Shown here: piece by piece, positions 1-64,000 of the stretch
How positions within the stretch are numbered: position 1 is the stretch's first letter
How the letters are laid out: the number at the start of each line of letters is the position of its first letter
NCBI RefSeq assembly: GCF_027924665.1
Contig: NZ_AP027043.1
Span: 5,208,001 to 5,272,000, forward strand
Direction: 5' to 3'
Length of the DNA: 64,000 bases
DNA from: Flavobacterium sp. GSB-24
Lineage (GTDB): Bacteria; Bacteroidota; Bacteroidia; Flavobacteriales; Flavobacteriaceae
Made by a program: the position numbers and the translations under genes
The notes under the pieces: model-generated
Seen by the model: only the letters and a program-made list of their open reading frames with translations
Told to the model about the DNA's origin: nothing
The model's database searches: none

Positions 1-265
1 TTTTTTGATGATCTTCGCCTAAATAAAATGTAGTTAAAAAAGAAACCACTAAACCTGTATTGGAATTTACATCTACAGGAACTGGCAGCAAAGAGAATGC
101 TAGTTTTTTTTGATTGTCTTTTTTGATTGTATCATTTTTATCAAAAATTCTATGAATAACATCTAGAATGTCTCGATTTCCCATACTTATACTATCGTTT
201 TGCGCATTACAAAACGAGGCGATTAAGAAAAAAGAGAGTGCTGATACAATTCTTAAACTATTCAC
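1..265 (-). CDS. D15/BamA-like outer-membrane protein, N-terminal part (runs off the window)
   Basis: This partial gene begins at GTG 265 and continues past base 1, so only 88 codons are visible. An in-frame TAA lies directly before the GTG, and the first 22 residues form a clean signal peptide (VNSLRIVSALSFFLIASFCNAQ), which fixes the start. The rest contains a lysine-rich stretch followed by KLAFSLLPVPVDVNSNTG, which resembles the first strand of the C-terminal barrel of D15/BamA/TamA-like surface proteins that lack POTRA domains. A minus-strand promoter is plausible: TAAATTTG at 292-299 with TTG at 322-324. The family call rests on a short stretch and is tentative; export to the outer membrane is better supported. 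Confidence 0.55.
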   Translation of the reverse strand, partial: MNSLRIVSALSFFLIASFCNAQNDSISMGNRDILDVIHRIFDKNDTIKKDNQKKLAFSLLPVPVDVNSNTGLVVSFLTTFYLGEDHQK

Positions 266-406
266 TTACAATATTTTAAAAACACTTCTTACAAATTTAA
301 AACTTTATTAAGAATTATAGTCAAATTTTTAAGTGAATAAAAAAGAATTTTAAAATGAATAGAAAAAGTTACATTTGAATATCTAAACATTTGATTTTAA
401 ACTCCT

Positions 407-961
407 ATGCGTTATCTATTTGTGTACTTTTTACTTTTTTCCCTTTTTTGTTTTTCTCAAAATGATCAACAAAAGCAAGATCTTGTAAAGTCGAATAGAT
501 GGTTTATAGCTGGTCCTGTTAAAGAGAATGAAGAAACAATTAATTCTGTTCGTCTACAAAAAGGAATTGTTTCTGTTACTGCGAAAGATAATCCAAAAGG
601 CGAAATAGAACTGAATGTAATGATCACAGCATCTGAAACGAATGACGGAATTTCTACAAATCTTTCCAGCGAATCAAAGTATGTTGAAATTACGTATCAA
701 TCTACTCAGATTATAAAATTACAAGCCAGAGAAGGAAATCCTGAAGGAACTGGCTGTGTGCACGGCGGTTCTCACCCAAGAGTTAGTCTGCCTGCATCTC
801 CAAACCACTTTAGAACGATAAAAATTCCTTGGTCAAATTTCAAACAAGACGAACTTCCAGATGGAAAAGTTTTAGATATTCACAATTTATGCAAATTCAA
901 CTTTGTAAATTACAATCCAGTTTCTGGAGATATATTACGGATAAAATCGGTCTTTTTTTAG
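407..961 (+). CDS. Secreted beta-rich protein of unknown function
   Basis: The 184-residue product has a signal peptide ending at about residue 18 (FSLFCFSQ). The mature part is rich in beta-forming residues and ends with a segment of the type IKIPWSNFKQDE...LCKFNFVNYNPVSGDILRIKSVFF, reminiscent of the last strands of carbohydrate-binding-like jelly rolls; that is an impression, not an assignment. A -7 box TACATTTG lies at 370-377. The gene is divergent from the D15-like gene and is followed at once by an ACTG/CAGT repeat block. No enzyme motif is visible. Confidence 0.7.
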   Translation: MRYLFVYFLLFSLFCFSQNDQQKQDLVKSNRWFIAGPVKENEETINSVRLQKGIVSVTAKDNPKGEIELNVMITASETNDGISTNLSSESKYVEITYQSTQIIKLQAREGNPEGTGCVHGGSHPRVSLPASPNHFRTIKIPWSNFKQDELPDGKVLDIHNLCKFNFVNYNPVSGDILRIKSVFF

Positions 962-1041
962 TTTTCAGTCACAGTGACAGTTTTCAGTTTTTAACACTGA
1001 ATACTGAGACTGGAAACTGAGACCGAGACTGAGACTGAATA
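961..1041. repeat. ACTG/CAGT word repeat
   Basis: This is a run of short words: TTTTCAGT, CACAGTGACAGT and TTTTCAGT, then their complements ACTGAATACTGAGACTG, GAAACTGAGACC and GAGACTGAGACTG. Forward words lie in the left half and complementary words in the right, so the block can fold on itself. It fills the gap between two convergent genes. Related blocks lie at 20969-21013, 28600-28762 and 63021-63090. Confidence 0.75.
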
Positions 1042-1045
1042 CTAA

Positions 1046-2236
1046 CTAAAGATGCAGCTGAATTTTATATTTGTTCAAGATTTTCATCACGAAAAGCATA
1101 ATCGTAGAAAATACCAAAGACCAAATAATCCCAGGAACTCCCTCTCTAAAATATCCCGGAATAATATGAATATTGAATGCTTTACAGAAATAATAAATAA
1201 CGCCCGGCAAAATATAAATCAATAACGGATTTGCAGCGGCCGGCATAAAAAAGTCACTCCATTTTGTCTGTTTTTTAACTTCCATTAACCAATACAGAAA
1301 GTAAAATAAGATTGTGCAAATTCCTGCTGACAGCATTGTCCAAGATGGAGTTCCGTGTATTTTTGATATCCCGAAATAAGGTCGGAGAGCAAATCCAACG
1401 GTAAAAAACAAAACTATAAAACCAATAACCGGCCAATTCATTTTGTTTTCGATTTTTCGGTCAAAAAACAATAACGAAATAATTATCCCTGCAGAGGCTA
1501 AAGCAGCATGTGTAAGATGACCTGCAATAAAGCTGAGCCATGAAATGTTTTGAACAAATGAATTTTCGGTAAGATTTAAAGAATTCATTACCACGCAAAA
1601 AACTAAAAATCCGATCATTGCCCAAAGATTTCCAGACACCAGCCAATAATAAACCACTGTAAAAAGATATGCCCATCCTATAAGTCCTAAAATTCCCCAC
1701 CATTTTGGAGTCATTCCTCTTTCTCCCGTGTCTTGAATGTACAGAAAGTAAAGTGCAATTAAAACCAAAATTCCACCGTATTGAAGTACATTTTTGAGCC
1801 AGAAAGGAAAATCTCTGGGATATTTATTCCAAATCGGAATTGGCATGGCATACGCCAAAAGTCCCCAAAAAGCAGGTGCAATTATCATTTTAGAAGCATC
1901 ATAACCATATTCGGCATTAACCATAAAAACACCAATAATTATAAGTGCCAAAGCTCGTTTGAAAGTATGGGTCCAAATTGTTTTTGTAGTATCTCCTTTT
2001 AGTAATCTGGCATTAAAAGCAAACGGAATTGACATTCCGACAATAAATAAAAAAGCAGGAAAAACTAAATCTACAAAAGTCATTGCATCTGCATCTGCAG
2101 GCATGTGTTTCATCCATTGAGGAACATTTTGAATACTTGCCAGTTCATTTACAAAAATCATTACAAAAATTGTAATTCCACGCAAAGCATCTATAGAAAT
2201 AATTCTCTGATTAAACAAATTCGTTTTTATTTTCAT
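1046..2236 (-). CDS. HGSNAT/NagX-like membrane acyltransferase (DUF5009 type)
   Basis: The 396-residue polytopic membrane protein opens with RIISIDALRGITIFVMIFVN, the signature of the DUF5009/COG4299 family related to heparan-alpha-glucosaminide N-acetyltransferase. About ten hydrophobic segments follow, including the typical FVDLVFPAFLFIVGMSIPF near residues 54-72. Members are thought to move acetyl groups from cytosolic acetyl-CoA to amino sugars across the inner membrane; the substrate here is unknown. Length fits the family. A TATATTTG box lies at 2262-2269 on the minus strand, though its TTG partner is 24 nt away. The neighbouring capsule locus makes a link to surface glycan acetylation conceivable but unproven. 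Confidence 0.85.
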   Translation of the reverse strand: MKIKTNLFNQRIISIDALRGITIFVMIFVNELASIQNVPQWMKHMPADADAMTFVDLVFPAFLFIVGMSIPFAFNARLLKGDTTKTIWTHTFKRALALIIIGVFMVNAEYGYDASKMIIAPAFWGLLAYAMPIPIWNKYPRDFPFWLKNVLQYGGILVLIALYFLYIQDTGERGMTPKWWGILGLIGWAYLFTVVYYWLVSGNLWAMIGFLVFCVVMNSLNLTENSFVQNISWLSFIAGHLTHAALASAGIIISLLFFDRKIENKMNWPVIGFIVLFFTVGFALRPYFGISKIHGTPSWTMLSAGICTILFYFLYWLMEVKKQTKWSDFFMPAAANPLLIYILPGVIYYFCKAFNIHIIPGYFREGVPGIIWSLVFSTIMLFVMKILNKYKIQLHL

Positions 2237-2346
2237 AATTTTTTACTTTTTTACTAAAAATCAAATATAGTATAATTCTAAAATGTCTTATTACAATTTC
2301 TATGTTAATTTTGTCACTTATAAATTGAGTTACATAGCTTTACCCC

Positions 2347-3084
2347 ATGTTCACATTCTTTAAATCGAAACCTGCATTAAAAGACTTGCTTGACGGCAGT
2401 TTTGTTGACATTCATTCTCACCTTATACCAGGAATTGATGATGGTGCTAAATCTCTTGCGAAATCTATTGAACTTACTAAATCTTTTCAAAAATTAGGAA
2501 TAAGTCAAATTATCACGACACCGCATATCAGTCATTATGTTTGGAATAACTCTTCTGAAATTATACAATCAAAACTTCAGGAAACACAAAATGCATTAGA
2601 AGAAAATCAAATAAAAATACCTTTTAAGGCTGCTGCTGAATATTTTATGGATGATTGGTTTGAAAGGCACTTTAGAACTGAAAAGCTTTTAACTTTAAAA
2701 GATAATTACGTACTGGTAGAAATGTCATACATTAATGCTCCTGTACAGCTTTATAAGATACTTTTTGATTTACAAGTAGCAGGATATATTCCTGTTCTGG
2801 CTCACCCGGAAAGATATTTGTTTTATCATAAAAACTTTAATGAATATGATAAATTAAAAAAGGCGGGGTGTAAATTTCAATTAAACTTACTTTCTGTTGT
2901 TGGGTATTATGGAAGTGAGATTAACAAGACAGCAGAACAGCTTCTAAAAAAGGGAATGTACGATTTTGCAGGAACTGATATACATCATAATAAGCATATC
3001 AGATCTTTTGAACAAAAAGTGAATGTTAGTAGTGTTTCTGTTTTGAAAGAAGTAATTGCAAATAATTCTTTTTTTAAGATTTAA
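2347..3084 (+). CDS. CpsB/YwqE-type PHP-domain tyrosine-protein phosphatase
   Basis: The 245-residue protein carries the metal-binding set of the PHP phosphatase family: DIHSH at residues 21-25, TTPHIS around His60, LAHPERY around His153 and GTDIHH at 209-214. In this family manganese-dependent hydrolysis removes phosphate from tyrosines of BY-kinases such as Wzc, which sets capsule chain length and export. The gene faces the capsule locus tail to tail, with 14 bp between it and the second sugar-phosphate transferase, so it is transcribed apart from its presumed target kinase at 4704-7088. Only a few bases separate the nearest -7-like sequence (TAGCTTTA at 2335-2342) from the ATG, so a very short leader is possible. 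Confidence 0.9.
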   Translation: MFTFFKSKPALKDLLDGSFVDIHSHLIPGIDDGAKSLAKSIELTKSFQKLGISQIITTPHISHYVWNNSSEIIQSKLQETQNALEENQIKIPFKAAAEYFMDDWFERHFRTEKLLTLKDNYVLVEMSYINAPVQLYKILFDLQVAGYIPVLAHPERYLFYHKNFNEYDKLKKAGCKFQLNLLSVVGYYGSEINKTAEQLLKKGMYDFAGTDIHHNKHIRSFEQKVNVSSVSVLKEVIANNSFFKI

Positions 3085-3098
3085 TACTTTTAGAGCTA

Positions 3099-4514
3099 TC
3101 AATAAGCATTTTCTTCGCCTTGAACAATATTCATAATTGTTCTAATTATAATTTTAATATCTAATAACAAACTCCAGTTTTCTATATACCAAATATCGCA
3201 TTCCACTCTATTTTCCATATCAGAGAGCTTTTTTGTTTCTCCTCGATAGCCATTTACTTGGGCCCAACCTGTAATTCCAGGTTTTGCATAATGGCGGACA
3301 GAGTAGTTATCTATTAGTTCCCCATATTCTTTAGCTAGATTGACCATATGAGGCCTTGGTCCAACAACAGACATATTTCCTAAAATAACATTGAAAAATT
3401 GAGGCAGCTCATCAATGCTTGTTTTACGCATAAAGGCCCCAAATTTTGTTATACGTGAATCTCCTTTTCCTGCCTGTTTATCGTGTGCCAAATCATTTAC
3501 GTACATACTTCTAAATTTAAAACATGAAAACGATTTATTGTCACGACCAGAACGATCTTGTCTGAAAAATATTGGCCCTGGTGATTCTAATTTGATAATT
3601 AACATTACTATTGGGAATAGCCAGGGAAAGATTAAAATTATAACGAGTATCGAGAAACAGAGGTCAAATATTTTTTTTATGAGTCTGTTAATTGTTAATT
3701 CTAAAGGTTCAGGACGCAGCATTAAAACAGGTGTATTTTCGTAAAAGGCTACCTCAACCTTACTGGATTTTGTGTACAACTGGAAATCTGGAATAAATTT
3801 AATCCTTACCAAATTTTGCTCACATATTTTTGTCAGCTTATTTATTATTTCAATATTGTCTATATGCAGAGCCACATAAACTTCTTCTACTTTTTCTCTA
3901 ATAATAAACTCTTGTACATCATCGAATCCTCCTGTAATAGGAATAGAATGATTTTCAATTTCATTTTTTTGATCAAAAAAACCTAAAAATTTGTATCCGT
4001 AGGTTAAATTTTTAGCTAATATCTTGCGCATCTTTTCCCCAGTTTCATTAGCCCCTACAATGATGATTTTTTTAAAATTATATCCTTTAGCTCTAATATA
4101 TTTTAAGATCTTCATTAACACATAACGAGAGATCACGAGCAAAGCAAAGAAAAACAGGTAAAAGTACAATAGCCTGAGTCTGGAGATGTCTGTATATTTT
4201 AAAAGAACCACAAAAAAGACTATTAACGCAACATGCATAAAAATCTTTTTAATTGTTCTTCTTAAAATTGATTCGATATATTCTATCCTAATAATTCTAT
4301 GAGAGTCTTTTTGCATCAGTAAAGCTATCCAGATTAGGTTCGCCAATAATGAAATCGTTTTTTCGTCTTTTAAAAAAAGCTTGTCTAAATCTCCAAATCT
4401 CGCCATAGCAGACAGATATATAGCAAAATTTAATAATAAAAGATCCCAGCACACAAATAAGAATTTGGAGTAACGCGAAAAACGATAACGTGATAAGTTT
4501 TGCAAAAAATTCAT
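3099..4514 (-). CDS. Undecaprenyl-phosphate sugar phosphotransferase, copy 2
   Basis: The 471-residue protein has the WcaJ/WbaP-like layout. About five N-terminal membrane segments are followed by a Rossmann-like segment (IIIVGANETGEKMRKIL) and a C-terminal bacterial sugar transferase domain from about residue 275 with FFRQDRSGRDNK, RKTSIDELPQFFNV and GPRPH. It would start repeat-unit synthesis by moving a sugar-1-phosphate from a nucleotide sugar to undecaprenyl phosphate. It is a close paralogue of the gene at 7973-9391 (roughly two thirds identical by eye, same ENAY/KNAY end). Unlike that copy it lies beyond the operon terminator at 4654-4694, so it probably has its own promoter. Confidence 0.92.
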   Translation of the reverse strand: MNFLQNLSRYRFSRYSKFLFVCWDLLLLNFAIYLSAMARFGDLDKLFLKDEKTISLLANLIWIALLMQKDSHRIIRIEYIESILRRTIKKIFMHVALIVFFVVLLKYTDISRLRLLYFYLFFFALLVISRYVLMKILKYIRAKGYNFKKIIIVGANETGEKMRKILAKNLTYGYKFLGFFDQKNEIENHSIPITGGFDDVQEFIIREKVEEVYVALHIDNIEIINKLTKICEQNLVRIKFIPDFQLYTKSSKVEVAFYENTPVLMLRPEPLELTINRLIKKIFDLCFSILVIILIFPWLFPIVMLIIKLESPGPIFFRQDRSGRDNKSFSCFKFRSMYVNDLAHDKQAGKGDSRITKFGAFMRKTSIDELPQFFNVILGNMSVVGPRPHMVNLAKEYGELIDNYSVRHYAKPGITGWAQVNGYRGETKKLSDMENRVECDIWYIENWSLLLDIKIIIRTIMNIVQGEENAY

Positions 4515-4653
4515 CTTCGGCTTATTTCTCTAGATAAGATTTGTTTTTTAGTCTGGATGACGAAAATAGTATTTTAATTATTCTTATATACTATTTTTAA
4601 ATCAATTCTTGTGAAACTTTAGATTAAGGACATATTATACAATGGCTTGGTCA

Positions 4654-4694
4654 TAAAAAAAAACGGCTCAATATATTTGAGCCGTTTTTTTTCT
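4654..4694 (-). terminator. Strong terminator after wzc
   Basis: ACGGCTCAA (4663-4671) pairs with TTGAGCCGT (4677-4685) around a 5-nt loop. A-rich sequence lies on the left and a T-run on the right, so it can act in both directions. It follows the wzc stop on the minus strand and separates the long capsule operon from the second initiating transferase. Confidence 0.9.
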
Positions 4695-4703
4695 TTTATA
4701 AAT

Positions 4704-7088
4704 TTAGCCGATAAGTTTCTTGAAACATCCTGCTTTCGAACTTTTTTCAACATATCCATAACCGTATTTTTGTTGCGGATTTGTATCATTAAGAACAATA
4801 CACATATTTGGAAGTTTTTTGTCTCTAAAAAATCCGTTTGCAATTGATATCATTCTTTTTTCTAAAAATCTGGCTCGCATAATATACACAAAAGTATCAG
4901 CGTTTTTCGCAACCAGTAAAGTGTCTGTTACAAGACTGGATGGAGCAGTGTCAACAATAATATAATCGTATTCTTTTTTTAGTTTTTCGAATAATTGATC
5001 TACTTTTTTATTATCCATTAATAATTCAGCTGGATTTGGAGGAACTACACCTGCCGGCAGTATATAAAAATTTTCATACCCAGTATGTTTTACAATATAT
5101 TGGTCAACATTATGATCATTTGATGATAAATAATTCGTTAGCCCTTCGACAGGAAGATCCATATATTCATTGAGACGTGGACTTCTAATATCCATTCCCA
5201 CAAGTAAAACTCTTTTTTCCAGTAATGCAAAACTTGCTGCTAAATTCGTTGAAACAAATGTTTTTCCCTCAGAAGCAAAGGTTGAAGTTACAAATATCGT
5301 TTTAGCCTTACCTTCTTCTACCTTATTCAACATAAATCCAAGATTGGTTCTGACAATCCGAAGAGCTTCTGCAGAGCTGCTTCTGCTATTGGATTTAATT
5401 AATTCAGAAATATCATTGCAAGAAGGTATTTCGCCAATAAATGGAATTTGTGTTTTTCCTTCCAAATCATTGCTGTTTTTGATTTTGGTATCTAATAAGT
5501 CATTCGCATAAATAATCACAAATGGAACTAGCAACCCTAATAAGACTACCGCTAAATAGATAATTTTTTTCTTCGGGTTAACTGGTGTCTGTTCCGCTTT
5601 TGCGCTATCAATTACTCTTGCATTAGGCTCTGTTGCCGCAAGTGAAATTGCTGTTTCCTCTCTTTTTTGAAGTAAGTATAAATATAATTCTTCCTTTACT
5701 TTCTGCTGTCTTGCTATCCCTCTTAATTGACGTTCCTGAACTGGAATTTTAGCAATTTTATTGTTTAAAATTCCTTCTTGATTTCTAATGTTTTTATTTT
5801 GAATCTCGAGATTGGACTGGATTCGATTTAAACTAGCCGTAACACTTGATTTCAAAGAATTAATTTGCTGGTCTAATTTAATTACAGACGGGTTGTCAGT
5901 TGTTGCCGATTTTAAAATCCTGTTTCTGTCTAATACCAGTTGATTGTAGGCGCTAATTAAACCTCCTGCATCTCCTTTATCAGTAATAATATTCGAAGGA
6001 AGTAAGTCTGAATTAGTACTGTTTTTCATAAAACCTAACAATGAAGAAATGACATTTAGTTGAATTTCAGTTTCTACTCCCTTTTTATCATATTCATTTG
6101 ATCCTTCGATAAATAGCTTAGCTTCAGAATTTATATCTGTTAATCTATTCGTTTTTTTAAATCCTTCTACGTTTTGTTCTACACCATCAAGTTCTTTTGT
6201 TATCAAAGAAAGTCTGTTTGAAATAAACTCAGAGGTGTTTTCTGATATTAGATTTTTATCCTCAGCAGCATCTTCAGTATAAATCTTAATCAAATTATCT
6301 AAAAATGCTTCTGCCCTATTTGCCACCGGATCTGTAATTGAAACCTCTACAATACTACTTGTTTTACTTATAGGATCAATTTTGAGTCTTTTTTTAAAAT
6401 CTTCTGCAACCTCATCGAATGGTTTGATTTGAATAGAAATAGATTCAAATTGATCAGTTTTGTTGTTGTCAGACAATTGTGCTTTATCAATAATTAAAGT
6501 ACCAATCTTTGTTGGTATTTTTTCTCCGTATTTAAACTCTTTTTTAGATGTTAAAATAAAATTGACATTTGCTTCATTTTCTATTTCATTCTTCAATAAA
6601 AAAGTTCCAGAACTTAACAAATTACATTTTAGTATAATTTTAGTGTCATCAAATAATTCTGTTCTATTTATAAAATTGACACTTATTGGCGCATCTTGAT
6701 AGATATCTTGGTCTACTATATTTCTTTCAGCAAATAATGAAATATTAAGATTTAATTTTTTAATTGTCTTTTCTATTAGGCTTCTTGATTTTAAAATTTC
6801 AATTTCATTATCTACATTACTTTTCATGCTTCCACCAAGGCCGATATCTGAAAAGGCTGATAATTCTGAAAGTATGCCTCCTTTTTTCTCATCTTTAACC
6901 AATACGGTTGTGTGCGCTTCATATGTTCTTGTTGCATAACATAAATATGTAAAAGCTCCAACTAAACCAATAATAATGCTAAATAAAAACCAATGCCAAT
7001 GAACTAAGTATTTTTCCAACTGTTCTCTAAAGTTGTCATCTTCAATTTCATCATCGATAAAATCGTTGTAATAATCTCTTTTTTGCAT
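4704..7088 (-). CDS. wzc: Wzc-type polysaccharide co-polymerase and tyrosine autokinase
   Basis: The 794-residue protein has a Wzz-like N-terminal part with a membrane segment near residues 32-53, a long coiled-coil periplasmic region, a second membrane segment near 505-525 and a cytoplasmic BY-kinase. Visible kinase motifs are the Walker A with SEGKT near residue 607, the A-prime LLVGMDIRSPRLNEY and the Walker B YIIVDTAPSS. The C-terminal tail is short, with a QQKYGYGY cluster as likely autophosphorylation sites. With Wza it controls chain length and export. It lies 6 bp after wza and is the last gene of the main operon. The phosphatase at 2347-3084 is its likely antagonist. Confidence 0.95.
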   Translation of the reverse strand: MQKRDYYNDFIDDEIEDDNFREQLEKYLVHWHWFLFSIIIGLVGAFTYLCYATRTYEAHTTVLVKDEKKGGILSELSAFSDIGLGGSMKSNVDNEIEILKSRSLIEKTIKKLNLNISLFAERNIVDQDIYQDAPISVNFINRTELFDDTKIILKCNLLSSGTFLLKNEIENEANVNFILTSKKEFKYGEKIPTKIGTLIIDKAQLSDNNKTDQFESISIQIKPFDEVAEDFKKRLKIDPISKTSSIVEVSITDPVANRAEAFLDNLIKIYTEDAAEDKNLISENTSEFISNRLSLITKELDGVEQNVEGFKKTNRLTDINSEAKLFIEGSNEYDKKGVETEIQLNVISSLLGFMKNSTNSDLLPSNIITDKGDAGGLISAYNQLVLDRNRILKSATTDNPSVIKLDQQINSLKSSVTASLNRIQSNLEIQNKNIRNQEGILNNKIAKIPVQERQLRGIARQQKVKEELYLYLLQKREETAISLAATEPNARVIDSAKAEQTPVNPKKKIIYLAVVLLGLLVPFVIIYANDLLDTKIKNSNDLEGKTQIPFIGEIPSCNDISELIKSNSRSSSAEALRIVRTNLGFMLNKVEEGKAKTIFVTSTFASEGKTFVSTNLAASFALLEKRVLLVGMDIRSPRLNEYMDLPVEGLTNYLSSNDHNVDQYIVKHTGYENFYILPAGVVPPNPAELLMDNKKVDQLFEKLKKEYDYIIVDTAPSSLVTDTLLVAKNADTFVYIMRARFLEKRMISIANGFFRDKKLPNMCIVLNDTNPQQKYGYGYVEKSSKAGCFKKLIG

Positions 7089-7094
7089 TTGTTT

Positions 7095-7886
7095 TTATTT
7101 AAAAATTAAAACTGCTAGGGAAACTAAAATAGAAACAGCGGATATAATTACAGAAGTATTGGGACCAACTGCAGATGAATTGACTTTTGTTCTATTTGGT
7201 TCAACATAAACAATATCGTTTTGAGCCAAATAATAAAGAGGCGAATTCATAAAGTCAGCTTTTGTTATATCAACTCTATTGTATGTTTTTACACCATTTG
7301 TTTCTCTAATAACAAGAATATTGTCCCTTTTACCATAAATTGTTAAATCTTTTGCCATGCTTAAAGCTTCTATTAATGTAATTCTTTCGGAAGCTACATT
7401 ATAAGTCCCTGGTAAATTGACTTCACCCTGCAGCGAAACCTTAAAATTTGTTATACGAAGATTTATAATTGGTTTCTTAATATAATTACCAATCTTATTT
7501 TGCAATAATTGAAGGGCTTCTGTACGTGTAAGTCCTCCTATTTTAATACTTCCGACGATTGGAAATTCAATATTGCCTTTAGAATCCACCAAATAAGTCT
7601 GAACTGTTTCTTGGCCTCGGGTCACATCAAGTTTGTTATTATTAGAAATACTGTACGTTTTTAAATTAAAAGGTAAAGCTGCTTCAGGATCATCAGCAGA
7701 GACGATAATCATAAGTAAATCGTCTGGCTGAATTTTAACTTCATATGAGTTTTCATTTTGCTTTGTTTCCAATGAATCAATATTTTGATAATATATTAGA
7801 TCTTTTTTTGAAGCACAGGAAAAAAGAATAAGTATGATTGACAAGAAACTGATGTTTCTCATCAAAAAATTAATTTTAGATTTCAT
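7095..7886 (-). CDS. wza: Wza-like polysaccharide export lipoprotein
   Basis: The 263-residue lipoprotein has a signal sequence ending at Cys24 (ILFSCASK). It is followed by a Poly_export domain (KIQPDDLLMIIVSADDPEA, residues about 51-69) and a SLBB-like segment (VSLQGEVNLPGTYNV). A hydrophobic helix closes the C-terminus (SVIISAVSILVSLAVLIFK), as is common in Bacteroidota members. It should form the outer-membrane exit channel for the capsule with Wzc as inner-membrane partner, whose gene follows 6 bp downstream. An 86-bp gap separates it from the upstream transferase gene. Confidence 0.92.
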   Translation of the reverse strand: MKSKINFLMRNISFLSIILILFSCASKKDLIYYQNIDSLETKQNENSYEVKIQPDDLLMIIVSADDPEAALPFNLKTYSISNNNKLDVTRGQETVQTYLVDSKGNIEFPIVGSIKIGGLTRTEALQLLQNKIGNYIKKPIINLRITNFKVSLQGEVNLPGTYNVASERITLIEALSMAKDLTIYGKRDNILVIRETNGVKTYNRVDITKADFMNSPLYYLAQNDIVYVEPNRTKVNSSAVGPNTSVIISAVSILVSLAVLIFK

Positions 7887-7972
7887 TAAACTTGATTTTA
7901 AAAAAATTATAGGACAGGAATAGTCTAAATTATTCTGCTAGGATTATATTTTGAATCTATAGAAGTACTAAA

Positions 7973-9391
7973 TCAGTACGCATTTTTTTCTCCATGAAAT
8001 ACATTGAGAACTGTTTTTATGATGATTTTTATATCTAAGAGCAAGCTCCAATTTTCTATGTACCAAATATCAAACTCTACTCTGTTTTCCATGTCGACCA
8101 GTTCTTTTGTTTCACCACGATAACCATTTACCTGTGCCCATCCTGTAATTCCAGGTTTTGCATAGTGACGAACCAAATAATTGTTAATTAATTCCTTATA
8201 CGCTTGGGTGTGATATAACATGTGTGGTCTTGGCCCGACAACTGACATATTACCAAACAGAACATTAAAAAATTGAGGCAGTTCATCAATACTTGTCTTT
8301 CTCATAAAAGCACCAAATCTTGTAACACGTTTGTCCCCTTTCTCGGCTTGTTTTTTATGGGAACCTTCATTTACACGCATGCTTCTAAACTTTAAACATG
8401 AAAATGGTTTATTATCTCTTCCTGATCTTTCTTGTTTAAAAAAAACTGGTCCTGGAGATTCGATTTTTATAATTAGCATCAAAATAGGAAACAGCCAAGG
8501 AAATAGTAGAACTATAACCAAAAAGGAAAAACACAGATCAAAAATCTTTTTTGTGATTCGATTTAATGAATTTTCCAAAGGTTCTCTTCTTGACATTAAA
8601 ACAGGTGTGTTTTCATAAAAAGAGATTTCAACTCGACTAGATTTAGTGTACAATTGAAAGTCTGGAATAAATTTAATTCGTACCATATGCTGTTCGCATA
8701 TTTGAATTAATTTATTAATTATCTCAATATCATTAATATGAAGTGTGATGTACATTTCATCAACCTGATGCTTACTAATAAAGTTTTGAACATCTTCAAA
8801 TCCTCCTATAAGGTTTTTAGAAATTGCATCGGAAATATTTTCCTTTTCATCAAAAAAACCCAGAAACCTATAACCGTAAGTTAAATTTTTAGCCAGTATT
8901 TTGCGAATGCGATTTCCAGTTTCATTGGCTCCTACAATGATAACGTTTCTGAAATTATAGCCTTTCATTCTGATATATTTTAAAACTTTCATCGAAAAAA
9001 TTCTGGAAAGCATTAAAAATGAAAAGAAAAAAATATAAAAATAAAGCAGTTGAAATCTCGAAATATCGGAGTAATCTAAAAAGACAACAAAAATGGCAAC
9101 AATTGATCCATGAACAATAACTTTTTTTATTGTTCTTGATAATATAGATTCAATCGTTTCGACTCTGATAATTCTATAGGAATCTTTATATAATAAAAGC
9201 CCAAGCCAAATTAAATTTTCTAATAACGATATTGTTTGTACTTCCTTTAAAAAAAGCCTATCCAGACTTTCAAATTTTATTAATCCTGAAATAATTACTG
9301 CGGTATTAAGCAATATCACATCCCACAATATGAACAGTATTTGGAAATATCTTGAAAACTTATATTTTGATAATTGCTCTAAAATTTTCAT
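7973..9391 (-). CDS. Undecaprenyl-phosphate sugar phosphotransferase, copy 1
   Basis: The 472-residue initiating transferase has the same architecture as the copy at 3099-4514: N-terminal membrane helices, a nucleotide-binding-like middle (VIIVGANETGNRIRKIL) and a C-terminal sugar-transferase domain with FFKQERSGRDNK, RKTSIDELPQFFNV and GPRPH. This copy is inside the capsule operon, 12 bp after the WecG-like gene, so it is the more likely initiating enzyme for this polysaccharide. Differences between copies concentrate in the loop around residues 185-200 and after GPRPH, regions that could bear on donor specificity, but I cannot infer the sugar. Confidence 0.93.
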   Translation of the reverse strand: MKILEQLSKYKFSRYFQILFILWDVILLNTAVIISGLIKFESLDRLFLKEVQTISLLENLIWLGLLLYKDSYRIIRVETIESILSRTIKKVIVHGSIVAIFVVFLDYSDISRFQLLYFYIFFFSFLMLSRIFSMKVLKYIRMKGYNFRNVIIVGANETGNRIRKILAKNLTYGYRFLGFFDEKENISDAISKNLIGGFEDVQNFISKHQVDEMYITLHINDIEIINKLIQICEQHMVRIKFIPDFQLYTKSSRVEISFYENTPVLMSRREPLENSLNRITKKIFDLCFSFLVIVLLFPWLFPILMLIIKIESPGPVFFKQERSGRDNKPFSCLKFRSMRVNEGSHKKQAEKGDKRVTRFGAFMRKTSIDELPQFFNVLFGNMSVVGPRPHMLYHTQAYKELINNYLVRHYAKPGITGWAQVNGYRGETKELVDMENRVEFDIWYIENWSLLLDIKIIIKTVLNVFHGEKNAY

Positions 9392-9403
9392 GATAAAAAA
9401 TTT

Positions 9404-10153
9404 TTAATTAAAAACAGTTTTTATCTTTTTTACGAAAATCAGCCAAATAAATATTGGTCCATAATATAAATATCTTTTCCACATTCTTCGTGGTTCTCTA
9501 ATTAGCCTAATGAACCATTCCAGTCCCAAATTCACCCATAGTTTGTTAGGTCTTTCTACAGTTCCAGCGTAGAAATCGAATACCGCTCCAATAGAACAAA
9601 TAACTTTGGAATCTAAAAATTCTTTATTGCCATAAGACCATTTTTCTTGTTTTGGTGCTGTCATCCCAATAAACAAAACATCTGGCTTGAAATCATTTAC
9701 CGCATTTATCATTTGTTGATTATCATCATCAGAAAATTCACTTTTAAAAGGAGGCGAAAAAGTTACTACACTAACATTGGGAAATTCTATTGAAAGGCGT
9801 TGAACAATTTTATCTAATGTATTTTGTGAAGAACCTAAATAAAAACATTTTCCTTTTTTTTTGTTTAAATCATCTAATAGATAATGATGAAGATCTGCTC
9901 CGGCAATTTTAGAAATTTTTTTATTATTCAGTAATTTTACAGCGGCTACAATTCCAATACCATCTGGCAGTAAAATATCAGATCCCTGTAGCGCTTTTTT
10001 AAATGTTAAGTCTACTTCAGCAATGCAATACGAATATTGATTAATGGTATTAATTAATGTTTTTCTGCTAGTGAAACAAGTAGACAAATCATCCTTGAAT
10101 ATTTTATAATTGAGACAGGGCTCAAATGATAAATTATTAATCATTTCTATCAC
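9404..10153 (-). CDS. WecG/TagA/CpsF-family glycosyltransferase
   Basis: The 249-residue protein matches the WecG/TagA/CpsF family (GT26), with LLPDGIGIV, a GADL motif, FYLGSSQNTLDKIV, VLFIGMTAPKQEKW and the SIGAVFDFYAGTVERP core. Family members add N-acetylmannosamine-type or related sugars to lipid-linked acceptors at the inner membrane, often as the second step of repeat-unit assembly. It overlaps the end of the GT4 gene by 17 bp, which suggests translational coupling. A second in-frame ATG four codons in is an alternative start. Confidence 0.92.
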   Translation of the reverse strand: MIEMINNLSFEPCLNYKIFKDDLSTCFTSRKTLINTINQYSYCIAEVDLTFKKALQGSDILLPDGIGIVAAVKLLNNKKISKIAGADLHHYLLDDLNKKKGKCFYLGSSQNTLDKIVQRLSIEFPNVSVVTFSPPFKSEFSDDDNQQMINAVNDFKPDVLFIGMTAPKQEKWSYGNKEFLDSKVICSIGAVFDFYAGTVERPNKLWVNLGLEWFIRLIREPRRMWKRYLYYGPIFIWLIFVKKIKTVFN

Positions 10154-11312
10154 TTCTTTTATTAATAATTGGCATGTATATAGTATTGAAATATGATAAT
10201 TGCGAGCTTACTGAATATTTTTCTTTATAAGTTTGATAAGCATTATCTTGAATGTGCTTTTTAACTTCTGGCATTAAATTGTCAAATAACTTTACTGCTT
10301 CTTTTAGTTTTTGAGGGCTCCTTTCTTCAAAATGAAAACCGTTGAAATTATTAGAAATTATAGAAGACATAGCTCCTAAATTTGATGCTATAACTGGCGT
10401 ACTGCATGAAAAAGCTTCTATTATCGTCATTGGCATTCCTTCATACCATATAGAAGGAAAAATAAAAGCCTGCGCTTTTTGCAACTCTAATTTTACTTCT
10501 TCATTTTTTAAGCTTCCCAAATAGCAAATATTTTTATTGTCTACAGCTGCATCTATAACAAGCTGTTTTAACGGACCATCTCCAGCTATCTTCAATTCAA
10601 ATGAAGTATCTCTAAAAGCATCAATTAATACTTCTATCCCTTTTTCTACAGACAATCTTCCGACAAATAAAAAATGATTATCTCTTTTAGTTTCCAAGTT
10701 ATTTTTATGGTCTATTACAAAATTTGGCTTAACCGTAAATTTTTCGACAGGTATGCCAAAATTGGATTTTTGAAAAAGTTCAACTGCAAATGAAGTCAGG
10801 CATAAATATTTTTCAATTTTTGACCATGTACCTATTTTTTTATGAAACCAAATAATAACAGAAAGCCAAAACGTCTGAAAAAAAGAGGACCGATAAACCT
10901 TCTTAAAGACTGCTTTATATGGAAATTCTTGATGTAAACTATGAGTAAATAATTGTCCATTATTGAGTAAAATACCAGACGGGCATAATAATCTATAATT
11001 ATGAATTGTGTGAACAATTGGAACATCCAAATTTTTTATTTCCCTAAATACCAGTGGTCCTAAAGCAAAATGCCAATTATGGATATGCACCAAATCCGGC
11101 TTAAATTCTATTATTTTTTCTCTAACCTTCTTAACAGAATAAATATTCCATATTGAAGCTAAAAATTGTATTGCCCCTTTCCATCCAGAATAATTTTGAA
11201 AATAAACAACCTCAACAGTATGGTATTGTTTTAATAATTTCAATTCTTGCTCTACAACAGTATCTTCGCCACCAGACATTTGATAGCGTGTATGAATTAT
11301 AAGAATTTTCAA
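10137..11312 (-). CDS. GT4-family glycosyltransferase
   Basis: The 391-residue GT-B enzyme shows the GT4 hallmarks: HIHNWHFALGP in the N-terminal domain, NHFLFVGRLSVEKGIEVLIDA, IAGDGPLK and the donor-site E-x7-E region (FIFPSIWYEGMPMTIIEAFSC). It would add one sugar to the lipid-linked repeat unit in the cytoplasm. Its start lies 2 bp after the upstream gene, and its end overlaps the next, in keeping with a tight operon. Donor and acceptor cannot be read from sequence. Confidence 0.93.
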   Translation of the reverse strand: MKILIIHTRYQMSGGEDTVVEQELKLLKQYHTVEVVYFQNYSGWKGAIQFLASIWNIYSVKKVREKIIEFKPDLVHIHNWHFALGPLVFREIKNLDVPIVHTIHNYRLLCPSGILLNNGQLFTHSLHQEFPYKAVFKKVYRSSFFQTFWLSVIIWFHKKIGTWSKIEKYLCLTSFAVELFQKSNFGIPVEKFTVKPNFVIDHKNNLETKRDNHFLFVGRLSVEKGIEVLIDAFRDTSFELKIAGDGPLKQLVIDAAVDNKNICYLGSLKNEEVKLELQKAQAFIFPSIWYEGMPMTIIEAFSCSTPVIASNLGAMSSIISNNFNGFHFEERSPQKLKEAVKLFDNLMPEVKKHIQDNAYQTYKEKYSVSSQLSYFNTIYMPIINKRSDRND

Positions 11313-11314
11313 TT

Positions 11315-12208
11315 TTACTGAAATAAATTAATCGCCTTATATTTTATTCTTAAAAGAATAGAAAATGGTTTAGTGAACTGTTTTATTATTTTTGGATCTA
11401 AACGAATATGTGGCGAAAAAAGAAAACTTGTTTTTACTCCATTATCTAAAATTGTCTTGAATCTATTATATTTTTCTGTCGTATTACTTGCATCAATTGT
11501 AAAACCAACATTTTCAATTTTTGAGTTAATTGCATGTACGGAGAATAATCCGTATTTGAATTGATGATAACACCAGCGAATAGCCCAAGAGTTTATCTTT
11601 CCCTGCATCTGGCGATCTAGCATACCTGACATGTCTGAGCCCATTTTATTAAAACTATGTTTTAACTTTCTGTTACTCTTAAACTCATTATAATCACTAA
11701 CAGCCCAATCTATTCTCATCCAACGATCTTTCCATATTGCCCAGCCATGCGAACTGGATCTTTGAGTAAAATAATTATCAAATTTTGTATTACTTTTAAT
11801 AGGCATACTAAATCCTGCAATTGAAAACACCTTTGGTTCTTCCCGATAAAAATCAAGAGCTTCATTCATAAAATTTAGAAAATTTCTACTGCTGACAAGA
11901 TCATCCTCTAACACAATGACAGTGTTATGAATCTTCAAAATTTGGGTTACACCATCTATAATTGAACTTGCTAATCCTTTATTTCTTGCTGCTTCAAAAA
12001 TTGTAATAGTTTTAAAATCATCAATAGAATGTATATATTCCCTAACAGCATTTACAGCCTCGCTATCAGAATCTGATTTTGCTGCATCAGAAAAAATATA
12101 GAGATCTGATTGACTTGCGAGATAGTTTTCTTTTAACGATTGTATAGTTTTTTGTAAAGGACCAAGTCGTCGGTATGTGAAAAGTACAATTGGAGAAAAA
12201 GTATTCAT
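11315..12208 (-). CDS. GT-A-fold glycosyltransferase, GNT-I/GT2-like
   Basis: The 297-residue protein begins with PIVLFTYRRLGPLQKTIQSL and carries VIVLEDDLVSSRNFLNFMNEAL, the metal-binding EDD motif typical of GNT-I-like and related GT-A enzymes. Later SSHGWAIWKDRW is a conserved acceptor-side motif of this bacterial group. It probably extends the repeat unit. The operon is looser here: the upstream GT2 gene ends 130 bp before, and I see no terminator in that gap. Confidence 0.88.
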   Translation of the reverse strand: MNTFSPIVLFTYRRLGPLQKTIQSLKENYLASQSDLYIFSDAAKSDSDSEAVNAVREYIHSIDDFKTITIFEAARNKGLASSIIDGVTQILKIHNTVIVLEDDLVSSRNFLNFMNEALDFYREEPKVFSIAGFSMPIKSNTKFDNYFTQRSSSHGWAIWKDRWMRIDWAVSDYNEFKSNRKLKHSFNKMGSDMSGMLDRQMQGKINSWAIRWCYHQFKYGLFSVHAINSKIENVGFTIDASNTTEKYNRFKTILDNGVKTSFLFSPHIRLDPKIIKQFTKPFSILLRIKYKAINLFQ

Positions 12209-12338
12209 TTATTAATATTTCTGCTCAAATTTTTTTACACGAAAATGTATTCTATATGAGACAATACTTGTAGAACTAAGATTGTTGGAATTCATAACCT
12301 ACATTTTTTTTAAACTTTTTATTGCTTTGATTAAACTA

Positions 12339-13235
12339 TTATGAGTAATCTGTAATTTGGCAACGAAATAAATATCCAATCTTCCCTAATTGGTTGCCAA
12401 TTTTTGCTAACGTTTTTATGTAAAATTTGTTTGGAATAAAAATGGTTCTAATAATTAGTATAAAGCTTATAAACAATCCACCCAAAACACTATATATCAA
12501 TTTTATTGAACCAATAAAAAAATTGTTATTTTTCAAAATATGACTTGCATAATTATATCCCGAACGATATCCTCTTTTAAAAAACCAAGATACTTTTAGC
12601 CTTTTACTATCTTGAGTTTCATAAATAACAGCTTCATTTGAAAATATAATTTTTGCTTGTTTTGATAATAAAAAATTAAAAAAATCAGAATCCTCTCCGC
12701 CTGTATGATTAAATTTTTCGAGAAAAGAGGGAATTCTTAGATCAAATAATTTTCTATTAACCAAAGTATTTCCTGTATATCCTTCATTTATTTTAGCTTC
12801 TTGACCTGTAACTATATTCTTGCGAATAAAAAAAGAACTCTTTTTAATATAAGAAGGAAAATATTCAGGAATTTCATAGATCACTTTACCTAAAACAACA
12901 TCTGCAGAATATTTTTTCTGACAATTGATCATATTTGTGAGCCAATTTCGATCAGCATATTCGTCATCATCAATAAAAAGAACAAATTCTCCTGTCGCTT
13001 TTGATACCGCCATATTTCTTGCAAAGGACAATCCTTTTAATGGTTGAAAATAGTATTGAACTCTCGCTTCATATTTTTCGACAATTTCCTGAGCCGTTTT
13101 TCTTGAATCATTATCTACAACAATTATTTCATATTCATAATCGGTATTTTGTATTAAAACAGATTCAATACATTTCTGCAATAATAAAGGTCTATTATAC
13201 GTGCATATCGCAACTGTAATATATTTATAAAGCAT
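12339..13235 (-). CDS. GT2-family glycosyltransferase
   Basis: The 298-residue protein has a classic GT2 N-terminus (VAICTYNRPLLLQKCIESVL), a DND nucleotide site (IIVVDNDS), the metal-binding FIDDDEYADRNWLTNM and a TGGEDSDFF motif. A hydrophobic hairpin near residues 245-268 suggests membrane attachment. It probably adds a sugar to the undecaprenyl-linked intermediate. It starts 6 bp after the polymerase gene. Confidence 0.93.
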   Translation of the reverse strand: MLYKYITVAICTYNRPLLLQKCIESVLIQNTDYEYEIIVVDNDSRKTAQEIVEKYEARVQYYFQPLKGLSFARNMAVSKATGEFVLFIDDDEYADRNWLTNMINCQKKYSADVVLGKVIYEIPEYFPSYIKKSSFFIRKNIVTGQEAKINEGYTGNTLVNRKLFDLRIPSFLEKFNHTGGEDSDFFNFLLSKQAKIIFSNEAVIYETQDSKRLKVSWFFKRGYRSGYNYASHILKNNNFFIGSIKLIYSVLGGLFISFILIIRTIFIPNKFYIKTLAKIGNQLGKIGYLFRCQITDYS

Positions 13236-13241
13236 TCAGTT

Positions 13242-14603
13242 TTAACTTTGAGAAATATTGATTGCGTTTAATCTAGCTTTCCTAAATTCTAATAAATATT
13301 TAGGATTAAGAATGTAAATTGTATTTAAAATAAATATGATGTTTAAAAAATTCTTAGGCTGAAGATAGCTAGACTCTACTAAGTTGTTAAAAAGAAATAA
13401 AACAAAGAAGAAATTCAAAAAAATGACTTGGGCAGAATTAGATTTTAACTTTGATAATTTCTTCAAAATTGTAAATAAAATATAAACAAATAGAGAGATA
13501 CCAACTAACCCATATTGTGTATATAAATCTATCATTCCATTATGTGACTGTCCTATTTCTGCAAAAAGAGCATTGTCAATCTTGGAGGATGGAGCACCAG
13601 TTTTCCCCCAAAATCCCCCTATCCCATAACCACATAATGTCTTGTCATCAAATTGAACTTTATCTAAAACGTCTCTCCAAATTTGTGTTCTTCCAGTTAA
13701 AGTTAAATCCCGATTAAAATTTGAAGAAGTTACATTAACATCTGAAAATGATAAGAACGATAGATCTTTAGAATTTGTAAAAAAGAAAAAAGAAAAAAGT
13801 GCTATTGAAATCAGTAATAAAACATGTAACATTTTGTTTTTTAAAACATAAAAGAAGTACATCAATACTATTAATATAATTAATAAAAAGTTTGTGAAGC
13901 TTTGACTGATTATCACAAAAGCTATTGCAGTTGATAAGAAAAAGAAAAAAGAATAATTATTAAATTTTTTATTTTTTCTAGAAATATATAATCTCTCCGA
14001 AAATAAAGTTGCAATTGCCAAAGAAGAAAACTGTCCTAATGTATTAGGCTGATTAAAAACACTTTGGTATCGACCTATTAATGTTGTTGAAAAACCATTT
14101 CCAAAAAAAATAACAAGATATACAAGCATTACTATCATTAGTATTTTTAATACTTTTAATAGTATCGAAGAAAATTCAATATTATATTTATCAAATAAAA
14201 TGATTAGACTGCAAATTTTAATGCTATAACCAATAGTAAGAAAAATTAAATTAAGAGATTGTTCAAACAAGTTTTCTAAAACTAAAAAGCTTGACAAAAA
14301 AATTAGAACTAAAAAAAATCCGATTTTTTTTACCTCTAAAATAAGTTTAAGACTTTTAGTTTTATTATTAAGAAGAACGAATACGTCCAATAAAATAAAT
14401 AAAAAATTTACCGAGAATGTAAACCATCCTAGCCCAATTTCAGCTACATCATCATATCTAAAACCTAAAAATTTTAAAATGATATCAGGTCCTGTGATAA
14501 TATTAATAAGCTGTAAATGAATCAGGAGTAAAACGCTTAAATTTGGTTTTGTTGAATTTTTTTGTCTTAAAAAAAAATCTCTTTTAGGATATACTGATTG
14601 CAC
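13242..14603 (-). CDS. wzy: O-antigen ligase / Wzy-like polymerase family protein
   Basis: The 453-residue protein has about eleven to twelve hydrophobic segments and a periplasmic loop around residues 290-345. The loop carries LTGRTQIWRDVL and GQSHNGMIDLYTQYG, the Wzy_C/O-antigen-ligase signature. In a Wzx/Wzy locus it most likely polymerises repeat units on the periplasmic face. The sequence is strongly AT-rich, as is usual for Wzy genes. Position between flippase and glycosyltransferases fits a polymerase better than a ligase, but the two cannot be told apart by sequence alone. Confidence 0.88.
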   Translation of the reverse strand: MQSVYPKRDFFLRQKNSTKPNLSVLLLIHLQLINIITGPDIILKFLGFRYDDVAEIGLGWFTFSVNFLFILLDVFVLLNNKTKSLKLILEVKKIGFFLVLIFLSSFLVLENLFEQSLNLIFLTIGYSIKICSLIILFDKYNIEFSSILLKVLKILMIVMLVYLVIFFGNGFSTTLIGRYQSVFNQPNTLGQFSSLAIATLFSERLYISRKNKKFNNYSFFFFLSTAIAFVIISQSFTNFLLIILIVLMYFFYVLKNKMLHVLLLISIALFSFFFFTNSKDLSFLSFSDVNVTSSNFNRDLTLTGRTQIWRDVLDKVQFDDKTLCGYGIGGFWGKTGAPSSKIDNALFAEIGQSHNGMIDLYTQYGLVGISLFVYILFTILKKLSKLKSNSAQVIFLNFFFVLFLFNNLVESSYLQPKNFLNIIFILNTIYILNPKYLLEFRKARLNAINISQS

Positions 14604-14612
14604 AATGTTTTT

Positions 14613-15977
14613 TTATTTGCTCCATATATTTTTATCTTTCTGAGCTAAAATCTTATTAGTTTGAATCCAAAGAATAATATTCATTCCTATAAACATTATT
14701 AAATTGGATATAACCACACCATTTACGCCAATTTTTGCTGCCAAAAAACAGCACAAAGGAATATTTAAAAAGCAGACAATTATATAAAGATACACTTGTA
14801 ACCTAATCTTACCTACACCATTTAAAAAGTAACTATTTAAATTCAAACAGATATAAGCGATTACATATAAACTTAGCAAAAAAGAAAGGCTAAAAGGTAT
14901 TTTGACTGAATCACCAATCCAAAATTTATATATAAATTTTGACACCATCAATATAATAGGAACCACGATAATTGAAATATAAAACCAAATTTGCCTAATT
15001 TTTCTAATGCTATTTCTTATCCATATGTAATCCTTTTTTGTATTTGCATCCGTAAAAGCACTCCAATAAGGAATCAAAATCGTTGAAAAAAGCATAATTA
15101 CTGTTGAAAACAATTTAAGAGCCACATTGAATTGTGTAACAGATTCTGGATCTATAAATTTTGAAATAATGATATTATCTGTCTGAAGTAATACGATAGA
15201 TCCTATTTGAATAATAAAAAAGTAACCTCCTACCTTGAATATTTTTTTTGAGTAACTAAAATCGACATGAGAAAATGCAGGAGCTATATTTCTAAGTTTA
15301 GTTTTGTAAAAATATAAACTTGCTAATGTAAATATGATGATTGGGTTTATCGTTAGGGCTAAAACCAAAACTATAAGATTACCCTGAATTGTTTTTGTCA
15401 TTATATATATGGTTATTAAGCCACATATTTGACCAATTAACAAAATTAAGCCAGCTACAGCAGGCTTATGAGCAGCCGTTAATATTGTATTAATTAATTG
15501 AACTACAAATTGTAAACAAAATGAACAGAAGACTATTAGAACTGCAAATGAAATATCCTCTTTGACAGATTTAGGTATATTTAAAAATGTTTGCCAATCT
15601 ATATAACGGTTCGAAAAAGAAAAAAAAAGAAATAAGCAAGAAGAAATAATTAATAAGGTGGCATAGGTTGTACTAATATAGATCTTGGCTAAATGATAAT
15701 TCTTTACAGCTAAAGCTTCTGTTAATTTATTTCGAAGACCATTCCCCATTCCAATGTCAAAAAAACTCATCCAGCCAATCAACGAGCTAATTGTCAACCA
15801 GATACCATATTGCATAGGACTAATATAATTTATAGTCATAGGAACCAATAGTAAACCAGTAACTATACTAGCACCTTTAATTAAAAAAGAAATTGCTATA
15901 TTCTTTTTTGCTAAAATGGTCCTACTATGACCCTCTAAAAAAAAAGAAAAAACTTTTTGTTTAATTTTTTTTATCAC
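14613..15977 (-). CDS. wzx: Wzx-type oligosaccharide flippase
   Basis: The 454-residue protein has about twelve to fourteen membrane segments and the start typical of polysaccharide exporters: FLIKGASIVTGLLLVPMTINYISPMQYGIWLT, followed by FFDIGMGNGLRNKLTEA (the two are not adjacent). It would flip the lipid-linked repeat unit across the inner membrane. It lies 9 bp before the polymerase gene and 69 bp after the TagD-like gene. Confidence 0.93.
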   Translation of the reverse strand: MIKKIKQKVFSFFLEGHSRTILAKKNIAISFLIKGASIVTGLLLVPMTINYISPMQYGIWLTISSLIGWMSFFDIGMGNGLRNKLTEALAVKNYHLAKIYISTTYATLLIISSCLFLFFSFSNRYIDWQTFLNIPKSVKEDISFAVLIVFCSFCLQFVVQLINTILTAAHKPAVAGLILLIGQICGLITIYIMTKTIQGNLIVLVLALTINPIIIFTLASLYFYKTKLRNIAPAFSHVDFSYSKKIFKVGGYFFIIQIGSIVLLQTDNIIISKFIDPESVTQFNVALKLFSTVIMLFSTILIPYWSAFTDANTKKDYIWIRNSIRKIRQIWFYISIIVVPIILMVSKFIYKFWIGDSVKIPFSLSFLLSLYVIAYICLNLNSYFLNGVGKIRLQVYLYIIVCFLNIPLCCFLAAKIGVNGVVISNLIMFIGMNIILWIQTNKILAQKDKNIWSK

Positions 15978-16046
15978 TATAATTTAAATGAAGGCGGCTT
16001 TTAAATCTTCTAAAAAAACCTTGTTTTTATTACAAAAAAAAATATT

Positions 16047-16472
16047 TTATCGCTCTTTTTTCAATTCCCGATCAGCAACTTCTTTTCTTAGTCCACTACT
16101 TGAAAAACGATGATCTCGTTTATTAAAGTGAAGTTTAATTCCTTTTTCCTCACAGTAATTTCTTCCAGTAAAGTTTTTATTTTGATATTCCTCACCAATA
16201 ATTCGAACATCTATTTTATGCGATCTCAGGATATCTTCTAAATCCTGTTCTGTAGCATAAGGAATAATTTCATCTACAAATTTGCATCCCTTAAGTTGAA
16301 TGTACCTTTCAACAACTGTTTGTGTCGGACTATTTTTTTCAGGGCGATCTAATGCCGGATCTATTTGTAATCCCACAATTAAATAATCACATTGTCTTTT
16401 TGCTTCTTCCAGCATTTTAATATGACCAGCATGTAGTAAATCAAAAGCGCTAAATGTTATTCCTATCTTCAT
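16047..16472 (-). CDS. TagD/GCT-like cytidylyltransferase family protein
   Basis: The 141-residue protein has the HxGH motif of nucleotidyltransferases (HAGH, residues 14-17) and RFSSSGLRK (122-130) in place of the RTxGISTT signature of glycerol-3-phosphate cytidylyltransferase. Length equals TagD/GCT enzymes. It could activate glycerol phosphate, ethanolamine phosphate or a related alcohol phosphate as a CDP derivative; the exact substrate is open because the second signature is atypical. It is the first gene of the capsule operon, so a phosphate-linked decoration of the polymer is a fair inference. Confidence 0.85.
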   Translation of the reverse strand: MKIGITFSAFDLLHAGHIKMLEEAKRQCDYLIVGLQIDPALDRPEKNSPTQTVVERYIQLKGCKFVDEIIPYATEQDLEDILRSHKIDVRIIGEEYQNKNFTGRNYCEEKGIKLHFNKRDHRFSSSGLRKEVADRELKKER

Positions 16473-16796
16473 ATTTAAAAAATTAGTTATTTATAAGCAT
16501 AGCTTCGCTTCTCCCACTCACAAAAGTCAGATTCAGATTAAAATTCTATTAAAAAATACTCTTAATAAATCATCTCATTTATCCACGAGTCCTTTTAATT
16601 TTTTTGCAAAAGTAGTTTAGTAAAACAGCATCAAAAAACAAAAATGAAAGAAATGTCTTATTTTAATATAAAAAAAACGTATTGTTCCTCTTACAAAAAA
16701 GTAGAATAAAAAAATATAGATTTGCATTTAAAATAGTTTAAAGCTACTTTTTGAACATTAAAAGCTATTTTTGCAATGCCTAAAACGCGACTTTAA
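16473..16796. other. Divergent intergenic region of the capsule operon
   Basis: This AT-rich 324-bp gap holds the likely minus-strand capsule promoter at 16607-16634. On the plus strand TAGATTTG (16717-16724) and TATTTTTG (16766-16773) resemble -7 boxes for the beta-propeller gene, but neither has a TTG at the usual distance. I see no UpxY/NusG-like gene and no other structure. Confidence 0.5.
16607..16634 (-). promoter_or_regulatory. Likely promoter of the capsule operon
   Basis: Read on the minus strand, TTG (16634-16632) is followed after 17 nt by TACTTTTG (16614-16607), matching the Flavobacterium consensus TTG ... TAnnTTTG. Transcription would begin near 16600, leaving a leader of about 130 nt before the TagD-like gene. 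Confidence 0.55.
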
Positions 16797-17768
16797 ATGA
16801 AAAAAGTTATAGTATTCTTTTTCTTAATTGTTACTTCGACCTACAGTCAAATCTCGCTCTGTACAGATTCTCGAGCAGAAAATTACAATTCGAATGCTAT
16901 ACAAAATGATGGCAGTTGTAGTTATAAGAATTTAAAACTTAAACCAGAATATTCGAAAATTTTAAGCGATTCTATAAGAGAAACTTCAGGATTAATTGCT
17001 TTCGAAAATTTACTTTGGACGCATAACGACGATCACGATAAAACGATTTACGGATTGGATTCTTTAGGAAGAATCAAAAGAAAAATCATTCTTAATGAAG
17101 CAACAAATCACGATTGGGAAGAAATTGCCAAAGATAGTTCACACATTTATATAGGTGATTTTGGCAATAATTATTCTGGAAACCGATCTGACCTTAAAAT
17201 CCTTAAAATTGAAAAAAAATCGTTTTTGGAAGAAAATCCTAAGATTGAAACAATTTCATTTTCTTATGCTGATCAAACGGATTTTTCTGCTTCAAAACCC
17301 AATAAAACCGATTTTGACTGTGAAGCTTTTATTGTTTCTAAAGACAGTATTTATTTGTTTACTAAAGAATGGAAATCTTCTAAAACCAATATTTACGTTC
17401 TTCCCAATCAAACTGGATCGCAGGTTGCAAAACTTAAAGCAACATTCGATACAAAAGGTTTAGTAACTGGCGCAACTTATCTCTCAAATAAAAACTTGAT
17501 TGTTTTATGCGGGTATACTAAAGTTGGAAAACCATTTTTATACCTGCTTTACGATTTTAAAAATCAGGATTTTTTGTCTGGAAATAAAAGAAGAATAGAT
17601 TTAAAACTCCCTTTTCATCAAATTGAAGGAATTACAACTAAAGATGGTCTTCATTATTTTTTAACGAATGAAGCTCTGGTTCGCAAACCTGTGATAAATG
17701 TGAAGCAGCAAATTCATTATTTAGATTTGAGTCCAATTTTAAATCAATACATCAATCGGCAACAATAA
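16797..17768 (+). CDS. Secreted beta-propeller-like protein with N-terminal CTD...NYN...DGSC motif
   Basis: The 323-residue exported protein has a signal peptide ending near residue 18 (STYSQ). It is followed by CTDSRAENYNSNAIQNDGSC, a short cysteine-bounded calcium-binding-like motif frequent in Bacteroidota surface proteins. The remainder has repeated beta segments with WTHNDDHDKTIYGLD, YIGDFGNN and FDCEAFIV, like a WD/YVTN or SdiA-regulated-type propeller. No catalytic role can be assigned. Its last 17 bp overlap the convergent DUF4386 gene. Confidence 0.75.
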   Translation: MKKVIVFFFLIVTSTYSQISLCTDSRAENYNSNAIQNDGSCSYKNLKLKPEYSKILSDSIRETSGLIAFENLLWTHNDDHDKTIYGLDSLGRIKRKIILNEATNHDWEEIAKDSSHIYIGDFGNNYSGNRSDLKILKIEKKSFLEENPKIETISFSYADQTDFSASKPNKTDFDCEAFIVSKDSIYLFTKEWKSSKTNIYVLPNQTGSQVAKLKATFDTKGLVTGATYLSNKNLIVLCGYTKVGKPFLYLLYDFKNQDFLSGNKRRIDLKLPFHQIEGITTKDGLHYFLTNEALVRKPVINVKQQIHYLDLSPILNQYINRQQ

Positions 17769-18441
17769 CTTTGTTTTTCGCCCCCATTATTAAGAGCCAA
17801 AAACAAGTTCCGATTTCTCCAATGCTTGCCGGAAGTCTTACGTAAGATGATATTCCGAGTTCAGAATAATTAGATAATAATGTGTTGCCCAAGAAATTTA
17901 TTAAATATCCCAAACAGCCAAGCATTAATAAAATTCCTAAAAATTTTGGAATTACTCCTGATTTAAAAACTAAGTATCCAAAAGGAAACAACCAAAGTCC
18001 CCAAAAAATCTGAACAATTAAATTTCCGTAATCATATTGATTGAGGTAAAACATTACGAGATCTTTTTTTTGTTCTCCCGAATTAATAATAGACAAAACC
18101 GCAAATTTGTTCAACATATTTACAAAGGAAATTGGCACACTTACAACAGCTAAAACAACCATATATCTGGCATATGTTTTATTAAAAGACCTGAGTAATT
18201 TATATAAAACCAAAGGCAAAAACAAAAAGAAGGTATAGCAGATTAAACTGCTGACGATTCCAAGTCTAAAAAGAAATTCAGAATTCACAATATTATTAAA
18301 AGTTTCAGATGCATTGTTCCAAACAATTAATTTTGAGGGAACATATCCTAAACTAAAAATTCCGGTTATTACAACAACTAAGTATAACAAACCTGCAATT
18401 CTTCCTGTATTAGTAAACGATATTTTTGATTCTTGAGTCAT
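17752..18441 (-). CDS. DUF4386-family membrane protein
   Basis: The 229-residue protein begins RIAGLLYLVVVITGIFSLGYVPSKLIV (read as consecutive hydrophobic turns) and has six hydrophobic segments, the layout of DUF4386. Function is unknown in the family. Its 3-prime end overlaps the propeller gene on the other strand, and it lies 17 bp after the next membrane-protein gene, with which it probably forms a two-gene operon. Confidence 0.85.
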   Translation of the reverse strand: MTQESKISFTNTGRIAGLLYLVVVITGIFSLGYVPSKLIVWNNASETFNNIVNSEFLFRLGIVSSLICYTFFLFLPLVLYKLLRSFNKTYARYMVVLAVVSVPISFVNMLNKFAVLSIINSGEQKKDLVMFYLNQYDYGNLIVQIFWGLWLFPFGYLVFKSGVIPKFLGILLMLGCLGYLINFLGNTLLSNYSELGISSYVRLPASIGEIGTCFWLLIMGAKNKVIVAD

Positions 18442-18458
18442 CTTTTATCTTTTTAAAA

Positions 18459-18890
18459 TTAAATATATCTTGGCCATTTAAATGCAAACCAGACAATTAT
18501 AGCTGTAAGTATACTTTCTATAAATGCCAGAAAAACATAAAAACTCCACCAAGAAGCCATTGTGGTAAAAGCAATTAATAACATTATTAATGTGTAAATA
18601 ATTCCAAAAAGAATATTCAGTAACCTATTTATTTTTGGTTTTAAAATAACAGAGGCAAAAATCATTAAAGCTGGAATTGTCATTAAAATTGTGGCAAGAA
18701 ATAATCTTACTGGAGAATCAAGAAGCGTTTCACCATTTATAAAATCTTTTACTTTATTTGGAACATACAATGAAAAATAATCTCCATATATGTAGCAAAA
18801 CATTACCGAAGTCCACAATGCAGCAAGTTTGATTTTAGTGTTTATTTTAAAATCTTCAAAACTGCCCGATTTTATCTCTTTCTCACTCAT
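18459..18890 (-). CDS. Small four-helix membrane protein (DUF6326-like)
   Basis: The 143-residue protein has four hydrophobic segments after a polar N-terminus. It contains LAALWTSVMFCYIYGDYFSLY and a final WFAFKWPR, features I associate with the DUF6326 family; function unknown. It is encoded just before the DUF4386 gene on the same strand and likely co-transcribed. Confidence 0.75.
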   Translation of the reverse strand: MSEKEIKSGSFEDFKINTKIKLAALWTSVMFCYIYGDYFSLYVPNKVKDFINGETLLDSPVRLFLATILMTIPALMIFASVILKPKINRLLNILFGIIYTLIMLLIAFTTMASWWSFYVFLAFIESILTAIIVWFAFKWPRYI

Positions 18891-19043
18891 ATTTAAGAAA
18901 TTAAGTTTTTAAATATGTCGGAGATAATCTTAAAACGTTACAATCTATTTTTAAAACTGTTTTTAGTGAAGGACTTGTTATAGGTTTACAAAATCAAAGA
19001 TATAGAGCTTTTAAGTCTGTTTTTTTTCTCTGATGCAAAAGCC

Positions 19044-19051
19044 TATCTTTG
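19044..19051 (+). promoter_or_regulatory. -7 box before the ABC-F gene
   Basis: TATCTTTG followed by CGC matches the TAnnTTTG consensus 54 nt before the ATG at 19106. No TTG is found 17-23 nt upstream, so the -33 part is weak or absent. Confidence 0.4.
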
Positions 19052-19105
19052 CGCAATATTTAGAATTTTAATTAATAAAAACTGAAATATCAGTTAAAGA
19101 TATTC

Positions 19106-20968
19106 ATGAATTACTTATCTGTAGAAAACATATCAAAGTCATTTGGCGAAAGAGTCCTTTTTGACAACATTTCTTTTGGAATCAACAAAGACCAAAAAAT
19201 TGCTTTTATTGCCAAAAATGGTTCTGGTAAAACCACCATTATGAGCATTATTAATGGTTTGGACGAACCAGATACAGGACAAGTTGTACTGAGAAAAGGA
19301 ATCAGAATGGCATTTCTATCGCAAGACAATAATTTGCAAGATGAATTAACGATTGAAGAAAGCATTTTTGCTTCAGATAATGAAACTCTAAAGATAATTG
19401 AGGCTTACGAAAAAGCGCTTGAAAACCCAAATGATGAAGAGGCTTATCAAAAGGCTTTTGACGGAATGGATCAGCATAATGCTTGGGATTTTGAAACGCA
19501 GTACAAGCAGATTTTATTCAAATTAAAACTAGAAGATTTTAAACTTAAAGTAAAAAATCTTTCAGGAGGGCAAAAAAAACGTCTTTCATTGGCTATTATA
19601 TTAATCAATCGACCAGATTTATTGATTTTAGATGAGCCAACCAACCATTTAGATCTTGAAATGATCGAATGGCTGGAAAGTTATTTTGCTAAAGAAAATA
19701 TTACGTTGTTTATGGTTACGCACGACCGTTTCTTTTTAGAGCGTGTATGTAACGAAATCATTGAGCTTGATAACGGAAAATTATACCAATACAAAGGAAA
19801 TTACTCTTATTATTTAGAGAAAAAAGAAGAAAGAATAACTTCTGAAAACTCTAGCATTGACAAAGCTAAAAACTTATTTGTAAAAGAATTAGAATGGATG
19901 CGCCGCCAGCCAAAAGCGAGAACAACCAAATCTAAATCTCGTCAGGATGACTTTTATGTAATTAAGGAAAAAGCACAAAGCCGAAGAAAAGAAAACAAAG
20001 TTGAGCTTGAAATTAATATGGAAAGAATGGGAAGCAAGATTATCGAGCTTCATAAACTTTCTAAAAAATTCAAAGACAAAGTTATTCTAGACAATTTTAG
20101 TTTCGATTTTCAGCGTGGCGAAAGAATCGGAATTATTGGTAAAAACGGAACTGGAAAATCTACTTTTCTAAATTTGTTGACAGGAACAATTCCGCCCGAT
20201 AATGGCCGTGTTGTAAAAGGAGATACTATTAAAATTGGTTACTACACACAATCTGGAATAAACCCAAAACCAGGACAGCGCGTTATTGATATCATTAAAG
20301 AATACGGAGAATATATTCCGCTGGCAAAAGGAAAAATTATTTCTGCTTCGCAATTGTTAGAGCGTTTTCTTTTTGATGCCAAAAAACAATACGATTATGT
20401 GGAAAAACTGAGCGGTGGAGAATTAAAACGCTTGTATTTATGTACCGTTTTAATTCAGAATCCGAACTTTTTAATTCTCGATGAGCCAACAAACGATTTG
20501 GATATTGTAACGCTGAATGTTCTTGAAAGTTTCCTTTTAGATTATCCTGGATGTTTATTGGTAGTTTCTCACGACCGTTACTTTATGGATAAAATTGTCG
20601 ATCATTTATTTGTATTTAGAGGACAAGGTGAAATTGAGAATTTTCCAGGAAACTACTCTGATTTTAGAGCTTATGAAGACAGTGCCGACGTTGCTCAAAA
20701 AGAAGAAAACAAAGCCGAAAAGAAAGATTGGAAACAAAACAATCCTACAGGAAATTTAAGCTTTAACGAGCAAAAAGAATATCAAAAAATCGAAAGAGAA
20801 ATCAAAGATTTAGAAATCGAAAAAACTAAAATTGAACAGTTATTCTCTGACGGAAAAGTTGCCGATGCTGATATTGAAAAGAAAGCAAATGAATTGCAAA
20901 ATATCATAAAGAAAATAGACGCAAAAGAAGAACGCTGGTTTGAGCTTTCGGCAAAGATTGAAGGGTAA
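19106..20968 (+). CDS. ABC-F family ATPase (Uup-like)
   Basis: The 620-residue soluble protein has two ABC domains without membrane segments. The first has Walker A AKNGSGKTT, signature LSGGQKKRL and Walker B LLILDEPTNHLDL; the second has GKNGTGKST, LSGGELKRL and FLILDEPTNDLDI. Between them is the linker of ABC-F proteins (ELEWMRRQPKARTTKSKSR), and a charged coiled-coil tail of about 80 residues closes the protein, as in Uup. ABC-F proteins act at the ribosomal E site or, for Uup, in ribosome and DNA-transposon-related processes. A Uup-like role is likelier than antibiotic resistance given the tail. Confidence 0.92.
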   Translation: MNYLSVENISKSFGERVLFDNISFGINKDQKIAFIAKNGSGKTTIMSIINGLDEPDTGQVVLRKGIRMAFLSQDNNLQDELTIEESIFASDNETLKIIEAYEKALENPNDEEAYQKAFDGMDQHNAWDFETQYKQILFKLKLEDFKLKVKNLSGGQKKRLSLAIILINRPDLLILDEPTNHLDLEMIEWLESYFAKENITLFMVTHDRFFLERVCNEIIELDNGKLYQYKGNYSYYLEKKEERITSENSSIDKAKNLFVKELEWMRRQPKARTTKSKSRQDDFYVIKEKAQSRRKENKVELEINMERMGSKIIELHKLSKKFKDKVILDNFSFDFQRGERIGIIGKNGTGKSTFLNLLTGTIPPDNGRVVKGDTIKIGYYTQSGINPKPGQRVIDIIKEYGEYIPLAKGKIISASQLLERFLFDAKKQYDYVEKLSGGELKRLYLCTVLIQNPNFLILDEPTNDLDIVTLNVLESFLLDYPGCLLVVSHDRYFMDKIVDHLFVFRGQGEIENFPGNYSDFRAYEDSADVAQKEENKAEKKDWKQNNPTGNLSFNEQKEYQKIEREIKDLEIEKTKIEQLFSDGKVADADIEKKANELQNIIKKIDAKEERWFELSAKIEG

Positions 20969-21013
20969 TTTTTAGTTTTCAGGTTTCAGGTTTTAAACTG
21001 AGACTGAAATCTA
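20969..21013. repeat. ACTG/CAGT word repeat, short copy
   Basis: The block after the ABC-F stop reads TTTTCAGGTTTCAGG then AAACTGAGACTGAAAT. It is a small, partly degraded member of the family at 961-1041 and 63021-63090. Confidence 0.55.
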
Positions 21014-21050
21014 ATTTTTATATATTTACGACTTTAAAAATAAATACCAC

Positions 21051-21515
21051 ATGAAAAAATTATTAACTGCATTATTTACTTTAACCCTTTTTGTTTCCTG
21101 CTCTAGTTCTGATGATTTGATAAAGCCTAAAGATTTTACGGCTGAAAATGAAAAAGAAATCACAGATTATTTAGCAAAAAATAACTTAACTGCAAAGAGA
21201 ACAAGTTCAGGCTTGTATTATATTGTTAATGAAGAAGGAACAGGAAAACAACCAACAACAGCATCTACAGTTACAGTAGTTTATAAAGGTTATTACACAA
21301 GCGGAACTACTTTTGATCAAAGCCCAATTTCTGGATCAACTTTTCCTTTAAATCGTGTAATACTAGGCTGGCAGGAAGGAATTCCATTTTTTAAAGAAGG
21401 TGGTAGTGGTGTTTTACTAATACCGTCTCACCTAGGATATGGAAGTTATACTGACAGAGGAATTCCTGGAGGATCTGTACTTGTGTTTGATGTAAAGATT
21501 ATTGCAGTAAACTAA
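21051..21515 (+). CDS. FKBP-type peptidyl-prolyl isomerase lipoprotein
   Basis: The 154-residue lipoprotein has a lipobox at LFVSC (Cys17). A single FKBP domain follows from about residue 60, with TVVYKGYYTSGTTFDQS, GWQEGIPFFKEGG and IPSHLGYGSY, the active-site and substrate-pocket strands of the family. It should help fold exported proteins in the periplasm. It is preceded by a repeat and followed 28 bp later by a methyltransferase gene. Confidence 0.93.
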   Translation: MKKLLTALFTLTLFVSCSSSDDLIKPKDFTAENEKEITDYLAKNNLTAKRTSSGLYYIVNEEGTGKQPTTASTVTVVYKGYYTSGTTFDQSPISGSTFPLNRVILGWQEGIPFFKEGGSGVLLIPSHLGYGSYTDRGIPGGSVLVFDVKIIAVN

Positions 21516-21543
21516 TGCCATTTTAAGAACTATTAGAAAAATA

Positions 21544-22323
21544 ATGCTCTTTCAAATAAAATCTTATCTAAAATTTTTGTGGAATTCTAAAAACGAACAT
21601 GCGGTTCACTCGCCTTTTGTTTTTAGTTTACTGACAAAATGTTTTTATGATAAGAAACAAAAGCCAGAATATTCAATTCTGAAAAAATATCGAAAATCAC
21701 TTTTCAATAATAAAAGTTTCATTGAAGTAACTGATTTTGGAGCAGGCTCTAAAGTTTTTAAATCAAACAAAAGACAAATTTCGAAAATTGCTAAAACAGC
21801 GGGAATTTCACCTAAGCGTGCCGAATTATTGTTTCGAATATCCAATTATTTTCAACCTAAAAATATTCTGGAGATAGGAACATCACTTGGCTTAGCAACT
21901 TCTGCTTTAGCTTTAGGAAATCCCAAATCAAAAGTAATAACTATAGAAGGCTGTCCGAATACAGCAAATATTGCCAAAAATCAACTGAATGAATTCGATT
22001 GTACAAATGTTGAAAATATAATTTCTGAATTTGAATCTTTTTTAATTTCCGAAAATCTACAATCAACAACTTACAATCTGATCTATTTTGATGGTAATCA
22101 TTCAAAAAAAGCGACTTTAAACTATTTTGAACTTTTATTGCCAACGATTGACAATGATTCTGTTTGGATTTTTGATGATATTCATTGGTCTCCAGAAATG
22201 GAGGAAACTTGGGAGATTATAAAAAATCATCCAAAAGTAAAAGTAACAATAGATACTTTTCAATGGGGACTTGTTTTCTTTAGACGAGAACAGGAAAAAG
22301 AACACTTTATAATAAGAGCATAA
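21544..22323 (+). CDS. SAM-dependent O-methyltransferase-like protein
   Basis: The 259-residue class I methyltransferase has motif I at ILEIGTSLGLATSALAL, an acidic end of strand 2 (VITIEGCP), and a DGNH motif (LIYFDGNHSKKATLNYF) followed by WIFDDIHWSPEME. These resemble catechol-type O-methyltransferases that bind a metal. Substrate is unknown. It ends at the bidirectional terminator at 22326-22359. Confidence 0.85.
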   Translation: MLFQIKSYLKFLWNSKNEHAVHSPFVFSLLTKCFYDKKQKPEYSILKKYRKSLFNNKSFIEVTDFGAGSKVFKSNKRQISKIAKTAGISPKRAELLFRISNYFQPKNILEIGTSLGLATSALALGNPKSKVITIEGCPNTANIAKNQLNEFDCTNVENIISEFESFLISENLQSTTYNLIYFDGNHSKKATLNYFELLLPTIDNDSVWIFDDIHWSPEMEETWEIIKNHPKVKVTIDTFQWGLVFFRREQEKEHFIIRA

Positions 22324-22325
22324 AT

Positions 22326-22359
22326 AAAAAAAGGCAATCATCTCTGATTGCCTTTTTTT
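22326..22359. terminator. Bidirectional terminator
   Basis: AAGGCAATCA (22331-22340) pairs perfectly with TGATTGCCTT (22345-22354) over a 4-nt loop. An A-run lies on the left and a T-run on the right, so it serves both the methyltransferase gene and the convergent lipoprotein gene. Confidence 0.93.
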
Positions 22360-22382
22360 ATACTAATTCAAAAAAACATTTT

Positions 22383-23042
22383 TTATTTTTTTGCTTCTTT
22401 ATTCTCTTCAGATTTTGCTCCCATTCTGTTAACAGTGTACATTGGTGCAAATTTGATTTTTAAACCAGCAATTTTTCTGTTATCTTCAGACGAAAGTCCT
22501 TCTTTTTCAACAGTATTTTTTCTGCTGTCAAGTGCTTCATACAATAATTTAATTTCATCCCAGTCTTCTCTAGAATAACTATCTTTATTGTTTTCAACTG
22601 TATGTACAAATTGTTGGTAAACGCTGTGAATATTCTGAGCGTTAACCCAGCTAAAACTCATATCGTCTCCAATTTTTCCTTCACCAAATAAAGCATTTCT
22701 CAATTGTTGTTTAGGACTTGGAGCTGGCGGGGCCAAAAGGGTGGTCATTTCATTTTTAAAGTCCTCGTATTTTGCTTTACTTGTATTTATTTTTTCAGTT
22801 TGAGCAGCGTTGTCTTTAATATCTGCTAAAGCTAAACTAGCCTCTGCCGCTCTTCTGTCATATTCTGCTTCTACAGCATTCCAATTTTCTTTTAAATCTT
22901 CGGCTTTAACATTTTTAACCGAATCTACGTAGGTTACATAAGAGTCAATTGTTCGCTGTGCTTTTTCTTGTTTCTCATCTTTACATGACGTAAAACCTAA
23001 CGCCATTAATGCAATTACTGCAGTTATTTTAATATTCTTCAT
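22383..23042 (-). CDS. Helical lipoprotein of unknown function
   Basis: The 219-residue lipoprotein has a lipobox at LGFTSC (Cys20) and a charged, mostly helical mature part with repeated coiled-coil-like stretches (ENWNAVEAEYDRRAAEASLAL and EKINTSKAKYEDFKNEM). This recalls a Bacteroidota family of small helical lipoproteins, possibly DUF6565; I am not sure of the number. No enzymatic motif is present. The upstream gap 23043-23319 is AT-rich with no recognisable element. Confidence 0.75.
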   Translation of the reverse strand: MKNIKITAVIALMALGFTSCKDEKQEKAQRTIDSYVTYVDSVKNVKAEDLKENWNAVEAEYDRRAAEASLALADIKDNAAQTEKINTSKAKYEDFKNEMTTLLAPPAPSPKQQLRNALFGEGKIGDDMSFSWVNAQNIHSVYQQFVHTVENNKDSYSREDWDEIKLLYEALDSRKNTVEKEGLSSEDNRKIAGLKIKFAPMYTVNRMGAKSEENKEAKK

Positions 23043-23319
23043 AATGTTGATTATTTAATTAATTACATTTCAAAGATACCCAAAACAAAACCCCATAAAT
23101 TACATTATTACCATATTTTTAATATTAAAAATATATTAAATCTGTAAAAAATAAAAAATAATGACAATTATATAAAGTAATATAAAAATTACGTAACAGT
23201 TTAAAATATAATATCACTATATAAGAAAATATCCATTTGTAACAAAAACCAATTATAAGCTACTTATCTCTTTAATTCAAAAGTGTTTTGTACTTTTAAA
23301 TCCAAAATTGTAAAAAGAA

Positions 23320-24006
23320 ATGGCTGAACCATTAATTAAGATAACGGACATCAAACGAAATTTTGTTTTAGGTAACGAAATTGTATATGTATTAAAAGGA
23401 ATAGATCTAGAAATAAAAAAAGGAGAATATGTTGCTTTAATGGGGCCTTCTGGATCTGGAAAATCTACATTAATGAATTTATTAGGCTGCTTAGATACAC
23501 CGACTTCTGGACATTATATATTAAATGGAAAAGATGTCAGCCAAATGAGAGATGATGAATTAGCCGAAATCAGAAATAAAGAAATTGGTTTTGTATTTCA
23601 GACATTTAATTTACTTCCAAGAACAACAGCTCTTGATAATGTTGCACTTCCTATGATTTATGCCGGCTACGGCAAATCTGATCGAATTGCACGAGCAACC
23701 GAAGTTCTAAAACAAGTGAATTTAGCAGATAGAATGGATCACCAGCCAAATCAGCTTTCTGGAGGACAACGCCAGCGTGTCGCTGTTGCCAGAGCTTTAG
23801 TCAATAAACCTTCGATTATTTTGGCCGATGAACCTACAGGAAACTTAGATAGTAAGACTTCTGTAGAAATCATGAAACTCTTTGGAGATATCCACGAACA
23901 GGGAAATACGGTAATTCTAGTAACTCACGAAGAAGATATTGCGGCTTATGCGCATCGTGTAATTCGTCTACGTGACGGACTAATTGAAAGTGATACAACT
24001 AAATAA
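23320..24006 (+). CDS. LolD/MacB-type ABC transporter ATPase
   Basis: The 228-residue ATPase has Walker [11 protein letters not shown]-loop [11 protein letters not shown], signature [15 protein letters not shown], Walker [14 protein letters not shown] and H-loop VTHEED. This is the MacB/LolD/FtsE subclass, which pairs with FtsX-like permeases in mechanotransmission, lipoprotein release or export. No permease gene is adjacent, so the partner must be encoded elsewhere; the exact job remains open. Confidence 0.92.
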
Positions 24007-24009
24007 TTG

Positions 24010-24104
24010 TAGATTTCTGATTTCTGATTTTAGATTTTAGATTAGAAAAAAAAACTTAGTCCCGAAGCTTCGGGATAGCACCTCAGAACCTTAGCATCTC
24101 AAAA
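24010..24104. repeat. Composite repeat: TAGATT words, CTTAG words and a 16-bp palindrome
   Basis: From left to right lie tandem words of the TAGATTTCTGATTT / TTTTAGATTTTAGATT type (24010-24045), then CTTAG, then the perfect palindrome TCCCGAAGCTTCGGGA (24060-24075), then CTCAGAACCTTAGCATCTC. The CTTAG words belong to the family seen at 34163-34287 and 39652-39818. Confidence 0.65.
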
Positions 24105-24106
24105 AA

Positions 24107-24676
24107 ATGAAAGTATACACCAAAACCGGCGATAAAGGTACAACAGCTCTTTTTGGAGGAACTCGTGTACCAAAAGACCACATTCGAATTGACAGCTATG
24201 GAACTGTTGACGAATTGAACTCTTATATAGGACTTATTCGCGACCAAGAAATTGACTCAAATTATAAAACAGTTTTAATAGAAATTCAGGATCGTCTTTT
24301 TACTGTTGGTGCCATTTTGGCAACGCCGCAAGAAAAAGAAGTTTTGAAGAATGGCGAGCTTAGATTAAAAAATTTAGGAATAATTGATTCTGATATAGAA
24401 TTATTAGAAAAAGAAATTGATAAAATGGACGAAAGTCTTCCGCCAATGACTCACTTTGTTTTACCAGGCGGTCATCCTACTGTGTCACATTGTCATATTG
24501 CACGCTGTATTTGCCGTAGAGCAGAACGTTTAGCTGTTCATTTAAGCCACAATGAGCATGTACCAGAAATAGCAATTCAGTACTTAAACCGACTTTCTGA
24601 CTATCTTTTTGTCTTGGCACGGAAGTTGTCGTCTGACTTAAAAGCGGAGGAAGTGAAATGGATACCTAGGAAATAA
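24107..24676 (+). CDS. PduO-type ATP:cob(I)alamin adenosyltransferase
   Basis: The 189-residue protein starts MKVYTKTGDKGTTALFGGTRV and has DSYGTVDELNSYIGLIR, FVLPGGHPTVSHCHIARCICRRAER and YLNRLSDYLFVLAR, the ATP- and cobalamin-binding motifs of PduO-type enzymes. It converts cob(I)alamin to adenosylcobalamin. The same window encodes MeaB (38569-39666), so supply of cofactor to a methylmalonyl-CoA mutase is the probable use. No cobalamin riboswitch is seen upstream. Confidence 0.95.
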   Translation: MKVYTKTGDKGTTALFGGTRVPKDHIRIDSYGTVDELNSYIGLIRDQEIDSNYKTVLIEIQDRLFTVGAILATPQEKEVLKNGELRLKNLGIIDSDIELLEKEIDKMDESLPPMTHFVLPGGHPTVSHCHIARCICRRAERLAVHLSHNEHVPEIAIQYLNRLSDYLFVLARKLSSDLKAEEVKWIPRK

Positions 24677-24686
24677 ATTTTCTAAA

Positions 24687-24841
24687 ATTCCAATTTTTAA
24701 ATTCCAAATCCAAAGAAAAAAAACAAAATTCTTTGAATTTACAAATGACAAAATTATCATCCAATATTACAATATGGTGATTAAAGAGTAGGCTTTCAAG
24801 CCCATTTTTTGGAATTTGAAATTTGTTTTTTGGAATTTAAC
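24687..24841. repeat. AATTCCAA/TTGGAATT inverted repeat
   Basis: The left arm has two AATTCCAA-type words (24687-24712) and the right arm has two TTTGGAATTT words (24806-24841), with about 95 nt between. The same family occurs at 58455-58533. It occupies most of the 258-bp gap before the DUF2795 gene. Confidence 0.6.
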
Positions 24842-24883
24842 AAGAGACGTTCTTAAATTTTATTAAAATAAATCAAAATTTAC

Positions 24884-24913
24884 TTGTCTTTTTCAGTAAA
24901 AAATTTATTTTTG
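24884..24913 (+). promoter_or_regulatory. Promoter of the DUF2795 gene
   Basis: TTG (24884-24886), 19 nt, then TATTTTTG (24906-24913) followed by C matches the Flavobacterium consensus closely. The start codon is 22 nt further on. Confidence 0.75.
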
Positions 24914-24934
24914 CACAAACTAAACAGATAACAG

Positions 24935-25156
24935 ATGTATTGGACATTAGAATTAGCATCTTATTTAAGTGATGCGCCATGGCCTGCTAACAAAGATGAA
25001 CTTATAGACTACGCTATTAGAGCTGGTGCTCCATTAGAGGTGGTAGAAAACCTTCAATCAATAGAAGACGAAGGCGAGATATATGAATCAATGGAAGAAA
25101 TTTGGCCTGATTATCCAACAGACGAAGATTATCTTTGGAATGAGGATGAATATTAA
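24935..25156 (+). CDS. DUF2795-family small acidic protein
   Basis: The 73-residue protein begins MYWTLELASYLSDAPWPANK and keeps the DUF2795 pattern of a short helical domain (ELIDYAIRAGAPLEVVENLQ), then a strongly acidic tail ending DEDYLWNEDEY. Molecular function is unknown, though conservation next to secA is a pattern I recall for Flavobacteriia. It has its own strong promoter and is followed by a terminator. Confidence 0.88.
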   Translation: MYWTLELASYLSDAPWPANKDELIDYAIRAGAPLEVVENLQSIEDEGEIYESMEEIWPDYPTDEDYLWNEDEY

Positions 25157-25163
25157 AAAAATA

Positions 25164-25206
25164 AACCAAAGGAAAAAGTCTCATCACAGAGGCTTTTTTT
25201 TTGGTT
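25164..25206 (+). terminator. Terminator after the DUF2795 gene
   Basis: AGTCTC (25177-25182) pairs with GAGGCT (25189-25194) over a 6-nt loop. The stem continues through A/T pairs to AACCAA/TTGGTT, with a nine-T tract on the right. It separates this small gene from secA. Confidence 0.75.
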
Positions 25207-25244
25207 CAAATACATATTTAAACAATAAAGAAATACAATAAATC

Positions 25245-28200
25245 ATGAGTTTCATAAACAGTATTATTAAAGTCTTTGTAGGTGATAAATCACAGAAAGA
25301 TGTCAAAGCTTTACAACCTTACTTAAACAAAATTAAAACATTCGAAACTACCTTAATGAGTCTATCTAATGACGAATTAAGAGGGAGAACCGTATATTTT
25401 AAAGATAGAATAAAAGAAGCTAGAGCAGAAAAAGATGCTAAAATTGCTGCACTTAAAGCGGAAGTAGAAAACATCGAAGACATCGACAAAAGAGAAGATA
25501 TTTATGATGCAATAGATGCTCTTGAAAAAGAAGCCTATGAAATCTCTGAGAAAACTTTAATGGAAATTCTTCCGGAAGCTTTTTCTGTTGTTAAAGAAAC
25601 TGCTCGTCGTTTTAAAGATAATTCACATATTGAAGTTACTGCAACTCCAAGAGACCGCGAATTTTCAGCAACAAAACCATACATTACTATAGATGGTGAA
25701 AAAGCAATTTGGGCTAACAAATGGAATGCAGCTGGAAAAGATATCACTTGGGACATGATTCACTATGACGTTCAGTTAATTGGTGGTATGGTATTGCACG
25801 AAGGTAAAGTTGCCGAAATGCAGACAGGTGAAGGTAAAACTTTGGTTGCTACACTTCCACTTTACTTAAATGCTTTAACTGGAAATGGAGTTCACTTAGT
25901 AACGGTGAATGACTACTTGGCAAAACGTGATAGTACTTGGAAAGCACCTTTATTCGAATTTCACGGTTTAACTGTTGACTGTATCGATAATCACCAGCCA
26001 AGTACAGAAGCTAGAAAAAAAGCTTACGACGCAGATATTACTTATGGAACCAACAACGAATTTGGTTTTGACTACTTAAGAGATAATATGGCGCACTCGC
26101 CTAGCGATTTAGTGCAGAGAAAACACAATTACGCAATTGTCGACGAGGTAGATTCTGTATTAATTGATGATGCTAGAACACCGCTTATTATTTCAGGACC
26201 AGTTCCGCAAGGAGATCGTCATGAATTTAACGAATTGAAACCAAAAATCGAGAACTTAGTTGCACAACAACGTCAGTTAGCAAATGGTTTCTTAGCAGAA
26301 GCTAAAAAATTAATCAGAGAAGGAAATACTAAAGAAGGTGGTTTCTTATTATTAAGAGCTTACAGAAGTTTACCAAAAAATAAAGCATTAATTAAATTTT
26401 TAAGTGAAGAAGGAATTAAACAATTACTTCAAAAAACTGAAAATCAATATATGCAGGACAACAATCGCGAAATGCACAAAGTTGACGAAGCTCTGTATTT
26501 TGTGATTGAAGAAAAAAACAATCAAGTTGAATTAACAGATAATGGTATTAAATACCTTTCTGGAGATACTGATGCAGATTTCTTCGTTTTACCAGACATC
26601 GGAACAGAAATTGCTGCTATTGAAAAACAAAAACTTGATAAAGATTCTGAAGCTGAAGCTAAAGAAAGATTATTCCAAGATTTTGGTGTAAAAAGCGAGC
26701 GTATTCATACCCTTACTCAGCTTTTAAAAGCATACGCTTTATTTGAAAAAGATGTAGAATACGTTATCATGGACAACAAAATTATGATTGTCGATGAGCA
26801 GACAGGTCGTATTATGGATGGACGTCGTTATTCTGACGGTTTACACCAAGCGATCGAAGCTAAAGAAAATGTGAAAATCGAAGCTGCTACACAAACTTTT
26901 GCTACCGTTACATTACAGAATTATTTCAGAATGTACAGCAAATTAGGTGGTATGACGGGTACAGCAGTTACAGAAGCTGGCGAGTTATGGCAGATTTATA
27001 AATTGGATGTTGTTGAAATTCCAACCAATCGTCCAATTGCTAGACATGACAAAGAAGATTATATCTACAAAACAACACGTGAGAAATTCAACGCTGTTAT
27101 TGAAGACGTTACTGAATTATCAAACGCTGGAAGACCAGTTTTGATTGGAACAACTTCTGTAGAGATTTCAGAATTATTAAGCCGAATGCTGAAAATGAGA
27201 GGCGTTACTCATAACGTTTTGAATGCTAAAATGCACAAACAAGAGGCACAAATCGTTGAAGAAGCAGGTAAAGCCGGAGTTGTAACTATTGCAACAAACA
27301 TGGCTGGTCGTGGTACCGATATTAAATTATCTCCAGAAGTAAAAGCTGCCGGAGGTTTAGCAATCGTTGGTACAGAACGTCATGATTCTCGTCGTGTAGA
27401 CAGACAGTTACGTGGTCGTGCAGGACGTCAGGGAGATCCAGGAAGTTCTCAATTTTATGTTTCTCTTGAAGACAACCTAATGCGTTTATTTGGTTCTGAA
27501 AGAGTTGCTAAAGTAATGGACAGAATGGGACTTAAAGAAGGTGAAGTTATTCAGCACTCTATGATGACTAAATCTATCGAACGTGCTCAGAAAAAAGTAG
27601 AAGAAAACAACTTTGGTGTTCGTAAACGTTTATTGGAATATGATGACGTTATGAACTCACAGCGTGAAGTAGTTTACAAACGTCGTCGCCACGCTTTATT
27701 TGGAGAGCGTTTGAAACTGGATATCGCTAATATGCTTTATGACACTTGCGAATTAATCGTAAGCAATAATAAAGTGGCAAATGATTTCAAAGGATTTGAT
27801 TTTGATTTAATTCGTTATTTCGGAATTACATCTCCAATTTCAGAAGCAGATTTCTTGAAATCATCTGATATTGAAATCACTGGAAAAGTTTACAAAGAAG
27901 CTTTGGCATTCTACACAGAAAAAACTGAAAGAAGCGCTAGAGAAGCTTTCCCAATCATTAAAGGTGTTTATGAAGAACCTAACAATCATTTCGAAAGAAT
28001 TGTAGTTCCTTTTACAGACGGAATCAAAACTTTGAATGTAGTTACTGATTTGAAAAAAGCGTACGACAGTGAAGGTGCTCAATTAATTGCTGATTTCGAG
28101 AAAAACATCACACTTTCTATCGTTGATGAAGCTTGGAAAAAACACTTACGCAAAATGGACGAGTTGAAACAATCTGTTCAATTGGCTGTTCACGAGCAAA

Positions 28201-28589
28201 AAGATCCATTGCTTATTTATAAATTAGAAGCTTTTAACTTGTTTAGATCAATGTTAGACAACGTTAATAAAGAAGTTATCTCATTCTTATTCAAAGGTGA
28301 TTTACCTGCTCAAAACGCTCCTGAAATTCATGAAGCAAGAGAAATTCGTCAAAAAGAAAATTTACAATTAACTAAAGACGAAATTCCAAACAGCGAAAAT
28401 ATTAATCGCGAAGCTGGAGAAACACAACAACGTCAAGTTACTGAAACTATCGTGAGAGATATGCCAAAAATCAATCGTAACGATACTGTAACAGTTCAAG
28501 AAGTTGCAACTGGTAAAACAGAAACAATGAAATTCAAAAAAGCAGAAAGTCTTTTAGCTGCTGGAACTTGGGTTATTGTAAATGAATAA
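25245..28589 (+). CDS. secA: Preprotein translocase ATPase SecA
   Basis: The 1114-residue motor protein of the Sec pathway couples ATP hydrolysis to pushing unfolded preproteins through SecYEG. Walker A is MQTGEGKT at residues 192-199. Other landmarks are [20 protein letters not shown], the arginine-finger region [15 protein letters not shown] and the helical scaffold [15 protein letters not shown]. It is longer than the E. coli protein, as usual in Bacteroidota. The C-terminal cysteine-rich zinc/SecB-binding tail is absent: the protein ends [15 protein letters not shown]. Transcription ends at the terminator at 28661-28695. Confidence 0.98.
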
Positions 28590-28599
28590 ATTCTAAGTA

Positions 28600-28762
28600 T
28601 TCAGTCGCAGTTTACAGTCTCAGTACTGTTTACAGTTTACACTGATACTTCAAATTCCATAAAAAAAACCGACAGCAAAAACTGTCGGTTTTTTATTTTT
28701 TAAGCGTTTATATTTTAAATTAAACATCTCAAAACTGAAGACTGAGAATGTAAACTGCGACT
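28600..28762. repeat. ACTG/CAGT inverted repeat enclosing a terminator
   Basis: The left arm (28600-28640) has CAGTCGCAGTTTACAGTCTC-type words; the right arm (28729-28762) has the complement, AAACTGAAGACTGAGA and TAAACTGCGAC. The secA terminator lies between the arms, so the arms could form a larger stem around it. Confidence 0.65.
28661..28695. terminator. Bidirectional terminator after secA
   Basis: AACCGACAG (28667-28675) pairs with CTGTCGGTT (28682-28690) over a 6-nt A-rich loop, flanked by an A-run and a T-run. It lies between secA and the convergent methyltransferase gene. Confidence 0.93.
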
Positions 28763-28765
28763 TTT

Positions 28766-29428
28766 TTATCTCGGATTTTCCAGATAATAACGCGCTTCAA
28801 TTCGTTTAATATCTTTAATAGAATTTTTAGCCCAATCCAGACGTTTTACTAAAATTTCTTCTTCGGTCAATTTCCAATCAATATCTGATCTTCTTAATCT
28901 ATTCGTCAAATTTTGAATGACAATAGCTGCCGAAACTGAAATATTTAAACTTTCCGTAAAACCAACCATTGGTATTTTTAAGAAACCATCGGCATTGTCC
29001 ATTATTTCTTTTGACAGACCTTCTTTTTCTGTTCCAAAAAATAAAGCACTTGGTTTTGTAATATCAAAATCTTCCAGCATGCAGTCGTTTTCGTGAGGTG
29101 TAGTAGCAATGATCTGGTAACCTTTGCTTTTTAAATCAGAAAGACATCCTGAAACCGAATCAAACCGATTGATATCTACCCATTTTTGAGCACCCAAAGC
29201 AATTTCTTTATCAATTCTTTTTCCGAAACGCTGTTCAATTACGTTCAATTCCTGAATTCCAAAAACTTCGCAGCTTCGCATTACTGCACTTGTATTATGC
29301 ATCTGGAAAACATCTTCTACCGCAACTGTAAAATGCTTCGTACGGTTTTCTAAAACTTTCAAAAAATTGCTTTTTCTATTATCCGTTAAGATATTTTCTA
29401 GAAATGCGAGGTAATCTAAATCAATCAT
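28766..29428 (-). CDS. SpoU/TrmH-family RNA 2'-O-methyltransferase
   Basis: The 220-residue SPOUT enzyme carries motif 1 HNTSAVMRSCEVFGI, motif 2 ALFFGTEKEGLSKEIMD and motif 3 IPMVGFTESLNISVSAAIV, the knotted SAM-binding fold. Length and motifs fit TrmH, which methylates G18 in tRNA; a neighbouring rRNA target cannot be excluded. The gene is convergent with secA and divergent from the sirtuin gene. Confidence 0.9.
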   Translation of the reverse strand: MIDLDYLAFLENILTDNRKSNFLKVLENRTKHFTVAVEDVFQMHNTSAVMRSCEVFGIQELNVIEQRFGKRIDKEIALGAQKWVDINRFDSVSGCLSDLKSKGYQIIATTPHENDCMLEDFDITKPSALFFGTEKEGLSKEIMDNADGFLKIPMVGFTESLNISVSAAIVIQNLTNRLRRSDIDWKLTEEEILVKRLDWAKNSIKDIKRIEARYYLENPR

Positions 29429-29504
29429 TTTAATTCTATTTATTAATAAATAAGTTCTTCAACTTATTTTACAGAAATTTAGTCTGCGAAAATAACCATT
29501 TCAT

Positions 29505-29533
29505 TTGAAAAATTCCTCATTTGATTATCTTTG
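29505..29533 (+). promoter_or_regulatory. Promoter of the sirtuin gene
   Basis: TTG (29505-29507), 18 nt, then TATCTTTG (29526-29533). The -7 box covers the TTG codon at 29531 that an open reading frame could otherwise use, so translation must begin further downstream, at ATG 29561. Confidence 0.7.
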
Positions 29534-29560
29534 AATGAGAATCAAAAAATCTCCTTAAAA

Positions 29561-30250
29561 ATGAAAAAGAAACTTGTAGTCTTAACAGGAGCTGGAATAA
29601 GCGCAGAAAGCGGCATTAAAACATTTCGCGACAGTGACGGTTTGTGGGAAGGACATGACGTAATGGAAGTTGCAACTCCTGAAGGCTGGTATAAAAATCA
29701 GGAATTAGTTTTAGATTTTTACAATAAACGCCGTCAGCAGTTAAAAGAAGTGAATCCAAATTTAGGTCATATTATTCTGGCTGAATTGGAAAAAGATTTT
29801 GATGTTTACATTATCACTCAAAATGTTGACGATTTGCATGAACGCGCGGGAAGTACAAAAGTGCTTCATTTACATGGCGAATTGCTAAAAGTGAGAAGCA
29901 TTCAGAATAAAAATCTAATTCTAGATTGGACCGAAGATTTAAATACAGGAGATTTTGATGCAAACGGACATCAGCTCAGACCTCATATTGTTTGGTTTGG
30001 CGAAGAAGTTCCTGCTCTCGAAGAAGCTATTGATATAACTGAAACCGCAGATTATTTTGCCGTAATTGGAACTTCACTACAGGTTTATCCTGCGGCGGGC
30101 TTAATTTCTTATGTTCCAAGTACAACTCCAGTTTTTTATATTGATCCAAAGCCAATTGCTATTCCCAATATTCGAAATAAAGTGGAAACGATTGCCAAAT
30201 TTGCTTCAGAAGGAGTTGCAGATTTAAGAGAGCGATTAAATTCATTTTGA
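29561..30250 (+). CDS. cobB: SIR2-family NAD-dependent deacylase without zinc cysteines
   Basis: The 229-residue sirtuin starts at ATG 29561; the longer frame from 29531 begins inside the promoter. NAD-binding motifs GAGISAESGIKTFRD and TQNVDDLHERAG, and the catalytic His in LHLHGELLKVR, are intact. FYNKRR holds the YxxR pair that marks class III enzymes, which prefer succinyl- or malonyl-lysine. In E. coli CobB a zinc-binding Cys follows KVR; here it is Ser (KVRSIQ), and the whole protein has no cysteine, so the zinc ribbon has lost its ligands. Deacylase activity towards acidic acyl groups is likely but inferred. Confidence 0.9.
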   Translation: MKKKLVVLTGAGISAESGIKTFRDSDGLWEGHDVMEVATPEGWYKNQELVLDFYNKRRQQLKEVNPNLGHIILAELEKDFDVYIITQNVDDLHERAGSTKVLHLHGELLKVRSIQNKNLILDWTEDLNTGDFDANGHQLRPHIVWFGEEVPALEEAIDITETADYFAVIGTSLQVYPAAGLISYVPSTTPVFYIDPKPIAIPNIRNKVETIAKFASEGVADLRERLNSF

Positions 30251-30296
30251 ATGCACAAATGCACTTTTTGATTACCTCAAATCGCTAAATTCTGTT

Positions 30297-30304
30297 TATA
30301 TTTG
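30297..30304 (+). promoter_or_regulatory. -7 box before purB
   Basis: TATATTTG followed by C, 24 nt before the ATG at 30329. A TTG lies at 30268-30270 but is 26 nt away, longer than usual. Confidence 0.45.
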
Positions 30305-30328
30305 CACCTTTCGAAAAACAACATAACA

Positions 30329-31675
30329 ATGACTACTCTAAACGAACTGAATGCTATATCGCCAATTGACGGAAGATATAGAAATAAAACCCAAAATTTA
30401 GCCCCTTTTTTCTCTGAAGAAGCTTTAATAAAATATCGTGTATTAGTTGAAGTAGAATACTTCATTGCTTTATGCGAAATTCCTTTACCACAATTAAAAG
30501 GTATTGATTCAGGTTTATTTGACAGCTTAAGAAATATCTACAAAAACTTTTCTACAGAAGATGCACTTTGGATTAAGGAAACAGAGAAAGTAACCAACCA
30601 CGATGTAAAAGCAGTTGAGTACTTCATAAAAGATGCTTTTGAAAAATTAGGTTTATCTCAACACAAAGAGTTCATTCACTTCGGATTAACATCTCAAGAT
30701 ATTAATAATACTGCTATTCCGCTTTCTACAAAAGAAGCGTTTGAGCAGGTTTATATGCCAACTTTAATTGCCGTAATTTCTAAATTAAAGGAATTAAGCG
30801 TTGAATGGAAGGACATTCCGATGCTGGCACGCACACACGGACAACCTGCCTCTCCTACCCGTTTGGGAAAAGAACTTTTGGTTTTTGTAGAACGTTTAGA
30901 AGAGCAGATGCGTTTGTTATTTAATATTCCATTTGCTGCTAAATTTGGCGGTGCGACAGGAAACTTCAATGCGCATCATGTGGCTTACCCGCAGATTGAC
31001 TGGAAACAATTTGGAAATAAATTTGTTGAGACTAATCTTGGTTTGCAGCATTCTTTTCCAACTACGCAAATTGAACATTACGATCATTTTGCTGCTTTCT
31101 TTGATGCTTTGAAAAGAATCAACACAATTATCATCGATTTAGACCGCGATATTTGGACGTATGTTTCGATGGATTATTTCAAACAAAAAATCAAAGCTGG
31201 AGAAATTGGTTCTTCTGCAATGCCGCACAAAGTAAATCCGATTGATTTTGAAAATTCTGAAGGAAATTTAGGAATCGCAAATGCTATTTTTGAACACTTA
31301 TCAGCAAAATTACCAATCTCGAGGTTACAGCGTGATTTAACTGACAGTACAGTTTTACGTAATGTCGGAGTTCCGTTTGGACATACAATTATTGCTTTTG
31401 AAGCTACTTTAAAAGGCTTAAACAAATTACTTTTAAATGAAAGTAAATTTGCTGAAGATTTAGAGAAAAACTGGGCAGTAGTTGCTGAGGCAATTCAGAC
31501 AATTTTACGCCGCGAAGCTTACCCAAATCCGTATGAAGCTCTTAAAGGTTTGACTAGAACAAATGAAGCTATTGACAAAAATGCAATTCATAATTTTATT
31601 GCTACTTTGGAAGTTTCTGATGCAGTTAGGGCTGAATTAATGCAGATAACACCTAGTAATTACACAGGAATCTAA
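30329..31675 (+). CDS. purB: Adenylosuccinate lyase
   Basis: The 448-residue enzyme of purine synthesis releases fumarate from SAICAR and from adenylosuccinate. The family signature SSAMPHKVNPIDFENSEGN is near residue 295, with the catalytic-Ser loop; ARTHGQPASPTRLGKE carries the catalytic His, and LTSQDINNTA is the substrate-site strand. The ATG at 30329 gives the usual N-terminus (MTTLNELNAISPIDGRY). An upstream in-frame TTG at 30302 falls in the promoter's -7 box and is rejected. A terminator follows at 31694-31732. Confidence 0.97.
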   Translation: MTTLNELNAISPIDGRYRNKTQNLAPFFSEEALIKYRVLVEVEYFIALCEIPLPQLKGIDSGLFDSLRNIYKNFSTEDALWIKETEKVTNHDVKAVEYFIKDAFEKLGLSQHKEFIHFGLTSQDINNTAIPLSTKEAFEQVYMPTLIAVISKLKELSVEWKDIPMLARTHGQPASPTRLGKELLVFVERLEEQMRLLFNIPFAAKFGGATGNFNAHHVAYPQIDWKQFGNKFVETNLGLQHSFPTTQIEHYDHFAAFFDALKRINTIIIDLDRDIWTYVSMDYFKQKIKAGEIGSSAMPHKVNPIDFENSEGNLGIANAIFEHLSAKLPISRLQRDLTDSTVLRNVGVPFGHTIIAFEATLKGLNKLLLNESKFAEDLEKNWAVVAEAIQTILRREAYPNPYEALKGLTRTNEAIDKNAIHNFIATLEVSDAVRAELMQITPSNYTGI

Positions 31676-31693
31676 AGAAAATTCAAAATATTT

Positions 31694-31732
31694 TACCAAA
31701 AAAAGCTATCTTTATCGAGATAGCTTTTTTTA
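31694..31732 (+). terminator. Terminator after purB
   Basis: AAAGCTATCT (31702-31711) pairs with AGATAGCTTT (31718-31727) over a 6-nt loop, then a T-run. It isolates purB from the structured element and antiporter gene downstream. Confidence 0.9.
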
Positions 31733-31740
31733 TTTAAATC

Positions 31741-31892
31741 AGAGTTTAGCCCAGATTGAAATGAAAAGCCTTTTGTGAAAAAAGCCATATTTTTTTTGCA
31801 GGTACAGAGCGACCAACGGAAGCTCCTGTAACTGTTAAAAAAATAGGCATTTTTGAACAAAAGCTTGTAATGAAAAGCTGGATCATCTCCTT
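31741..31892 (+). ncRNA. Candidate structured RNA or repeat element before the antiporter gene
   Basis: The 150-nt stretch can close on itself: GAG and CCCAG at the left (31742-31754) face CTGG and CTC at the right (31878-31889), and CTTTTGT (about 31770-31776) faces ACAAAAG (about 31857-31863). Between these helices each strand carries nearly the same sequence, TTGAAATGAAAAGC at left and TTGTAATGAAAAGC at right, giving a symmetric internal loop. The inner part holds a small hairpin with ACAG/CTGT around CGACCAACGGAA. From memory such elements recur in Flavobacterium intergenic DNA; the Rfam Flavo-1 motif is the first model to test, but I cannot confirm identity. It ends 22 nt before the antiporter ATG, so it may be a leader. 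Confidence 0.5.
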
Positions 31893-31913
31893 AAAAAAAT
31901 ACCACATTTTAAT

Positions 31914-34151
31914 ATGATTGCATTAAATGCCGCGGCCGAAAGTACACATCACCTACAACCTTTAATTAGTGATTTAGGATTAATCCTTATGACTGCTGGA
32001 ATTGCCGTTTTATTATTTAAAAAAATGAAACAACCTCTAGTTTTAGGATACCTGATTGCAGGATTCTTAGCTGGAAACCATTTTGATTTTTTTCCTTCTA
32101 TAACCGATATGAAGAGTGTCGAAGTATGGGCAGAAATCGGGGTTATTTTTTTACTTTTTAGTTTAGGACTTGAGTTTAGTTTTAAGAAACTAATGAAAGT
32201 TGGCGGAACATCTTCTATCACCGCTATAACCCAGATTATGTTTATGACGCTGATTGGTTACTGTGTTGGCCAGTGGATGGGCTGGGGAAAAATGGACAGT
32301 ATTTTTCTAGGTGCAACACTTTCGATTTCGTCTACAACTATTATTATCAGGGCTTTTGATGAATTGGGAGTAAAAGGTAAAAAGTTCGTCGGCATTGTAT
32401 TCGGAGCTTTAATCGTGGAAGATATTGTAGCCATTTTAATGCTTGTTTTATTATCAACCATTGCGGTAAGCGACCAAGTTTCGGGAGGTGAATTATTACA
32501 ATCGGTTTTAAAATTGATTTTCTTTTTAATTATATGGTTTTTAGGCGGAATTTTTATTATTCCAACTATCTTTAAAAAAGCCAAACATCTTATGACAGAC
32601 GAAATGCTCTTGATAATTTCATTGGCACTTTGTTTAATGATGGTTATTTTTGCTGCAAATGTTGGTTTTTCTCCAGCTTTAGGCGCATTTATCATGGGTT
32701 CTATTATTGCTGAAACTACAATGGCAGAAAAAATCGAACATTTAATTCAGCCCGTAAAAGATTTATTTGGTGCTGTTTTCTTTGTATCTGTAGGAATGTT
32801 GATTAATCCGGGAACTTTAGTGACTTACGCCCTTCCTGTGGCTTTAATTACGCTTATAACTATTTTTGGAAAAGCATTTAGTTCTTCTATAGGAGCCTTA
32901 ATTTCTGGTCAACCTCTTAAACAATCTGTTCAAACGGGAATGAGTCTGGCGCAAATTGGAGAGTTTTCATTTATTATTGCCACGCTTGGTATGACTTTGA
33001 AAGTAACAAGCGATTTCTTGTACCCCATTATTGTGGCAGTATCGGCAGTTACAACTTTTACAACTCCATTCTTAATCAAATATTCTGAAACATTTGCTCA
33101 ATTTTTAGAATCAAAAATGCCCAAAAAATGGGTTAAAAATATCAACCGCTACAGTGTGAATGCACAGGCAATTAAGTCTGTCAGTACTTGGCAGATTGTA
33201 TTGCGGTCTTCAATCACTCAAATTATTCTTCATACTATAATTATTGCAGCTATTATTTTATTGTCATCTCGATTTGTAGCACCGTTAGTAGCCGATACTA
33301 GATTCGGAAATACTTTAGCTGCCTTACTAACATTGGTGATAATTGCGCCGTTTTTATGGGCTCTATCGCTTCGACGCGTTAAAGTGGAAGAAGTAGAAAT
33401 ACTTTGGGAAGAACGAAAATATCGTGGAGCCCTTTTAATGCTGATTTTAATTAGAATGAGCCTTGGATTATTTTTTGTTGGATTTTTATTGAATATTTTC
33501 TTCTCTCCTTTAGTAGCATTTGTTGCGCTGATTATCGCTATTGCTGCCTATCAAATTTTCCCTAAAAAACTGAACGAACAATACCATAGAATTGAAAATC
33601 ACTTTTTGAAAAATCTTAATGACCGCGAAAACAAAAAAATAGACAGAAGATATGCCAATTTAATGCCATGGGACGGTCACATGTCTTTTTTTGAAATTAA
33701 AAAAGAATCTAATTTAGTTGGTAAAACGTTACAGGAATTAAAAATTAGGGAACAATTAGGAATTAATATAGCCTATATCAAAAGAGGCGAAGTTACTATA
33801 CCAATTCCAACAAAAAATGAACGCCTATTTCCTGGAGATGAAATCTGCGTAATTGGAACAGATGCCCAGATTGTTGAATTCACTAAATTTTTAACTCAGA
33901 ATGAAACTGAGGCACCTGGAAAAGTGGAAGAAACTAATATTGTACTACGTCAGCTCGAAGTTTCTCAGGAAGAATTCATTCAAAAAAGCATCGGGCAATT
34001 TAGAGCAAAAACCGACGGGATGGTTGTGGGAATCGAACGAAACGGAAATCGTATCTTAAATCCAGAATCTAGTTTAATCTTAGAGAAAAACGATATTCTC
34101 TGGGTGGTTGGTGACAAAAAAAGGATGACTGATTTATTAGCGGTGAAATAG
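31914..34151 (+). CDS. CPA2-family cation/proton antiporter with two TrkA-C domains
   Basis: The 745-residue protein has a KefB/CPA2 membrane part of about twelve segments with LGLEFSFKKL, ATLSISSTTIIIRAFDELG, FGALIVEDIVAILML and ISVGMLINP-type motifs (FVSVGMLINP here). It then has a second hydrophobic region (about 435-545) and two C-terminal TrkA-C/RCK-C domains (about 590-660 and 680-745), without the nucleotide-binding TrkA-N domain of KefB. It probably exchanges K+ or Na+ for protons across the inner membrane. The structured element just upstream may form its mRNA leader. Confidence 0.93.
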   Translation: MIALNAAAESTHHLQPLISDLGLILMTAGIAVLLFKKMKQPLVLGYLIAGFLAGNHFDFFPSITDMKSVEVWAEIGVIFLLFSLGLEFSFKKLMKVGGTSSITAITQIMFMTLIGYCVGQWMGWGKMDSIFLGATLSISSTTIIIRAFDELGVKGKKFVGIVFGALIVEDIVAILMLVLLSTIAVSDQVSGGELLQSVLKLIFFLIIWFLGGIFIIPTIFKKAKHLMTDEMLLIISLALCLMMVIFAANVGFSPALGAFIMGSIIAETTMAEKIEHLIQPVKDLFGAVFFVSVGMLINPGTLVTYALPVALITLITIFGKAFSSSIGALISGQPLKQSVQTGMSLAQIGEFSFIIATLGMTLKVTSDFLYPIIVAVSAVTTFTTPFLIKYSETFAQFLESKMPKKWVKNINRYSVNAQAIKSVSTWQIVLRSSITQIILHTIIIAAIILLSSRFVAPLVADTRFGNTLAALLTLVIIAPFLWALSLRRVKVEEVEILWEERKYRGALLMLILIRMSLGLFFVGFLLNIFFSPLVAFVALIIAIAAYQIFPKKLNEQYHRIENHFLKNLNDRENKKIDRRYANLMPWDGHMSFFEIKKESNLVGKTLQELKIREQLGINIAYIKRGEVTIPIPTKNERLFPGDEICVIGTDAQIVEFTKFLTQNETEAPGKVEETNIVLRQLEVSQEEFIQKSIGQFRAKTDGMVVGIERNGNRILNPESSLILEKNDILWVVGDKKRMTDLLAVK

Positions 34152-34162
34152 TTTTTTTTGAG

Positions 34163-34287
34163 GGGCTAAGTTTCTGAGATACTAAGATTCTAAGTTTCCT
34201 ATTAATATAATTAAGGCGCTAAGATGGTAAGCTTCTACGAGAGAAAAACTTAGCATCTTAGCGCCTTAGTATCTTAGAACCTTTTAG
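34163..34287. repeat. CTAAG/CTTAG word repeat with 19-bp inverted arms
   Basis: The left part has TACTAAGATTCTAAG-type words. The arm AAGGCGCTAAGATGGTAAG (34213-34231) is the complement of CTTAGCATCTTAGCGCCTT (34249-34267) with one mismatch in 19. It fills the gap between two convergent genes. The same family is found at 39652-39818 and in part at 24046-24104. Confidence 0.8.
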
Positions 34288-34288
34288 G

Positions 34289-34927
34289 CTACTTATTCGG
34301 CTGTGGTGTCAAACGCAGATAAGGTTTAATTGGTGTATGTCCTTTTGGGAATTTCGTTGGAATGTCGCTGTCTGGAATTGCAGGTGCGATAACTACATCT
34401 TCGCCATCTTTCCAGTTTGCAGGTGTTGCAACACTATAATTTGCTGTTAACTGCAGACTATCAATAACACGAAGCAATTCGTCAAAATTTCTTCCTGTCG
34501 AAGCTGGATACGTTAAAGTCAATTTGATTTTTTTGTCTGGTCCGATAACAAAAACAGAACGTACTGTAAATTTATCACTCGCATTTGGATGAAGCATATC
34601 GTATAAATTAGCTACTTTTTTATCTTCATCGGCAATGATAGGGAAATTAACTTCTGTATTTTGAGTCTCGTTGATATCTTTAATCCACTCTTTGTGCGAC
34701 TCCAAACCATCTACACTCAAAGCAATAACTTTCGTATTTCTTTTAGTAAATTCAGGAACATAATTCGCTACAGTTCCTAATTCAGTTGTACAAACAGGAG
34801 TAAAATCTGCTGGATGCGAAAATAATACACCCCAAGAATCTCCCAGCCATTCATGAAAATTAATTGGTCCCTGCGTGGTTTCTGCATGGAAATCTGGAGC
34901 TATATCGCCTAATCTTAATGTTGACAT
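34289..34927 (-). CDS. 1-Cys peroxiredoxin (Prx6 family)
   Basis: The 212-residue peroxidase has the peroxidatic cysteine at Cys46 in HPADFTPVCTTE and the Prx6-type C-terminal extension (PANWKDGEDVVIAPAIPD). It is the only cysteine in the protein, so the resolving thiol must come from another molecule. Prx6-type enzymes reduce hydrogen peroxide and organic peroxides in the cytoplasm. The gene appears monocistronic; no regulator site was recognised. Confidence 0.95.
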   Translation of the reverse strand: MSTLRLGDIAPDFHAETTQGPINFHEWLGDSWGVLFSHPADFTPVCTTELGTVANYVPEFTKRNTKVIALSVDGLESHKEWIKDINETQNTEVNFPIIADEDKKVANLYDMLHPNASDKFTVRSVFVIGPDKKIKLTLTYPASTGRNFDELLRVIDSLQLTANYSVATPANWKDGEDVVIAPAIPDSDIPTKFPKGHTPIKPYLRLTPQPNK

Positions 34928-35038
34928 AATTTAATTTTTTTAGTTCCTCTAAAATTAACTAAAAAATACATTGAGAAAACAACATAGAATTAAAAAAAAG
35001 TTAAAATTCTACTTCCTCGATATAATTACTATTTTAAA

Positions 35039-35950
35039 CTAAATAAAACTTAAAACGAAGTACCAAACAGCAAGAGTTACAAATGAAATTGGAATTCCGA
35101 AACCAATCATCATACTGCTTAATTTGGGCTTTAAACCATAAGTTGAAGCTAAAATAGCACCCGTAATCATTGGAGCCATAGCGGTTTCCATTAAGGTTAT
35201 TTTTATAACTTCAGAGCGTTGATTAAAAATAAAAACATATAGTACAAAGATTATGAAAGGAACTAAAATTAACTTAAAGAAAAGTCCCAGTCTCAAGAAT
35301 TTCCAATGCTGGCTTTTTCGATCAAAAGTTAATTGGAGACCAACAGAAAGCAAAGCTAAAGGCGTTACTAAACTGCCTATTTTCAATAACAGTGATTGAA
35401 TATTTTCATTTAAATCAAATTGGAAAATGTTCATCAAACATGATATAACAAACATGATAAAAGGCGGAAACAGAATTATTTTTTTCAAAATTCCCAAAGC
35501 GTTTGGGCTTCCTTTAGAATAAAAAGCTGCTGTAAACACACCAAGAGTCGATACAACGACAAAAGTTCCAGGCTGATCGACCAACACTGCCGTTTCTAAT
35601 CCTTTTTTTCCAAATAAAGCTTCAATAATTGGATAACCAAGAAAAGAGCTATTACTCAATCCAGCAGTTAAAATCAAACACCCAATTAATTTATTAGACC
35701 AGCCATTTCTTCTTCCTAAAAAATGAAAAAACACAAAGGCTAATAAATAAGTAATCCACCCTGCTCCTATTGGAAACAAAAGTTCACTGCTCCATTTTAT
35801 TTTCGGAATGTGATATAAGGTGATCGCAGGGAGACAGAAATAAATAACAATTTTATTAAGTGTCTTATAGATATGAGTAGGAAATTGTTTTACGTGTTGT
35901 AAAACTAAACCTAGCGAAAGAAAAAGAAATATTAATATAAAGTTGTTCAT
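35039..35950 (-). CDS. AEC-family (auxin efflux carrier-like) transporter
   Basis: The start chosen is ATG 35950, giving MNNFILIFLFLSLGLVLQHV, which fits the family's first membrane helix and a length of 303 residues. The frame opens 17 codons earlier at 36001, but a -7-like TATTTTTG lies at 35973-35966, downstream of that codon, so the longer form is unlikely. About nine to ten membrane segments are visible, with GLSNSSFLGYPIIEALFG as the typical half-domain motif. Family members carry organic acids or amino acids; the substrate is unknown. It is divergent from the Crp/Fnr gene. Confidence 0.88.
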   Translation of the reverse strand: MNNFILIFLFLSLGLVLQHVKQFPTHIYKTLNKIVIYFCLPAITLYHIPKIKWSSELLFPIGAGWITYLLAFVFFHFLGRRNGWSNKLIGCLILTAGLSNSSFLGYPIIEALFGKKGLETAVLVDQPGTFVVVSTLGVFTAAFYSKGSPNALGILKKIILFPPFIMFVISCLMNIFQFDLNENIQSLLLKIGSLVTPLALLSVGLQLTFDRKSQHWKFLRLGLFFKLILVPFIIFVLYVFIFNQRSEVIKITLMETAMAPMITGAILASTYGLKPKLSSMMIGFGIPISFVTLAVWYFVLSFI

Positions 35951-36053
35951 ATCAGGGCTTACGCACAAAAATAGGAATTTATAAATTGCGATGCTGAACA
36001 AATTATAGCACTTCTTTAAGTTTTTTGTTACTTTTAATATTTAAAAAAAAGTA

Positions 36054-36620
36054 ATGCAGCAAATACGAGACAATTTGGAACGAATGGTAAAACTTTCTGA
36101 TGAAGACTGGAATATCTTTTCGTCAAAACTTATCCGTCAGGAATTTTCAAAGAAAACTGCAATTCTTCATACTGGCCACGTTGAAAGTTACCTTTCCTTT
36201 ATAGAAAAAGGAATCGTTAGATATTACATTCCTTCAGAAAATAAAGATCTCACTTTTACTTTTGTATTTGATGGCGAATTTACAAGTGGTTACGACTCCT
36301 TTATTACCCGATTACCCGTAAATTATACTATTGAAACTCTTGCAGATACTATATTATGGCGTATCTCTTATAATGATCTTCAGTATATTTATGCCAAAAC
36401 CGAAATCGGTAATACTATCGGCCGTTTGGCAAGCGAAGTATTATTTCTTAAAAAATCTAAAAGAGAATTGTCGTTACTAAATGATTCTGCAGAACAGCGA
36501 TACCTTAATTTATTTACAGAGCAACCTCAATTAATTCAAAAAATACCTCAAAAATACCTTGCTTCTTATATTGGTATTACTCCACAAGCTTTAAGCCGAA
36601 TTAGAAAGCGGATTTCTTAA
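36054..36620 (+). CDS. Crp/Fnr-family transcription regulator
   Basis: The 188-residue protein has an N-terminal cyclic-nucleotide-binding-like beta barrel (FIEKGIVRYYIPSENKDLTFTFVFDGEFTSGYDSF is split over its core strands) and a C-terminal helix-turn-helix (IPQKYLASYIGITPQALSRIRKRI). There are no Fnr-type cysteines for an iron-sulfur cluster. This short subtype is common in Flavobacteriia and often controls a neighbouring membrane or redox gene. The DoxX-like gene 61 bp downstream is a candidate target. Confidence 0.9.
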   Translation: MQQIRDNLERMVKLSDEDWNIFSSKLIRQEFSKKTAILHTGHVESYLSFIEKGIVRYYIPSENKDLTFTFVFDGEFTSGYDSFITRLPVNYTIETLADTILWRISYNDLQYIYAKTEIGNTIGRLASEVLFLKKSKRELSLLNDSAEQRYLNLFTEQPQLIQKIPQKYLASYIGITPQALSRIRKRIS

Positions 36621-36681
36621 CCCAGGTTCATTGTTTTAGGTTTCTTTACTGTGCAACTTTGTATAATAAAAACAAAAAGAT

Positions 36682-37146
36682 ATGGAAACCTTAATTGTAT
36701 TATTTGGTGCTTTTACTGCAACTCTACTTATTATCTGGCTTACAACCAAACGACTTGAACTATCATTCTCAGGAAGGGTTGCCATGGCAATTATGCTAGT
36801 ATTTACAGCTATAGGTCATTTTGCCTTTACGAAAGGAATGGCAATGATGATTTCTTTTTTACCTTGGGCAAACGCCATTGTACTGGCGACAGGAATTATA
36901 GAATTAGTCGCTGCAATTGGACTCCTATTGCCAAGTACCAAAGTGCTTACCGGAAATTTGCTTATTTTATTTTTTATACTGCTACTTCCAGCTAACATTT
37001 ATGCGGCTAGTAATAATATCAATTTACAAACTGCAGACTATACAGGCAAAGGCCTTTCCTATTTATGGCTTAGAATACCAATGCAACTTCTTTTTATACT
37101 TTGGGTATATTTTTCTTCTATTAGGAATAATCAAAAATCAAAATAG
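36682..37146 (+). CDS. DoxX-like membrane protein
   Basis: The 154-residue protein has four to five hydrophobic segments and the DoxX-type core FTAIGHFAFTKGMAMMISFL, then ATGIIELVAAIGLLLP. Relatives are small quinone- or redox-linked membrane proteins of uncertain function. It follows the Crp/Fnr gene on the same strand and is closed by a strong terminator, so the two may be one transcript. Confidence 0.85.
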   Translation: METLIVLFGAFTATLLIIWLTTKRLELSFSGRVAMAIMLVFTAIGHFAFTKGMAMMISFLPWANAIVLATGIIELVAAIGLLLPSTKVLTGNLLILFFILLLPANIYAASNNINLQTADYTGKGLSYLWLRIPMQLLFILWVYFSSIRNNQKSK

Positions 37147-37158
37147 TCAATCAGGAAA

Positions 37159-37196
37159 ATGCGCATCATTCAATTTAATGATGTGCATCTTTTTTG
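37159..37196 (+). terminator. Terminator after the DoxX-like gene
   Basis: ATGCGCATCATT (37159-37170) pairs with AATGATGTGCAT (37177-37188) over 6 nt with one G-U pair, followed by CTTTTTTG. Confidence 0.9.
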
Positions 37197-37274
37197 TTTT
37201 TAACTGGTTAAGTGACTTTTAACTGCCAAAAATTAATTTTTAGTTAAAACTTTTTTTATTTCAAAAAAGCCACT

Positions 37275-37282
37275 TATATTTG
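37275..37282 (+). promoter_or_regulatory. -7 box before the Rrf2-type gene
   Basis: TATATTTG lies 20 nt before the ATG at 37302. No convincing TTG is seen at the usual distance. Confidence 0.45.
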
Positions 37283-37301
37283 TAACATATTTTATTACAG
37301 T

Positions 37302-37709
37302 ATGATTTCAGGTAAATTTGCCATAACGATCCACATTCTTACTTTGCTCCATAAATTCCCAAATGATTTTTTGTCATCGGAATTTATTGCGGGCAGTATT
37401 AATTTAAATCCTGTTTTGGTTCGAAAAGAAATTGCCAACTTAAAAGCACATCATGTTGTAGAAAGTAAAGAAGGAAAAAATGGCGGAACAAAATTGGCAG
37501 TTAATGCTGCTGAACTGACTTTAAAACAAATATTCGAAATGACCTTTGAGACTATTGGTTTAGGTTTTGCTAAAAATCAGCCGAATCCTGATTGTCCTGT
37601 TGGAAAAAACATCAATCAGCATTTGGAAGCTTTGTACAGCGAAATGAATCAAAAAGTCAGCAAACAGCTGGAAGGAATTTCGTTGGAAGATTTTTCGAAT
37701 CAATTTTAA
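37302..37709 (+). CDS. Rrf2-family transcription regulator (YwnA-like)
   Basis: The 135-residue protein has the Rrf2 winged helix (FAITIHILTLLHKF, FIAGSINLNPVLVRKEIANLK, GTKLAVNAAELTLKQIFEM). It has only one cysteine near the C-terminus (NPDCPVGKN), so it lacks the three-Cys cluster of IscR/NsrR and instead resembles the single-Cys YwnA group, thought to sense thiol or aldehyde stress. It lies 58 bp before an NAD(P)-binding oxidoreductase gene; the same pairing (ywnA-ywnB) is known in Bacillus, which supports local regulation. Confidence 0.9.
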   Translation: MISGKFAITIHILTLLHKFPNDFLSSEFIAGSINLNPVLVRKEIANLKAHHVVESKEGKNGGTKLAVNAAELTLKQIFEMTFETIGLGFAKNQPNPDCPVGKNINQHLEALYSEMNQKVSKQLEGISLEDFSNQF

Positions 37710-37767
37710 CAACTATTTTTTTAACCAAAACTGTAACATTTTTTATTACTAAATAAATTTATATATT

Positions 37768-38409
37768 ATGAAAATCGCACTTATCGGAGCAACAGGATTT
37801 GTTGGCTCAGCAATCTTAAACGAATTAGCAGATAGAAAACATGAAATTACTGCAATTGCAAGAACTCCAAAAGATACTGCAAACGCAACTTGGGTTGCTG
37901 CAGATATTTTTAATGTAGATGCATTGGCAGAAATCTTAAAAGGTCATGATACTATTATTAACGCTTACAATCCAGGATGGACAAACCCAAACATCTATGA
38001 TGACTTTTTAGCAGGTTCTAAAGCTATTCAGGAATCAGTGAAAAAATCGGGCGTAAAACGTTTTATTACTATTGGCGGGGGCGGTAGTTTGCTTGTAGCT
38101 CCAGGTTTACAAGCAGTTGATACTCCAGATTTTCCGAAAGAATTTTATGCAGGAGCTACGGCGGCAAGAGATTATTTAAATGTAATTAAGGAAGAAAAAG
38201 ATTTAGACTGGGCATTTTTTAGTCCTGCTTTTGAAATGCATGCGGGAATTACAACAGGAAGAACAGGAAAATATCGTTTGGGATTAGAAAATCCAGTTTT
38301 TAACGACGAACAAAGAAGTATTTTATCTGTAGAAGATTTAGCAGTTGTTATCGCTGATGAAGCAGAAAATCCAAAACATCATCAAGTTAGATTTACAGCT
38401 GGTTACTAA
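37768..38409 (+). CDS. NAD(P)H-binding atypical SDR (YwnB-like)
   Basis: The 213-residue protein has the Rossmann start MKIALIGATGFVGSAILNEL and ITIGGGGSLLVAPG, as in NmrA-like/YwnB atypical short-chain dehydrogenases. A canonical YxxxK pair is not obvious. It may act as a redox sensor or reductase under the control of the upstream Rrf2 protein. Repeats follow its stop codon. Confidence 0.88.
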   Translation: MKIALIGATGFVGSAILNELADRKHEITAIARTPKDTANATWVAADIFNVDALAEILKGHDTIINAYNPGWTNPNIYDDFLAGSKAIQESVKKSGVKRFITIGGGGSLLVAPGLQAVDTPDFPKEFYAGATAARDYLNVIKEEKDLDWAFFSPAFEMHAGITTGRTGKYRLGLENPVFNDEQRSILSVEDLAVVIADEAENPKHHQVRFTAGY

Positions 38410-38416
38410 TTTTTTT

Positions 38417-38513
38417 TTAGCCCCGAATTACACGAGTTTTCACGAATTGTTTTTTATACAAAGCAGTTTTAAGCATAACAAATTAGTGATAATTCGTGTA
38501 ATTCGTGGCAAAC
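38417..38513. repeat. CGAATTACACGA inverted repeat
   Basis: The left arm (38417-38448) reads CCCCGAATTACACGAGTTTT then CACGAATT. The right arm (38481-38513) is its imperfect complement, with AATTCGTGTAATTCGTGGC. The loop is about 32 nt. It occupies most of the gap between the SDR gene and meaB, both on the plus strand. Confidence 0.75.
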
Positions 38514-38568
38514 TAACTTTTTGAAACTGTTTTTGTTTTCTGTACTTTTACAATATTAAAAAAGTATT

Positions 38569-39666
38569 TTGTCAAGTTTAAAGAAACAGTCGAACAGCAT
38601 TACTGAAAAAGCTGGAATTTCACCTCCTGAAATCACCAATGTTTCGGCTATCAATCAAATTAAAAGCAAACGCAGACAACAGCCTTCTTCTGAGGAATTA
38701 ATTAAAGGAATTTTAGATGGTAGCAGAACTTCTTTAAGCCGTGCTATAACTTTAATCGAAAGTACAAATCCAGATCATTTTGAAAAAGCCAGTGCAGTTG
38801 TTCAAGGCTGCTTACAACATGCGAATAAATCTATCCGAATAGGAATTACAGGTGTTCCCGGCGTTGGAAAAAGTACTTTTATTGAAGCTTTCGGAAAACA
38901 ACTTACTGAGTTAGGAAAAAAAGTAGCCGTATTAGCAGTCGACCCAAGCAGTTCGCTTTCACACGGCAGTATTTTAGGAGATAAAACCCGAATGGAAGAA
39001 TTGGTTAAAGATGAAAATGCTTTTATAAGACCAAGCGCTTCTGGGGAAACTTTAGGCGGTGTCGCGCGTAAAACGAGAGAAACAATTATTCTTTGCGAAG
39101 CTGCAGGTTTTGATACTATTATTATAGAAACTGTTGGTGTTGGCCAAAGCGAAACTGCCGTTCACAGTATGGTTGATTTCTTTTTGCTTTTAAAAATTTC
39201 TGGTGCCGGCGATGAACTTCAAGGTATCAAACGCGGTATTATGGAAATGGCAGATGCAATTGTCATCAATAAAGCGGATGGAGATAATATCAAAAAAGCA
39301 AATCAGGCAAAACTTGAATTCAATAGAGCTTTGCATTTGTTTCCACCAAAAAAATCAAATTGGCAGCCAAAAGTTACTACTTGCAGCTCGCTGACAAAAG
39401 ATGGCATTCCTGAAGTTTGGAATACTATTTCTGAATATTTTGAATTAACTAAAGAAAGCGGATTTTTCGACGAAAAAAGAAATGACCAAAATCATTTCTG
39501 GATGATGGAAACCATCAACGAACAATTAAAACAAAACTTCTATAATCAGCCAGAAATTATTTCACTTTTAGAAGAAACCAAAAAAGCAGTGCAAAAAAAT
39601 GAAATTTCACCTTTTGCAGCTGCTTCTGATTTATTGAAATTGTATTTTTCTAAAGATTCTAAGTGA
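38569..39666 (+). CDS. meaB: Methylmalonyl-CoA mutase-associated GTPase MeaB
   Basis: The 365-residue G3E GTPase has Walker A GVPGVGKST at 95-103, AVDPSSSLSHGSILGDKTRM, ETVGVGQSE and VINKADGDN. It protects and reloads adenosylcobalamin-dependent methylmalonyl-CoA mutase. The start is TTG 38569: a stop lies four codons upstream, and no ATG occurs until well past the conserved N-terminus (ITEKAGISPPEITNV). The mutase genes are not in the window. The last codons and the TGA lie inside a CTAAG repeat block, so the C-terminal DSK may be repeat-derived. Confidence 0.95.
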   Translation: MSSLKKQSNSITEKAGISPPEITNVSAINQIKSKRRQQPSSEELIKGILDGSRTSLSRAITLIESTNPDHFEKASAVVQGCLQHANKSIRIGITGVPGVGKSTFIEAFGKQLTELGKKVAVLAVDPSSSLSHGSILGDKTRMEELVKDENAFIRPSASGETLGGVARKTRETIILCEAAGFDTIIIETVGVGQSETAVHSMVDFFLLLKISGAGDELQGIKRGIMEMADAIVINKADGDNIKKANQAKLEFNRALHLFPPKKSNWQPKVTTCSSLTKDGIPEVWNTISEYFELTKESGFFDEKRNDQNHFWMMETINEQLKQNFYNQPEIISLLEETKKAVQKNEISPFAAASDLLKLYFSKDSK

Positions 39667-39818
39667 CTAAGATACTAAGTTGCTAAGATTTTAATTTAGG
39701 AAATTGTCTAGTTTTGTCACATTGAGCAAAGTCGGAATGCTCTGCAGTTCTCTGATCAAACTGACAGTATATAAAAAACTTAGAACCTTAGTATCTTAGA
39801 ATCTTAGCGCCTTAATTT
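39652..39818. repeat. CTAAG/CTTAG inverted repeat overlapping the meaB stop
   Basis: The left arm, from inside meaB, has GATTCTAAGTGACTAAG, ATACTAAG and TTGCTAAGATT words. The right arm (39779-39815) has CTTAGAACCTTAGTATC, TTAGAATCTTAGCGCC. The middle carries TGTCACATTGAGCAAAGTCG, which resembles a fragment of yet another widespread repeat. It separates meaB from the convergent LtaS-like gene. Confidence 0.75.
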
Positions 39819-41735
39819 ATACTTACTCTCCTTATACAAATTCCCAGCCGTAATAACATGTGCCAAAGCATCTTTTGCCAATTCCTCGTTTAGTTTTACA
39901 GGGATTAAAGTGGTGTCATTTTTAATCTCAAACTGCAAAGGTTTTAGATTTGGCTGCATAATTACAACTTGATTTTCTACCCTAAATGCGTTGATGTCAT
40001 TAAACTGCATAATAGATCTTCCTTGTACTTTAGGATCTAATTTGCTTAAATTTCTTCCTACCATTGGTGTTTCAAACGGAAGCCCTAAGTAACTTAACAA
40101 TGTAGGCGGAATATCAATCTGGCTTGCTAATCTATTATAAACTGCTCCTTTCGGAACTCCAGGTCCCATAATAAATGCAGGAATATGGAATTTATTTATT
40201 GGTACTAAATTTTTTCCGTAAGTTCTTGTATTATGGTCAGCAATTACAATGAAAATGGTGTTTTTAAAATAATCTTCTTTTTTAGCCATTTCGAAGAATT
40301 TTCCAATTGAGAAATCAGCATATTTCATGGCGTTGTTTACCGTCGCCGCTTTTTTATCGTAAGGTTTAATTCTTCCTGCTGGATATTCAAATGGTTCATG
40401 ATTTGAAGTTGAGAACATTAAAGAGAAAAATGGTTTATTTCCTTTTGATTTGAAATACTGATTCGCTTTAGTTACCAAATCTTCATCAGAATAGCCCCAA
40501 GTTCCTTTAAAAGCATATTTGTTTCCATCAGATTCAAAATCTTCCTGATCTACAATATCTTGAAAACCATTTCCGTTGAAAAACGAAGCCATATTGTCAA
40601 AATTCGCCATTCCTCCATAAATGAAACTCGTATCGTAACCTTTTTGTTTTAAAGCCTCGGCAAGTGTAAAAAACCCTTGCTGTGAGTTTCCAAGTTTTAC
40701 GACACTTTCAGAAGGCGAAGGTAAAAATCCAGTTACAACGGCTTCTATTCCGCGAACACTTCTGGTTCCTGTACAATATAAATTGGTGAATAATGTTCCC
40801 TCTTTAGATAATTTGTCAAATTCTGGTGTCAAAGGTTTTCCGCCTAAGATTCCAACATATTCTGCGCCTAAACTTTCCTGCAGGAAAATCACCAAATTAT
40901 AAGGTTTTTTCAAAACAGAATCTGGCTGCTGTACATGCAAAAATGGAATTTCAGCATCGGTAAAATCATTTGGACCGGCAATCATGTATTTTTTTACACG
41001 TGCAATCGCTTCGGCTTCATCCATTTTACCATACATTTTAGTGTTTCCTTCATTTTTAATAGAATAGGCCGCAAAAGCAACGGTATAAAATGAATTTAAT
41101 CCTAAAGTATTGGTTAACTGATCTGTCGAGAAAACAGCATTACTAGCATTAATCGGACGCTTTGAAGTTAAACTTGAACGTGCTCCAAAAAACAATAAAA
41201 AAGCTAGTAATGGAAAAACCATTAATTTGAATTTATACTCTGTACTTGTGGTGTGAAAATATTTTTTTCCTTTTTTGAAGGCAAAATAAATTACAACTCC
41301 TAAAATCAGGAAAGTAACAATTATAGAAGTCAAATAACTTTTTAAAAGCATTCCGACAACTTCTTTTGGGTAAATTAAATAATCTAAGAAAATCTTATTC
41401 GGACGTGTATCATACTGTTTTACAAAATCTGGAGAAGCTAACTCCACAAAAAGAATTAGAAACAGAAATAAGAAACTATAGATTACCAAGAACTTATTGG
41501 TAAATTTCAGCCATTTATTTGGCAGAAATGTAATTAAAACAGCAGGCAGAAAAGACAAATAACAAAGTAAAATCAAATCCATTCGCAAACCGATTGGAAA
41601 AATGTACCAGAAATTTGGTGTTTGCTCTACTCTTTCTTTAAAAAGAAAAAATAAAAAGATTCGGCTTAAAGTAGTAATCAATAATCCGATTGCTATAAAG
41701 TTAAATATAGGCTTTAAAAAACTTAATTTTTTCAT
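39804..41735 (-). CDS. LtaS-like sulfatase-domain phosphotransferase
   Basis: The 643-residue protein has five N-terminal membrane helices and a periplasmic sulfatase-fold domain from about residue 260. The fold shows VIFLQESLGAEYVG (metal site), YCTGTRSVRGIEAV with the likely catalytic Thr, and FIVIADHNTRTYG. In lipoteichoic-acid synthases this domain moves phosphoglycerol; in Gram-negative relatives it may add phosphoethanolamine or phosphoglycerol to periplasmic glycans or lipids. Without a Gram-positive wall the substrate is open. The small acidic protein gene 53 bp upstream may be co-transcribed. Confidence 0.88.
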   Translation of the reverse strand: MKKLSFLKPIFNFIAIGLLITTLSRIFLFFLFKERVEQTPNFWYIFPIGLRMDLILLCYLSFLPAVLITFLPNKWLKFTNKFLVIYSFLFLFLILFVELASPDFVKQYDTRPNKIFLDYLIYPKEVVGMLLKSYLTSIIVTFLILGVVIYFAFKKGKKYFHTTSTEYKFKLMVFPLLAFLLFFGARSSLTSKRPINASNAVFSTDQLTNTLGLNSFYTVAFAAYSIKNEGNTKMYGKMDEAEAIARVKKYMIAGPNDFTDAEIPFLHVQQPDSVLKKPYNLVIFLQESLGAEYVGILGGKPLTPEFDKLSKEGTLFTNLYCTGTRSVRGIEAVVTGFLPSPSESVVKLGNSQQGFFTLAEALKQKGYDTSFIYGGMANFDNMASFFNGNGFQDIVDQEDFESDGNKYAFKGTWGYSDEDLVTKANQYFKSKGNKPFFSLMFSTSNHEPFEYPAGRIKPYDKKAATVNNAMKYADFSIGKFFEMAKKEDYFKNTIFIVIADHNTRTYGKNLVPINKFHIPAFIMGPGVPKGAVYNRLASQIDIPPTLLSYLGLPFETPMVGRNLSKLDPKVQGRSIMQFNDINAFRVENQVVIMQPNLKPLQFEIKNDTTLIPVKLNEELAKDALAHVITAGNLYKESKYKLRR

Positions 41736-41788
41736 TAGATAATTTAGATATTTAGCTAAAGTGTTTCGTAAGAAGCAAAGCTACTTCC

Positions 41789-42016
41789 CTACTCTTCGTA
41801 ACGGTTTACTTCACGATCGTAAAAATCATTTGCTTTTTCGATCAAGCTTTCCATTTCTGCATTCAACTCAGCTTCATCTAGATCTTCTGGTTCCTCTAAA
41901 AATTCTACCTCATCATCTTTTAAATTGATAATAAATCTTGGGTAATCAAGGTGAATGATAAAAATATCGTCTGGGAAATCAGTATTATCTCCAAGTAAAA
42001 ATTTAGGTAATTCCAT
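41789..42016 (-). CDS. Small acidic protein, conserved type
   Basis: The 75-residue protein is strongly acidic (EFLEEPEDLDEAELNAEME) with an N-terminal beta-rich part (IFIIHLDYPRFIINLKDDEV). I recognise no domain. It lies between MATE and LtaS-like genes on the same strand, with 53 and 60 bp gaps, so it is probably part of a short operon. Confidence 0.75.
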   Translation of the reverse strand: MELPKFLLGDNTDFPDDIFIIHLDYPRFIINLKDDEVEFLEEPEDLDEAELNAEMESLIEKANDFYDREVNRYEE

Positions 42017-42076
42017 TTTTATTTTGTTTTATTAATTGTTATTTATTTTGCTGTCACTGTTTTTTGGCATTCAAAT

Positions 42077-43462
42077 TTAATTATTTGAAACTGAATTATT
42101 ATTTAATTTTCTAGTTAAGTAATGAAAGCGAATATACAGAAAAAGCGCTGCGGCTGTCAAACCTGCCAAAAGTCCTATCCAAACTCCCTGAGCTTTTAAT
42201 TCGGTATGCTCTCCTAAATAATAAGAAATTGGAAAACCAATAACCCAATACGCAACAAACGTAATATACATTGGGATTTTTACATCCTGCAATCCGCGTA
42301 AAGCGCCCAAAACCACAACCTGAATTCCGTCAGAAATTTGAAAAACAGCTGCAATTAAAAGCAATTTTGAAGCTATACTGATTACTTCTTCATTGTCCAA
42401 AATCTGTCCTGTGTTTTCCATATTCAAAAAGATATAGGGCAAGTAATTATGAAAAATGATAAAGAATATAGCAAAAACAGTTTCTAAGATAATGGCAAGC
42501 AGGAAAATAGATCTCGCTACAACGATAAGTTTTTTATAATCCATTAAACCTCTTTGGTTGCTCACTCGAATCATCGAAGTAACACTTAATCCCATTGCAA
42601 ACATAAAAGTCATTGATGCAAGACTCAAAGCAATTTGATTGGCCGCCTGACTCGTTTTACCAATATTACCACAAAGCCAGATAGAAGCCGTAAACAAAAC
42701 CACTTCAAAAAGCATCTGCATAGCCGAAGGAAATCCGATACTGATAATCTTTTTAATGGTTGCTTTTTTAATTTCGTCGAAACTAAAGTTTTTGAAAAAT
42801 CGTTTTAAATCATTTCTTCGTGAAAGCATGATATGCATGAACATAACTAGAAAGATTCTCGAAATTACGGTACCAAGCGCCGCTCCGATAATTCCCATTT
42901 TTGGAAAAATCCAAATTCCGTAAATCAAAACATAATTAATTCCCACGTGAAGAACGTTTGCCATTACCATTGCATACATTGAATATTTAGTCATCGACAT
43001 TCCGTCTGCAAACTGTTTATATCCTTGATACATTATTAATGGAATCAACGAAAAAGCAACCCAGCCTAGATATGGTTTTGCTAATACAATTACATCTGCA
43101 GGCTGTTCCAATAATTCCATAATTGGTTTTGCAAACATAATGACACCAAAAAGAACTAATCCTAAAATAGTACAAAGAAATAAACCGTGATGAAATGCAG
43201 AACGAATTTTGTTGTCATTTTTCTCTGCATCTCCTTCAGCAACAATTGGTGTAATTGCTGTCGAAAATCCAATTCCAAGAGACATCGCGATGAAAATCAT
43301 ACTGTTACCTAGAGAAACCGCGGCAAGTTCTGTACTTCCTAATTTACCTACCATAATATTATCTACTATACCAATTAAAGTATGGCCAACCATTCCCAGA
43401 ATAATAGGGTATGCCAGTCTCAAATTATACGAAAACTCTCTGGTGTACTGCTTTAAATTCAC
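42077..43462 (-). CDS. MATE-family efflux transporter
   Basis: The 461-residue protein has twelve membrane segments with the repeated MATE halves: YPIILGMVGHTLIGIVDNIMVGKLG in the first and FPSAMQMLFEVVLFTASIWLCG in the second, each broken here for length by the family's usual G and P positions. It probably expels cationic compounds by Na+ or H+ exchange. Substrate is unknown. It is divergent from the outer-membrane protein gene at 43653. Confidence 0.93.
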   Translation of the reverse strand: MNLKQYTREFSYNLRLAYPIILGMVGHTLIGIVDNIMVGKLGSTELAAVSLGNSMIFIAMSLGIGFSTAITPIVAEGDAEKNDNKIRSAFHHGLFLCTILGLVLFGVIMFAKPIMELLEQPADVIVLAKPYLGWVAFSLIPLIMYQGYKQFADGMSMTKYSMYAMVMANVLHVGINYVLIYGIWIFPKMGIIGAALGTVISRIFLVMFMHIMLSRRNDLKRFFKNFSFDEIKKATIKKIISIGFPSAMQMLFEVVLFTASIWLCGNIGKTSQAANQIALSLASMTFMFAMGLSVTSMIRVSNQRGLMDYKKLIVVARSIFLLAIILETVFAIFFIIFHNYLPYIFLNMENTGQILDNEEVISIASKLLLIAAVFQISDGIQVVVLGALRGLQDVKIPMYITFVAYWVIGFPISYYLGEHTELKAQGVWIGLLAGLTAAALFLYIRFHYLTRKLNNNSVSNN

Positions 43463-43652
43463 TTGTAATCAATTTTAGTCGGCAAAGATAATCAGAAGCT
43501 TCGAATTCTATCCTATTAATAAAAATATAAGCCTTTATTAAGGGTAAAATAAGTATACCATAATATTATATAACGATTTTTAAAAATTATATAACAAGCT
43601 CAAAAGTGCTCTATTTTACTTTTACATCATTAATAATTCAAAATTATAAGCC

Positions 43653-44174
43653 ATGAAAAAATTACAGATTATTTGCCTAGCTGCTTTTGCTTTTTTATTC
43701 TCTAACACAACTTTCGCTCAAGAAACAGAAGCAACAAATTACGATCAAGGATTTAGATTAGGATTTGGAGTAAATGGAGGACTTCCAACAGATAACGATT
43801 ACGACTGGGCTCTTGGTGGAGACGTTCGTTTACAATATGACCTTTCTAAAAAAACATCATTAACCTTAACAACAGGATTTACTAATTTATTTAACGGCAA
43901 AAAAGATGCCGCTGGAAATGACATAAAAGATCTAGGATTTATTCCGGCTAAAGCAGGTTTTAAAGCCTTTGTTTTAAAAGATCAATTTTATGTACTAGGA
44001 GAACTTGGTGCTGGTTTTGCAGTAACAAATGGTTACAACAACACTACTTTTTTATGGTCGCCAGGAATTGGTTACGCTAATAAATATATTGACTTAAGTG
44101 TTCGTTACGAAGATTATCATGATTTTAGAACCAACCAAGTAGCATTACGTGTTGCATACGGTTTTAAACTTTAA
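43653..44174 (+). CDS. Small outer-membrane beta-barrel protein
   Basis: The 173-residue exported protein has a signal peptide ending at about residue 22 (NTTFAQ) and alternating amphipathic strands ending in a C-terminal aromatic pattern (VALRVAYGFKL), the hallmark of small eight-stranded barrels. Function is unknown. It is ended by a strong terminator and stands alone. Confidence 0.8.
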   Translation: MKKLQIICLAAFAFLFSNTTFAQETEATNYDQGFRLGFGVNGGLPTDNDYDWALGGDVRLQYDLSKKTSLTLTTGFTNLFNGKKDAAGNDIKDLGFIPAKAGFKAFVLKDQFYVLGELGAGFAVTNGYNNTTFLWSPGIGYANKYIDLSVRYEDYHDFRTNQVALRVAYGFKL

Positions 44175-44210
44175 GAAATAGGTTTAATTTATTATTTTGT
44201 TTTTGGTAAA

Positions 44211-44247
44211 AACCCGACAGATCGCATAGTCTGTCGGGTTTTTTATT
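44211..44247 (+). terminator. Terminator after the small barrel gene
   Basis: AACCCGACAG (44211-44220) pairs with CTGTCGGGTT (44231-44240) over a 10-nt loop and runs into a T tract. Confidence 0.93.
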
Positions 44248-44252
44248 TTCTA

Positions 44253-44286
44253 CCATTGGTCAAAACAAAAGTGCCATTAGTCAAAT
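44253..44286 (+). promoter_or_regulatory. Candidate LytTR operator, site A
   Basis: CCATTGGTCAAAA (44253-44265) and CCATTAGTCAAAT (44274-44286) form a direct repeat with a 21-bp period, the spacing at which LytTR-domain regulators bind. The gene at 44341 begins 54 nt downstream. A GGTAATTCGCA box lies 27 nt after the second TCAAA. A matching site with the same spacing lies at 47428-47460 on the other strand, beyond the LytTR/LytS pair. Confidence 0.6.
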
Positions 44287-44340
44287 GATTTTTTAAGATT
44301 GATTTAGATCGCGGTAATTCGCAGAAAAATTAATCAAATC

Positions 44341-45276
44341 ATGAACAAAACAGTTTTTTATCTCTCGCAGCTTTTCCTTTTTTTACTAGTTAGTCTTGCT
44401 GCACGATCTCAATCAGGAATTTCAGGTGAATTTAAAGTCGATTACGTTCCTTTTTCTAAATATGTACGGCCAATAGACAGTACAAAAACAAATGCGGAAA
44501 GTAATTTTAAGCGGGCGCAAATTGCCTTTGAAGTACCGCTTTCTTTAAAAATGGACCAATACAATCACCCGAGACTTTGGTCTATTTTTGTAAATGGAAG
44601 TTACGCCAAAATGCAAAACAGAAACTACAACATTCAAGATCTTCCAGTAGAATATCGGGGAGGATTTCCGAATGAATTACTAAACACTCAGCTTGGTATA
44701 AAGCACATACGATCTATATCTCCTTCGTGGTCTTTATTAATCATGGCTTCTGCGGGTATCTATACAGATATGGTCGAAATCACCAAAGATGATGTCCTGA
44801 TACAAGGTGGAGTGCTTTTTATTAAACAATTTAACCCGAATCTGGCTTTGGGTGTTGGACCAGTTTTAACCAATAGTTTTGGTGTGCCAATGGTTCTTCC
44901 TGGAATATATTTTAACTGGGAATCCAGAGGTGCTTTACATTTTAAAATTACCTTTCCAGAGGGTGCAGAAGTAGGTTACAGAATGTCTGATAATTTCGAT
45001 TTAAAAGCTGTTGTAGAATTAAGCGGAATGACAGCAGAAACCAAAATTGGAAATAAATCCTCATTGTTAGGATATCAGCAAATTATAGCAGGTTTACGTC
45101 CACAGCTTACGTTTGGCGAACACTGGACTTTAGAACCTACTGCAGGAACCACGCTTGTCCGTAATTTTTCTACCACTAACCGAAAAATTAAGGATATTTT
45201 TAAAGAGAAAGATATAGCCGATCCAAAATTCACCACTACTTTTTATGGAGCAATAGCTCTAAAATGGAAATTCTAG
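44341..45276 (+). CDS. DUF6268-like outer-membrane protein, probable LytTR target
   Basis: The 311-residue exported protein has a signal peptide ending near residue 23 (LAARSQ) and many amphipathic beta strands finishing in FYGAIALKWKF, as in outer-membrane barrels; the general pattern (GEFKVDYVPFSKY at the start) resembles DUF6268. It ends 2 bp before the convergent LytTR regulator gene. Its promoter carries a direct repeat that is repeated upstream of the kinase side of the same system, so it is likely the regulated output. Molecular role unknown. Confidence 0.78.
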   Translation: MNKTVFYLSQLFLFLLVSLAARSQSGISGEFKVDYVPFSKYVRPIDSTKTNAESNFKRAQIAFEVPLSLKMDQYNHPRLWSIFVNGSYAKMQNRNYNIQDLPVEYRGGFPNELLNTQLGIKHIRSISPSWSLLIMASAGIYTDMVEITKDDVLIQGGVLFIKQFNPNLALGVGPVLTNSFGVPMVLPGIYFNWESRGALHFKITFPEGAEVGYRMSDNFDLKAVVELSGMTAETKIGNKSSLLGYQQIIAGLRPQLTFGEHWTLEPTAGTTLVRNFSTTNRKIKDIFKEKDIADPKFTTTFYGAIALKWKF

Positions 45277-45278
45277 AG

Positions 45279-45992
45279 CTATCTGCTTAATAAATTTTTA
45301 TAGACTACCTCTTTCAATAATGCCTCTCGGCGTGTTCTTGAAATAGGTAGTTCTTGTCCTTTTATAAATAATCGCCCGCCGGAAACAGAATCTATATGGG
45401 TAATATTGACAAGAAAGGATTTATGGATTCTAAAGAAAATTTCTGCTGGAAGTGTTTCTTCCAGTGAAATCATAGTCTGATGAATGACAAGAACCTTATC
45501 TTTAAAATGAAGTTTGGCATAATTTTGCATTCCTTCTATGTATAAAATATCGACCCATGAGATTTTTTGAAAACCTTCTTCTTGGCGCACATATAAAAAC
45601 GGATCCAATTGATTTTGTTTTGGAGAATTAATCATCTGATGCCACTGTCTAGCTTTTAAAGAAGCCTGATAAAAGCGTTGAAAAGTTATAGGTTTTAACA
45701 AATAATCTACAATCTGAAGACGATAACCCTCTAATGCATGTTCTGAATAGGCTGTTGTAAAGATCACTAAAGGTGGTTTTTCTAATGATTCTAAAAATTC
45801 CAATCCAGAAAGATAAGGCATATTGATATCCAGAAACATCAAATCGATTTGCCTTTCCTGAAGATACGAAGTCGCTTCTAATGCCGAAGCACAGGTACCT
45901 GAAATTTCCAGAAAATCAATTTTAGAAATAAAGTCTACAATTCCTTTTCTGGCAATAGGTTCATCGTCTATAACGAGGCATTTCATGTTCAT
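45279..45992 (-). CDS. LytTR-family response regulator
   Basis: The 237-residue regulator has a receiver domain with the acidic pair at 9-10, phospho-acceptor Asp55 in FLDINMP and switch Thr/Lys (FTTAYS, LLKPI). A LytTR DNA-binding domain follows from about residue 135 (DILYIEGMQNYAKLHF and FFRIHKSFLVNITHID). Such proteins bind pairs of short direct repeats about 21 bp apart. The sensor gene lies upstream on the same strand, separated by a 135-bp gap holding a repeat. Two matching candidate operators flank the system. Confidence 0.95.
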   Translation of the reverse strand: MNMKCLVIDDEPIARKGIVDFISKIDFLEISGTCASALEATSYLQERQIDLMFLDINMPYLSGLEFLESLEKPPLVIFTTAYSEHALEGYRLQIVDYLLKPITFQRFYQASLKARQWHQMINSPKQNQLDPFLYVRQEEGFQKISWVDILYIEGMQNYAKLHFKDKVLVIHQTMISLEETLPAEIFFRIHKSFLVNITHIDSVSGGRLFIKGQELPISRTRREALLKEVVYKNLLSR

Positions 45993-46040
45993 AGTTTTTT
46001 GTTTCAGGTTTTCTTTGTTTCAGGTTGTGTTTTTTTAAAG

Positions 46041-46120
46041 TTCACGCAGATTTGGCAGATATAGCAAATTGCCTTGTTTGTTTAATTTAAAAATCCTTTT
46101 AATCTTATAATCTGTGGCAA
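46041..46120. repeat. CGCAGATTTGGCAGAT repeat between regulator and kinase
   Basis: The stretch has CACGCAGATTTGGCAGATAT at left and TAATCTTATAATCTGTGGCA at right, imperfectly complementary. I recall similar text in other Flavobacterium intergenic regions. It sits inside what would be the kinase-regulator operon, which is unusual for these repeats in this window. Confidence 0.5.
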
Positions 46121-46127
46121 GAAAATA

Positions 46128-47177
46128 TCATTTTAAATCTAAAGCTACTGTAACGGTAAAGTCAGAATCTGTTTTATTGATATTAAATTGATGTTTTTCT
46201 GGATATTGAATCGCCAGCCTTTTCTGTACATTTTCAAGTCCCAATCCCTGACTTTTAGAAGGAATTTTATAGTGTTCTGTGTGTGAATTTTCTATTTTAA
46301 AAATTAACTGATGGTTTATCTGTTCGCAAGACAAGTGCACGTATCCTTTTTCATTTGGAAGTCGGGAAACATGTTTAAAAGCATTTTCGATCAACGGAAC
46401 CAAAAGCAGCGGGACAATTTGCAGCTGTCCGTCCTCTATATTCCATTTGCTTTTTACTTCCAATTCATTTCCCCAGCGGGTTTCTTCAACAGCTATTAAA
46501 TCTTTCAAATATTTAATTTCAAGATGCAATGGCACATATTCTTTATTGCATTCATACAATTGATAACGCAAAATATCCGAAAACTGAACCAATAAAACCG
46601 ATGCCAATTGTACATTGCTCTGCATCAGAATATGAATATGATTCAAAACATTGAACATTAAATGCGGATTTATCTGATCTTGTAGAATCTTGATTTGTGC
46701 TTCTAAATGAACTTGCTGTAACTGCGCATGATTTCTTTCGATAACATTATGCTCCTGATAAAACCGAAGCCCGCAAGCAGTACCGTTAATTAAAATAGCT
46801 GCCGGAATGCTGCCACAAAATCTTGCCCACAAAAAATGAAGAAAATCCAAATTTACTTCTTCAGGAAATGCTGTGCTTCTTGAAATCGGATCTGAAAAAA
46901 CAGTATAAATCAAGGCAAGACAAAATGACAAAAGCAGTACAACGACAACGCTTTGTACTGCAAACCAGTTCATTTTATTTTTTTTGAGTGCTTTGGGCAA
47001 TATAACATCACTCAAAATATGAGCTAAAACCGCAGAACAAACCAAAACTAAAACAGCCTGAATAGTCGCAGACAAAAAATCGTAATCTTCGATCATTTGC
47101 GCCCAGATCGTAATTCCTAATAAGCACCAAAAAAAGACTAAAAATATCCAATGCCTATTTTTATAATTTATAATCAT
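46128..47177 (-). CDS. LytS/YehU-type sensor histidine kinase
   Basis: The 349-residue protein has four membrane segments (about residues 10-28, 40-60, 73-94 and 116-135) without a periplasmic sensor domain. The His_kinase motif DQINPHLMFNVLNH follows with the phospho-acceptor His172, then an ATPase part with LLLVPLIENAFKHV and GLGLENVQKRL. It should phosphorylate the LytTR regulator encoded next. The upstream 329 bp contain a 24-codon micro-ORF, a 13-bp hairpin and a candidate operator. Confidence 0.93.
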   Translation of the reverse strand: MIINYKNRHWIFLVFFWCLLGITIWAQMIEDYDFLSATIQAVLVLVCSAVLAHILSDVILPKALKKNKMNWFAVQSVVVVLLLSFCLALIYTVFSDPISRSTAFPEEVNLDFLHFLWARFCGSIPAAILINGTACGLRFYQEHNVIERNHAQLQQVHLEAQIKILQDQINPHLMFNVLNHIHILMQSNVQLASVLLVQFSDILRYQLYECNKEYVPLHLEIKYLKDLIAVEETRWGNELEVKSKWNIEDGQLQIVPLLLVPLIENAFKHVSRLPNEKGYVHLSCEQINHQLIFKIENSHTEHYKIPSKSQGLGLENVQKRLAIQYPEKHQFNINKTDSDFTVTVALDLK

Positions 47178-47213
47178 CTAAATAATTTACAAGAAAATTT
47201 ATATTCAAAATTA

Positions 47214-47273
47214 ACCCTATATTTTGTAAAGGAACAGCAAAGAACCAAAAAGATTCTCTGCTGTATTTAGGGT
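47214..47273 (-). other. Stable hairpin between the micro-ORF and the kinase gene
   Basis: Read on the minus strand, ACAGCAGAGAATC (47264-47252) pairs over all 13 positions, two of them G-U, with GGTTCTTTGCTGT (47246-47234) around a five-T loop. An outer helix AACCCTA/TAGGGTT closes the structure. Only a weak T-rich stretch follows, so it may be an attenuator, a processing site or a partial terminator rather than a full stop. Confidence 0.6.
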
Positions 47274-47292
47274 TCCGTTATAAAATGTGACG

Positions 47293-47367
47293 TTATAAGA
47301 AAAAATGTCCCAGCCCACTACCCAATAAAAAAATAGCGGTCAATAATAACATTTTGTAGATGTTCAT
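47293..47367 (-). CDS. Candidate 24-residue membrane microprotein
   Basis: The ORF starts at ATG 47367 and ends with TAA at 47293. It encodes 24 residues: a short polar start (MNIYK), one hydrophobic helix with a GSGLG packing motif, and HFFL at the end. Evidence for expression is context: the ATG lies 60 nt after the candidate LytTR operator at 47428-47460, in nearly the same geometry as the outer-membrane protein gene at 44341, including a GGTACTTTGCA box and the same ATCATG start context. It would be the first gene ahead of the kinase. No homologue is known to me. Confidence 0.45.
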   Translation of the reverse strand: MNIYKMLLLTAIFLLGSGLGHFFL

Positions 47368-47427
47368 GATAATAGATTTATTAATTTGATGCAAAGTACC
47401 ACAAACCTCAAGCACTATTAAAATTAG

Positions 47428-47460
47428 TTTGATGAACTACATTATTGTTTTGACCAACGG
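47428..47460 (-). promoter_or_regulatory. Candidate LytTR operator, site B
   Basis: On the minus strand CCGTTGGTCAAAACAA is followed at a 21-bp period by GTAGTTCATCAAAC. Compared with site A (44253-44286) the first half-site differs by one base over CCATTGGTCAAAACAA. A GGTACTTTGCA box lies exactly 27 nt after the second TCAAA, as in site A. Confidence 0.6.
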
Positions 47461-47490
47461 ATTTTTAAACAATATCCTAAATCTTAAAAC

Positions 47491-47514
47491 AAAAAAAAGT
47501 CTTGTTTTAAGACT
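47491..47514 (-). terminator. Terminator overlapping the PPK2 stop codon
   Basis: On the minus strand AGTCTT (47514-47509) pairs with AAGACT (47503-47498) over a 5-nt loop and is followed by eight T. The stem includes the TAA stop of the PPK2 gene. Confidence 0.8.
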
Positions 47515-48388
47515 CTTTTTCCAGCTGTTTTTTATAAAGCTCAAAGTTGGCTTTAATTTTTTCATCAAGTTCCGGTTCTTTAATATCGGTATATTGTTTC
47601 ATTTCTTCCCAAATTATTTTAGCTACAATATAACGCGCCATATCTTTATCATCTGCAGGAATTACATACCAAGGCGCATGTCCTTTCGATGTTTGATTAA
47701 TGGCTTCTTCATAATATTGCTGATACTCATCCCAATGTTCGCGTTCTTTAAGGTCGCCTGGCGAAAATTTCCAATTATGCTTTCCTTCTTCCAAACGGCG
47801 CAGTAAACGATTCTTTTGTTCTTCTTTACTCAAGTGCAGAAAGAACTTCATAACGATAGTTCCGTTTTCTGCAATATGTTTTTCGAAATTATTGATTTGT
47901 TCAATTCTGTTTTTCCAAAATTTCGGTTTAATATCATCAACCGAATTAATTCCTGGTAAATTCTCTGCCAAAATAAATTCTGGATGCACTCTCGTTACCA
48001 AAACATTTTCGTAATGCGTTCTGTTAAAAATGGCAAATTTCCCTTTTTCGGGCAAAGCAATGTAATGTCGCCATAAATAATCGTGTTCCAATTCGGTTGA
48101 ATTTGGTGTTTTAAAACTATGCACCACTACCCCGCGCGGATTAAATTCTTTAAAAACTTCCCGAATCAAACTGTCTTTTCCAGAAGTATCCATTCCTTGC
48201 AGACAGATTAAAACCGCGTACTTATTGTGCGCATACATAACATCCTGCAAATCACTTAATTTTGCCTGAACTTTATCTAGTTTCTCTTCTTTTTCGTCAT
48301 CATCCGCATCAACATTTAGTAATGTCGGAAGCTTCTTTAATTTTATTTCATCTGTAACTTTAAAATCTTTTGGGTCTATTGACTTCAT
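47507..48388 (-). CDS. ppk2: Polyphosphate kinase 2 family enzyme
   Basis: The 293-residue P-loop kinase has Walker A GMDTSGKDS at 65-73, the lid-region RTHYENVLVTRVHPE and HLSKEEQKNRLLRR, matching class I-like PPK2 or polyphosphate:nucleotide phosphotransferases. It moves phosphate between polyphosphate and nucleoside phosphates; the preferred direction and nucleotide cannot be read. The gene ends in a terminator that overlaps its stop codon. Confidence 0.92.
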   Translation of the reverse strand: MKSIDPKDFKVTDEIKLKKLPTLLNVDADDDEKEEKLDKVQAKLSDLQDVMYAHNKYAVLICLQGMDTSGKDSLIREVFKEFNPRGVVVHSFKTPNSTELEHDYLWRHYIALPEKGKFAIFNRTHYENVLVTRVHPEFILAENLPGINSVDDIKPKFWKNRIEQINNFEKHIAENGTIVMKFFLHLSKEEQKNRLLRRLEEGKHNWKFSPGDLKEREHWDEYQQYYEEAINQTSKGHAPWYVIPADDKDMARYIVAKIIWEEMKQYTDIKEPELDEKIKANFELYKKQLEKES

Positions 48389-48496
48389 ATTTTTTCCCGT
48401 TTTTATTTATAATAAATATACTACTTTTACGAATTCCGATAACTATCCAATTTGCTATTCATTGGATTATTTTGATTAAAGTTATAAAAATTTAAA

Positions 48497-49090
48497 ATGA
48501 AAAAATTAACACATGAAGATATAGAAAACTTTATTACTACTATTGATAAAATAAATAACCCTTTACTTGTTGCAAATAAAATTTCTTATTTTATTTCTGA
48601 TGCATTGAGAGAAAATACAATAAATCTCTTTGAAGCTTATTTACTTAACTTAGAAGAAATTAAAATTAGGCGTATTGGTTATATTCAATTAAGCTGGAAT
48701 GTGAATATTCAAATACGTACATGTTTGGCTATAATAAATCAGTTAATTTTAGCCTATTATTTCGGAAATATTGAAACAATTGAAATGCTTAAAAGATGGG
48801 GGTTAGAGGCTTTCAATCTAAATAAGGAGAAGAGATCGCATTACATTATGGATGAATACGAACTTTTTTTAAATATTAAGAATTCGGATAACTTACTTAG
48901 AGAATTGTTAAAAGTAAGAAACAACTATAATCATTTAAACGATGACCTCGGTCCATATCATATTGAAGTATTTCCATACCATTTTTATAGTCCTGAAAAA
49001 ATCTTATTAGAAAAAGAAAAATCATATGATTGTAATTTAGGAGAACAGATTGAAAATCTAATTATCTACTTAAATCTTAAAGAGTTTTAG
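48497..49090 (+). CDS. Helical protein of unknown function with an RN-x3-H motif (HEPN-like?)
   Basis: The 197-residue soluble protein is predicted mostly helical and is not one I recognise. Near the end of a helix it has RELLKVRNNYNHLND, where Arg141, Asn142 and His146 match the R-x4-6-H motif with a polar residue after Arg, the active site of HEPN ribonucleases. The fold cannot be confirmed from sequence alone. The gene is single, AT-rich, and has no recognisable partner such as a MNT nucleotidyltransferase beside it, so a toxin role is only a possibility. Confidence 0.6.
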   Translation: MKKLTHEDIENFITTIDKINNPLLVANKISYFISDALRENTINLFEAYLLNLEEIKIRRIGYIQLSWNVNIQIRTCLAIINQLILAYYFGNIETIEMLKRWGLEAFNLNKEKRSHYIMDEYELFLNIKNSDNLLRELLKVRNNYNHLNDDLGPYHIEVFPYHFYSPEKILLEKEKSYDCNLGEQIENLIIYLNLKEF

Positions 49091-49155
49091 ATTTAAAAAC
49101 TAATTTTAAAATAAATTTATTTTTATCACACAAAAGTTTTCAAAACACATTTTCC

Positions 49156-49992
49156 ATGGAAAAATTCACATTAGAAATATTATTTCAAATCATAGGCATC
49201 GGTTCGGCATCAGGTTTATTTTATAATAATGATGCACTTTATGTCATTGGCGACAACAGCGGATTCTTATACGAATACAATATGCAGAATCAGCAATTGA
49301 ACCAGCATGCGTTAATTGACAATCCGTCGCAAAATATTCCGAAAAACTTAAAACCCGATTTTGAATCGCTAACGCATCATAACGATACACTTTATGTTTT
49401 TGGTTCTGGTTCAACCGAAAACCGAAACAGAATGATCGAATTTGATTTGAAGTCCAAAACTGTTTTACAAAAAAACAATTTAGTTGATTTGTATGCCGTA
49501 ATGCAGAATTTCGGTTCAATAAAACCAGAAGATTTCAATTTGGAAGGCGCTATTTTCGATGGCGAAAACTGGTATTTATTCAACCGAGGAAATGGAATTT
49601 CTAATAAAAACACCATTTTTACGATTCACGCGAAAAACCTTGGAGAAGAATTTGCTCTAATTTCTGTCAATTACAAACTTCCAAAAATAAAAGGTGTTCG
49701 TTCCAGCTTTACCGATGCCATTTTGGTTGATGATAAAATCTATTTCCTTTCAACAGCAGAAGATACCAAATCAACTTATGATGACGGAGAAATCTTAGGA
49801 AGTTTCATTGGCAGAATTGACATTAAAACGATGAAAATAGATTTTACTCAAAAAATAACCTCAACCAATAAATTTGAAGGCTTAACTTTCTATAAAAAAG
49901 AAAACAATAAAATCGAGTTTTTGCTTTGCGAGGATAATGACACCGATCTTTTGGAAACAAAAATATACAAATTGACAATTCCGGCTAAATAA
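49156..49992 (+). CDS. Beta-propeller-like protein (DUF6929 type)
   Basis: The 278-residue protein lacks a signal peptide. It has repeated beta segments with YVIGDNSGFLYEYN, HNDTLYVFGSGSTENRNRMI and FEGLTFYKKENNK, like a five- or six-bladed propeller; I associate this pattern with DUF6929. Function unknown. It shares a theme with the propeller at 16797-17768, with comparable IGD/GSG turns, but the two are not close relatives. Confidence 0.72.
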   Translation: MEKFTLEILFQIIGIGSASGLFYNNDALYVIGDNSGFLYEYNMQNQQLNQHALIDNPSQNIPKNLKPDFESLTHHNDTLYVFGSGSTENRNRMIEFDLKSKTVLQKNNLVDLYAVMQNFGSIKPEDFNLEGAIFDGENWYLFNRGNGISNKNTIFTIHAKNLGEEFALISVNYKLPKIKGVRSSFTDAILVDDKIYFLSTAEDTKSTYDDGEILGSFIGRIDIKTMKIDFTQKITSTNKFEGLTFYKKENNKIEFLLCEDNDTDLLETKIYKLTIPAK

Positions 49993-50067
49993 CATAGTAA
50001 TTTCCTGTTTATTGAGTCTTTGACTATATAACAAACCATAAGTAATAATTATAAACATAAAAAAATA

Positions 50068-52224
50068 ATGATCAGAAAAACCGCTTTCGCTCTTTTAGTT
50101 TTTATTACCAGTCAAATATCACAGGCTCAATATCAATATCCTTCAACACCTGAACATCCTGTAGTAGATAATTATTACGGAACAAAAATCACAGATTCTT
50201 ACCGTTGGCTGGAAGATATGAAAAAACCAGAAGTGCAAAAATGGTTTAAAGATCAAAGCGATTTTACCAATTCTGTCATAAAAAAAATCTCTGGCCGTAA
50301 TGCTCTTTTCAATAGAATGAAGGAAATTAGTGCATTGGCAGGAGATGATTATACTTACGTAAAACAATTAGGAGACAATTATTATTACACCAAAAAGAAA
50401 AAAGGAGAAAGCATTGATAAATTATATATCCGTAAAGGTTTAAACGGAACCGAGGTTTTATTATTAGACCCGAATACTTATAAAAAAGATGCAACGATTA
50501 CGAGTTTCAATATTAGTCCAGATCAGAAAAAATTAGCGGTTACATTATCTCAAGATGGTGCTGAAGTTTGTGATCTCCGAATTATGGATATTGAATCTAA
50601 AACTTTTCTTCCAGACAATTTAAATCCAGTCTGGAGTGAATTTAGTTTTGAATTTACCCCTGACAGCAAAGCGATCACTTATACCAAAATGAGTACCAAT
50701 GATAGTAAAAGTGATGATTTTCTAAAACACATGAAATCTTTACTTCACGTTATTGGCACTAATCCGGAGACCGATAAAATACTGGCATCAAAAGAAAACA
50801 ATCCCAACTTGAATCTTCTTGCTGAGCAGTTTCCTGATGTTGCATTCTCAGACAATTATTCATACATAATTTTAGAAATCGGATCTACAAAAAGCGAAAT
50901 ATTAGCATTCTATGCTCCTTATTCAGAACTTAATAATCCTAAAATAAATTGGAAACCGCTTATTAAATACGAAGATGAGATCACAAGCTATCAAATAATT
51001 GGAGACCAATTTTTCTTTCTTTCGCATAAAAATGCGCCCAATTATAAAATAGGATTAACAGACATTAAAAATCCAAATATTGATAATGCTAAAATTATAA
51101 TTCCAGAGAGCAATAAAGTATTACGAAGAATACAGAAATCTAAAAACTTCATTTATTATACTTTAAGTGACGGAATTGTACAGGATAAATATCAAATTAA
51201 TCCAAAAACATTCGAAACTAAAGTAATCGCTCTTCCAAAAGGTTCAAATGGAGGTTATGCTTTAAATTCTCGTGAAAATGATAATCTCTTATTTTTTTAC
51301 AATGGCTGGATCGCGCCATCTACAACTTATTCTTTTAATGGCTCAACTGGCCATTTAGAAAAATCAAAACAATTTATTGCAAGCGGCAATTATCCTGACT
51401 TTTCAAAACAGTATAGTGTAAAAGAAGTTGAAATAGCAAGTCATGATGGCGTAATGGTTCCGTTATCTATTATTTATCCCAAAAACATTAAAATGGACGG
51501 CTCTACTCCTTGCTATATTAGTGGTTATGGCGCTTACGGATCAAGCAGAACACCCTATTATATTGGCGATGATTTGATGGCATTGCTGGAGCAAAATACT
51601 GTAATTGCTTTTGCACACGTTAGAGGTGGTGGAGAAAAAGGAGCAAATTGGCATAAAGGAGGTCAAAAAGCGACGAAACCTAATACTTGGAAAGATTTTA
51701 TTGCTTGTTCTGAATATTTGATCAAAGAAAAATATACTTCGGCAGATAAACTTATTGGAAATGGTGCAAGTATGGGCGGTATCTTAATTGGAAGAGCAAT
51801 TACAGAACGTCCTGATCTTTTTAAAGTTGCTATTATTGAAGTTGGATGCACTAATACTTTGCGAATGGAAACAACTCCAAACGGTCCGAATCAAATTCCA
51901 GAAATTGGTTCTTTAAAAAATGAAGAAGATTTTAAAAATATCCTAGAAATGGATTCGCAAAGCAAAGTTAAAAAGGGACAAAAATATCCTGCTGTTTTGG
52001 TTCATACTGGAATTAACGATGCACGAGTAGCTTCTTGGGAACCTGGAAAATTTGCTGCTGTTTTACAAAATTACAATAGTTCTGACAGACCAATATTATT
52101 ACACGTAAATTATGCAAACGGACATTTTTCTAACGATCTGGATGTAACTTATAATGATAGTGCTGATATGTTTGCTTTTGCATTGTGGCAGGTTGGAAAT
52201 TCAAAATTTCAGATCGCGAAGTAA
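50068..52224 (+). CDS. Prolyl oligopeptidase (S9A family), exported
   Basis: The 718-residue peptidase has a signal peptide ending near residue 20 (SQISQAQ), a seven-bladed propeller and a C-terminal alpha/beta-hydrolase domain. The catalytic triad can be placed at Ser568 (GASMGG), Asp651 (GINDARV) and His686 (ANGHFS). The nucleophile elbow is GASMGG where most relatives have GGSNGG, and the His region differs slightly from the usual AGHG. It would cut short peptides after proline in the periplasm. It is followed by the 27-bp inverted repeat. Confidence 0.93.
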   Translation: MIRKTAFALLVFITSQISQAQYQYPSTPEHPVVDNYYGTKITDSYRWLEDMKKPEVQKWFKDQSDFTNSVIKKISGRNALFNRMKEISALAGDDYTYVKQLGDNYYYTKKKKGESIDKLYIRKGLNGTEVLLLDPNTYKKDATITSFNISPDQKKLAVTLSQDGAEVCDLRIMDIESKTFLPDNLNPVWSEFSFEFTPDSKAITYTKMSTNDSKSDDFLKHMKSLLHVIGTNPETDKILASKENNPNLNLLAEQFPDVAFSDNYSYIILEIGSTKSEILAFYAPYSELNNPKINWKPLIKYEDEITSYQIIGDQFFFLSHKNAPNYKIGLTDIKNPNIDNAKIIIPESNKVLRRIQKSKNFIYYTLSDGIVQDKYQINPKTFETKVIALPKGSNGGYALNSRENDNLLFFYNGWIAPSTTYSFNGSTGHLEKSKQFIASGNYPDFSKQYSVKEVEIASHDGVMVPLSIIYPKNIKMDGSTPCYISGYGAYGSSRTPYYIGDDLMALLEQNTVIAFAHVRGGGEKGANWHKGGQKATKPNTWKDFIACSEYLIKEKYTSADKLIGNGASMGGILIGRAITERPDLFKVAIIEVGCTNTLRMETTPNGPNQIPEIGSLKNEEDFKNILEMDSQSKVKKGQKYPAVLVHTGINDARVASWEPGKFAAVLQNYNSSDRPILLHVNYANGHFSNDLDVTYNDSADMFAFALWQVGNSKFQIAK

Positions 52225-52254
52225 TCTATAGCTCAAATTTAAATGCACTTTTTA

Positions 52255-52323
52255 CTTTGCGTAAATCTTTGCGAATCTCTGTGTAATATTTTACCGCAGA
52301 GATTCGCAAAGATTTACACAAAG
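52255..52323. repeat. 27-bp near-perfect inverted repeat
   Basis: The arm at 52255-52281, with TAAATCTTTGCGAATCTCTG at its inner end, is the complement of the arm at 52297-52323 with one mismatch in 27; the loop is 15 nt. There is no T-run, so it is not a standard terminator. Confidence 0.85.
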
Positions 52324-52355
52324 AAACACAAAGTATTTCGGTTAGCAGATTAAAT

Positions 52356-52385
52356 GTAGAGACACACTGATTTACACGCCTCTAC
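52356..52385. repeat. GTAGAG...CTCTAC palindromic element
   Basis: GTAGAGAC (52356-52363) faces GCCTCTAC (52378-52385). It is a degraded form of the GTAGAGACGCACTGC-type element that is nearly intact at 53111-53134. Confidence 0.5.
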
Positions 52386-52416
52386 GATAAATATTTCATG
52401 AAATCAAAACTCACGA

Positions 52417-53070
52417 ATGAAACAACTTTACAAATTCATCATCCTAATTCTTATCAGCCTTAAAAGCTATTCTCAAACACAAGCTATAATTTACTTTAAA
52501 GATGGTGATTCTATAGAAGGTTTTGCTTCATTAAAATTCAATAAAATAAAATTTAAAGTTTCGCAGGATGACAAATCTGACAGCTGGGATGAAGAGTATG
52601 TAAAAAAAATTACTTTCCTTGATTTTGGAGCCACAAGAACTTTTGAATATGTAAAGCTGAATTCTTTAGACAAACCAAAATTGGTAGAAATTATTACTAA
52701 AGGTGAAGCGACTTTATATAAAAAAGTAGGCTCAGATTTTAGTCTTACAGACATGATTTATAATCCGTACGATGATCGGCCTGATAATACCTTAAGCCCA
52801 ACTTTAAAAACACAATTAGGTCCGCAAGCCCAACAACATTTATCAAATTCTAATATAAGCGAACCTTCTACATTTTATTACATAAAGAAGCCAAAAGACA
52901 AATATCCAACTTGTTTAAACTGCGGTATTATAAACGCGTGGAGGAAAAACACTTCCAAATTTTTCGCTGACTGCGATTTTATCGTCAAAAAATTAAAAGG
53001 CGATAAATGGGTTTTTGAAGATATTAAAGAAATTGTAGAATTTTATAATGATATTTGTTTGGGAGAATAA
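52417..53070 (+). CDS. Secreted protein of unknown function
   Basis: The 217-residue protein has a signal peptide ending near residue 20 (SLKSYSQ). It then has a small beta-rich domain (AIIYFKDGDSIEGFASLKF, a pattern found in Bacteroidota secreted proteins), a proline-poor middle, and a C-terminal CLNCGIINAWRKN. No enzyme motif is seen. Repeats flank it on both sides. Confidence 0.72.
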   Translation: MKQLYKFIILILISLKSYSQTQAIIYFKDGDSIEGFASLKFNKIKFKVSQDDKSDSWDEEYVKKITFLDFGATRTFEYVKLNSLDKPKLVEIITKGEATLYKKVGSDFSLTDMIYNPYDDRPDNTLSPTLKTQLGPQAQQHLSNSNISEPSTFYYIKKPKDKYPTCLNCGIINAWRKNTSKFFADCDFIVKKLKGDKWVFEDIKEIVEFYNDICLGE

Positions 53071-53110
53071 ATATTTTACTCCATTAAAAATTGCGGATTT
53101 ACAGGACTTT

Positions 53111-53177
53111 AGACGCACTGCTGTGCGTCTCTACGACAAACCTTTGTAACTTTGAATCTCTGTAACTTTGAACCTTT
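53111..53177. repeat. REP-like palindrome and TTTGTAACTTTGAA tandem
   Basis: AGACGCAC (53111-53118) pairs with GTGCGTCT (53123-53130) over 4 nt and continues as CTCTAC. It is followed by tandem words CTTTGTAACTTTGAATCTC and TGTAACTTTGAACC. The block precedes the sigma-factor gene, so it may lie in its leader. Confidence 0.65.
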
Positions 53178-53245
53178 AAAAAAAAATTCATCATCGTCCC
53201 AACCTTTTTATCTTTTTATCTCTCTATATAAGAAAGACAACAATT

Positions 53246-53782
53246 GTGATAAACGAGACTCAAATAGCAAACTGTAAAAAAATGCACCGCGATGCACAGC
53301 GTGAGGTGTACGAATACATGGCGCCCAAATTGTATCGCCTTTGCAAACGATACCTAAAAAAGGAAGAGGAAATTGAAGAAGCACTTGCCGATTCTTTCTT
53401 TACGATTTTTACCAAACTCGACCAACTAAAAGAAGCATATGCTTTTGAAGCCTGGGCCAGAAGGATAACCGTAAATCATTGTTTGGCGGCAATTCGAAAA
53501 GCAACTAATTTCAACATGTATCTCGACGATGTAAAACTAATTTCTCAACCTTCTGTTGATGAATTAAATACATTGGAAGAAGAAGATTTACTCAATTTAT
53601 TAAACCATATTCCAGACGGCTGTAAAACTGTTTTTAACCTTTTTGCCATTGAAGGTTTCTCTCATAAAGAAATAGCCGAAATGCTGAAGATCTCCGAAGG
53701 CACTTCAAAATCACAATTGAACGCCGCTAAGACCAAATTGAAAGAACTGGTTAATAAACTGTATTATCAAAAAGCAAAATAG
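53246..53782 (+). CDS. ECF-type RNA polymerase sigma factor
   Basis: The 178-residue sigma factor has region 2 (AQREVYEYMAPKLYRLCKRYL and FEAWARRITVNHCL) and region 4 (IEGFSHKEIAEMLKISEGTSKSQL). The GTG at 53246 is chosen because it keeps the conserved IANCKKMHRDAQ helix; the ATG at 53282 would remove it. The anti-sigma-like gene begins 2 bp after its stop, as usual for an ECF pair. What it controls cannot be read, but the next two genes are natural targets. Confidence 0.92.
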   Translation: MINETQIANCKKMHRDAQREVYEYMAPKLYRLCKRYLKKEEEIEEALADSFFTIFTKLDQLKEAYAFEAWARRITVNHCLAAIRKATNFNMYLDDVKLISQPSVDELNTLEEEDLLNLLNHIPDGCKTVFNLFAIEGFSHKEIAEMLKISEGTSKSQLNAAKTKLKELVNKLYYQKAK

Positions 53783-53784
53783 TC

Positions 53785-54750
53785 ATGGACAATCAAGATA
53801 AATTATTCGATAAAATAAAAGAAGCTTCGCAAAATGCGGAATTCAAAGACTTTCCCGCAATGGAAAAAGTCTGGGCACGTGTTGAAGAAAAACTAGACAA
53901 AAAAGAAGATAAAAAAACAATTGCTTTATGGAAAAAAATCGCCATTGCAGCTTCTCTTCTTTTACTAATTTCTTTAGCTGTTCAATTTTTACATACAGAT
54001 AAAAATGCCGTACAAGAAACTCCTAAAGTAGTTATTCAGGAAACTGAAAAAGTAGAATCGCAAGAACCTGCTTTAAATCAAAAAAGTACAGAACCTTCTT
54101 CGGATTCTGGAATTGTTTCAAACGAAGAAGCCGATAAAATTTTAGAAAATCATATTAAAAATAAAGAAAGAGTCGCTATTGAGGAAACAATTGCACCAAA
54201 TACAGAATTGCTACAAGCTGCACCAGCACCAAAAATTGCAGCAGATGCTGTTGTAGTTGCTGCGCCTGTAGTACAAGAATCAATTGAAGAAGACGATAAC
54301 ATTATTTCTAAAAAAGAGTTTTCTTCAGAATCGGCTTATTTAAGGAGTCCGCAAAGAGAATCTGCGAAAGTCGCTTTTGCTGAAAAAAGTACTCCAAGAG
54401 CTAAGAAAAGTGCTCCACTTGTTATTTTTAACGGAAACGCAATGGCGCATAGCGACGAGGCTAAAAAAGATAAAATGATGCGAAATGAACTTCCGAATCT
54501 AAATCCAGAAAATGTAGATTCGCTCGTTGTTCTAGACGAGCCATTGTACATTATCGACGGCATTTATTATTCTGAAAATGATTTATTTGGAAATAATCCA
54601 ACGAGTCCTTACGCGCCCTTGGACAAACAAGACATTAAAACTATAACCATTTTACAAGACCTTGAAGCCACTTCAAAATATGGTGAAAAAGGAAAAAAAG
54701 GAGTTGTCATTATTACTACAAAAACAGGAAAACCAGCTCCGAAAAAGTAA
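53785..54750 (+). CDS. Membrane anti-sigma-like protein with a SusC-plug-like C-terminus
   Basis: The 321-residue protein has a short cytoplasmic part (1-50), one membrane helix at about 51-70 (IAIAASLLLLISLAVQFL) and a low-complexity periplasmic stretch rich in E, A, K and P. It ends with a compact module, LYIIDGIYY (254-262) to GVVIITTK (306-313), that matches the plug of SusC-type TonB-dependent receptors without a barrel. Position directly after the ECF sigma gene and topology suggest an anti-sigma role, though the usual ZAS/FecR motif is not seen. The same plug-like module is present in the next protein. Confidence 0.82.
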   Translation: MDNQDKLFDKIKEASQNAEFKDFPAMEKVWARVEEKLDKKEDKKTIALWKKIAIAASLLLLISLAVQFLHTDKNAVQETPKVVIQETEKVESQEPALNQKSTEPSSDSGIVSNEEADKILENHIKNKERVAIEETIAPNTELLQAAPAPKIAADAVVVAAPVVQESIEEDDNIISKKEFSSESAYLRSPQRESAKVAFAEKSTPRAKKSAPLVIFNGNAMAHSDEAKKDKMMRNELPNLNPENVDSLVVLDEPLYIIDGIYYSENDLFGNNPTSPYAPLDKQDIKTITILQDLEATSKYGEKGKKGVVIITTKTGKPAPKK

Positions 54751-54755
54751 TTCCA

Positions 54756-54788
54756 AGCTTTGTCAAAGTCTGCAGCTTTGACAAAGCT
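54756..54788. repeat. CTTTGTCAAAG hairpin
   Basis: AGCTTTGTCAAAG (54756-54768) is the perfect complement of CTTTGACAAAGCT (54776-54788) over a 7-nt loop. There is no T tract. A relative is at 59217-59249. It lies between the anti-sigma and VWA genes and may cap the upstream mRNA. Confidence 0.75.
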
Positions 54789-54820
54789 AAATCCGAACAT
54801 TAATCTTAAAAATTATTATC

Positions 54821-56977
54821 ATGAAAAGTTTAAAACTTATTTCATCAGCCATTGCTATGCTTGTATGTTTCGTAACCATGGCACAGCAAAGAACAATAAC
54901 TGGAATCGTTTCAGACGAGACAAAACAACCACTTCCAGGTGTAACTATTTACAATCAGACATCAAAAGCAAATGCCGCAACCAATTTTGATGGGCAGTAC
55001 AGTATTCAAGCCAAAACTGGCGATATGCTGGTTTTCAGCTTCATTGGATACAAAAACCAAAGTCAAAAGGTTCAGAACTCAAATATTATCAATATAAAAC
55101 TTCTTCCAGACAATCAAACTTTAAGTGAAGTTGTGGTTATGGGTTACGGTACAAGTAATGCTGAATATGAAGACCGCAGTTATGCACGTGCCGAAAGAAA
55201 AAAAGAAAAAAGAGATAAATCGGTAGCACCGCAAGGAAAAATGGCAATGCCAGTTGCGAGTAATGCCCTTTATATGCCAAGCTCTAATGTCGTTGTACGT
55301 GGTAATGCATCTGTTTCTCCAAAAAATGAACCAATGTATATTATTGATGGAGTTCCTGCAAAAGCCAATCAAATGGCAAAAATTAATCCGAATGATATTG
55401 ACAATGTTTCGGTTTTAAAAGACCAGGCAGCAACTTCTCTATATGGAATTAAAGGTTCAAATGGCGTTGTGATAGTTTCGACTAAAAATGAACTTTATAA
55501 AAATCTTTCAGAAAAGGAATTAGACAAAAAACTAAACATAATGCCAATTCCTGTTGAACCTACTCAGGAAGATTATGATGCTTTTGTCGAGAATGCTTTC
55601 GAAAGTCCAAAAACAGCACCGCTTTCTACTTTTTCTATTGATGTTGATAATGCTTCGTACACAAATATCAGACGTTTTTTAAACAATGGGCAACAAGTTC
55701 CAAAAGATGCAGTTCGTGTAGAAGAAATGGTGAACTTTTTCAAATACACTTATCCACAGCCTAAAGACGAAAATCCGTTTTCTATTAACACAGAAGTAAG
55801 CGATTCGCCTTGGAATGCAAACAATAAAATCTTGAAAATTGGTTTACAGGGAAAAAATATTCCAACAAACGATCTGCCAGCTTCAAACCTTGTTTTCTTA
55901 ATTGATGTTTCGGGTTCAATGAGTGATATGAATAAACTTCCTTTATTAAAACAATCTTTAAAAATTTTATTAAACGAATTACGTGCAAAAGACAAAGTGG
56001 CAATCGTAGTTTACGCGGGCGCTGCCGGAATGGTTTTACCTCCAACTTCAGGCGATGAGAAAAAAACAATAATCGATGCTTTAGATAAATTGCAGTCTGG
56101 CGGAAGTACTGCCGGCGGTGCAGGAATCGAACTGGCTTATAAAACCGCTACTGAAAATTTCATCAAAGGCGGAAACAATCGTGTAATCCTGGCAACTGAC
56201 GGCGATTTTAACGTAGGAAGCACTTCTAACTCTGACATGGAAAAATTAATAGAAGACAAAAGAAAAACGGGTGTTTTCTTGACATGTTTAGGCTACGGAA
56301 TGGGTAATTATAAAGACAGCAAAATGGAAATCTTAGCCGATAAAGGAAATGGAAATTACGCTTACATCGATAATATTCAAGAAGCGAATCGTTTTTTAGG
56401 AAAAGAATTTAAAGGTTCGATGTTTGCTATCGCGAAAGATGTAAAAATTCAGATTGAATTCAATCCGAAACAAGTGCAATCGTATCGTTTGATTGGATAT
56501 GAAAACAGAAAACTTCGTCCAGAAGACTTTAAAAATGACGCAATTGATGCTGGCGAATTAGGAAGTAATCATACCGTAACGGCTTTATATGAAATTATTC
56601 CTGTTGGTGTAAAAAGCGATTACTTAAATGTACAGCCAGATGATTTAAAATATACTAAAACAGAAACTACTTCAAGCAATTACACTAATGAATTGGCAAC
56701 AATAAAATTCCGTTATAAAAAACCTGACGGTGACAAAAGTATAGAAATGGTTCAGGTAATTGAAAACAAATCAGCTGCTATGGAAAAAGCGAGTGATGAC
56801 ATGAAATTTAGTACTGCAGTTGCCTGGTTCGGATTAAAATTAAGAGATTCAAAATTGATTGCCGACAAGTCTTCTGAAGAGATTGTAAAATTAGCAAAGC
56901 AAGGAAATTCAAATGATGCCGAAGGTTACAAAGCTGAATTTATTCGTTTGGTTGAAACCTCCAAACAGTATAATTAA
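54821..56977 (+). CDS. VWA-domain protein with carboxypeptidase-regulatory-like and plug-like modules
   Basis: The 718-residue exported protein has, in order: a signal peptide ending near residue 21 (TMAQ), a CarboxypepD_reg-like domain (about 25-95: TITGIVSDETKQPLPGVTIY), a SusC-plug-like module MYIIDGVPA (172-180) to GVVIVSTK (215-222), a YfbK-like N-terminal region and a VWA domain with MIDAS LIDVSGSMSD near Asp362. A C-terminal DUF3520-type domain closes it. It is YfbK-like with an outer-membrane-receptor front end but no barrel. It is probably in one operon with the sigma pair. Confidence 0.88.
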   Translation: MKSLKLISSAIAMLVCFVTMAQQRTITGIVSDETKQPLPGVTIYNQTSKANAATNFDGQYSIQAKTGDMLVFSFIGYKNQSQKVQNSNIINIKLLPDNQTLSEVVVMGYGTSNAEYEDRSYARAERKKEKRDKSVAPQGKMAMPVASNALYMPSSNVVVRGNASVSPKNEPMYIIDGVPAKANQMAKINPNDIDNVSVLKDQAATSLYGIKGSNGVVIVSTKNELYKNLSEKELDKKLNIMPIPVEPTQEDYDAFVENAFESPKTAPLSTFSIDVDNASYTNIRRFLNNGQQVPKDAVRVEEMVNFFKYTYPQPKDENPFSINTEVSDSPWNANNKILKIGLQGKNIPTNDLPASNLVFLIDVSGSMSDMNKLPLLKQSLKILLNELRAKDKVAIVVYAGAAGMVLPPTSGDEKKTIIDALDKLQSGGSTAGGAGIELAYKTATENFIKGGNNRVILATDGDFNVGSTSNSDMEKLIEDKRKTGVFLTCLGYGMGNYKDSKMEILADKGNGNYAYIDNIQEANRFLGKEFKGSMFAIAKDVKIQIEFNPKQVQSYRLIGYENRKLRPEDFKNDAIDAGELGSNHTVTALYEIIPVGVKSDYLNVQPDDLKYTKTETTSSNYTNELATIKFRYKKPDGDKSIEMVQVIENKSAAMEKASDDMKFSTAVAWFGLKLRDSKLIADKSSEEIVKLAKQGNSNDAEGYKAEFIRLVETSKQYN

Positions 56978-57030
56978 TAAATATTGTATTACTTTTGGGT
57001 TTTATTTAAAACATTAATTTTTATACTCGT

Positions 57031-57618
57031 ATGAACCCAATTTTAAGCCAAAATCTATTTTTAGTAAAAGAACATGTTGGAATGTTTAAAGCCGCAAATA
57101 ATTATGACATATACAATCCAGAAACGAATCAGATAATTATGAACTGCCGAGAAAATAATCTTGGTTTCTTCACAAAAGTACTTCGTTTTACAGATTACAA
57201 AAGAGCAACTCCGTTTAATGTTGAAATTACAACTGCTTCTGGCGAAAAATTAATTACCGTAAGAAGAGGCGTTGCCATCTTTAGATCGACTGTTGAAGTG
57301 TTAGATGAAAAAGATCGTTTGGTTGGAACTTTCAAACAAAAATTCTTTTCTATCGGAGGAAAGTTTGATATCCTAGACAAAAACGAAAAACCTGTTGCAA
57401 CACTTCAGGGAAAATGGACAGGATGGGATTTTAAATTTTCCCATGAAAACAAACAATTGGCGCAGGTAAGTAAAAAATGGGCTGGATTAGGAAAAGAGTT
57501 TTTTACAAGTGCTGATAATTATGTACTTCAAATTGAAGACACTGTAGCAGCCGAAAGTCCATTGAGACAATTAATTTTAGGAGCCGTAATGTGTATCGAT
57601 ATGGTTTTGAAAGAATAA
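57031..57618 (+). CDS. Phospholipid scramblase-related / LURP-like protein
   Basis: The 195-residue protein has the beta-barrel-with-central-helix pattern of the scramblase/LURP-one superfamily (FLVKEHVGMFKAANNYDIYN, VTLRRG-like TVRRGVAIFRSTVEVLD, WDFKFSHENKQLAQVSKKW) and a hydrophobic C-terminal helix. No catalytic residue is known in the group. It follows the VWA gene by 53 bp and could be part of that transcript. Confidence 0.8.
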   Translation: MNPILSQNLFLVKEHVGMFKAANNYDIYNPETNQIIMNCRENNLGFFTKVLRFTDYKRATPFNVEITTASGEKLITVRRGVAIFRSTVEVLDEKDRLVGTFKQKFFSIGGKFDILDKNEKPVATLQGKWTGWDFKFSHENKQLAQVSKKWAGLGKEFFTSADNYVLQIEDTVAAESPLRQLILGAVMCIDMVLKE

Positions 57619-57680
57619 CAAAAGTTGTTAAACTTAGATTAAGAATATATTTTAAAGCATCATTTTAGTTTGCAAAAGCT

Positions 57681-57688
57681 TATTTTTG
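57681..57688 (+). promoter_or_regulatory. -7 box before the SDR gene
   Basis: TATTTTTG lies 43 nt before the ATG at 57732. The only upstream TTTG (57669-57672) is too close, so the -33 element is unclear. Confidence 0.4.
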
Positions 57689-57731
57689 TATTACTTAAAA
57701 TGATGCTTTCTGCATTTCTAAAAACACAATC

Positions 57732-58448
57732 ATGACCGACTTAAAAAATAAAAATGCACTAATTACTGGTGCTGGAAAAGGAATTGGAAAAGCTGTAGCT
57801 ACTGCTTTGGCTAAAGAAGGTGTAAACCTGATTTTAGTTTCTAGAACTAAAAGCGATATTGATCAACTGGCAGAAGAAACTGCAAAACTGGGCGTAAAAA
57901 CTTTGGCTTTATCTGCAGACGTTTCGGATATTAACTCTATAAATACTGCTGTTGAAAAAGCAATTGCCGAATTTAAAAGTATTGACATCTTAATCAATAG
58001 TGCCGGAATTGCTTCTTTTGGAAAATTCTTGGAATTGGAGCCACAAGCTTGGGAAAGAATTATTCAGGTGAATTTAATGGGAACGTATTATACGACACGC
58101 GCCGTTATCCCAAATATGATCGAAAGACAAACTGGAGACATTATTAATATTTCATCTACTGCCGGCTTAAACGGAAATGCTCTTACGAGTGCATACAGCG
58201 CTTCTAAATTTGCTGTTTTAGGTTTAACCGATTCTTTGATGCAGGAAATGAGAAAACACAACATTCGTGTTACAGCTTTAACGCCAAGTACTGTTGCTAC
58301 TGACATGGCAAAAGATTTAAATCTGACTGACGGAAATCCAGAAAAAGTGATGCAGTCTGAAGATATGGCAGATTTAATTATTGCGCAGTTAAAACTAAAC
58401 CGAAGAGTGTTTATTAAAAACAGCAGCATCTGGTCTACTAATCCTTAA
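57732..58448 (+). CDS. Short-chain dehydrogenase, FabG-like 3-ketoacyl reductase
   Basis: The 238-residue SDR has the NADP site [27 protein letters not shown], the catalytic Ser in [12 protein letters not shown] and YSASK with the catalytic Tyr and Lys. It resembles 3-oxoacyl-ACP reductase-type proteins; since the genuine fabG of the fatty-acid cluster would have other neighbours, its substrate is open. AATTCC repeats follow its stop. Confidence 0.9.
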
Positions 58449-58454
58449 AAATTA

Positions 58455-58533
58455 AAACTTCAAATTCCAATTTTTTAAATTCCAAATTCCAAGTTTGACT
58501 AAATTGGGATTTTAAATATTGGAATTTCAAAAA
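58455..58533. repeat. AATTCCAA inverted repeat, second copy
   Basis: Left words are CAAATTCCAATTTTTTAAAT and TCCAAATTCCAAG; the right words are TTGGGATTTT and ATTGGAATTTC. It is the same family as 24687-24841 and sits between two plus-strand genes. Confidence 0.6.
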
Positions 58534-58541
58534 CTAAAATT

Positions 58542-59051
58542 ATGGAACAATATTTAAGACAGTTGGTCGAAATAGAATTTCAGGATAAAAAAGAAATCTT
58601 CAGCGGATTTTTAATTGATTATTCTGATGAATGGATTTTACTTCGAAATAATCCTGTAGATTTTGTTTTGGACGGTTTTGTCATTTTGAGAAATAAAAAC
58701 ATCGAAGCTGTAAACCGCGATCATGATCTAGCGTTTACAGAGAAGGTAATTCGATTGAAAGGTTTAAAAATTAATTCTGAAGATATTATTCCGATTAAAG
58801 ATTTGGCGTCAATCATGAAATTTATTTCTGAGAAATACGGTGTTTTTCAAATTGCAAAAAAATCATCAAAATCTGCTTATTTAGGAAAATTAATAGAATT
58901 AAACGACGAAGAATTAACCATTAATTTTTTGGACACACGCGGCCAGTTTGGAGGAGAATTAAGTTTTAATCCAGAAAAAATTCGTGTTATTGAGTTTGAT
59001 ACTGATTATATTAATTCTTTGAAATTGGTGGTTGACGAGAATCAAAAATAA
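58542..59051 (+). CDS. Tandem Sm/SH3-like small protein of unknown function
   Basis: The 169-residue soluble protein has two similar beta-rich halves: EIFSGFLIDYSDEWILLRNN at about 20-40 and AYLGKLIELNDEELTINFLD at about 112-131. Each is followed by a strand ending in RNKNIEAVNRD or PEKIRVIEFD. This looks like two Sm-like or SH3-like barrels. I know no function. It ends in the strong terminator at 59063-59103. Confidence 0.7.
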   Translation: MEQYLRQLVEIEFQDKKEIFSGFLIDYSDEWILLRNNPVDFVLDGFVILRNKNIEAVNRDHDLAFTEKVIRLKGLKINSEDIIPIKDLASIMKFISEKYGVFQIAKKSSKSAYLGKLIELNDEELTINFLDTRGQFGGELSFNPEKIRVIEFDTDYINSLKLVVDENQK

Positions 59052-59062
59052 ATATCTTCTAA

Positions 59063-59103
59063 AAAACAAAAACCGCATAATTTTTAAAATTATGCGGTTT
59101 TTG
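59063..59103. terminator. Perfect 14-bp stem terminator
   Basis: AACCGCATAATTTT (59071-59084) pairs with AAAATTATGCGGTT (59086-59099) around a single central T; allowing for loop fraying the stem is about 12 bp, with A-run and T-run flanks. It separates the tandem-barrel gene from the convergent mtaB. Confidence 0.92.
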
Positions 59104-59203
59104 TCATTCTGACGAAGGAAGGATCTCCACGAGAAACTCCACTCCTAAAATTGCCAATCTTTGTAGAGTTACTTGTGGAGATTCCTCGTTCCTCGGAATG
59201 ACA
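59102..59203. repeat. TGTCATTC ... GAATGACA inverted repeat (trans-phylum REP type)
   Basis: The left arm has TGTCATTCTGACGAAGGAAG and ATCTCCAC; the right arm (59175-59203) has GTGGAGATTCCTCGTTCC and GGAATGACA. They match with about five mismatches in 29. The text recalls the GTCATTGCGAGGAGC-type repeats known from several phyla. It directly abuts the terminator. Confidence 0.8.
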
Positions 59204-59216
59204 ATAGTTATGTAAA

Positions 59217-59249
59217 AACTTTGTCAAAGTTTGAAACTTTTTCAAAGTT
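59217..59249. repeat. CTTTGTCAAAG hairpin, second copy
   Basis: AACTTTGTCAAAGT (59217-59230) faces ACTTTTTCAAAGTT (59236-59249) with one mismatch. It is the same family as the perfect hairpin at 54756-54788. Confidence 0.65.
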
Positions 59250-59263
59250 GAAAAATCATAAAA

Positions 59264-60598
59264 TTAAGCTTCCGCCAGTTTATTCAAAAACTCTAAACGA
59301 ACACTTCCGTCTTCATCAATCTTAGTTAAATTAATTTCTTGTAAAGTATTTACCAATTCAGGATTCCACGGTGTTTTTACTTTTACGTAGTTTTCTGTAA
59401 ATCCGTGAATGTATCCTTCTTTATTTTCGCTTTCAAAAAGAACCGTTCTGTTTGTTCCCAATTGGCTTTCGTAAAAAGCACGGCGTTTTTTAACTGATAA
59501 ACCGCGAAGCATTTTACTGCGTTTTGCTCTTACATTTGAAGGAACAACGCCTTCCATATCCGCTGCTTCTGTATTATCTCTTTCAGAATACGTAAATACA
59601 TGCAGATACGAAATATCTAAATCATTTAAGAAATGATAGGTTTCTAAAAAGTGCTCGTCTGTTTCTCCAGGGAAACCAACAATCACATCGACACCAATAC
59701 AAGCGTGAGGCATTACTTCGCGAATTTTATTCACGCGATCTGTATAAACTTCACGTAAATAACGGCGTTTCATTAATTTCAAAATATCATTACTTCCCGA
59801 TTGTAACGGAATATGAAAATGCGGTACAAAAGTTCTGCTTTTAGAAACAAATTCTATCGTTTCGTTTTTCAACAAATTCGGTTCGATTGAAGAAATTCTC
59901 AAACGCTCAATTCCTTCTACTTTATCTAAAGCCTGAACTAAATCTAGAAAAGTATGTTCGTGTTTTTTATTTCCGAACTCCCCTTTTCCGTAATCACCAA
60001 TATTTACTCCCGTTAAAACAATCTCACGAATATTCTGAGCCGAAATTTCTTTGGCATTTTTTAGTACATTTTCTAAAGCATCACTTCTGGAAATTCCTCT
60101 TGCCAGCGGAATTGTACAATACGTACATTTATAATCGCAGCCGTCCTGCACTTTTAAAAATGCTCTTGTACGGTCACCAATAGAATAACTTCCAACATAA
60201 AAATCGGCTTCGGCAATTTCGCATGAATGCACTTCGCCCATATCGTTTTTACTCAAATCATGGATATAGTCAGTGATTTTGAATTTTTCTGTTGCTCCCA
60301 AAACCAAATCAACGCCGTCTACTGCAGCCAATTCTTCTGGTTTTAATTGTGCATAACAGCCAACAGCAGCAACAAAAGCTTTATCGTTAAGCTTCATTGC
60401 TTTTTTAACTACCTGCTTAAACTGCTTATCTGCATTTTCTGTTACAGAGCAAGTATTAATTACATAAATATCTGCTATTTCTTCAAAATCGACACGGTCA
60501 AAACCTTCGTCGTTAAAGTTTCTGGCAATTGTAGAAGTTTCTGAAAAATTCAGTTTACAACCCAGCGTATAAAAGGCAACTTTCTTTCTATTTTCCAT
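59264..60598 (-). CDS. mtaB: tRNA t6A37 methylthiotransferase MtaB
   Basis: The 444-residue radical-SAM enzyme of the methylthiotransferase family has an N-terminal UPF0004 domain with three cluster cysteines (TLGCKLN, NTCSV, VGCYAQ), the radical-SAM loop CDYKCTYC and a C-terminal TRAM-like region. It inserts a methylthio group into t6A37 of tRNAs; the short N-terminus and HIPLQSGSNDILK fit MtaB rather than MiaB. It stands alone, convergent with the upstream cluster. Confidence 0.95.
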   Translation of the reverse strand: MENRKKVAFYTLGCKLNFSETSTIARNFNDEGFDRVDFEEIADIYVINTCSVTENADKQFKQVVKKAMKLNDKAFVAAVGCYAQLKPEELAAVDGVDLVLGATEKFKITDYIHDLSKNDMGEVHSCEIAEADFYVGSYSIGDRTRAFLKVQDGCDYKCTYCTIPLARGISRSDALENVLKNAKEISAQNIREIVLTGVNIGDYGKGEFGNKKHEHTFLDLVQALDKVEGIERLRISSIEPNLLKNETIEFVSKSRTFVPHFHIPLQSGSNDILKLMKRRYLREVYTDRVNKIREVMPHACIGVDVIVGFPGETDEHFLETYHFLNDLDISYLHVFTYSERDNTEAADMEGVVPSNVRAKRSKMLRGLSVKKRRAFYESQLGTNRTVLFESENKEGYIHGFTENYVKVKTPWNPELVNTLQEINLTKIDEDGSVRLEFLNKLAEA

Positions 60599-60821
60599 AA
60601 TCTGTCTTAAATTAATGAAATCGTTGTCAAAAAATTTAAGGCTGCAAATTTACAAACAATATTCATCAAAAGAAAGGGATTAATTTACTTCGAATCAATA
60701 ATTTGCATTCAATGTTAATTTAGAAACATTAAAAATATATTTTGGAGATTTATTTTTTCAGAAGATTATACCTCTTAAGCTCTATTTTTTTAACAGTACA
60801 ATAAGAATAAAATGACAAAAT

Positions 60822-60884
60822 AATCGATCAAATGCAAATTTTATCGATTAAATACATTTTTTCTTGATTTAAATTCAAAATTTC
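60822..60884 (+). repeat. Three tandem 21-bp degenerate repeats abutting a promoter
   Basis: Units begin at 60822 (ATCGATCAAATGCAAATTTT), 60843 (ATCGATTAAATACATTTTTT) and 60864 (TTGATTTAAATTCAAAATTT). They share the pattern AT..AT.AAAT.CA..TTTT with a period of exactly two helical turns, and the last unit supplies the TTG of the promoter. Confidence 0.55.
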
Positions 60885-60893
60885 TTACATTTA
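60864..60893 (+). promoter_or_regulatory. Promoter of the secreted-protein gene
   Basis: TTG (60864-60866), 19 nt, then TACATTTA (60886-60893), one base from the TAnnTTTG consensus. The start codon is 193 nt further on, giving a long leader. Confidence 0.55.
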
Positions 60894-61085
60894 CTTTCAT
60901 TATGGCTGATCCTCAATATAAATCCATAAATTAAGAATTTTAGAAAGCTTTAATTAATTTAATAATAATTCGGGCATAACAATTTTGAATTTTACTCGTT
61001 ATGTTGTTGTTTTGTGTTACAAAATGAAATGGGAAAGCCGAAAACCAAAGAGAGTAGGCAAAATTATAATAATAAATACCACTTT

Positions 61086-61604
61086 ATGAAAGCATTTTTA
61101 CCCACAATCTGCTTGATGTTCTTAACCATTTTTAGTTCGCAAGCGCAAACTAATGTCCCAGCCGCAAATCCATTTCCTTCTATTAGTACATTAACGACTT
61201 GGGCGAGCTTCAATTCACAACAACAATTTGATGTTGCTATTCGTGCTGTTGGATTTAAGTTTGAAGTTAAAGAACCAGGTGAAGGATCTACAGCTTATAC
61301 CTACATTCGTAAAGTAACAGTTAACGAAGTAAACTATACTGATAGAATTGTGTACAGAATTACTAATAATAATTCGGCAAGTATTATCTCATTGGTAACT
61401 GCTTCTACTGACTTAGTTAGTTTATATACACCGCAATTGGCAACTTTTAAAAATAACAACTGTAAAACAGAAATGTCTAAAGACAAAAACACAACTTGCA
61501 GCTGTTACGAAAGTGCTAATTTTGCAATCGATCTTTGCGACGAACGTGTAAAATTAACTATGGGTGACGGAAATAAATATTTTGTTTCTGTAGCTAAAAA
61601 ATAA
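61086..61604 (+). CDS. Secreted protein of unknown function
   Basis: The start is set at ATG 61086, which gives a clean signal peptide (MKAFLPTICLMFLTIFSSQA, then Q). The longer frame from GTG 61014 adds 24 polar residues before it and is rejected. The 172-residue product has a beta-rich middle and four C-terminal cysteines in a pattern KNNNCKTEMSKDKNTTCSCY ... DLCDERV, possibly two disulfides. I do not recognise a family. A long leader and tandem repeats upstream suggest tight control. Confidence 0.72.
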   Translation: MKAFLPTICLMFLTIFSSQAQTNVPAANPFPSISTLTTWASFNSQQQFDVAIRAVGFKFEVKEPGEGSTAYTYIRKVTVNEVNYTDRIVYRITNNNSASIISLVTASTDLVSLYTPQLATFKNNNCKTEMSKDKNTTCSCYESANFAIDLCDERVKLTMGDGNKYFVSVAKK

Positions 61605-61622
61605 TCATACACTCTGAATTGT

Positions 61623-61664
61623 TTCCAAATCTTTACTGACTTTTAAGTATGTAAAGATTTGGAA
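61623..61664. terminator. 14-bp perfect hairpin between convergent genes
   Basis: TTCCAAATCTTTAC (61623-61636) is the exact complement of GTAAAGATTTGGAA (61651-61664); an inner ACTT/AAGT extends the stem. The tail is only moderately T-rich, so termination is likely but not certain. Confidence 0.7.
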
Positions 61665-61672
61665 TACATTTC

Positions 61673-62203
61673 TTAGTTTGAGTTTGGATTTTTGAGTTCG
61701 TACCAAACTTCAATTTCTCCTTGATATTCGAAAGAATTCACAAAATGGAAACCTAGTTTTTCTAAAATCTTTCTAGAATTTTCATTTCCTGCATCGGCAT
61801 ACGCGTAAAGTGCTTCCACTTTCATTTTATTAAAAGCATAATCGACAAAAGCTTTTCCTGCTTCAGATGCATATCCTTTTCCCCAATGTTTTTCGATAAA
61901 ACGATAACCTAACTCGTAAAAATTTTTATGATTATTGATTTCGTCAGTAATATATTTTATTCCCGACCATCCAATAAATTCATTGGTTTCTTTTAGAACT
62001 ACAGCCCAGCGCCCTGTTCCAAAATCTTTGTATTGTTTTTGAACGAATTTGATATAATCAATGCTTTCTTCAATATGTTTTACGGGATTATTTCCTAAAA
62101 ACAAATGGACATTGGGATTCGAATCCAATTCGAACATTCCTTCTGCATCAGAAAGTGCTAATTCTCGTAAAATCAAACGTTCGGTTTCAATTGAATTCTT
62201 CAT
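61673..62203 (-). CDS. GNAT-family N-acetyltransferase (RimJ/RimL-like)
   Basis: The 176-residue enzyme starts ETERLILRELALSDAEGMFEL and carries the acetyl-CoA loop RFIEKHWGKGYASEAGKAFVD and NENSRKILEKLGF, the RimJ/RimL-type group that acetylates N-terminal residues or small molecules. Substrate unknown. It follows a HAD-phosphatase gene by 7 bp on the same strand, so it is the last gene of a short operon. Confidence 0.9.
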   Translation of the reverse strand: MKNSIETERLILRELALSDAEGMFELDSNPNVHLFLGNNPVKHIEESIDYIKFVQKQYKDFGTGRWAVVLKETNEFIGWSGIKYITDEINNHKNFYELGYRFIEKHWGKGYASEAGKAFVDYAFNKMKVEALYAYADAGNENSRKILEKLGFHFVNSFEYQGEIEVWYELKNPNSN

Positions 62204-62210
62204 TTTTATT

Positions 62211-63014
62211 TTAGTTTAAAATGTAACGTGTTATTACTTCTGCAACACCATCATTATTATTGGATGCTACAATTATATCTGCTTTGTCACGCAATTCAGG
62301 CGTTACATTATCTACCCAGACTCCAAGACCAGCATATTCAATCATTGTTAAGTCATTTCCAGCGTTTCCAACTGCGATAATTTCACTTTGAAGAATTCCT
62401 AACTTATCTGCCAAAAGTTTCAAACTGGCCGCTTTATCAATCCCTTGCTGCGCTGCTTCTAAGAAAAATGGTTTCGACATAGAAACACTCAAATGCGGCA
62501 TTGCTTCAATTAAATCTTTTTCAACCGTTTTCAAATAAGCCGGATCTTCTAATAAAATACATTTTACAGCAGGTCTGTCAACATATTCCTTAAAACTGGT
62601 CACTTTACGATGCACCATTCCAGTAATTTCTTTTTCGACTTCTATGTATGGCGAATCTGTTTCGCTTATAATTTCATTGTCCAAATAAGTGATAATATGC
62701 GTCTTCATTTTAACACTATAATCGTATAATTCATGAATCTGCTCTACAGTCAGCTTTTGTTCAAAAAAAACTAAATCGTCTTTTGCCCTACTGATAATAG
62801 CACCATTAAATGATATAATATAAGAGTCATTAATATCCAATTGTAATTCTTTTGCATAAGCCGTCATTGCAGATGTAGGTCTTCCTGAAGCCAAGACTAC
62901 GTAAACACCTTTGGCTTGTGCCTCTAATATTACTTTTTTATTTAAATCTGAAATTTTATGATCGTCTGTCAACAAGGTATCATCCATGTCGAGCACCAGC
63001 ATTTTGTATTGCAT
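62211..63014 (-). CDS. Cof-type HAD-IIB phosphatase
   Basis: The 267-residue hydrolase has motif I LDMDDTLLTDD (nucleophile in DMDDT), motif II VVLASGRPT, the C2B cap and motif IV VGNAGNDLTMIEYAG. Cof-type enzymes remove phosphate from sugar phosphates, flavin mononucleotide or pyridoxal phosphate. Here the usual GD.NDxxM pattern reads GNAGNDLTM, still with the metal Asp in place. It is upstream of the acetyltransferase and downstream of a repeat block. Confidence 0.92.
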   Translation of the reverse strand: MQYKMLVLDMDDTLLTDDHKISDLNKKVILEAQAKGVYVVLASGRPTSAMTAYAKELQLDINDSYIISFNGAIISRAKDDLVFFEQKLTVEQIHELYDYSVKMKTHIITYLDNEIISETDSPYIEVEKEITGMVHRKVTSFKEYVDRPAVKCILLEDPAYLKTVEKDLIEAMPHLSVSMSKPFFLEAAQQGIDKAASLKLLADKLGILQSEIIAVGNAGNDLTMIEYAGLGVWVDNVTPELRDKADIIVASNNNDGVAEVITRYILN

Positions 63015-63020
63015 ATTTTT

Positions 63021-63090
63021 TAGTTTTCAGTCGCAGTTTTCAGTCGCAGTCTCAGTAACAACTGAAAACTGAGACTGAAAACTGAAAACT
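63021..63090. repeat. ACTG/CAGT hairpin repeat, best copy
   Basis: The left half has TTTTCAGTCGCAGTTTTCAG and CAGTCTCAGT; the right half (63060-63090) has AACTGAAAACTGAGACTGAA and AACTGAAAACT. The two can fold into a long stem. It lies between the HAD gene and the DUF2007 gene, both on the minus strand, and so inside what might be one operon. Confidence 0.8.
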
Positions 63091-63091
63091 T

Positions 63092-63310
63092 TTAAAGACT
63101 CATTCTAAATTCTTCAATAACAGGATTTGCTTTTGCATAATCAGTTTCTTGAATAAAAACCTCAACAGCCAAATCTGTTCCGCCAAAACCCCCTAAACGA
63201 GCCGATTGAATATTATCTTTTTTTACGGTTTCTACTCCCGCAGTTTCTAATCTTTCCTGCAAAGCAATTGCTAATACTTCACTACCCGAAAACACCTTCA
63301 TTAATCCCAT
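63092..63310 (-). CDS. DUF2007-family small protein
   Basis: The 72-residue protein matches the DUF2007 pattern, VFSGSEVLAIALQERLETAG and a FGGTDLAVEVFIQETDYAKA core, in the class described as putative signal-transducing (GlnB-like fold). Function unknown. It lies 12 bp after the hydrolase gene and should be co-transcribed with it. Confidence 0.88.
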   Translation of the reverse strand: MGLMKVFSGSEVLAIALQERLETAGVETVKKDNIQSARLGGFGGTDLAVEVFIQETDYAKANPVIEEFRMSL

Positions 63311-63322
63311 GATATTCTATAT

Positions 63323-64000
63323 TTATTCTAATATTATTTTTAATTGTTTTTGAAAATCTTCATTTTCGTTCATACCAACATGTCCCTGACCTTCCAAAGG
63401 ATAAAAATAGGCATTTGATTTCAAAAGCTTTTTCAATCTTAATGAATTTTCACAAGGAATTAACTGATCATCAGTTCCATGAAAAATATAAATTGGAGCT
63501 TTAATTTTTGGAAGATATAAATTGGTTTCTAAACTAAACCTCTTCATAAAGTCTGGAAAAAAGGGAACTCTCGAACTTGACAATTCTAAAAAGTTGTAAT
63601 ATGGAGCCTGAAGGATTACTGCTTTTGGTCTATTTTCTAAAGCAAGTTTTGCAGCAAACCCAGAACCGATAGAATATCCAGCAATTATAATTTCATCTTC
63701 AGAATATCTCTTAGACAATTGCTTATAAACAATCGAAATATCTTTACTTAATTGTTCTTCATTTTCAATTTCACCTTCACTTTTCCCGAAACTTCTATAG
63801 TCCAAAATAAAAATATCGTAACCCAGTGAAGTATATATTTTAGCAATCTTGCCCCAAGTTTCTAATGTTCCGGCATTTCCATGAAGATAAAAAATTAAGC
63901 CTTTGGATTTTTCTGCTTTAAATAACAATCCGTTGAGAATACTTCCATCAAAGGACTCGATGTTAATTTCCTCATACTTATGCTGATAATCAAATTTAAA
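63323..64000 (-). CDS. Alpha/beta hydrolase (serine aminopeptidase S33-like), 5-prime end outside the window
   Basis: The reading frame stays open to base 64000 with no start codon of its own before the edge: the residues upstream of TTG 63928 read FKFDYQHKYEEINIESFDG, the usual first strands of this family. The true start therefore lies beyond the window. Visible motifs are the oxyanion HGNAG, the nucleophile GYSIG(S)G, Asp in HGTDDQLIP and His in EGQGHVGM. It resembles the BEM46/YqiK-like cytoplasmic or membrane-anchored hydrolases; substrate unknown. Confidence 0.88.
   Translation of the reverse strand, partial: FKFDYQHKYEEINIESFDGSILNGLLFKAEKSKGLIFYLHGNAGTLETWGKIAKIYTSLGYDIFILDYRSFGKSEGEIENEEQLSKDISIVYKQLSKRYSEDEIIIAGYSIGSGFAAKLALENRPKAVILQAPYYNFLELSSSRVPFFPDFMKRFSLETNLYLPKIKAPIYIFHGTDDQLIPCENSLRLKKLLKSNAYFYPLEGQGHVGMNENEDFQKQLKIILE

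Follow-up and report, generated by a model that had tools for sequence, protein, structure and literature searches.

A LytTR regulator and histidine kinase locus flanked by two matching direct repeats in Flavobacterium

Organization of the locus

The window analysed here is a stretch of 64,000 nucleotides from Flavobacterium sp. GSB-24 (contig NZ_AP027043.1, positions 5,208,001 to 5,272,000). It contains a gene for a DUF6268 protein that converges with genes encoding a LytTR response regulator and a histidine kinase, the whole set being flanked by two direct repeats (Table 1). At both ends an ATCATG start context leads into the first reading frame, at 44341 (DUF6268) and 47367 (a 24-codon ORF).

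Table 1. Features of the locus, with positions counted from the first nucleotide of the window.
Feature	Position	Strand	Remarks
Direct repeat, two half-sites, period 21; putative LytTR operator	44253..44285	+	ahead of DUF6268 gene
GGTAATTCGCA, probable -7 region	44313..44323	+	DUF6268 promoter
DUF6268 protein (PF19783), 311 aa	44341..45276	+	predicted beta-barrel, low confidence
Response regulator, receiver and LytTR domains, 237 aa	45279..45992	-	Pfam
Histidine kinase (PF06580), 349 aa	46128..47177	-	Pfam
Hairpin	47235..47263	-	between barrel remnant and kinase; conserved in barrel-bearing core loci
24-codon ORF: the two ends (16 codons at the start, 8 at the end) of an outer-membrane barrel gene whose middle is deleted	47293..47367	-	
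GGTACTTTGCA, probable -7 region	47390..47400	-	kinase-side promoter
Direct repeat, two half-sites, period 21; putative LytTR operator	47428..47460	-	ahead of barrel remnant, kinase and regulator

Both domains of the regulator score well above their curated Pfam cut-offs (receiver, 69.9 bits vs. 30.2; LytTR, 66 vs. 22.6). Its best NCBIfam equivalog match is BtsR, an identity that we rejected, as the score of 112.2 bits falls far under the cut-off of 246. In the kinase, a Pfam scan identified PF06580 and a sub-threshold HATPase_c_5 match and nothing else, with no LytS-type 5TM membrane domain beside the His_kinase domain; the ‘LytS’ label of the initial annotation is therefore a loose one. The predicted structure of the DUF6268 protein has a mean pLDDT of 63.5 and its best solved match is OmpG, at a TM-score of 0.38, for which reason we refer to it merely as a predicted beta-barrel. 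In the literature searched, accessible in part, DUF6268 appears in one study, on Akkermansia. A mutated LytTR regulator has been reported in coevolution lines of F. johnsoniae (PMC10197871), and the available text of that report allowed no tie to the regulator of the window.

No Rfam family was found in 43400-48600. Ahead of the DUF6268-side repeat, and after the gene for a small outer-membrane barrel (43653-44174), the plus strand contains a 15-pair stem followed by a T-rich tail (44208-44243), resembling a terminator.

Direct repeats and the promoters they precede

The initial annotation had described two repeats of common sequence and 21-bp period, and both are present where, and on the strands on which, it had placed them. 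The half-sites are CCATTGGTCAAA (44253-44264) and CCATTAGTCAAA (44274-44285) ahead of the DUF6268 gene, and CCGTTGGTCAAA (47460-47449) and TAGTTCATCAAA (47439-47428) on the kinase side. Each repeat can be written as 9 bp-12 bp-9 bp (ACCATTGGT-12-GCCATTAGT and TCCGTTGGT-12-GTAGTTCAT), the geometry expected of LytTR sites. Across the 5.35-Mb genome, CNRTTNRTCAAA-N9-NNRTTNRTCAAA has two exact sites (both at this locus); no site differs at one position and 11 differ at two; with up to three mismatches there are 115 sites vs. 75 in a reversed control, so that only the exact pair stands out and looser matches are background. The 13-mer CCRTTGGTCAAAA has one more copy in the genome (L001), which was rejected as an operator since it lies inside an open reading frame and lacks a second half-site.

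Close relatives of DUF6268 (E < 1e-100) are encoded in 18 of 150 Flavobacterium genomes. A search of all 150 for the exact repeat gave 20 matches, spread over 14 genomes (reversed control, 1). Twelve of the 18 genomes just mentioned account for 18 of these matches, all at the module, and the other two fall in two of the remaining 132. When a related pattern was sought in the 17 module genomes other than that of the window, the 29 sites within one mismatch were without exception at the module; the 23 sites with two mismatches comprised two at the module (G058, G076) and 21 elsewhere, and the reversed control gave nine sites up to two mismatches. Six of the 18 module genomes lack the exact repeat: four (G006, G063, G058, G111) carry sites within one mismatch, and two (G072, G123) have no site within one mismatch of either pattern. 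No third conserved target of the repeat is apparent in the window's genome or the 17 others.

For comparison across loci, 52 (17 plus 35) were selected on the basis of the DUF6268 gene and irrespective of the repeat; six that duplicated others across the 300 bases preceding the kinase were dropped, leaving 46. Every 33-mer of each locus was scored on both strands, with background scores in the same loci (mostly 15-17) as control; scores for core-clade loci are partly circular, because the consensus used was that of the window. The DUF6268 promoter and the kinase side hold the two top scores in 42 of the 46 loci; three of these 42 are from Pedobacter. The remaining four, L089 and three Elizabethkingia loci, have the genes, and their top scores lie elsewhere than at the promoters; in L089 the regulator and kinase are also ~2 kb away, with only a weak repeat left on the kinase side. 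L089 was excluded from the motif and conservation analyses, and motif tallies thus cover the window plus 45 loci and conservation values 36 core-clade rows. The initial annotation had named two outcomes contrary to its reading, a repeat lacking at the same genes in relatives or scattered at random through the genome; both were looked for, and apart from the four exceptions among 46 loci neither was found.

In the core-clade rows, conservation of the half-sites is 0.95 on the DUF6268 side and 0.92 on the kinase side, as against 0.77 for both spacers and 0.79 and 0.60, respectively, for the upstream flanks. It extends beyond the half-sites, since the stretch from repeat to -7 box stands at 0.89 and 0.86. 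Comparison of sequences shows joint conservation of the repeats, of where they lie and of the gene set. This co-occurrence, across the genus and in the Pedobacter loci, bears on whether the repeats are read by the neighbouring regulator or by another, such as one of the 18 other LytTR proteins of the genome. With 19 LytTR domains encoded and binding of the regulator to the repeats putative, a different reader is conceivable; the shared distribution of repeat and gene set and the lack of an apparent third site make it very improbable.

The association of DUF6268 with LytTR regulators is broader than the repeat. A strong DUF6268 match outside the genus was found in two of 296 genomes of the class Bacteroidia. 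In these two distant genomes (L137, L138), DUF6268 is succeeded by two kinase-like genes and then a LytTR regulator, all in the same direction, and a repeat of the window's type is lacking. In L077 an additional score of 19 was obtained on the kinase side, displaced upstream by one period (21 bp), which suggests that three half-sites follow one another there.

Each probable -7 region starts exactly 27 nt past the end of its repeat. The shared GGTAnTTnGCA box of the initial annotation is indeed found in both promoters at this distance, its sequence being partly peculiar to the window strain: in the 36 core-clade rows the box is mostly GGTAATTCGCAG on the DUF6268 side (19/36) and mostly GCTCCTTTGCAT on the kinase side (19/36), and its position is better conserved than its sequence. 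Of the flavobacterial -7 motifs in the accessible text of PMC9723704, TAnnTTGY (SM5) matches exactly in 4/46 kinase-side and 0/46 DUF6268-side regions (window plus 45 loci), and TAnnTTTG occurs exactly in 10/46 and 0/46. An exact match of the boxes to these published motifs is thus not sustained across relatives, and, with both motifs confined to a minority of regions on one side and absent on the other, we have left the sigma factor unassigned. A sigma-70 scan gave 12 sites vs. 13.4 in shuffles, no excess.

A second outer-membrane barrel gene and the hairpin before the kinase

The usual kinase-side order in relatives is repeat, outer-membrane barrel (~190-200 residues), kinase. A full-length barrel gene is found in 33 of the 46 loci (25 core loci, L087, L088, three Elizabethkingia and three Pedobacter), and none lies beside the kinase in 12 (10 core loci, L086 and L089). 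The one barrel protein scanned, from L096, matches OMP_b-brl_2 (PF13568) at 67.6 bits vs. a cut-off of 27. In nucleotide alignments with L096, L077 and L091, the 24-codon ORF corresponds to the first 16 and last 8 codons of this gene, with the middle missing in frame; as both of its ends match the ends of the relatives' gene, the window strain appears, by alignment, to retain only the two ends of a second barrel gene. Barrel relatives elsewhere in its genome amount to six matches, all distant (28-36% identity).

The initial annotation had regarded this ORF as a microprotein output of the circuit, a claim that is not supported, the ORF consisting of the fused ends of a gene that is full-length in most loci. 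Its reading frame is uninterrupted and matches that of the barrel gene, and the ancestral start context is retained, as a functional small membrane or leader peptide would require; nevertheless, no comparable small ORF was seen in the 46 loci (the 89-codon barrel gene of L090 results from a different internal deletion), 10 core loci have no gene at all at that place, and its make-up from two ends of a barrel gene also speaks against a peptide function, which we regard as extremely improbable. Most likely the ORF is a functionless deletion scar, and it illustrates that a plausible ‘microprotein’ can turn out to be one. In L088 and L090 a further direct repeat precedes a separate barrel gene, such that DUF6268, barrel and kinase have one repeat each.

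Ahead of the kinase lies the hairpin CAGCAGAGAATC-loop-GGTTCTTTGCTG, in a stretch that outperformed each of 200 shuffled versions in folding (z -4.08). The hairpin sequence is unique in the window's genome at up to three mismatches. Within the 140 bases before the kinase, the hairpin is present in the window and all 25 barrel-bearing core loci and missing from all 10 core loci that lack the barrel. In L087 and the three Elizabethkingia loci this interval holds hairpins that differ in sequence, and none of note was seen in L086, L088, L089, L090 or the three Pedobacter loci. The hairpin might set the ratio of barrel to kinase.

Barrel gain and loss were read from the core-clade tree only (36 rows; the window and 35 core loci). 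Three changes of the barrel label are needed on this tree, where the starred branches force three; these changes may include gains by exchange. As read from this tree, the barrel output gene appears to have been lost more than once. In the barrel-less core loci that were aligned (L075, L080, L082), the gap spans from a TTTG in the promoter box to a matching TTTG in the far arm of the hairpin, which suggests that recombination between short repeats may have removed the barrel gene in these loci.

A candidate self-controlling circuit

Together, these features are best explained, in our estimation probably correctly, by a two-component system with a closed regulon, in which the LytTR regulator activates the DUF6268 gene and its own operon. 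The kinase would sense a cue and phosphorylate the regulator, which would then bind the 21-bp-period repeats just upstream of the two promoters and activate two targets, namely the gene for the DUF6268 outer-membrane protein and the operon that encodes the regulator itself, which in most relatives consists of barrel, kinase and regulator. Activation of its own operon would amount to positive feedback. Two precedents suggest binding and autoregulation: LytTR operons for which positive autoregulation has been demonstrated have the same 9-12-9 layout immediately before the promoter (PMC6193735), and most LytTR regulators whose sites lie upstream of the -35 box are activators (PMC11347149), as far as the accessible parts of these papers go. 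The initial annotation had likewise placed both ends under the LytTR protein; LytTR-site geometry, conserved at both ends and nearly absent elsewhere, strongly supports such control, the regulator's own operon included, and the microprotein is the part of that proposal that has been dropped.

It is from the position of the sites, and from that only, that we infer activation rather than repression. CoxC is a known LytTR repressor, with repeats overlapping the -35 box (PMC11347149, in part), and a repressor bound at both repeats, with a signal freeing both the barrels and the regulator's operon from repression, would be an analogous arrangement. However, with the last half-site ending 27 nt before the -7 region at both promoters, the regulator would sit just upstream of polymerase, the placement from which LytTR regulators mostly activate, and we consider repression unlikely.

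Among known systems, the window system comes closest to LytTR response regulators with histidine kinases, of the AgrA, AlgR, YpdB and BtsR type (PF04397), which it resembles in its receiver and LytTR domains, its adjoining PF06580-type kinase and its promoter-proximal pair of 9-bp direct repeats with a 12-bp spacer, and from which it differs in its outer-membrane barrel targets and its own half-site, CC(A/G)TTGGTCAAA. It shares operon-proximal direct repeats at 12-bp spacing with LytTR regulatory systems (LRS) of the HdrRM/BrsRM type, for which the available text of PMC6193735 reports the positive autoregulation that we propose here. In contrast to LRS, which couple a LytTR regulator with a membrane inhibitor and work without a phosphorelay, the window system has a receiver domain and a histidine kinase, and we therefore rejected its assignment to this class. 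It is also unlike the LRS-like operons described there from Bacteroides, in which the regulators span the membrane and the repeats are 11 bp long with 11 bp between them.

The module very likely controls itself, and would thus belong to the ordinary class of LytTR autoregulation, set apart by an unusually closed regulon and by the repeated loss of an output gene. A stronger version, which we put forward tentatively and think less likely than not to hold in full, is an envelope circuit that is strictly private, has been retained between Flavobacterium and Pedobacter, and acts on nothing but itself and one or two outer-membrane barrels, the second barrel having been repeatedly deleted, often with the hairpin. 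If this were so, loss of barrel and hairpin would join the controlled promoter directly to the kinase, altering the strength of feedback, and the barrels might be part of sensing instead of mere outputs.

The literature searched, mostly open-access, contains neither an earlier description of this module nor a described binding site or target of a kinase-coupled LytTR regulator in Flavobacterium. As comparison has pinned down a candidate site, both putative targets and a workable relative (F. johnsoniae, of which strain CI04, locus L096, carries the barrel gene at full length), the proposed system is directly testable. Within the operon, the gap between the kinase and regulator genes (45993-46127) varies much in length among relatives; that of the window contains a tandem 16-mer plus AGTTCACGCAGATTTGGCAGAT, the latter unique in the window.
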